Of a DNA stretch of 25,055 nt, positions 1 to 25,055 are shown in pieces (the first letter of the stretch is position 1; each line of letters begins with the position of its first letter). Source of the DNA: a virus. The DNA is taken from IMG/VR virus record IMGVR_UViG_3300008117_000313, positions 1-25,055 of that record; one strand, 5' to 3'. The notes beneath the pieces are model-generated. The model ran no database searches and had not been told where the DNA came from. It was given only the letters and a program-made list of their open reading frames with translations. The translations under genes and the position numbers were made by a program.

Positions 1-1170
1 CCCCCCGGAACGAGCAACCTCGTCTTTCATCATCTGAAGAGACATAGTCATCTCGCTAGGAGTTTGCCCAGGCCGAAGACGCTGCTGTACCAGCCCTGCA
101 TTAAACGCATCAGAGCCGCCCAGGTTGATTAGATTCTGAGAGGGAGGGGCATTGGGTCCACCGACATTCGTCGCAGCCGTAGTGCCGCCCAGAAGCTTTG
201 CAATGCCCTGCGCTTGAGCATCGGTAGCATACTGTGCAGGGTTATACCCCGCTGGCGACTCTTTTGTTCCAGCAAGGCCGGGAGAATAGATTGGAGTAAG
301 AGGAGCCGTAGAGCCAAGAGGAATACGATAGTTCTGACTTCCTCCACCACCAACACCTACACCTACTCCTCCACCAACTCCAGTCCCACCGCTACCCGTG
401 CCACCTCCAGGTCTAACGCCTCCAGTATTACCACCACCTCCGGTGCCGCCTCCGGTACCACCTCCGGTACCACCTCCACCACTAGGAGGAGTAACGTCAG
501 TGCCGATATTAACCGTTGGGCCACGGCTAATATCAGGAGCAGGATTAAACCTATTCAAATTAGGATCAAATAAGGTGTCGGTAGTGTAAGAAGCATTTAC
601 AAATGGAGCGGTGTGACGACCAAATGGGTTAATGCTGCCAGGACTAATGACGGAACCAGTATAAGTATTGGCAGAACCAGTACTGGTGCTTTTGTTGTCA
701 GCCGTCAACCCAACAGGAATATTCTTCCTGATCTTTTCATACTTTTCCAAGAGCTGTTCAAACTCGTCATCAGGAGAACCTCCACTTTTCATCCTTGTGG
801 ATGTTATAAACTGATACGCCTCAGGGATATAGGTACGAGTCTTCGGATCGTAGACCATCCCTAAGAGATTAGGCAAGCGAGAGCGAGAAGACTTAAGAGC
901 AGCGGCAATCCCCTGCTGATCTGGAGATTCTCCGGTGCGAGTGTTGTCTGGAGGGGTGCCGCCACCACCGCTTGGTGGTTGATCAGTGGTAGCAGCAGTA
1001 GTAGAAGGTTGGTCAGTCAATTGAGAGAACTGCCCTTTGGTAAACTGCTGACGCAGGTAAGGCACCGTAAAAACAGAGCCAAACGCTGCGTTAAGGAGAG
1101 CAGCACGGTAATCCCTTAGATACTCAGGAATATCCCGATTTTCTACGTTAGTCTGAAGTGGATCTGCCAT
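1..1170 (-). CDS. Gly-rich phage protein, partial (C-terminus outside window)
   Basis: An uninterrupted frame of 390 codons runs from an ATG at 1170 off the left edge of the window, so the protein is incomplete. The start is preceded by GGAG six bases upstream, and the gene lies eight bases after the stop of the preceding gene. The N-terminus begins MADPLQTNVENRDIPEYL. Around residues 60-85 there is a Pro/Gly/Thr-rich stretch, and at residues 230-278 a glycine-dominated linker (32 of 49 residues are Gly, the rest mostly Thr, Val and Ser) encoded partly by near-identical 12-base units. No family is recognised. As the last gene seen in the late operon it is probably a virion or tail-associated protein; that is inference from position. 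The proline-rich plus-strand frame over the same bases is its shadow. Confidence 0.75.
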   Translation of the reverse strand, partial: MADPLQTNVENRDIPEYLRDYRAALLNAAFGSVFTVPYLRQQFTKGQFSQLTDQPSTTAATTDQPPSGGGGTPPDNTRTGESPDQQGIAAALKSSRSRLPNLLGMVYDPKTRTYIPEAYQFITSTRMKSGGSPDDEFEQLLEKYEKIRKNIPVGLTADNKSTSTGSANTYTGSVISPGSINPFGRHTAPFVNASYTTDTLFDPNLNRFNPAPDISRGPTVNIGTDVTPPSGGGGTGGGTGGGTGGGGNTGGVRPGGGTGSGGTGVGGGVGVGVGGGGSQNYRIPLGSTAPLTPIYSPGLAGTKESPAGYNPAQYATDAQAQGIAKLLGGTTAATNVGGPNAPPSQNLINLGGSDAFNAGLVQQRLRPGQTPSEMTMSLQMMKDEVARSGG

Positions 1171-1178
1171 ATCTGCTC

Positions 1179-1895
1179 CTATGCAGGAAGTACCCTGCTG
1201 TCCTTTACCTTTCCAGGTTGTTTCGTTGTTCCGGTACGATCCTTCCGCACTCGATCCATCATCGCGTACAGTTTCCTTGCACCAGCTTCGCTGCTTCCAT
1301 CTCCTAACCCGGAGACAACATCAGCAGGAATAATAAATTCATCGTTCGACAGGAGAACCTTCTGCCCCCCTCGTGCCATACGAGCGGTAGCCATGTCGTC
1401 CATGCCGTTGCCCGGACCCTTTATCATGCCCTCAGGAGGGGTGTATTCCTCTTCTTCTGGAACTTCCTCTTCTTCCCCGGACATCCGCTTGTAGAGATCC
1501 TGTAGGGCGTCCTTGCCGTAGTAAGCAATATAGGTATTCAATGCGCCTTCAGGGTCTGCGCCCTCTCCTCGAATCGCATCCATCGCATCGCGGATAATCT
1601 TCTGCGCCTTCTCTTCTTCAGGCTCCAGCTTGCCACCTTGCGCGGAACGGATTGCATCCTCTTCTTCGTCGGGAGGATTTAATGACGGAGTCCCCATGCC
1701 TAGAGTTGAAACAATCCCTTGAGGCTGAGGGCCTTGCTGTACAGGCTGTTGCTGTTGAGGCTGTCCGTAAATAGGAACAACAGAAGGACCAGAGATAGCA
1801 AATCGCTGACGAGCATAGTCTGGTGCGAAGAGATTCTGTTTGTAGTTGGCTACATCGCTCATAATTTGCTGCCCTTTGTTTTTAGGATCAGGCAT
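1179..1895 (-). CDS. Phage virion-associated protein, C-terminal part of a probably frameshifted gene
   Basis: Annotated from the ATG at 1895 (238 aa), but the frame is open and Ala-rich without a start codon up to 2030, directly overlapping the end of the 2014-2235 frame. The protein has a Gln/Pro-rich segment near residues 44-60, an acidic segment near 138-150, and a C-terminal part containing VLLSNDEFIIPADVVSGLG followed by a basic helix. I recall similar NDEF-IPADVVSGLG segments in uncharacterised proteins of tailed-phage structural regions; no function is known to me. If translation starts independently, an AAGGAG eleven bases before the ATG could serve it. More likely this is the C-terminal part of one protein with the upstream 73-residue frame, separated by a +1 frameshift (real or a sequencing error). 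Confidence 0.7.
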   Translation of the reverse strand: MPDPKNKGQQIMSDVANYKQNLFAPDYARQRFAISGPSVVPIYGQPQQQQPVQQGPQPQGIVSTLGMGTPSLNPPDEEEDAIRSAQGGKLEPEEEKAQKIIRDAMDAIRGEGADPEGALNTYIAYYGKDALQDLYKRMSGEEEEVPEEEEYTPPEGMIKGPGNGMDDMATARMARGGQKVLLSNDEFIIPADVVSGLGDGSSEAGARKLYAMMDRVRKDRTGTTKQPGKVKDSRVLPA

Positions 1896-2013
1896 TAAAG
1901 CACCGACTCCTTGACTAGCAGCACTACTAACGAGAGCAGGGACAGCTACAGAACCAAGAAACTTGCTAAGGCCGGAAGCAGTAGCAGCTTTACCCGCACC
2001 AGCAGCAGCAGCT

Positions 2014-2235
2014 TTAAGCAGCGCCCAGCCCTATCGCGCCCAACAACTTCTTTAGCGAGAACGCCTCGTACATCCCCGTCTCCGGGTTAAGGGTGATCTT
2101 TACATCCGGGTCCAACTGTCGAAGGATCGCTTCGATCCCAGCTAATTCGCTAGGGTGAATATGCAAAAGGGTGGAATCTCCACCCCTGCCTTCCGAAGCA
2201 ACCTGCTTTGCAAGAGACGCAATACCTTTGCTCAT
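2014..2235 (-). CDS. N-terminal part of the frameshifted virion-associated protein
   Basis: 73 codons from an ATG that overlaps the upstream stop as ATGA. It contains the segments LHIHPSELAGIEAIL and NPETGMYEAF, which resemble the N-terminal portion of long, Ala/Gly-rich phage virion-region proteins in which this part is normally followed by a hydrophobic Ala/Gly-rich stretch. Here the frame stops (TAA at 2014-2016) just as such a stretch begins. The missing continuation (LKAAAAGAGKAATASG) sits in the frame one base later and runs into the 1179-1895 gene. I read the pair as one gene of about 1.06 kb. Function unknown. Confidence 0.65.
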   Translation of the reverse strand: MSKGIASLAKQVASEGRGGDSTLLHIHPSELAGIEAILRQLDPDVKITLNPETGMYEAFSLKKLLGAIGLGAA

Positions 2236-2528
2236 GTCGTTACTGTCACCGTACCCAGTTTAATCTTTATCTTGTTTGTTGGTGCGAACACTTGTCCTTG
2301 CACGACAATCCTTAATACGCCATCTCCATCTGCCCACACCATGCCATCCCTAAGCCCATATCCACTTCGTGGGCATTGCAGGAGCATGATGGATGCTCCA
2401 ACCATTTCTCCAGGAACCCGTTGATTGTATATGTGGATTCCAAGGTTCTTAACAAGAGAGTCGAAGTATGTCTGATCGTATTCTGATGGAGGCTTGGGGA
2501 GCGTCTGTATTGGAGTGTTGCGGTTCAT
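2232..2528 (-). CDS. Small conserved phage protein, function unknown
   Basis: 98 aa. The start overlaps the upstream beta-propeller gene by four bases (ATGA), and its own stop overlaps the next start the same way, so it is translationally coupled in the late operon. The sequence alternates short hydrophobic strands (for example VGASIMLLQC and VLRIVVQGQVF) with loops and looks like a small beta-rich domain. No signal peptide, membrane segment or metal motif is visible. Position directly after the gp10-like protein suggests a tail accessory role, but this is inference only. Confidence 0.75.
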   Translation of the reverse strand: MNRNTPIQTLPKPPSEYDQTYFDSLVKNLGIHIYNQRVPGEMVGASIMLLQCPRSGYGLRDGMVWADGDGVLRIVVQGQVFAPTNKIKIKLGTVTVTT

Positions 2529-4432
2529 TTCATGCCGTCCGGTTGAATCTGAAGACGGTTAGACCCAAGTCTCCACTTGTACACAGGATCTCCACCTGTG
2601 AAAGACTCTGCCTTCAATACAATCTGTCGCGCCCGAATACGCAAATTCTTCTGCGTAGAAGTTGGGATCTCTCCCTGCACAAGCACAGTGTTTGTCTGAT
2701 ACCCTGATTGGCTCATCGGATAATTGACACCGTACACCTGCACATTCACCTTCTTCGTAATTCCAGCAGCACTCACCCTTGGATCGGTAACAAACTGGAC
2801 GTCAGGGATAATCCTGCTGATGAAGGAGAACTGCTCCCCATCTTCGATGTCGATAGGGCCAGAGGTAACGTGAGCAACAATGTTAGATCCATCAGCAGTA
2901 TATCCGTACTCGTGCTGGTAGAGGCTAGTCGTAGTATTCTTCTCTGTTAAATCTCCATTCGGCATAGCGCCAATAGGAAATCCATCCGTAGCCAGATCCA
3001 ACCATGCAGTACGATCCATCGTTCCTATCGTCCACAGGTTCTCAACGTAGTTATAGCAAACGTATCGACTATTCTCTCCAGTTCCATCTGTAACACTGGG
3101 ATACCACCAGTAGATCTCATTGAACTGAGCGTTTACTCCAGCAGCTACCTTCTGCTTCTGCGACCATTCCAAGTCTGAGAACACATAGCTCAACACAGGA
3201 CACTGCATCTTAACAACACTTCCGCTGTACATATAGAAGTTGTTGTTGTCCATCCAGTACACTGTGCCTCTGGCGTCTACGCCAGCCTTAGGCCCGATAA
3301 TCGAGACAGACTCGCCAATCCGGGTGAAGCTAAAGGTGTAGGGCGGTCCCGTATATGCCATCGCAAACAGCGCCTTGTCCGTAAAGACAAGGATCTGCTG
3401 TTGGGTAGGAATAGCAGAAACGATCTCAGAACCGTTGGAGATGGTGAAACCTCCAGCAGTGTTGTCCGTCCTGGGTTCCCAGTCCAGATAATCTTCCTGG
3501 GAAGACCAACGAACCAGCAAAAGGTTCTGGCTTGAAGACCCTATCTCGTTGCATCCGAAGGCAATCAAATGCCTGTCAACGTCAGAGACAAGTACCTGAG
3601 ACGCTACCGTAGGCGCATCGTTAGCGCCAGCAATAGAGGATAAAGACACCGCTCTCGTATTAAGAGGGTCAACCCCGCTAGCAGTCCAGTAGTAGATGTC
3701 TCCATACCTGGGGTTGATAACCAAGTCCTGACCGTAGTTAGAGTTCGACCAAAACCTAAGATTATCCGTAGGACTGATTGGCGCAAATGCGCTACCCCAA
3801 GGGCCACGACCCCAAGGGCCTGATCCCCATCCAGTTGCATAGACTTGAGTGTTCAAGCCAACATTGATCTGGAAAGCAGCACTGACGCTAGCACCACCTC
3901 CAGAAGTAGAGGGAGTAATCGTAGCGCCAGCAGGGAAAACAACGTAGAAATTGGTGGCGTCAATAATCTCAGTTATCTGTACTTCTACATTCAACTGATC
4001 TGCTGTAAAGCCGTCAAATCCAGTAGCGCCAGAGAAGGTTACCCAATCGAATTCGATTGCATCGTGACCCGTAGGAGTTGTCACCTTCATCTTCCCGGTG
4101 CCTACTTCCTGCGTCTGGAAAGGATTGCTCCCTAAAGCAATCGTTGCCCTAATCGGGGTGATGTCGTTAATGTATTGACCAGCTTCGATGTAATACTTCT
4201 GGTTTGTTCCTAAACCAATAAACCTCTCTAGCGAGAGAGAGGTCCATTGAATCATCGACCTGCAAGTACCGTAGATGGTTTCAGCATCTGCATATGCCTG
4301 CCATCCACCAATCACCTCCGGGAAACCCAGCCTAAACCTAATCTTGTCTGAGTCGTACCAAGACCCTTCAGAAGAGTATTCGGTAACGTCCTTGACGATC
4401 CCAGGTTTAGGTTGGATTTTTACCAGAGGCAT
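2525..4432 (-). CDS. P22 gp10-like tail hub / DNA-stabilisation beta-propeller protein
   Basis: 635 aa, ATG start four bases downstream of the previous stop. The N-terminus (MPLVKIQPKPGIVKDVTEYS) followed by a statement-like series of beta strands with GGW, WTS and RFIGLG motifs is typical of the large beta-propeller proteins of short-tailed phages related to P22 gp10, which plug the head-tail channel after packaging and form the distal tail hub. Later parts (LIAFGCNE, EDYLDWEP, QQQILVFTDKALF, VYWMDNNNFYMYSG) repeat the propeller-blade pattern. It is longer than P22 gp10 (about 470 aa); the extra length includes an inserted domain near residues 110-190 and a Gly/Trp-rich loop (GWGSGPWGRGPWGS) near residues 200-215. 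Family assignment is by recognition of the pattern, not by alignment. Confidence 0.65.
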   Translation of the reverse strand: MPLVKIQPKPGIVKDVTEYSSEGSWYDSDKIRFRLGFPEVIGGWQAYADAETIYGTCRSMIQWTSLSLERFIGLGTNQKYYIEAGQYINDITPIRATIALGSNPFQTQEVGTGKMKVTTPTGHDAIEFDWVTFSGATGFDGFTADQLNVEVQITEIIDATNFYVVFPAGATITPSTSGGGASVSAAFQINVGLNTQVYATGWGSGPWGRGPWGSAFAPISPTDNLRFWSNSNYGQDLVINPRYGDIYYWTASGVDPLNTRAVSLSSIAGANDAPTVASQVLVSDVDRHLIAFGCNEIGSSSQNLLLVRWSSQEDYLDWEPRTDNTAGGFTISNGSEIVSAIPTQQQILVFTDKALFAMAYTGPPYTFSFTRIGESVSIIGPKAGVDARGTVYWMDNNNFYMYSGSVVKMQCPVLSYVFSDLEWSQKQKVAAGVNAQFNEIYWWYPSVTDGTGENSRYVCYNYVENLWTIGTMDRTAWLDLATDGFPIGAMPNGDLTEKNTTTSLYQHEYGYTADGSNIVAHVTSGPIDIEDGEQFSFISRIIPDVQFVTDPRVSAAGITKKVNVQVYGVNYPMSQSGYQTNTVLVQGEIPTSTQKNLRIRARQIVLKAESFTGGDPVYKWRLGSNRLQIQPDGMK

Positions 4433-4435
4433 ACA

Positions 4436-4654
4436 TTAGGCAACTACAGGTTCAAGCTCTTCTTTCTTTCGGCTTTGCTTCAGTTCCTCAGAGAAGAACT
4501 TCAGCGCCACATTCAACTGATCGGCGCTAAACTGAACTTGCGTCAGCTTTGCCTGAAGGTCAGAAATCTGAGACACCAAGTACTTCTGACGATCATTTAG
4601 CTCACTCATGAATACTCGTTCGTTGTCAATGTAGATGAATTGATCTGGATTCAT
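4436..4654 (-). CDS. Small coiled-coil phage protein, function unknown
   Basis: 72 aa, separated by three bases from the gp10-like gene. From about residue 16 (an internal Met at MSELNDRQ is an alternative start) the sequence is a long amphipathic helix with heptad-like hydrophobics (LVSQISDLQAKLTQVQFSAD), ending in a charged tail. It resembles short coiled-coil proteins often seen beside phage tail genes. No known activity; a structural spacer, chaperone or regulatory role would fit equally well. Confidence 0.65.
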   Translation of the reverse strand: MNPDQFIYIDNERVFMSELNDRQKYLVSQISDLQAKLTQVQFSADQLNVALKFFSEELKQSRKKEELEPVVA

Positions 4655-4670
4655 ACTCTACATTCTACTA

Positions 4671-4988
4671 CTACAGCTTGGCTACTGCCTTCATCTGCTG
4701 ATACGCTACTTCCACGGCGCGACCAATAATTTCCTTCGGCACCTGAGGAAGACGCCGTTGCGCCTGCTGGATAGCAATGTCCTTTATCACTTCTCCCTTG
4801 CTCTTGGATCCGTCCAACATCGCTTGCACTCCCCACTGCTTTGCAAGAACGATGATCTCATCGTCAAACTTGTTTGGGGTATACACCGCAGCAATTTCGA
4901 CAATCGGATAGACGACAGACACATAATCCAAGAACTTGGTAGCAGCACTACGAGAGAACAGCTTCTTCGCAAAAGACTTGAAGGACAT
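4671..4988 (-). CDS. Small helical protein, possible holin-like or tail accessory protein
   Basis: 105 aa. The basic N-terminus (MSFKSFAKKLFSR) is followed by a hydrophobic segment near residues 18-37 (FLDYVSVVYPIVEIAAVYT), then helices ending in a segment around residues 85-100 (KEIIGRAVEVAYQQMKAV). A basic end, one hydrophobic stretch and a C-terminal helix of this kind recall LL-H-type phage holins, and late position between tail fibre and lysis-like accessory genes would suit that. The hydrophobic stretch contains charged or polar residues and is short, so the membrane role is uncertain. No endolysin is visible nearby to support it. Confidence 0.6.
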   Translation of the reverse strand: MSFKSFAKKLFSRSAATKFLDYVSVVYPIVEIAAVYTPNKFDDEIIVLAKQWGVQAMLDGSKSKGEVIKDIAIQQAQRRLPQVPKEIIGRAVEVAYQQMKAVAKL

Positions 4989-4995
4989 AAGACTC

Positions 4996-5367
4996 CTAAG
5001 AAAGATTCTTTAGCTTGTAAAGGGTAGAAGCAAGAAGAGACAGAATGCTGTCTACGGTATTCTGCAAGTGGCTTTCGCTACCGATTTGGCTACGATTGTT
5101 CGTGACGTAACGATACAGTTCCTCTACGAAATCAACAGCGTTCTTCGGAGGAGTAAACTTCTCAGCCGGGAAGGAGTCAATCACTCCATGCACTCCCATG
5201 CACTCTTCCGCTAGAGAATCCGTCAATTCTCCAAGCTCTTCGTAAAGGTTTCCCAATGCCTTGTGCGCTGCAAAGCTCCCAGGGCCTTTAGCCTGGAGAT
5301 GCAACATATGCGCTGCCGTCACGCCGTGCAGCAGCTTAGAGATCAAATCAGATTGAGGCTTTGCCAT
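4996..5367 (-). CDS. Helical protein of the DUF5856-like family
   Basis: 123 aa, ATG start three bases from the next gene upstream. It begins with a conserved-looking helix LLHGVTAAHMLHLQAKG, followed by ALGNLYEELGELTDSLAEE, then two further helices at about 75-92 and 100-120. This four-helix arrangement with an early His-rich helix is what I remember of DUF5856, a phage and bacterial family with a ferritin/Dps-like outline. No function is established to my knowledge. Ferritin-type metal ligands cannot be assigned with confidence. Encoded between the tail-fibre accessory gene and the putative holin-like gene. Confidence 0.65.
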   Translation of the reverse strand: MAKPQSDLISKLLHGVTAAHMLHLQAKGPGSFAAHKALGNLYEELGELTDSLAEECMGVHGVIDSFPAEKFTPPKNAVDFVEELYRYVTNNRSQIGSESHLQNTVDSILSLLASTLYKLKNLS

Positions 5368-5370
5368 AGC

Positions 5371-5700
5371 TTATTCCCAAGGTGGAGGTAAAGGAATCGT
5401 CGGAGGATTCTTTTGATCTGCAATGTTTTGCGCCAGACTTGCATCGTACTGATCGACAACAGGCTGGGTTAAAGAAGCAACTACCCATCCCTGTACCTGC
5501 GCTTTCGTCAGGTCTGCGAATGCAGTGTAATCGCTAGGGTTCGGGGGGCCAAGGGAAACCTGACCATATACGCTACTAGCGTAGTAGTTTCCATCGACAG
5601 CATAGCGCCGCCAATCAACAGTGATAACCACATCCGTCAAAGAGCCTTCTACGGGCTTGACGGTGAGGGGGTTGAAGATCCAATCGTAAGTAATTGCCAT
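5371..5700 (-). CDS. Tail-fibre-associated small protein (DUF7936-like)
   Basis: 109 aa, beginning two bases after the tail-fibre stop. The pattern of an N-terminal aromatic strand (MAITYDWIFNPLTVKP), a VITVDWRRYAVDG strand, an SSVYGQVSLGPP strand, a LTKAQVQGWV helix and a C-terminal PLPPPWE matches a small protein family commonly placed directly after tail-fibre genes in aquatic phages; I recall it as DUF7936. The strict position suggests a fibre tip, fibre-assembly or chaperone function, but this is inference. The C-terminal PPPW signature is the clearest identifying mark. Confidence 0.65.
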   Translation of the reverse strand: MAITYDWIFNPLTVKPVEGSLTDVVITVDWRRYAVDGNYYASSVYGQVSLGPPNPSDYTAFADLTKAQVQGWVVASLTQPVVDQYDASLAQNIADQKNPPTIPLPPPWE

Positions 5701-5702
5701 GT

Positions 5703-8396
5703 TTAGTTCCTTGCTTTCAAAATGTCGATCTCTGCTTTGAGTTCCTGGATAGCTTTGACCAGAATGGGGATCAGTTTGGCGTCAGATAGCCCGTAGAATT
5801 CTTCCTTGGTTCCGTCTTTTAGCTCAACTTCATTGCTCTTCACAACGGATTCAAGGTACGGCTCGTCGGCTAGCGCCGCCTGGACATCCTGGGCGATAAA
5901 GCCAACCTGAGTACCACTGTCAAAATTGTGAATCTCATGCTGCTTCCAGGTAAACGATACGGGATTGAGCTTCCCGACCACACCCAGTCCAGACTTGATT
6001 GGGGAAATGTTCTCTTTGTATCGCCCGTCAGAGGTAGCGATTGTGGCGTTGGTAGCGAAGATCTGGCTGTTGACTTGAAGCAGGTACGATCCATTTGAAG
6101 TGGTGTATCCGATTAGGACATTGCCACTAGAGTCCATACGCATCCTCTCGATAGCGCCAATCGCAAACACTAATCTTGTTGCATTATTCAGAATCGTCTC
6201 AGAAGTACTACTAGCAAATAAATAATTCGCGGAACCTGGAGTTGTCCCAAAATTATAGATCGCACTATATCCAGAACCACCTGTATAAGGACCCAGGATC
6301 AATCCCTGCGTACCATCACTGAACGCACTCAATCCTCTTACATCAAGTAATCTACCAGGACTCGCCGTTCCAATACCGACGTTGCCGCCGTAACCTTGCA
6401 AAGTTAAATTTGACGGCACCGCGCCACCGTTAAAATTCACACCCTGAATATACGGCGACCCATCTACGCTCGTAGCGCCGACTGCTAACTGATATCCGCT
6501 GGAAGCATTGGCACGAACCGTGAAGCCAGCGTTTGAATTTGAGGTGGCAAGCGTACTGGCAGATTGATTCAACGACCCAACTACAGCCAGCTTTGCGTTA
6601 GTTGATTCTGTCGCAGGACTCGCCGTTCCAATACCGACGTTGCCGCCGTCCTGAACGAGTAATATCTTTTCAATGGTGTAGTTTGCAGAATTTCGCACCA
6701 CTTCAATCGGCGTTGCAGCGGCATTATATGCATCGTTCACCGTCTGAAGCATCCACGAACGGTTGACAGTATGCACTTGCATTCGCCAATGCTTTTCGTT
6801 AGTCGCATTGTCTGGATTCGTTTGACCGATCGCAGAATAGCCACCAGAAACAGATAAAACTTCCTTCGGATCGGTAGTATTAATCGCTACCCTGCCGCCA
6901 GATGGCGCAAGTGCTATATTCCTCCAAGCCACTCCTTGGGAAAGCGCATTAATCGACAGATACGGCGTAGCGGCACTTGCGTGGAACGTAATGAATCCAC
7001 CCTGACCGCCTGCAACATTGGAGTTGCCCACATGGCAATTGGTGTCAGTTGTCGATCCGCCCGAATAAAACCGCACGCTCGTCGATTGCACGTCCAGTTT
7101 GTTCGCTGGGCTATCGGTGCTTGCTTTGTTTATCAGCACACTCCCGCCGTTCAGCAGCCGCATAATTTCCGAAGCGCCGTTGTTTCCCGCCTGGAAGATA
7201 ATATCCGCGCCAGTCGTGCCAACGCCAGAGGTGGACCGCAGGGTAAGAGTAGAGGTGGTTCCTGTGCCGCCGATAACAAGCGGTACAGTTGCGCTCGTCG
7301 TAATCGTAGGAGTCGCAATCGTAGGCGATGTGCCAAACACAAGCGCCCCGCTACCCGTCTCGTCCGTTACCGCAGAAGCCAGATTCGCGCTAGAAGGGGT
7401 AGCAAGGAACGTAGCAACATTAGACCCAAGGCCAGAGACACCCGTGCTAATCGGCAAACCCGTACAGTTCGTCAGTGTGCCAGAGGTCGGAGTGCCAAGA
7501 ACCGGAGTCACCAGTACAGGAGTATTGGCGAATACCAATGCACCGCTACCCGTCTCATCCGTTACGGCGCTTGCAAGATTGGCGCTCGAAGGTGTAGCTA
7601 GAAACGTAGCGACATTAGTGCCAAGCCCAGACACACCGGAAGAGATCGGAAGACCTGTGCAATTAGTAAGAGTCCCTGAAGTTGGCGTACCCAGTAGCGG
7701 GGTAACCAACGTGGGGGAGGTAGCAAGAACGACAGAACCCGTACCCGTTACAGCACTAACCTGCGTACCGTTGATCCGCAAGACGTTTCCAGCACCCGCA
7801 GTATCAAGCGTCTTGTTCGTAAACGTATCGGTCGTAGCCTTGCCTACAAGCGTGTCTGTTGCGGCGGGAAGAGTAAGGGTACCTGAGGCCGTAGCATTCG
7901 CCTGCAACGTCGTGTTGCCGCTGCTAGAGCCAACAAACACAACTCCTGTAGCCTCCAACAAAGCAGTCAGCTTTAGACTGGTTAAGACCTCTTTAGCGGA
8001 AGCACCCGACCCTGCACCGTTAAGATAAACAATCGACGAGTACCCAGGTTTGATCGTAACGGTAGAGCCAGATCCCTGCGAGATGATGACGTTCTGCCCA
8101 CCTGTCGTATTGTTCTGGACAAAGTAATGCTTCTTAACCGTGTTCGGCGTAATGCTAACCGTATTCGCAGCAGCAAGCGCACCCGTAAAGCTGATTACCT
8201 TGTTTCTTCCATCGGCAGCAGTACCGTCAGGAATGTTTAAGGTATGCGTTGTCCCCGTCAATGCAACAGCAACAAACCCATCAATCGCTGTATCGAACAA
8301 ATCGAAGTTCGTGTTGGTAGTATTGCCCCAAGTACCAGACTGTTCACCTGTTGCAATCTTTTGGATCTTGTTATTAGAAGTATATGTAGAGGGCAT
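5703..8396 (-). CDS. Tail fibre/tailspike with C-terminal S74 intramolecular chaperone
   Basis: 897 aa, the longest structural protein here. Residues 1-60 (MPSTYTSNNKIQKIATGEQS onward) are a fibre attachment-type N-terminus. Residues 236-300 and 301-365 form two tandem 65-residue repeats (each beginning GTPTSGTLTNCTGLP and containing ATPSSANLASAVTDETGSGA), a low-complexity Ser/Thr/Gly shaft. Further shaft and knob-like blocks follow, with NVGIGTASP repeated. The C-terminal 108 residues from DGRYKENISP (790) to the end are a Peptidase_S74 domain: KENISPI, GFIAQDVQ and the final coiled-coil helix are all present. In this family the chaperone trimerises the fibre and then cuts itself off between Ser and Asp; here that bond would be Ser789-Asp790, leaving a mature fibre of about 789 residues. 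It recognises the host surface. Confidence 0.9.
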   Translation of the reverse strand: MPSTYTSNNKIQKIATGEQSGTWGNTTNTNFDLFDTAIDGFVAVALTGTTHTLNIPDGTAADGRNKVISFTGALAAANTVSITPNTVKKHYFVQNNTTGGQNVIISQGSGSTVTIKPGYSSIVYLNGAGSGASAKEVLTSLKLTALLEATGVVFVGSSSGNTTLQANATASGTLTLPAATDTLVGKATTDTFTNKTLDTAGAGNVLRINGTQVSAVTGTGSVVLATSPTLVTPLLGTPTSGTLTNCTGLPISSGVSGLGTNVATFLATPSSANLASAVTDETGSGALVFANTPVLVTPVLGTPTSGTLTNCTGLPISTGVSGLGSNVATFLATPSSANLASAVTDETGSGALVFGTSPTIATPTITTSATVPLVIGGTGTTSTLTLRSTSGVGTTGADIIFQAGNNGASEIMRLLNGGSVLINKASTDSPANKLDVQSTSVRFYSGGSTTDTNCHVGNSNVAGGQGGFITFHASAATPYLSINALSQGVAWRNIALAPSGGRVAINTTDPKEVLSVSGGYSAIGQTNPDNATNEKHWRMQVHTVNRSWMLQTVNDAYNAAATPIEVVRNSANYTIEKILLVQDGGNVGIGTASPATESTNAKLAVVGSLNQSASTLATSNSNAGFTVRANASSGYQLAVGATSVDGSPYIQGVNFNGGAVPSNLTLQGYGGNVGIGTASPGRLLDVRGLSAFSDGTQGLILGPYTGGSGYSAIYNFGTTPGSANYLFASSTSETILNNATRLVFAIGAIERMRMDSSGNVLIGYTTSNGSYLLQVNSQIFATNATIATSDGRYKENISPIKSGLGVVGKLNPVSFTWKQHEIHNFDSGTQVGFIAQDVQAALADEPYLESVVKSNEVELKDGTKEEFYGLSDAKLIPILVKAIQELKAEIDILKARN
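7302..7691 (-). repeat. Two tandem 195-base repeats inside the tail-fibre gene
   Basis: The coding sequence for residues 236-300 (7691-7497) and 301-365 (7496-7302) is repeated with a 195-base period. Protein identity between the two copies is very high over the first 54 residues; at DNA level the copies differ at many third positions (for example ctcgtccgt versus ctcatccgt), so they are old enough to have drifted under protein-level selection. Such shaft repeats commonly change copy number and alter fibre length. Confidence 0.8.
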
Positions 8397-8397
8397 A

Positions 8398-8829
8398 TTA
8401 GTTCGTTACAGAGCTAATCACTGCAATTGCAGTATTGGAGTTTGCGGTAGGGAATTGGATTGTCAACGTACCGGAAGAGACAGTCTTGTTGGTGCCGAAG
8501 TCTAGGACAAAAATAGACTTGTTGGATTTGGAAGAGTTGTACACAAGAGCGCCCCGGCAAGTAAACGAAGCAGAAGTCCAGCTTATATCGGCAAAGTCGA
8601 GGATCGTATAGATCCCGTCAGGAGTAACGGTAGCGGTTAACGTCTTCCCTCCAGCGGTATATCCCGTGCCGGATACTTCGTTCGTGGCGCTGTAGGCAGT
8701 CGTAGTGTTGTCGATAGTCGCAGAGTCTGTATACAGTGCGATCTTGATGACATCCGTAGAGAAATCGTGTACAGCAAGGAGCAGTTGCTCCTTAAACGAG
8801 TTGGTTACATAACTGCCTGTGAATGCCAT
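8398..8829 (-). CDS. Virion surface/tail-associated beta protein
   Basis: 143 aa. The start overlaps the preceding adaptor stop as TAATG. The sequence (MAFTGSYVTNSFKEQLLL, IKIALYTDSATI, NEVSGTGYTAGGKTL, CRGALVYNSS, TIQFPTANS) is a recurrent all-beta protein encoded directly upstream of tail-fibre genes in phages of aquatic bacteria, usually annotated as hypothetical structural protein. I infer a virion component, perhaps a fibre-binding or head-decoration protein. No catalytic motif is seen. Confidence 0.75.
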   Translation of the reverse strand: MAFTGSYVTNSFKEQLLLAVHDFSTDVIKIALYTDSATIDNTTTAYSATNEVSGTGYTAGGKTLTATVTPDGIYTILDFADISWTSASFTCRGALVYNSSKSNKSIFVLDFGTNKTVSSGTLTIQFPTANSNTAIAVISSVTN

Positions 8830-9488
8830 TAGCCGATATTCCTTTTGCTGTCAGGGTTCCTGTAGTTGTCCATTCTCTGCTCGTCTTCACAGACGTTCTT
8901 CAATTCAATCAGCCCAAGCTGATACAGCTTCTCGTACTGCTGCTGCATTTGAGGCTCACCCTTCAAGAAGGAATAGGCTTCAACAAGGCACCCGTAGAGC
9001 AACACTTGAGGGAAGTATGTGCTAACCCATGTTGAATTATTTAAATTAACACTTACTATTGTGTCTGGCGTGCGGTAGTAGTAAAGGGTGTATGTGTATG
9101 TTGTATCAGGAGAAGGCGCAACTAGAATGTATGTGCCTGCTGTTGAAGATCTTTCAATTGCATAGTATGCTGGCTTCCCTGAAGACCCAGCGGATTGTTC
9201 CGTTACGCCATACGCTTCCGTTAGGTAGGAAACCTCCTTCAGAAGCATTCCAGTCTGAACGCCATCGACGTTCACGAAAAGACTGAGAGGCATTACGAAA
9301 TCACTGAGGGTGGTGATTGTTTGGGTCACCAGATTCCCGGTAGTGGTAACGCGAGAATCTGGCGACTTCACATCTCTGTTGATACGCTGCTCTGCAAGCT
9401 GAATGATAGAATCCAGATTCGCAAGGAACGTGGTTTCGTCCGATTGAACGTAGTCCTGGATCTGCTGCTTGAGTTCAGCGTATGTCAT
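8829..9488 (-). CDS. SU10-like head-tail adaptor protein
   Basis: 219 aa. N-terminal helices (MTYAELKQQIQDYVQSDETT, IIQLAEQRINRDVKSPD) are followed by a beta-rich domain (LSLFVNVDG, YYAIERS, YTYTLYYYRTPD) and C-terminal helices (LLYGCLVEAYSFLKGEPQ, YEKLYQLGLIELKN). This layout, including the LLYGCLVEAYSFLKGE helix, matches the adaptor family typified by phage SU10, which sits below the portal in the head-tail connector. It is translationally linked to the next gene by a TAATG overlap. The second adaptor-like gene of this operon (11091-11783) is a related but separate connector protein. Confidence 0.75.
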   Translation of the reverse strand: MTYAELKQQIQDYVQSDETTFLANLDSIIQLAEQRINRDVKSPDSRVTTTGNLVTQTITTLSDFVMPLSLFVNVDGVQTGMLLKEVSYLTEAYGVTEQSAGSSGKPAYYAIERSSTAGTYILVAPSPDTTYTYTLYYYRTPDTIVSVNLNNSTWVSTYFPQVLLYGCLVEAYSFLKGEPQMQQQYEKLYQLGLIELKNVCEDEQRMDNYRNPDSKRNIG

Positions 9489-9505
9489 GATGGTCTACTT
9501 CTAGA

Positions 9506-10774
9506 TTAGTTCATCGGCCCAGTCGGGCGGATCTTCTTGGCGATCCCGTAGCCTTTGCACATCCCGCCGCTAGCATACTTGGCAGCGCCGCCCTTAGCGA
9601 ACTTCTGCCCCATGCTCTGCGGGGTAGGCTTACCCATCGCCATCTTCTTGTGCTGAGGCATCTCGCCAGCAGCCTTGCCCATCTTGCCTTTCGACATACC
9701 CTTGGGCATATCACCACCCTTCGCGTACTTCGGGGTGAGCGTACTGTCCATCGTGTTCCCTTTCATGGAACCTCCTTTGAATTTGCGGATAGCGCCGCCT
9801 TCGCTTTTCTTCGGAGGTTCACCCCCGGAAGACTTCTTCATAGATCCACCATGCGCCGCCTTAGTTGGAACGACGGGAGCAGTCGTTGGCTTTTCATCGA
9901 ATTGAGGTTTCTTCTTCTTCTTCGTCATCTCAATCAGCCCAGGCAGGGCAGCGATGATAGGAGCAGCGATCTGCCCACCTTTCCCTCCAGCGCCAGCCAT
10001 AGCGCCAAGAGCGATGAACTTGCCGTACTCGTCCATAAACTTCTTCATGCCAGACTTGGTTTTAGGAATCTCTCCAGCCAGCTTGGAAAGATCGACAGAT
10101 GGGGCCATCGGAACATTCGGCGCTGGAGCATTAGCCATTAAAGGTGGAGGCATCTCCAAAGCAGAAGTTGCTTTCCTATACTGATCCATTGCATTTGTCA
10201 TACCACGAGGAATATATTTTTTAGGCTCCGAAACAGCTTTCTTGGAAGAAAGAGCAACAGGCTTATTAGATTGCGGGGCCAAAGTACGCTTTACTGGAAT
10301 AGTAGGAGCAGTGGATTCTTTTTTTAAAGGTAAAGTCTCTTTTTGTTTAGACTTATCCACATCGGCAGTCGGTTCTTCGATAACCCTAGAGGGTTTAATC
10401 ACGCCAATACTAGACGGACTCTTCCCACTGCGAACAATTTCAGCGATATCAGCCATTCCCTTGTTTACGTCAGATTGACTTACGACCCCTGGCAACAACG
10501 CCCGGTTTATATCAGCTAGAGACTTGACCCCAAAAGGAAGGTTTTCGCTTTTCCCGGTTAGCCATTTGTATGCTTCATCAATCTCGCCGCCATACATATC
10601 TGCCATAAACTTCTTCGAGACAAGACTCTGCATTGGGTCTACATATGGGTTAGGCACTACCGGGGAGATAACTAATCTACTTGGCTGAGTGGAAGTGCCA
10701 GATTCATTTGAGGACGGTACTAATATCCCCGCCTGCGCCCTTACAACCTTATTTTCTTTCTTAAACTTCTTCAT
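9506..10774 (-). CDS. Large basic Lys/Gly-rich phage protein, function unknown
   Basis: 422 aa from the ATG at 10774. A longer reading from TTG at 10786 is possible, but GAGG lies six bases before the ATG, making MKKFKKENKV the better N-terminus; that GAGG overlaps the end of the upstream gene. Residues 1-230 are Ser/Pro/Lys-rich and probably disordered, residues about 230-285 contain a helical/Gly-Ala-rich segment (FIALGAMAGAGGKGGQIAAP) that could be weakly membrane active, and the last 120 residues are a Lys/Gly/Met-rich tail with recurring KGG, GGSMK and AKGG units. The tail has the composition of nucleic-acid-binding or packaged internal proteins. No known domain; role inferred only. Confidence 0.7.
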   Translation of the reverse strand: MKKFKKENKVVRAQAGILVPSSNESGTSTQPSRLVISPVVPNPYVDPMQSLVSKKFMADMYGGEIDEAYKWLTGKSENLPFGVKSLADINRALLPGVVSQSDVNKGMADIAEIVRSGKSPSSIGVIKPSRVIEEPTADVDKSKQKETLPLKKESTAPTIPVKRTLAPQSNKPVALSSKKAVSEPKKYIPRGMTNAMDQYRKATSALEMPPPLMANAPAPNVPMAPSVDLSKLAGEIPKTKSGMKKFMDEYGKFIALGAMAGAGGKGGQIAAPIIAALPGLIEMTKKKKKPQFDEKPTTAPVVPTKAAHGGSMKKSSGGEPPKKSEGGAIRKFKGGSMKGNTMDSTLTPKYAKGGDMPKGMSKGKMGKAAGEMPQHKKMAMGKPTPQSMGQKFAKGGAAKYASGGMCKGYGIAKKIRPTGPMN

Positions 10775-10782
10775 ATCAATCC

Positions 10783-11091
10783 TCAACTGATAGAAACTTT
10801 AACACTACCTAAATTGACATAGATCTTGTTAGGTAACACTGGATTCCAACCGAAGTACGCTCTGGTAGGAGGGTTCTGTTGAGACGCAGTCCTGGGGTTG
10901 TTAAGAGCAATCGCTTCGCCTCTAACGTACTTGCCGATCTGAAGCTGAGGATTGTCTATGTCAAAACACTCTTCGCAAACAAGAAGTCCATTCCATCTTT
11001 CGTTGTATATGTACTTCTTTAGAGCAGTGTACTTGATCTGCCTAGCGCAGATGTCGCACATTGCAATTGCGTGTTTACCGGAAGCAAACAT
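10783..11091 (-). CDS. Small zinc-finger phage protein
   Basis: 102 aa. The start overlaps the adaptor stop as TAATG. Two CxxC pairs at Cys12/Cys15 (MCDICARQ) and Cys39/Cys42 (VCEECF) make a treble-clef or zinc-ribbon-like site over the first 45 residues, a pattern I have seen in small phage proteins placed beside connector genes. The C-terminal half (YFGWNPVLPNKIYVNLGSV) ends in beta strands. It may bind nucleic acid or act as a structural zinc domain in the virion; neither is shown. Confidence 0.75.
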   Translation of the reverse strand: MFASGKHAIAMCDICARQIKYTALKKYIYNERWNGLLVCEECFDIDNPQLQIGKYVRGEAIALNNPRTASQQNPPTRAYFGWNPVLPNKIYVNLGSVKVSIS

Positions 11092-11783
11092 TACCAGCCG
11101 TATCCTCCCGGCACCAGCATAACCGCAGACCGTTGACGGTCTTCGTCAGCCGCACGTTGGAACTCTTCCTCGTACAGCGCCTTCAACTCAGGCATACGAG
11201 CAAATGCTTCCGGCCTCTTAGAAGCAAGGTGATAAGCAAGACCAGAGATCATCGCAGGGACAAACCGAAACGGCACGTCCATGTTGTTGTTAGCGTTCTG
11301 CCCTACATCCTGCTGACGCCGCAACCTGTAGTAAACAAACTGTCGAGAGATCGTATTGTCCGGCACCTGCCAGAACGTAATTTCAGGAGTCGTTGTATCC
11401 CTGGCAACGTAGTACTGAATCGGAGTACCTTGCACCAGCTTGTTAGGCAACGTATTGTAGGTAACGAAAGAGATCCGGGTAATCGCAATATCAGTCTGAT
11501 TGTTCTGCTGACCTGCATACGTCCGAATCACTCCTTCCAGAATGTCAATCGTATCGTCAGGAAGATTGTACGTTGCGGTGCCAGGAGTCAGCGACAGCGT
11601 TCCTGCCTCTACGCACCACAGATTCAATCCTCGATTCGCCCACTCCATCGAGAGAAGGTTAAGACTCCTACGCGCAGTCCTAATCTCGTAGCCACCCTTA
11701 ACCTCTACGCCAATTCGTTCGTAGGCTTCCTCGATAATGTCGAGGATGTTGATGTTCCAATTTGCCGTACCAGATGTAGCCAT
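11091..11783 (-). CDS. P22 gp4-like tail accessory / head-tail adaptor protein
   Basis: 230 aa. The N-terminal helices (NINILDIIEEAYERIGVEV, IRTARRSLNLLSMEWANRG) followed by LNLWCVEAGTLSLTPG and a beta domain, then C-terminal helices (PFRFVPAMISGLAYHLASK, LKALYEEEFQRAADEDRQRS), are characteristic of the head-completion/tail-accessory proteins that bind under the portal ring in P22-like phages (gp4-like). The stop overlaps the next start. The family assignment rests on motif recognition; P22 gp4 itself is about 166 aa and has muramidase activity, and no catalytic residues can be pointed to here. Confidence 0.7.
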   Translation of the reverse strand: MATSGTANWNINILDIIEEAYERIGVEVKGGYEIRTARRSLNLLSMEWANRGLNLWCVEAGTLSLTPGTATYNLPDDTIDILEGVIRTYAGQQNNQTDIAITRISFVTYNTLPNKLVQGTPIQYYVARDTTTPEITFWQVPDNTISRQFVYYRLRRQQDVGQNANNNMDVPFRFVPAMISGLAYHLASKRPEAFARMPELKALYEEEFQRAADEDRQRSAVMLVPGGYGW

Positions 11784-12178
11784 TACCGGAACCTCTTAGC
11801 GATCTTCTTGGCGCTCTCAGGCTGACTAGAGAACTGCTTACCCTGAGAGCTTGCTTCCTTCTTCGCCTTCGTAGAGGCAGCGTAGACGCCAGCAGGCATA
11901 GCCTGAATCGCCTTCTTGGGAAGGTAACGCTCTCCAGTAGCCTTAGGGCCTTGCGTAGAAGGCTTACCGCTCTTGGTAGTCCACTCTTCCTTTGTCCATT
12001 TAGAAAGGCTCTTCTGGCTGCTAGACTTCGATCCAGAGTACCCTCCACCAGCAGCCTCATACTTCTGAGCGACTAGCTGCGCTTTACGCGCAGACCACTG
12101 TCCAGGCTTGCCACCCTTACCGGATGACATTACCTGCGACTTGATACGCTCTCGAAGCTGAGGCTTAGTGTAGGACAT
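11783..12178 (-). CDS. DUF5872-like basic protein
   Basis: 131 aa, strongly basic. It opens with YTKPQLRERIKSQVM, followed by GGKPGQWSARKAQLVAQKY, LSKWTKEEWTTKSGKPSTQG and KATGERYLPKKAIQAMPAG, the hallmark order of the DUF5872 family. I recall that family from tailed phages and from large DNA viruses of protists. No activity is established. TAATG overlaps join it to the upstream and downstream genes, so it is made in stoichiometry with connector proteins and may be a virion-packaged DNA-binding protein (inference). Confidence 0.8.
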   Translation of the reverse strand: MSYTKPQLRERIKSQVMSSGKGGKPGQWSARKAQLVAQKYEAAGGGYSGSKSSSQKSLSKWTKEEWTTKSGKPSTQGPKATGERYLPKKAIQAMPAGVYAASTKAKKEASSQGKQFSSQPESAKKIAKRFR

Positions 12179-12384
12179 TAGAATCCTTTCTTCATTTTAG
12201 GCGTACCCATCTTGAGCATACCCATCTTACGCATACCCATCTTTGGCGTGTTCATACTCGATACCTTTCGAGAAACAACTGCCTTAGGATACATCCCAGG
12301 AGTCTGCGCCTTTACAGCCTTGCCAGTTTTCTTCGACATCGAAGGAGTGCTGACCTGCTTAGACATAGAGAATCGTCCCATCAT
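12178..12384 (-). CDS. Tiny Lys/Met-rich repeat protein
   Basis: 68 aa. The start overlaps the preceding stop as ATGA, with a second ATG immediately after and a third at codon 7. The C-terminal half is built from short repeats (MGMRKMGMLKMGTPKMKKG), produced by three near-identical 15-base units near 12205-12250. The protein has no hydrophobic core and is probably disordered. It resembles the basic tails of the neighbouring 422-residue protein in composition. Function unknown; a condensing or packaged basic peptide is conceivable. Confidence 0.6.
   Translation of the reverse strand: MMGRFSMSKQVSTPSMSKKTGKAVKAQTPGMYPKAVVSRKVSSMNTPKMGMRKMGMLKMGTPKMKKGF
12205..12250 (-). repeat. Three tandem 15-base repeats coding for K-M-G-M-x units
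   Basis: On the plus strand the unit catacccatctta (with variable last bases) recurs three times with a 15-base step. It encodes the Met-Gly-Met-Arg/Leu-Lys pentads of the tiny basic protein. A short in-frame period such as this can expand or contract by slippage without breaking the frame. Confidence 0.7.
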
Positions 12385-12548
12385 TTCTTTTTCATGCTCC
12401 TAGCTTCAGACAAGGCAATTGCAATGCCTTGCTTGGGATTGGTTACCTTTTGGCCTGACGAGGACTTCAGCTTGCCAGCTTTGAACTCGTGCATGACCTT
12501 ACCAACCTTGCCCTGCTGCTGCATCGACATCTTCATCTGGCCTTTCAT
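12381..12548 (-). CDS. DUF6496-like small basic protein
   Basis: 55 aa from the ATG at 12548. A longer frame begins at 12632, but it would overlap the upstream gene by about 80 bases; the chosen start lies one base after that gene's stop (12550). The core KVMHEFKAGKLKSSSGQKV followed by NPKQGIAIALSEA is the signature of DUF6496, a short, widespread bacterial and phage family of unknown function. The protein is Lys/Met/Gln rich at its N-terminus. It sits in the run of five consecutive small genes between the major capsid and the connector genes. Confidence 0.75.
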   Translation of the reverse strand: MKGQMKMSMQQQGKVGKVMHEFKAGKLKSSSGQKVTNPKQGIAIALSEARSMKKK

Positions 12549-12549
12549 A

Positions 12550-12819
12550 TTAACCCCAGCAAACTGTAACTGCATCAATGTTCGTAGCAGAAAGATAGAT
12601 GTTCGTCTTAAATCGAACTCCATTTCCACCAAGAGGTATAGATGTAGTTGCGTTATTAGGAAGTGAGATGTCGATTAAAACAGTTCCACCAGAGCCACCA
12701 TCTTTAAGTTGAATAGATCCAGCCTGAGCCGTATGAGCGAAGATCGTGACAACCCTTCCAGGGCCATCAAATACAACGCCAGTCGCAGTCATCTTTTTGC
12801 ACTGAAGATCGCTAGTCAT
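12550..12819 (-). CDS. Small beta-rich virion-region protein
   Basis: 89 aa. Starts inside the end of the upstream gene (8-base overlap). The sequence TATGVVFDGPGRVVTIFAHT, QLKDGGSGGTVLIDISLP and NIYLSATNIDAVTVCWG gives an all-beta sandwich. Small proteins of this form (a KDGGSGG loop followed by a hydrophobic strand) recur in phage structural operons and are usually called hypothetical. I infer a capsid decoration or connector-associated protein. Confidence 0.7.
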   Translation of the reverse strand: MTSDLQCKKMTATGVVFDGPGRVVTIFAHTAQAGSIQLKDGGSGGTVLIDISLPNNATTSIPLGGNGVRFKTNIYLSATNIDAVTVCWG

Positions 12820-13150
12820 ATCGCTTCACCTTTTGACTGGCAGGAGGAGCTTTCTTGCTTCCGCTAGGGCCAGCCCACAATACCTTTCTCGACCAATAGT
12901 TAGCCGACAGCTTGGAGTCCTTGCCTTTAATCCCGGCGCTACGAGCCATATAACTCTTACGCGCCGCAGCAGAATAGTTGTGTCCCATCTTGGCATCACC
13001 AAAGTGGACCAGCTTTACCTGATCTCCTTCTTTTGCCAGGACCATCTTCTTCTTTTCAGGCTTCGAGGATTTAATCGGCTTGTTGAAACCGGGGAACGTG
13101 TGTCCCCGGTATTCAATGCCACCGCTAGGCGTTCGCTTGAAGCTGGGCAT
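12812..13150 (-). CDS. Basic phage protein of the YRGxTFPGxNKP family
   Basis: 112 aa, basic, ATG with AAGGATG upstream. The N-terminus has GIEYRGHTFPGFNKPIKS, followed by KKMVLAKEGDQVKLVHFGDAKM, then RKSYMARSAGIKGKDSKLSANYWSRKVLW. The same order of motifs (YRG-TFPG-NKP, LAK-GDQVKLV-FGD, ARRKS-RAR, YWS) occurs in a short protein family of aquatic phages and some large viruses, which I recall as DUF6321-like. The central PARRKSFRARHNC-type motif is diverged here. Function unknown; the composition suggests nucleic-acid contact. Confidence 0.7.
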   Translation of the reverse strand: MPSFKRTPSGGIEYRGHTFPGFNKPIKSSKPEKKKMVLAKEGDQVKLVHFGDAKMGHNYSAAARKSYMARSAGIKGKDSKLSANYWSRKVLWAGPSGSKKAPPASQKVKRYD

Positions 13151-13159
13151 GAGACATCC

Positions 13160-13654
13160 TTAGAACGTCACACTACCCATGCTGTAAATCGTCACAGCAG
13201 CGGTGCTTACATCGGTGAAGGTGACGAGGAAGCTTTTCTGCGCGTTCTGAGCAATCGTCATCGTACCGCTCAAGGTAAGACCCGTGTTGGTCGTCATCGT
13301 AATCGTTTCCGCAGCGTCAGCAGTATTGCGGATGGTAACGATAAAAGATGTACCAACAATCGCACCAGGAACAGCAGTAAGAAGAGAAGCAGCAGTTGGG
13401 AAAAGATCGGCACGAGCGCCGCCATTCGGGTCACGCAGAATCAATCCAGTTTTCAACTGAGCAGCGGTATAGGTTACATCTGCAGCCGTGGTGACAGTAG
13501 TAGCCGTAAGCTGAAAGAACGGAACGCTAGAGGTGCTGAGAACAACGCCAGTACCCTGGGCGCTAAGAGTCAGCGATACATTCGAGGAATCATTGCTATA
13601 GCCCTGGAAACCATTCTGGCTTCGTACGGGTCCAGTAAACGAAGTGTTAGCCAT
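13160..13654 (-). CDS. Virion structural / capsid decoration protein
   Basis: 164 aa with a strong AAGGAG ribosome-binding site eight bases before the ATG. The protein is Ser/Thr/Val-rich and all-beta (GPVRSQNGFQGYSNDSSN, TALTL strands, GTSFIVTIRNTADAAETITM). This kind of small structural protein directly downstream of the capsid gene is usually a decoration or head-fibre protein. No specific fold can be named. A 124-base gap with a strong hairpin separates it from the capsid gene. Confidence 0.7.
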   Translation of the reverse strand: MANTSFTGPVRSQNGFQGYSNDSSNVSLTLSAQGTGVVLSTSSVPFFQLTATTVTTAADVTYTAAQLKTGLILRDPNGGARADLFPTAASLLTAVPGAIVGTSFIVTIRNTADAAETITMTTNTGLTLSGTMTIAQNAQKSFLVTFTDVSTAAVTIYSMGSVTF

Positions 13655-13739
13655 TATAATTCTCCTTCAAGGAAGTTTTCCCTATCCGTCTCTTGAACGT
13701 CTGCATAGCCAGTCTGATAGGGTAGTTTGCTATGAGTAA

Positions 13740-13761
13740 GGGGGGAGATCGCTCTCCCCCT
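13740..13761 (-). other. GC-rich GNRA hairpin just after the major capsid gene
   Basis: Eight perfect base pairs (13741-13748 with 13753-13760) close a four-base loop that reads GCGA in the minus-strand transcript, a stable GNRA tetraloop. It begins 18 bases after the capsid stop. In the minus direction no U-run follows (the next bases are CTTACTC), so it is not a standard terminator; it may protect the 3' end of a capsid mRNA or partly terminate. On the plus strand it is followed by TATTTTGTTT, so it could stop plus-strand antisense transcripts. Confidence 0.6.
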
Positions 13762-13778
13762 ATTTTGTTTACAGAGTA

Positions 13779-14690
13779 CTAGGAAGCACCGGGGCTACCA
13801 TACATACCCAGCGGATCAGACCACCCGAAGCTGTAACGCTCGCGTCCCTTGTACCGCATATTGCCCGTCTCGAAGTCACCTTCAGCCGAGGTCTTGAGGT
13901 TGACGCGCTCGAACATCTTCAGGCCATTCGGAACGTCCGTCTTCAGGAACCAAGCATTGGTGTCCGTCAGATAGTGGTTGACCGCATAGCCTTCCGGCAC
14001 CGAGGACAGGTTGTAGATCGCGTTGATGTCGTTGTCGGCAGTGTTGGTCCGAAGAACCGACTTCAACAGGCGCTCCGCAACGAACATCAGAGCAGGCGGG
14101 ACAACCAGCTTGCGCGGCTTGGCAGCAATCAGCAAACCACGCTCGTCCGTCCACCCAGCGATCTGGATGATCGCAGCCTCAAGCGAAGTCTCGTTGAGGT
14201 CAGCGCCAGTCGTAGGACGATTGGAGTTTGAGCCACCCGTGATGAGCGGGTGATCGGTAGCAAACAGCCGCTTGCCGTCACCACCAGTGTAGGAAGCGTT
14301 GAACCCGTTGTTCAGGACATTCGCACCCTTAACCTGCTTGGTGTTCGCAAACGCACGAGCCAGAGCCTTCGTATACCGCTGGGCAACGGCGACATACAGG
14401 TTGTCTTCCATCGCCTCTTCGGTAACCGCAAAGCCGAGAGCAATCGTTTCGTGGGTATAGCGCGAGGTGTAGGCTTCCTGCGCGTTGTCGTAGGCAATCG
14501 AACCACCTTCCGACTTAACCGGAGCAGTGCCGAAACCCGACAGCTTCACTTCTTCTTCAAACGCACGTTCCGAAGAGGTGATCTCGAAGATCTCTTTATG
14601 CTCTTCACCGTACCGAGCGTATTCCAGACCGAACAAGGCGTTCAGGCCGGGAACCAACTCTTTCAACATCTGTGAACGAGTAATAGCCAT
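13779..14690 (-). CDS. Major capsid protein (Mu gpT-like, HK97 fold)
   Basis: 303 aa, with AAGGAG before the ATG. Early helix (ELVPGLNALFGLEYARYGEE), a segment with VKLSGFGTAPVKSEGGSIAY, the YTHETIALGFAVTEEAMEDN segment, ALARAFANTKQVKGANVLNN, LFATDHPLITGG and a C-terminal RERYSFGWSDPLGMYGS follow the layout of Mu gpT-like major head proteins, which adopt the HK97 fold. Length is normal for the group. The gene comes after scaffold and accessory head genes in transcription order and is followed by a hairpin, consistent with high expression. No N-terminal prohead-protease delta domain is visible, and no protease gene was recognised. Confidence 0.9.
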   Translation of the reverse strand: MAITRSQMLKELVPGLNALFGLEYARYGEEHKEIFEITSSERAFEEEVKLSGFGTAPVKSEGGSIAYDNAQEAYTSRYTHETIALGFAVTEEAMEDNLYVAVAQRYTKALARAFANTKQVKGANVLNNGFNASYTGGDGKRLFATDHPLITGGSNSNRPTTGADLNETSLEAAIIQIAGWTDERGLLIAAKPRKLVVPPALMFVAERLLKSVLRTNTADNDINAIYNLSSVPEGYAVNHYLTDTNAWFLKTDVPNGLKMFERVNLKTSAEGDFETGNMRYKGRERYSFGWSDPLGMYGSPGAS

Positions 14691-14719
14691 GATTGATTCT
14701 CCTTTCCTTGTCCCTTAGA

Positions 14720-15316
14720 TTACGCGCCCGTAGCGTTCTGGTAGGCGTGGACGCCCTGGTTCCAGATGCAAAGGCAATCGGTATAAGCATCCCCCGGCTG
14801 AGAGTAGACCGAGTCTACAAAGCCGATGATCTTAACAGCCAGTGTGTTCGTGGTAGCAATCGAAGCGGCAAGCAAAGAAGCCGTCGAGTTGCCGCTAACC
14901 GTCGAACCAGAAGTGACCGCAGTCAAAGGAGCATTCTTGCCAAGATCCGTGGTGGCAACGGTGCCGTTGCCCTGAACCCTGAAGACAACCCGAGGATCGT
15001 CAACAACGTACACATAGATCTTGGTGAGGCCAGCCGTGGTAGCAGAAGCCGGAAGGTACTGCGCCCAGGTGGGACGGCCCGTAGCATCAACATACTCGCA
15101 GCCGACAAAGATGCCAACCGGAGTATTTCCGTTACGAGTGGTGGTAGGGGTAGCGCCACACACAGTGATGACGCCAGAGTTCAAACTGACCGGGGACCCA
15201 AAGTAGATGGCATTGGTGTTATCAGCACCAATCGGGAATTTCCGAGCAGCGCCACGGAGAGCAGCGCCAGCCAACTCAAAGGGAACGAGGCCGTAGGGAG
15301 TAGCGGTAGAAGCCAT
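14720..15316 (-). CDS. Head protein encoded upstream of the major capsid
   Basis: 198 aa, beta-rich, starting MASTATPYGLVPFELAGAA. The opening STATPYGLVPFE and the later GIFVGCEYVDATGRPTWAQY segment recur in proteins encoded next to the capsid gene of similar phages. It is likely a capsid decoration or minor head protein. No catalytic motif is seen. It lies between a scaffold-side protein and the major capsid, so its product is probably assembled with the prohead. Confidence 0.75.
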   Translation of the reverse strand: MASTATPYGLVPFELAGAALRGAARKFPIGADNTNAIYFGSPVSLNSGVITVCGATPTTTRNGNTPVGIFVGCEYVDATGRPTWAQYLPASATTAGLTKIYVYVVDDPRVVFRVQGNGTVATTDLGKNAPLTAVTSGSTVSGNSTASLLAASIATTNTLAVKIIGFVDSVYSQPGDAYTDCLCIWNQGVHAYQNATGA

Positions 15317-15325
15317 TGTTATCCT

Positions 15326-15766
15326 CTAATTTCCTGTTCCGAAGGTAACAGTTGTTTTGGATTCTCTGAAGAGAGGCATCCGGCTGTCCTGTTCCTTCAT
15401 TAGGTTGTTGTTTACCGCATCGGCTTGTTTGGCTGTCATCTGCTCGTAGTAACGATTGCGCTGTTCAACCATATGCCGTGCCGTTTTACATAGAATGAGG
15501 CCACCGATCTCGATAGTGCCATTCTTCGACTCGTTCAAGATAATGTCAGCCATAATCTCAGGGTGATCTTCGGCCCGTGCTACAGTCCAACCTTCGCGAA
15601 GGCGCATGGACACATTAGAGGGATCGGCTTCACCACGAATCGACTTCCGTACCCACCGGAAAGCCCAATCAGGGCTGGGGGCAGGATCGGGCAACAACGA
15701 GGGCGGCTTCCAAGATTCAATGCGCGATTCTGCTTCGCGGGTTTCCATTTCACGATTCGGCTTCAT
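15326..15766 (-). CDS. Conserved phage head-region protein, function unknown
   Basis: 146 aa; start overlaps the scaffold stop as TAATG (an internal Met at codon 7 is an alternative). The core PDWAFRWVRKSIRGEADPSN followed by MRLREGWTVARAEDHPEI is a recurrent motif in proteins found beside phage scaffold genes; I know no function. The middle (GGLILCKTARHMVEQRNRYY) looks like a helix, and the C-terminal part is charged. Position suggests a role in prohead assembly. Confidence 0.75.
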   Translation of the reverse strand: MKPNREMETREAESRIESWKPPSLLPDPAPSPDWAFRWVRKSIRGEADPSNVSMRLREGWTVARAEDHPEIMADIILNESKNGTIEIGGLILCKTARHMVEQRNRYYEQMTAKQADAVNNNLMKEQDSRMPLFRESKTTVTFGTGN

Positions 15767-16752
15767 TACTGCATCTCCTTTTGCTGTTTCAGTAGTTCTT
15801 TCGCGTACTGCTGAGGAGTAATCCCCAAGCGTTTGGCTACAGCTAAAGCCGACTCTGTAAGCTGGACTTTAGTGCGGGTCTGTCCATTAGGCGTTCTAGA
15901 CGAACTAATGACTACTCCGTTTTTGGCTTTGTTTTGTGTTGGTGCTGGTGCTTGGCTTGTAGCTTGCGTACCAGAGATGTTTTGGTGAAATTGATACACG
16001 GCCTTGTCGATAGCTTCGTAGTACTGGTCGCTCTCAGGATCTACTCCAGCGTTCACCAACTTAGAGTGAACGTCAATGGCGTACCCAGTAAGAGCCATAT
16101 CGCTGCCGAACCAAGGATTTGCCTCTTTCCAGAGGACAGCTTTAGCGGATACCCGAGGTTGTGCAGGTTGAGCCGCAACAGGCTGTGTGTCCTGTGGTTG
16201 TAGATAGCTTACACTTGACGTAGATGGTGGTGTATAGGACTCCAGCACTCGCTTTTCATTAGCAAGTACCGCGATGGCTTCCTGTGCTGCTGCCATCTTG
16301 TCCGTATCACCAGCCTCGTAGGCTTCTTTAAGAAGCCGTTTAGCGGCGTCCAGGTCTGAACCCTTCTGCTTGGCAGAAACTTGAATCAACGCCCGTTGGT
16401 TTTCCTCAGAGTTCCTGCGATACTGCTCGATCTGCTGCTGAAGAGAAGAAGCATACGTCAATGCCTCTTGCGCTTCCCGTGCGGCGCGTTCTTTCTGTCG
16501 GCGCTCTTCGTGGAACTCGTACTTTAGACGCTTGATGCGTTTTTGTACGCTTTCCGAATAGTTTTTAAGTTCTTCGTCGTCGCTAGCAGCCGCTTGCGGT
16601 TCGCTTGTTTCGTTGCGAGGAGGACGACGATCCTCAGGAGGGGTGTCATCGACTACCTCAATCTCTAGATCTTCCTCTACCGCGACAGGCTCACGCTCTT
16701 CTGCTTCCTGCCCAGGGACAACGAGATCAGATTCGATGCGTTCTTCTAGCAT
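15766..16752 (-). CDS. Probable scaffolding protein
   Basis: 328 aa. The first 60 residues are very acidic (long Glu/Asp runs), residues about 60-190 form a long, charged, coiled-coil-like helix (KRIKRLKYEFHEERRQKERA onward), and the C-terminal third is Gln/Pro/Ser-rich with a final basic helix (ESALAVAKRLGITPQQYAKE). An acidic, coiled-coil protein with a basic C-terminal end between portal and major capsid is the classical position and composition of scaffold proteins. Overlaps the GroES-like gene as TAATG. No protease motif is visible. Confidence 0.75.
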   Translation of the reverse strand: MLEERIESDLVVPGQEAEEREPVAVEEDLEIEVVDDTPPEDRRPPRNETSEPQAAASDDEELKNYSESVQKRIKRLKYEFHEERRQKERAAREAQEALTYASSLQQQIEQYRRNSEENQRALIQVSAKQKGSDLDAAKRLLKEAYEAGDTDKMAAAQEAIAVLANEKRVLESYTPPSTSSVSYLQPQDTQPVAAQPAQPRVSAKAVLWKEANPWFGSDMALTGYAIDVHSKLVNAGVDPESDQYYEAIDKAVYQFHQNISGTQATSQAPAPTQNKAKNGVVISSSRTPNGQTRTKVQLTESALAVAKRLGITPQQYAKELLKQQKEMQ

Positions 16753-17087
16753 TAGACCCTCTCTACCTTGTCAGGATCAGGAACAACAGCCTCAGGCGTG
16801 TCGTCGTTGATGAGACGGTACTCTTCTCCATCAATTTTAATGCGAGTACCGGAATAACTGCGAAGAATGATGTGATCGCCCACGGAACACCAAGCCCCGT
16901 TAGGATATTTGATCGGATCTTTGTAAGCATCCGTCCCAAGCGCCAATACTTCAGCGATTAGAGACGCAGTGTTCTCGTCTTGCTTGGCTTGATCGGGGAT
17001 ATAGAGGCCAGACTTCGTCTTTTCCTCTACAACCTTTCGCATTTTCACCAAGATTTTGTAGCCAACTGGAGTTGGTAGTGTATTCAT
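16752..17087 (-). CDS. GroES-like co-chaperonin
   Basis: 111 aa. Residues 6-20 (TPVGYKILVKMRKVV) form the first Cpn10 strands; residues 22-37 are a mobile loop with the hydrophobic anchor GLYIP (27-31), the position of the tripeptide that binds the GroEL apical domain; ASLIAEVLALG (41-51), VGDHIILRSYSGTRI (69-83) and KIDGEEYRLINDDTPEAV complete the GroES barrel. Length is close to GroES (about 97 aa) with a short tail. GroES proteins cap GroEL so that substrate can fold inside. A phage copy directly before the scaffold and capsid genes is likely to help fold capsid or scaffold, as phage T4 gp31 does for its capsid; the substrate here is inferred. Translationally coupled to the scaffold gene by TAATG. 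Confidence 0.85.
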   Translation of the reverse strand: MNTLPTPVGYKILVKMRKVVEEKTKSGLYIPDQAKQDENTASLIAEVLALGTDAYKDPIKYPNGAWCSVGDHIILRSYSGTRIKIDGEEYRLINDDTPEAVVPDPDKVERV

Positions 17088-17128
17088 TGTTGTTTTTTGT
17101 CTATTCCTTGCGCTAAACAGCGTTTGCG

Positions 17129-17323
17129 TCAGTCTCCATCATCTTCTTGCACCATTTGTTTCCATGTTTCTAGAAACTCTTGGCGCATTTGCTGGAGTCC
17201 AGCGAGTTTGCCAACCATCATCTTGTACTCTGCGTAGTCAGCGCAGGAGCCAGAGACGAGATGGGTGGTAATCGTCTCTGAAAGTTCGTCTACTCGATGG
17301 AAAAATTTAGACTTCAGGTCCAA
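17129..17323 (-). CDS. Very small phage protein between portal and GroES, function unknown
   Basis: 64 aa if started at the TTG at 17323, preceded by GGGAGG with a four-base spacer. An ATG at 17341 and a longer frame up to 17461 exist, but they overlap the portal gene more and lack a comparable ribosome-binding site. The start lies inside the portal C-terminal codons, so it is coupled to portal translation. The protein is helical (FHRVDELSETITTHLVSG, YAEYKMMVGKLAGLQQMR) with an acidic end, resembling tiny helical proteins often placed after portal genes. Role unknown. Confidence 0.65.
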   Translation of the reverse strand: MDLKSKFFHRVDELSETITTHLVSGSCADYAEYKMMVGKLAGLQQMRQEFLETWKQMVQEDDGD

Positions 17324-19874
17324 CCGACCCTCCCATAGCATCCATTCGAGCCAGAATCTCAGCAATCTTAGCCTTTGCCATGTCGTTTTCGGTCTGAATG
17401 CGCTGCATATCAGCCTGAATACGGGCTTCGGACTCCTGCCGATCCTTCTGGAGACGTTCAATTTCTAGTTGCAGGCGCTGATTGTCTAGCGCCAGTTCGC
17501 TTTGTACCTGTTGCGCCTTTACTGCGGCGGTTTGCTGTGCCATTTGCGCTTGAGACTGGATCCGTGCCGTCTCCAATTGCGCTTTCGTCTGGTTCTTGAC
17601 CATCTCCAACTGTGCTTTCTGCTGCGATTCTTGCGCTTTCTGCTGGAGTTCAGCCTGTTTGATCTGCAACTCAGCCTGCTGAAGCTGCATAACAGGATCT
17701 TGAGCTTGCTGCTGAAACTGTTGCTGCTGCTGTTGCGCTTGCGCCTGCTGTAGAAGCATCGTAGATGCGTCTGCAATGGCCTTGCTGAGGTTCGATTCAA
17801 TGTCCCCAGGCATAGGTTCTCCCGGCGCGGGAAGCGGTATACCGAGCTTCTGTTCGATCTGGGCGCGATATGCAAACCCAACGTGTTCTGCGATATGCGC
17901 CATGAATGCAGCGAAGATTGCGTTTGCCTGAGGATTCTGTCCTAGCTGTTGTTGGACGGACGGAGATTGCACATACGCCATATGCGCTTTGATGTGCGAC
18001 TCATGATCCTGCACCTGATAAGCCTTTGCAGGCTTCATGTTGGTGAGGTTGATATTCTCAGAGAGCGGGTCGAGTAGGGGAGCGTCTATCTTCTCTGGAA
18101 TAATCTTCTTAACGTCCTTAATGCCAAGGACTTCCAGCATCTTCCGATGCAACTCAGGCAGGTCGTAGAATTGCGGCGCTTGAGCAGCAAGCTGGATTGC
18201 AGCCTGATACTGCATAACCCGCTGCGACATCGTAGCCGCATTCGGATCAGATACAGGGATAACGTCGATGCGATCACTAAAGTCATCGCGTTTGCTCCCG
18301 TCCATCTTTCCGAAATCAATCTTGTAACGATCCGATCCGCTATCGCGGATTACCCGGACCAGAATAGAAAACTCGTCTTGCAGGGAAGCGTGTAGCCTTG
18401 CCTGGATTGCGCTCATTACCTTGAGCGCCCGTTCCATAATTGCCAGCGTTGTCCCTACTGGAGCCTGAGAATTAACGTCTCCAATCTCAGCATCAGCAAT
18501 AGATGCCAGCCTGCGACCATCTTCGACGACATTCCCCAAGAGTTGGAACAGAGTCTGCGAAGGTTCTTTGTACGGGAGGGGATAGAGCGAACGAGCGATG
18601 TCACCATTCGCAACGTCTACATCTCGCCACTCCCCAGGTTGAATTGGAGAATCGTCTCCAGCAACACGCATCCCCTTTGCTTTCAAGCCGCCAGGAAGAT
18701 TTGCCAGGGTGCCAGAATCAATTAGCTGGCGCAAAATAGCGGTAGAGGCTTTGGCGTTTCCACCGATGAGGTGAATCAAGCCGTAGCCGTATGCACCCAT
18801 ACCAGGAACATAGTTGTATGCCGAGAACCAGATCAGCTTGTTCTTCTTCGGATCGCTTTCGTCCCAATTGCGATAGACAGAAAGTACCTTGCCGGAAGAC
18901 TTGTCTACCGTGACAACATACGGAAGAGCGATTCCTGTTGGCTCACCGTCTTCGTCGGTATGCTCCAGCCCTTCAATGTCCAGATCAATGTGGGCCTCAA
19001 GCAACGTGACCATATCCTCGTCACCCTGCTTGTACTCGTAGCTAATCTTGTCGATCTTGTCTTTAAGCTGAGAGTTAGAGTCGTAATCAGGTTGAATGCT
19101 TGCTTCCCGATAAAACCCTGTATACTGTAGCTTCTTTACTTCGTTTATGTTCTTTGCAAGAACATGGATATACCTGCTTGCCGTTTTAAGCGATGTAGCC
19201 CCATACGGCATAATGAAGTCCTGCGCCGGGACATACTTGATATCGGGCATATCCGTCAGAGGATCGAAGCAGATCTTCTTGAAAGCAGATCCGCACAGCG
19301 CCAGACCAAACAGCATTCGCTCTGTTTCAGGCCGATAGTCTTTCAAATCCTGCGTTAGCAGGTAGTTCATGTCGGTCTGGATTCGGAGAGCCTGATCTTC
19401 TTTTTCTTCGGTTACCTCTCCAACGATCTGAGTCTTGACCGGACCGGAGGCCGGGAAGATCTCCATGATGGCATTGGATTGGAAGCGAACAGCGGCCTCC
19501 ATAATCATGTTGTGGAAAAGTCCACACGCGCCAGCCCAAGGCTTGTTGCGATCCTCTGTCTTTACCCCTAGATAATCCAGGCCCTCTTTATAGGCGCGTT
19601 CCCAATCCTGCCTGGAGTTCAAGTCCTCCTCGTATACATCGAGGACTTTTGTTCCGATGCTGGATAGGATATTGTCGTCCAGATGCTCTGCTAGGTTGGC
19701 AGAGTGAGGAAGGTCTTTCAGGCTATCGCCTTCCTCCTCAGGTGGGCCAAACTCAATAATCATCCCACCGTCTTCAGTTTCAATTGAGACAGCCTCTGGA
19801 TTTACAATGTCAATCTCAACCTCCGCTTCTTCTCTAAGCAGGGGGTCCATCTCTTCCAAAGGCTTGTCGATCAT
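17307..19874 (-). CDS. Portal protein (SU10/P22-like)
   Basis: 855 aa. An acidic N-terminus (1-60) is followed by the portal body: LNSRQDWERAYKEGLDYLG, NKPWAGACGLFHNMIMEAAV, RFQSNAIMEIFPASGPV, QDFIMPYGATSLKTASRYIH, and LIWFSAYNYVPGMGAYGYGL, which match the large portal proteins of the SU10 type. Later come PVGTTLAIMERALKVMSAIQ and the crown helices. Residues 707-855 are a Gln/Ala/Lys-rich helix with long glutamine runs, consistent with the C-terminal barrel helix of P22-like portals, here unusually long and Gln-rich. Twelve copies form the DNA entry and exit ring and bind the terminase during packaging. The gene starts 8 bases after the small 19883-20170 gene. Confidence 0.85.
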   Translation of the reverse strand: MIDKPLEEMDPLLREEAEVEIDIVNPEAVSIETEDGGMIIEFGPPEEEGDSLKDLPHSANLAEHLDDNILSSIGTKVLDVYEEDLNSRQDWERAYKEGLDYLGVKTEDRNKPWAGACGLFHNMIMEAAVRFQSNAIMEIFPASGPVKTQIVGEVTEEKEDQALRIQTDMNYLLTQDLKDYRPETERMLFGLALCGSAFKKICFDPLTDMPDIKYVPAQDFIMPYGATSLKTASRYIHVLAKNINEVKKLQYTGFYREASIQPDYDSNSQLKDKIDKISYEYKQGDEDMVTLLEAHIDLDIEGLEHTDEDGEPTGIALPYVVTVDKSSGKVLSVYRNWDESDPKKNKLIWFSAYNYVPGMGAYGYGLIHLIGGNAKASTAILRQLIDSGTLANLPGGLKAKGMRVAGDDSPIQPGEWRDVDVANGDIARSLYPLPYKEPSQTLFQLLGNVVEDGRRLASIADAEIGDVNSQAPVGTTLAIMERALKVMSAIQARLHASLQDEFSILVRVIRDSGSDRYKIDFGKMDGSKRDDFSDRIDVIPVSDPNAATMSQRVMQYQAAIQLAAQAPQFYDLPELHRKMLEVLGIKDVKKIIPEKIDAPLLDPLSENINLTNMKPAKAYQVQDHESHIKAHMAYVQSPSVQQQLGQNPQANAIFAAFMAHIAEHVGFAYRAQIEQKLGIPLPAPGEPMPGDIESNLSKAIADASTMLLQQAQAQQQQQQFQQQAQDPVMQLQQAELQIKQAELQQKAQESQQKAQLEMVKNQTKAQLETARIQSQAQMAQQTAAVKAQQVQSELALDNQRLQLEIERLQKDRQESEARIQADMQRIQTENDMAKAKIAEILARMDAMGGSVGPEV

Positions 19875-19882
19875 AAGAGTAC

Positions 19883-20170
19883 CTAGTTTTCCGTGTTGGC
19901 CGGAATGGCATCAGCTTGAAGCATCTGCTGCCACATACCGGGGTTCTTGTTAATCGTATCTCGAATCAATCCAACATTGTGTCCGGTAGACCCATTGTTG
20001 TATTCGATGCAATACTGACGAGCCTTGCCGTCTCCCGGCTCAGGAAAAGGGCCAGACCATTGCGGGATATAGATTTTAGCAACCCCGCCGCCAATATTAG
20101 CCGCATTTAACTTGGCAACAATATCATCAACTTCTTCCATGGTAGCTAACTGATTGGGATTAAAAGACAT
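19883..20170 (-). CDS. Small phage protein between terminase and portal
   Basis: 95 aa, ATG. It shows a helix (MEEVDDIVAKLNAANIG), a central strand-loop with IYIPQWSGPFPEPGDGKA, QYCIEYNNGSTGHNVGL, and a helix ending in NKNPGMWQQMLQADAI. The family is not recognised. Separated from the terminase stop by six bases and from the portal by eight, it is part of the packaging unit. No small-terminase helix-turn-helix can be seen in it. Confidence 0.7.
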   Translation of the reverse strand: MSFNPNQLATMEEVDDIVAKLNAANIGGGVAKIYIPQWSGPFPEPGDGKARQYCIEYNNGSTGHNVGLIRDTINKNPGMWQQMLQADAIPANTEN

Positions 20171-20176
20171 AAAGTT

Positions 20177-22744
20177 TTAGTAGTAGTCTGCTTTGGCGCG
20201 AACAACGTATTCTTCTTCGTCGTCGTTCTGTGTGGAAATAAAACCACCTTGCCTAAACCTCAACAAAGCCTGCGTTGAGCTATCAACAAGGTCATCATGA
20301 TCTGAATTAGGAAACGATGCAAACTGCTCTATTACCTCTTCTGCCCAGCGCAATGGAGGCGCATAGACAAAGCCAGAGGCAAATATGTCGCTTACAGCGT
20401 TCACGCGAACTATCTTATCATTTCCTCTAGATGGAGTGTAATCCTGTACCGGGATGCCCATCTTCCTCAACTCGAAGACAAGAGGAGCGCCAGCAGCCTT
20501 TGCTTCGATAATGCAGGCATCTGGCTTCCAGTACTTGTATTCCTCTAGGGCTTTTTGCTTGAGTTCGGGGAACTCAAGTTTATCTTGATAAGCATTGAGT
20601 AGGATGATGTTTGCCCTTTGCTTGCCGTCTGAATCTCTGTCGTAAAACACTCCCCATGTAGTACAGGCGCTGTAGTCTGACCGAGTTCCCTTGGTGAGCG
20701 CCGTGTCCCAGGACTGGATAATGTACTCGCACTTGGGGGGATCGTCTTTATCCCAGATCTTCCACCACTCTCTCTTTACCAGCGCCCCTTCTTCCGAGGT
20801 AGGATTTTGCTGGTACTGAGCATTCCACTTGGCAACAGGCAATTCTGCCTTGATCTTTTCCAGTTCTTCTAAAGGCCAGAACTCAGGCCACAGAGGATTG
20901 CCGGAAGGCATGATTGCCGGGAACTCAATCACTTCCCATTCATCTGCACCGTCTCTTTCCGATGCGGCCTTCAAGATCTGCCCACAGAGATCCTTTTTAG
21001 ACCACCTCGTCATAACGAGAATAATTGCGCCTCCAGGTTGCAAACGCTGACGAGGGCCAGACGTATACCACTCGTATACGCTATCGTAAACACCTGGGCT
21101 TGTTGCTGCTATAGCAGCCTCTTGTTCGCTATGTGGGTCATCTATGATTAAAAGATCCGACCCTTTGCCCGTCACACTACCACCAACACCTATTGCAAAG
21201 TATTCGCCCTGCTTATTTGTGTTCCACCTGCCAGCAGCCTTGCTATCTGAAGACAAAGAGACTCCAGAGAAAATTGATTGATATTGTTGACTACCTACTA
21301 AGTTCCTGACCTTTCTGCCAAACCCAACTGCTAATTCAGCAGTATGTGCTGTTTGAATTACTTTTTTGTGTGGGTATTTACCAAGGAACCACGCTGGAAG
21401 CAAATAAGAGCTAAACTCGCTTTTTGTGTTGTGGGTTGGGATCATGCCTTCCCCTGCCAGGAAAAGCCCATCCTCTCTATTGACCTTTATGCATCTGGTT
21501 TCTGATTTCAAGTTTAACTTCTTGATACTAATATACCTGCCAATAGTTTTTGTATGACCAACTGCTCTGTCGTTCTTTCTTGGCAATTTAGATATATCTT
21601 TAGCATAAAAGCTAACCTTGTAATGCAACCCGTGATCCTTGCCATCCAAGAACACCCTTTGCTCTAAGAGTGAATTTTTTATACCCAACGAGTGCAGGAT
21701 TATCCTGAATGAATCTATTATTCTTTTGTTCTTGTTGGCAAAAAAGCATTGACCAGCTTTTGACACATTCCCATCTGTGTCCATCAGGCCCCTAACAAGT
21801 TCCATCTTTTGTGCGGGGCTGGACATGATGTACTGTTCCGGTATGTGCTTATCGACAAGAACTTCAATTGACCTGAGCTTCTCCTTCAGGCCTAACACGC
21901 CAAATGTAAATCGAGTAGATTGATCGGTTGTTTTGTATCCCTTGGATTCAATAATCGGCCTGAGTACCCGCTGGTCCTCATCGTGCATCGTGATGACACC
22001 ATTGTTCTTATGCCCGTCTCCAAGCCAGACGCCTAGCATATATGGATCAATCGGAAGTTCAGCGTCCTGTATGTTTAAAGGGGATACAGCAGGGAGCATT
22101 GGATTCCTAATGGACTTGCCATCGGAATCCGTTTCCTTGATGTAAACCCCGCCTCCACGCTTGGTCTTGAGGATCGCGCCGGATTGTCTTTTGTACAGAT
22201 CTTCAGTGGAATATGTGTGAAAGACACCGTGCTTTCGACTCAATCGAACTGTCCAAAGATGCTCTCCGTCAACATCAACGTAGCGCCCGTCATCAGTGGA
22301 CACTCGATAAATCTCTCGATCAGTAAAGACATTAGAAACTCCAGTCACCTCAACTGGGTTGCCGTCTGGGTGAAACACCATATCGCCAACTTCAATTTCG
22401 GCAATCGTCTTCCAACCTTTTGTCGTTATGATTTTAGTGTCTAGGCTTAAGGCGTGACGAGGAGCCATGTTAATTATCAATCTTTTGCATTTACCTTCTG
22501 CTACTCGCTCAAAGGCATCTGCCATGATTGCATGGTGCCGACCAGGAATAAACGCAGGCCACATCTCTTTCACAAAGTCTAAGAACTTGTTCTGGCAGGT
22601 TTGCACCTTGAGGTACTTCTCGTATTTCGTTAAAAGCTCTGCCAGTTCAAGCTGCTCGTGGTATGGCAGCGTCTTTGCTTTTGCGATGATTGTGTCAATC
22701 TGCTGAGGAGTGTATTCCCCGGCGAGGACATTCCTTATATTCAC
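20177..22744 (-). CDS. terL: Terminase large subunit (packaging ATPase/nuclease), intein-containing
   Basis: 855 aa precursor from GTG (22744), in-frame intein at 98-439. After splicing the host protein would be 513 aa, normal for a large terminase. The exteins join to NMAPRHTKSEF, an adenine/Walker A-type P-loop (the conserved Lys is 441). Walker B is DLLIIDDPHS (about 530-539) and the coupling motif is VMTRWSKKDL (about 578-587). The nuclease domain has SWDTALTKGTRSDYSA (Asp680), IIEAKAAGAP (Glu747) and HDDLVDSSTQALL (Asp817, Asp818), the three metal-binding clusters of the RNase H-like terminase fold. It cuts and threads DNA through the portal. The intein splits the ATPase motif, so unspliced precursor should be inactive. 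Start confidence is moderate because GTG has only a weak ribosome-binding site. Confidence 0.9.
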   Translation of the reverse strand: MNIRNVLAGEYTPQQIDTIIAKAKTLPYHEQLELAELLTKYEKYLKVQTCQNKFLDFVKEMWPAFIPGRHHAIMADAFERVAEGKCKRLIINMAPRHALSLDTKIITTKGWKTIAEIEVGDMVFHPDGNPVEVTGVSNVFTDREIYRVSTDDGRYVDVDGEHLWTVRLSRKHGVFHTYSTEDLYKRQSGAILKTKRGGGVYIKETDSDGKSIRNPMLPAVSPLNIQDAELPIDPYMLGVWLGDGHKNNGVITMHDEDQRVLRPIIESKGYKTTDQSTRFTFGVLGLKEKLRSIEVLVDKHIPEQYIMSSPAQKMELVRGLMDTDGNVSKAGQCFFANKNKRIIDSFRIILHSLGIKNSLLEQRVFLDGKDHGLHYKVSFYAKDISKLPRKNDRAVGHTKTIGRYISIKKLNLKSETRCIKVNREDGLFLAGEGMIPTHNTKSEFSSYLLPAWFLGKYPHKKVIQTAHTAELAVGFGRKVRNLVGSQQYQSIFSGVSLSSDSKAAGRWNTNKQGEYFAIGVGGSVTGKGSDLLIIDDPHSEQEAAIAATSPGVYDSVYEWYTSGPRQRLQPGGAIILVMTRWSKKDLCGQILKAASERDGADEWEVIEFPAIMPSGNPLWPEFWPLEELEKIKAELPVAKWNAQYQQNPTSEEGALVKREWWKIWDKDDPPKCEYIIQSWDTALTKGTRSDYSACTTWGVFYDRDSDGKQRANIILLNAYQDKLEFPELKQKALEEYKYWKPDACIIEAKAAGAPLVFELRKMGIPVQDYTPSRGNDKIVRVNAVSDIFASGFVYAPPLRWAEEVIEQFASFPNSDHDDLVDSSTQALLRFRQGGFISTQNDDEEEYVVRAKADYY
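21428..22453 (-). other. Intein with LAGLIDADG homing endonuclease, inside terL
   Basis: 342 residues (98-439 of the precursor). Block A starts with Ala1 (ALSLDTKIITTKGW) instead of the usual Cys or Ser; block B is the region VDVDGEHLWTV with the conserved His162. The endonuclease part has two intact LAGLIDADG motifs, LGVWLGDG (237-244, catalytic Asp243) and LVRGLMDTDG (316-325, Asp322 or Asp324). Block F (CIKVNREDGLFLAGEG) and block G (MIPTHN, His438-Asn439) follow, with Thr440 as the first C-extein residue. Ala1 inteins splice without the first N-S shift, with Thr attacking the N-terminal junction directly. The insertion separates the His and the Thr-Lys-Ser of the P-loop. Both parts appear intact, so the element is probably splicing and homing competent. 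Confidence 0.9.
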
Positions 22745-22790
22745 ATCACCATCATGCCCTAAATATCTGTATGCCGATACAATTCATAGT

Positions 22791-23033
22791 ATGGAAAAAA
22801 TTGAACAGCTCCTTTCTGACCTTCGAGTCGAAGCGGCTGAAAGCAGAGTTCACCTTGCTCACATCTCAGAGCATCTAGCAAAGCTAAACGGGCGCACCCA
22901 AAAAAGCGAAGAAAGAATTTCCTCGCTAGACACTGAGATCCAAAGCGCCAAGAAAGCATGGACAGCCGTTGTAGCAATTGCCTCTGGCGTTGGAGCAACA
23001 TTATCTTGGCTTTACAATTTCCTGTCGAAGTAA
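22791..23033 (+). CDS. Small coiled-coil protein with C-terminal membrane segment
   Basis: 80 aa on the plus strand, divergent from terL. An in-frame upstream ATG (22710) lies inside terL and is unlikely; the start at 22791 gives MEKIEQLLSDLRVEAAES. Residues 1-55 form a helical, heptad-like coiled coil; residues 57-77 (WTAVVAIASGVGATLSWLYNF) form a probable membrane helix. This layout (cytoplasmic coiled coil, one membrane segment near the C-terminus) resembles XhlA-type and other small phage lysis accessory proteins; that is analogy only. No ribosome-binding site is clear. It converges on a hairpin terminator. Confidence 0.65.
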   Translation: MEKIEQLLSDLRVEAAESRVHLAHISEHLAKLNGRTQKSEERISSLDTEIQSAKKAWTAVVAIASGVGATLSWLYNFLSK

Positions 23034-23065
23034 AAAAAGGCCCCTCTTTCGAGGAGCCTATTTTT
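23034..23065 (-). terminator. Minus-strand intrinsic terminator, possibly bidirectional
   Basis: In the minus direction, GGCTCCTC (23058-23051) pairs with GAGGGGCC (23046-23039) through one G-U pair and closes a GAAA tetraloop; a run of seven T follows at once (23038-23032 region). On the plus strand the same stem has a C/A mismatch but is followed by TATTTTT, so it may also stop the 22791-23033 transcript. It ends the two-gene minus-strand operon (23661-23137). Confidence 0.8.
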
Positions 23066-23136
23066 ATGCCCAAACCAACAGGAGGACCGAACAATCGGAG
23101 GAGGTGTCCGGTACAAGACTCCTTTATCCTAGCACA

Positions 23137-23397
23137 CTACTTCTTGCCTGAGACGTAAATTTCGTAAGCGCCGTCTACTATTAGAAAATCTTCTTCTTCG
23201 CTTTGCTCTTTCCTGGGATCTACCAAACAAGACGAAAGCCAATTTGTAATGTGGGCGATCTCGTACACAACGATGCCTCTCTTGGTTTTAGAAAAGATGG
23301 GGCCGTACCCTACACTGCGCCAGTACTTTAGGCAAGGCACGGAGACTTTCAGGTACTTCGATAGCTCCCTCTCCGTTACGACCTCTTCTCTCTTCAC
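23137..23397 (-). CDS. Small helix-turn-helix (HTH_17/MerR-like) regulator
   Basis: 86 aa. Residues 7-57 make a compact winged-helix domain: VTERELSKYLKVSVPCLKYW (helix-turn-helix), then SVGYGPIFSKTKRGIVVYE (wing with the GP-F turn) and a closing helix (IAHITNWLSSC). The GP and VVYE features match excisionase/AlpA-like HTH_17 proteins. A C-terminal acidic segment (RKEQSEEEDFLI) follows. It lies three bases downstream of the small 23401-23661 gene and is followed by the terminator at 23034-23065. As one of three such proteins near the putative RNA it may act as an early/late switch or excisionase; the target is unknown. Confidence 0.8.
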   Translation of the reverse strand: MKREEVVTERELSKYLKVSVPCLKYWRSVGYGPIFSKTKRGIVVYEIAHITNWLSSCLVDPRKEQSEEEDFLIVDGAYEIYVSGKK

Positions 23398-23400
23398 GCA

Positions 23401-23661
23401 CTACGAGCATAACAGCTTGAATGTCCTGCGCCCCGTAGTGAACCCCTGATACTCTGCGCCGATCAATTCTTGCCCCGTTAGCTCTTTAATGAACGGTGCC
23501 AGGGAACGACACCACTCCTCCCCCTCCTTTACCTTTGCCTCCTCTCTTTGGCGCTCCTCTTCGAGGATCTCGCAGACCTCCTCTGCGCTGCCGCCTTCCT
23601 TCTCTACACGCTTCATCGCGCAACGCATCGACTCCATCTCAATCAATTGTTCTTTATCCAT
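23401..23661 (-). CDS. Small acidic coiled-coil protein, function unknown
   Basis: 86 aa. Residues 1-50 are a highly charged, Glu-rich helix (MESMRCAMKRVEKEGGSAEE and VCEILEEERQREEAKVKEGE), and the C-terminal third (PFIKELTGQELIGAEYQGFT) is a small domain. No family is recognised. Its stop is three bases from the HTH gene, and both end at the same terminator, so the pair is one operon, perhaps a regulator with a partner protein. A possible -10 (TACAAT) lies shortly before the ATG. Confidence 0.65.
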   Translation of the reverse strand: MDKEQLIEMESMRCAMKRVEKEGGSAEEVCEILEEERQREEAKVKEGEEWCRSLAPFIKELTGQELIGAEYQGFTTGRRTFKLLCS

Positions 23662-23711
23662 GTAGACAGATTGTATACCACAGACTGCTACAGCGCCACA
23701 TAAAATTGCTG

Positions 23712-23740
23712 TTGCGATTGCGATCAGGGTGCTGTATGAT
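23712..23740 (+). promoter_or_regulatory. Sigma70-like promoter
   Basis: -35 TTGCGA (23712-23717, four of six consensus bases), a 17-base spacer, and -10 TATGAT (23735-23740, five of six). Transcription would start near 23747, at the first helix of the putative structured RNA. The optimal spacing is the best reason to believe it. There is no coding frame immediately downstream, which supports a non-coding transcript. Confidence 0.6.
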
Positions 23741-24026
23741 GAATGTGCCGAAAGGTTCTCAGGCAGACGTTATGGCGGCTGCATCACCACTGAGATAGCC
23801 ATGGATTCAAGAAAGCACTGGTGAGACGACAATAATTTTCCATAGGGCCGCAGTTCAAAGAGCGGTACTGAGTTCTGGTAGCCACCCACTATCGGCATTC
23901 ACCTAGAGAATCAATGCTTACGCTCTAGGTTAAAGAGATGACGGGCCAGGGACATTGGGATGCCTTGGTCCAGCTTGGAAACCGAAGGAAAAGGATCAGA
24001 CCCGAGATATTGCATATACCTTCCTT

Positions 24027-24068
24027 CTTATCTATATTTTAGATGCAATTCTATAATGTATAGATAAG
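24027..24068. repeat. Perfect 10-base inverted repeat in an AT-rich segment
   Basis: CTTATCTATA at 24027-24036 and its exact complement at 24059-24068 flank 22 bases that contain a second inverted pair, TAGA/TCTA (24040-24043 and 24050-24053). The surrounding 24020-24105 stretch is almost free of G/C. Read as RNA it is a long nested hairpin within the candidate RNA; read as DNA it could be an operator or melting site for replication. Confidence 0.7.
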
Positions 24069-24364
24069 AGTATATTATCTTAGATATTCTATAGATTATA
24101 TACAAAGCCTACGCGCTGGATCTGTATATGGTATATCCCAAGAAAAGCCCTATTGTCTTTTTTTTGGATAAGGGGTAGCGCGAAGTGACTGGCTAACACT
24201 ATTGAGCAAAGGAGAATCACCGTTGTTCTGGAAGTGGCAGCGTGGAAACTGTGGACCTTGGCCAGTCTCTTGGCGCTATCACCAGATAGCGTTAGATTTA
24301 AAAATTCAAACAAGGAAAAGAATAAAAGCAAACGACAAAAAGGAAAACCCACAACTACCCGACA

Positions 24365-24387
24365 GCCCCCGCCTGAGCAGCGGGGGC
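24365..24387 (+). other. GC-rich hairpin at the 3' side of the structured region
   Basis: Eight perfect pairs, nearly all G-C, with a seven-base CTGAGCA loop. The bases after it (GAGCTAAAGC) contain no T-run, so it is not an ordinary intrinsic terminator. It is probably a structural element or the 3' end of the candidate RNA. Confidence 0.6.
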
Positions 24388-24481
24388 GAGCTAAAGCAGG
24401 TTAAGCAACTTTAACGATACGCGCCAAGTTTAGGCACGTCCCTCCCTCCTGCTACTCCCTGAAAAGCATAAGCTATTGAAT

Positions 24482-24709
24482 ATGCTAGGGAAACCGCTCC
24501 TACTCGATACTGACGTTGCAAAGCTGACAGGTGCCTCTGTGTCCTCCGTACGCAAATGGAGAAGCCAGAATAGAGGACCGTGCTTCTTGCGTCTTGGTGC
24601 ATCTGTACGATACAAGGAAGAAGATGTGCTACACTACATGATGTCTGGCACACTCTATGAGGAAACAGGCATCAAGATAAAAAGGAATAAACGTAGTGAA
24701 AGACAATGA
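24482..24709 (+). CDS. Small helix-turn-helix (HTH_17) DNA-binding protein
   Basis: 75 aa from the ATG at 24482 (a TTG two codons earlier is also possible; neither has a clear ribosome-binding site). Residues 6-55 match the small winged HTH fold: LLLDTDVAKLTGASVSSVRK, WRSQNRGPCFLRLGASVRY and EEDVLHYMMSG. GP-F-R-G-VRY is the usual HTH_17/AlpA/excisionase signature. A short basic tail follows. The stop overlaps the next HTH gene as ATGA, so the two are made together. Probably an early regulator or excisionase-like protein; target unknown. Confidence 0.8.
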   Translation: MLGKPLLLDTDVAKLTGASVSSVRKWRSQNRGPCFLRLGASVRYKEEDVLHYMMSGTLYEETGIKIKRNKRSERQ

Positions 24710-24990
24710 CACTAAGCGAAATGATGAACAACAATATGCCGATTGAACCGCTTCTCCGGGAAGGCGATGTCGCAAAGATCTTGAACGTATCGGTTCAGCA
24801 GATCCGCACTATGCGCCGGATCAACACTGGGCCGAAGGTTACCAGGATTGGCGCTCGTACCGTTCGCTACAGCCCTTCGGATATTCGGGCATATCTAACG
24901 TCCTTCCAGCCCAAACAAACGAACCAGGAGGCTCCTGTGGCGCAGAAGCATCCCTCTACAACGATGTTGGTCGAGGACATCTTCAAATGA
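24706..24990 (+). CDS. Second small helix-turn-helix (HTH_17) DNA-binding protein
   Basis: 94 aa, start overlapping the previous stop (ATGA); Met6, Met7 or Met11 are other possible starts. Residues 16-66 form the HTH_17 domain: LLREGDVAKILNVSVQQIRT followed by INTGPKVTRIGARTVRYSPS and IRAYLTSFQ. It is clearly a paralogue of the upstream gene (REGDVAKI versus DTDVAKLT, both ending in VRY before an acidic helix), but lacks the usual Trp in the recognition helix. A Gln/Pro-rich linker and a short tail end the protein. The pair may bind adjacent sites or form a heterodimer (inference). Confidence 0.8.
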   Translation: MTLSEMMNNNMPIEPLLREGDVAKILNVSVQQIRTMRRINTGPKVTRIGARTVRYSPSDIRAYLTSFQPKQTNQEAPVAQKHPSTTMLVEDIFK

Positions 24991-25055
24991 GCGTGAGCAT
25001 GAGCGAAAACAACGAAGACATTGGCTTTGCCAAGATTACCGAAGTCGCCAAGTAC
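24987..25055 (+). CDS. Start of a plus-strand gene, truncated by the window edge
   Basis: 23 codons from an ATG that overlaps the preceding stop as ATGA, with GAGGA about nine bases upstream; an internal Met at codon 5 is an alternative start. The visible N-terminus reads MSVSMSENNEDIGFAKITEV. Too short to identify. It shows that the early plus-strand operon continues to the right. Confidence 0.6.
   Translation, partial: MSVSMSENNEDIGFAKITEVAKY

Follow-up and report, generated by a model that had tools for sequence, protein, structure and literature searches.

We describe a folded RNA, here termed class A, in the non-coding gap between divergent gene sets of related phages; as judged by sequence models it is a new class of phage structured RNA and is neither GOLLD nor ROOL. 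The DNA analysed (the window) is a 25,055-base IMG/VR virus record, in which the RNA region (23745-24390) lies in the gap between the leftward and the rightward genes. Comparison of homologues shows that its 5' domain, D1 (Table 1), is a structured plus-strand RNA. An earlier note on this DNA had proposed one large new structured RNA spanning the whole region; the structure is borne out by covariation in relatives and the novelty by the lack of an Rfam match, but the single continuous fold gives way to two domains joined by a linker. Large structured RNAs of bacteria and phages are few; class A and an unrelated RNA found in the same slot (class B) are new molecules to test, and comparing close relatives in which one RNA has naturally taken the place of another offers a route to asking what such RNAs do.

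The leftward genes of the window encode packaging and virion proteins, and the rightward operon opens with two HTH_17/excisionase-like genes. A 56.9-kb record (L003/G001) is nearly identical to the window; among its genes to the right of the gap are those for a methyltransferase, a RusA-like resolvase and an exonuclease. The terminase large subunit probably carries an intein: its residues 312-380 are a LAGLIDADG domain, and the gene, about 2,565 bases long here, measures 1,539 bases in relatives such as L008. Between the terminase gene and the RNA, at 23028-23068, a GC hairpin flanked by an A-run and a T-run resembles a bidirectional intrinsic terminator, which suggests that these phages use U-tract terminators; the tail hairpin of the RNA has no U-tract.

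Table 1. Features of the RNA region, its flanking genes and the class B loci (window coordinates unless a record is named).
Feature	Position	Strand	Details
Tail fibre	5703-8396	leftward	
Portal protein	17307-19874	leftward	
Terminase large subunit	20177-22744	-	
Sigma-70-like promoter	23712..23740	+	-35 TTGCGA, spacer 17, -10 TATGAT
D1, class A core, conserved 5' domain	23745..24010	+	~265 nt; RNAalifold z -10.4; covariation
5' hairpin (helix 1), GCC-GAAA-GGU	23747..23756	+	2/3 pairs changed on both sides, pairing kept in relatives
Helix P1, CUCAG(23758-23762)/CUGAG(23790-23794) stacked on GCAG(23763-23766)/CUGC(23779-23782)	23758..23794	+	
Possible second crossing helix, AUGGC(23772-23776)/GCCAU(23798-23802)	23772..23802	+	weaker support
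Pseudoknot PK1, UCACCA(23784-23789) with UGGUGA(23819-23824)	23784..23824	+	two compensatory pairs
Closing helix of multibranched core (helix 4), UUUUCC(23835-23841)/GGAAAAG(23987-23993)	23835..23993	+	3 both-side-changed pairs
Core hairpin (helix 6), CCGC/GCGG	23847..23866	+	3 both-side-changed pairs
Inner closing helix (helix 7), CUGAGUU(23868-23874)/AGCUUGG(23972-23978)	23868..23978	+	100% paired, 6/7 pairs invariant
Hairpin (helix 8), CUGGUAG/CUAUCGG (23875-23881/23889-23895)	23875..23895	+	2 both-side-changed pairs
Stacked helices 9 and 10, CAUUC/GAGAUG and ACCUAGAG(23901-23908)/CUCUAGGU(23923-23930)	23896..23940	+	
Hairpin (helix 11), GGGCCAGGG/CCUUGGUCC	23943..23971	+	4 both-side-changed pairs
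AU-rich unconserved linker	24020..24165	+	'rest' beyond D1 z -0.94 in alignment
D3, long stem	24172..24285	+	~110 nt; alignment z -10.5; single sequence z -4.05
D3 outer stem	GGUAGCGC(24174-24181)/GCGCUAUC(24273-24280)	+	
D3 inner stem	GACUGGCUAA(24187-24196)/UUGGCCAGUC(24258-24267)	+	
D3 apical stem	GCAG(24237-24240)/CUGU(24249-24252)	+	
Conserved ACUACCCGAC, then GC hairpin GCCCCCGC/GCGGGGGC	24354..24387	+	no U-run
HTH_17/excisionase-like gene	24476..24709	+	77 aa; first of rightward operon
Second HTH_17/excisionase-like gene	24706..24990	+	94 aa
Class B	L021:3960-4400	-	
Class B	L016:4100-4580	-	
Class B	L025:4060-4575	-	
Class B	L017, L011, L013		

Folding of 23745-24390 alone gave -199.6 kcal/mol on the plus strand versus -170.5 for shuffles (z -4.83), better than 20 of 20 dinucleotide shuffles, as against z -2.09 on the minus strand. 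This agrees with the fold that the earlier note had claimed; a single-sequence fold is suggestive and falls short of proof. Related phages, gathered via their terminase, were compared at the same locus. Homologous non-coding DNA was found at the same place with blast and nhmmer, at 80% identity over 273 bases in L008/L009 and 76-78% over a core of ~100 bases in L010 and L015, and a pattern search added L084, L088 and L089, all close to L008. The D1 alignment (A3) comprises eight sequences, with 62 pairs in 11 helices, and its support comes from four independent lineages only, the window and three other phage lineages. Within it, 98.4% of helix cells are paired and 19 of the 62 pairs have changed on both sides, compared with 1-3 pairs in slid controls. 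The observed covariation score was reached by none of 500 shuffles, a test that relatedness inflates. The RNAalifold consensus fold scored z -10.4 against 200 column shuffles preserving conservation and gap pattern (z -6.1 for the reverse complement of the alignment). Across the conserved helices, G-U cells number 61 and A-C cells are absent, matching the suspicion that G-U pairs occur only in the plus-strand reading and indicating that plus is the selected strand; the count supports this choice without proving it, because fold prediction itself prefers G-U over A-C.

Pairing is kept through sequence change in several elements of D1. Helices 9 and 10 occur in successive versions (CUAGAG/CUCUAG, CUGGGG/CCUCAG and CUGAAG/CUUCAG), and P1 in three, each fully paired (5/5): CUCAG/CUGAG, CCCAG/CUGGG and AUCUG/CAGAU. 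The bulge of P1 carries UCACC, the 5' strand of PK1, which pairs downstream. This pseudoknot, suspected from CACCA and TGGTG in the window, is confirmed by two compensatory pairs in L010 and L015, in which both strands have changed (UCACC/GGUGA to GGACC/GGUCC). A possible second crossing helix appears as AUGGC/GCCAU or GUGGC/GCCAC and is 5/5 paired in the five sequences tested, with some G-U. By comparison, the 5' helix GTGCCGA/TCGGCAT, once thought to close a 150-base domain, is unconserved and pairs only in the window lineage; its 3' strand UCGG is needed by the covarying local hairpin at 23875-23881/23889-23895.

Class A is found as a single copy per phage record and only in this slot; in every record that includes both ends, it is flanked by the same pair of small ORFs on one side and the HTH gene on the other. 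Looser pattern scans of IMG/VR viral contigs and 84,980 prokaryotic genomes (GTDB) returned only chance hits beyond the known loci, a covariance model of the core run over 83 sources (0.77 Mb) returned class A members only, and distant blastn in phage and plasmid records gave just short weak hits of about 40-80 bases. With four lineages and one copy per record, class A is rare. A pattern match in L094 was rejected, as it resembles part of a tape-measure gene. In more distant phages, sliding-window folding of the DNA upstream of the terminase, scored against 16 shuffles, was too noisy to argue for or against RNAs at that place. A search of the window with 4227 Rfam models at a permissive E <= 5 gave no match, including to group I/II introns and riboswitches, and the suggested identity with GOLLD or ROOL finds no support in the Rfam models; the loci of class A and class B relatives likewise matched no model, GOLLD, ROOL and RF02976 included. 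No tRNA was found in the window. L010 (2623-2695), L015 (1123-1195) and L025 (2812-2884) each carry a tRNA gene on the other strand, ~1 kb away from the RNA.

The same slot holds a different RNA in other relatives. In L011/L013/L017, L021, L016 and L025, class A is replaced by a ~450-nt conserved segment, class B, which has no detectable similarity to class A and a predicted fold of its own (z -8.2; 35 predicted pairs changed on both sides). Since phages with near-identical terminases carry either A or B, comparison of these loci shows the RNA to be swapped as a cassette. In the terminase tree L025 (class B) is nested within L010/L015 (class A) with support 96/98, and the flanks of L010 and L025 share 94% identity across 372 bases of the gap in which their RNAs differ, pointing to at least one fairly recent replacement. 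A third RNA family may occupy the slot in Pelagibacter phage HTVC027P, which has about 54% terminase identity over the matched parts: upstream of its terminase, the gap between divergent genes contains a Flavobacterium-1 RNA (RF02976) match of 90 bits (L167:3247-3367, minus strand) that is oriented as class A is. We take this gap, from its position, to be the same slot by descent. Sequence 5' of the RF02976 match, such as CACTGATCCC...GGGATCAGT, looks structured as well; the Rfam family may therefore represent the 3' end of some longer RNA.

Beyond D1 the alignment shows no conserved fold by RNAalifold (z -0.94), and the linker itself folds at chance level (24030-24160, z -0.54). Structure resumes at D3, whose stems are retained despite altered sequence in L008, L084 and L021; they were verified by hand because MAFFT sets the window in another register than the remaining rows, and RNAalifold's covariation term for D3 is small. 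D3 is followed by ACUACCC, which is invariant, and by a GC hairpin that lacks a U-run and is likewise retained with different sequence in L008, L084 and L021. In IMG/VR the pattern of D3 and tail is confined to this slot, where it accompanies a class A 5' domain in the window, L008 and L084 and class B in L021. D3 therefore pairs with either 5' domain and is absent from other loci (L010 and L015 have D1 and no recognisable D3), so that D1 and D3 may be separate elements, a 265-nt RNA and an independent leader of the HTH gene. The unconserved linker is consistent with such a division, but no terminator or promoter was found between D1 and D3 in the window, and GOLLD likewise joins a conserved 3' part to a less conserved 5' part (PMC12286853). 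We regard the division as a serious possibility, held tentatively; this estimate is not to be added to those for the other readings, because a separate D1 would fit action in trans or in cis alike and the matter is independent of that question.

A promoter at the RNA start, already claimed in the earlier note, gains support from its recurrence. Chance alone gives one such site per 1.3 kb; TTGCGN-17-TANNNT is conserved at the same position upstream of the RNA in 4/4 class A lineages, with counterparts of the same spacer in L008, L084, L010 and L015. Among class B members, L016 and L025 show TTGACC-16-TACAAT or TAGAAT. Directly upstream of the RNA promoter, L010 encodes a 159-aa DUF559 (Vsr-like nuclease fold) ORF (4142-4621, minus strand), as does L015 by sequence; it is possibly a free-standing mobile endonuclease. 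We consider it somewhat probable that class A is a promoter-driven folded RNA in an exchangeable slot, probably acting in trans. It would be transcribed from the plus strand by its own conserved promoter, starting at about 23747, and the transcript would comprise parts that sequence comparison bears out: the pseudoknotted ~265-nt D1, the AU-rich linker, which varies, and, where the lineage has it, the 110-nt D3 with its tail hairpin.

The best-supported rival holds that the RNA acts in cis, as the 5' part of the HTH/excisionase operon transcript, controlling that operon in the manner of a put-like antiterminator or an attenuator. All loci place the RNA immediately before the same HTH operon and in its orientation, as a cis leader would be, which also counts against action in trans; it begins at a promoter, D3 and the ACUACCCGAC-hairpin adjoin the start of the HTH gene, and no plus-sense intrinsic terminator was found to separate D1 from the HTH gene in the window, L010 or L015, so that readthrough into the operon is possible. 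However, known put-type elements are far smaller and simpler than this RNA, two unrelated RNA classes share the same gene arrangement, and in L025 a terminator-like hairpin follows the class B RNA. L015 and L016 moreover have further coding-looking sequence (read directly) separating the RNA from the HTH gene, which fits an RNA unit distinct from that gene. On balance, a cis-acting leader seems somewhat unlikely.

Far less probable is a replication origin in this divergent, partly AU-rich region, with the RNA as primer or regulator. Besides the AU-rich linker and the divergent transcription, it could draw on repeats of the TTTTCCACAGG kind that resemble DnaA boxes and lie between D1 and D3 in L008 (about 2235-2300, minus strand), but these are limited to the L008/L009 lineage, the 56.9-kb relative shows no skew turning point here, its cumulative GC skew declining along almost the whole record to a minimum at 54.6 kb rather than near 13.7 kb, and a primer would need no such large conserved fold. 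A protein-coding region or a chance DNA structure can practically be dismissed: a frame that runs open for 91 codons in L008, L084, L010 and L015 meets a stop at codon 9 in both the window and L006, non-triplet indels break it, substitutions are flat over codon positions 1/2/3 (7/6/10 and 15/14/16), as expected from the claim that the region is gene-free, and G-U pairs occur without A-C.

If class A does act in trans from an exchangeable slot, the folded RNA might work in the GOLLD/ROOL manner, as a binding platform, a decoy or an RNA-only assembly, with individual phages carrying class A, class B or a Flavobacterium-1-containing RNA. More speculatively, and in our view doubtful, freshwater and marine phages would swap unrelated RNAs in this slot upstream of an early operon much as immunity or anti-defence modules are swapped, with targets in the host or in rival phages.

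GOLLD and ROOL are the best-studied large phage RNAs, and both form RNA cages; GOLLD is found in phage or prophage, often close to tRNAs, and its cage is homo-oligomeric. A further class of phage RNA, the short put elements (HK022 put RNA), consists of two hairpins and acts as a polymerase-modifying antiterminator. GOLLD and ROOL are nearest in kind to class A, being phage-borne, large and pseudoknotted, with function unknown (PMC12286853), and class A shows what characterises large structured phage RNAs, a conserved secondary structure with covariation. Like GOLLD (RF02032), it spans several hundred nucleotides with pseudoknots and combines a variable and a conserved part; both occur in lake phages. 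A tRNA lies ~1 kb off in the class A relatives L010 and L015 and in the class B phage L025, and none in the window. The class A core is smaller, however, and neither the window nor its relatives match an Rfam model. ROOL (RF03087) is likewise a large, phage-borne structured RNA with pseudoknots, whereas class A, without an Rfam match, has another sequence and shape. Flavobacterium-1 (RF02976) resembles class A in its place and orientation in the corresponding gap of HTVC027P, but the family, 121 nt long, shows no detectable sequence similarity to either class A or class B. With HK022 put RNA, class A shares the position of a structured RNA at the head of a phage operon, directly after the promoter, but its core is 265 nt long, multibranched and pseudoknotted.
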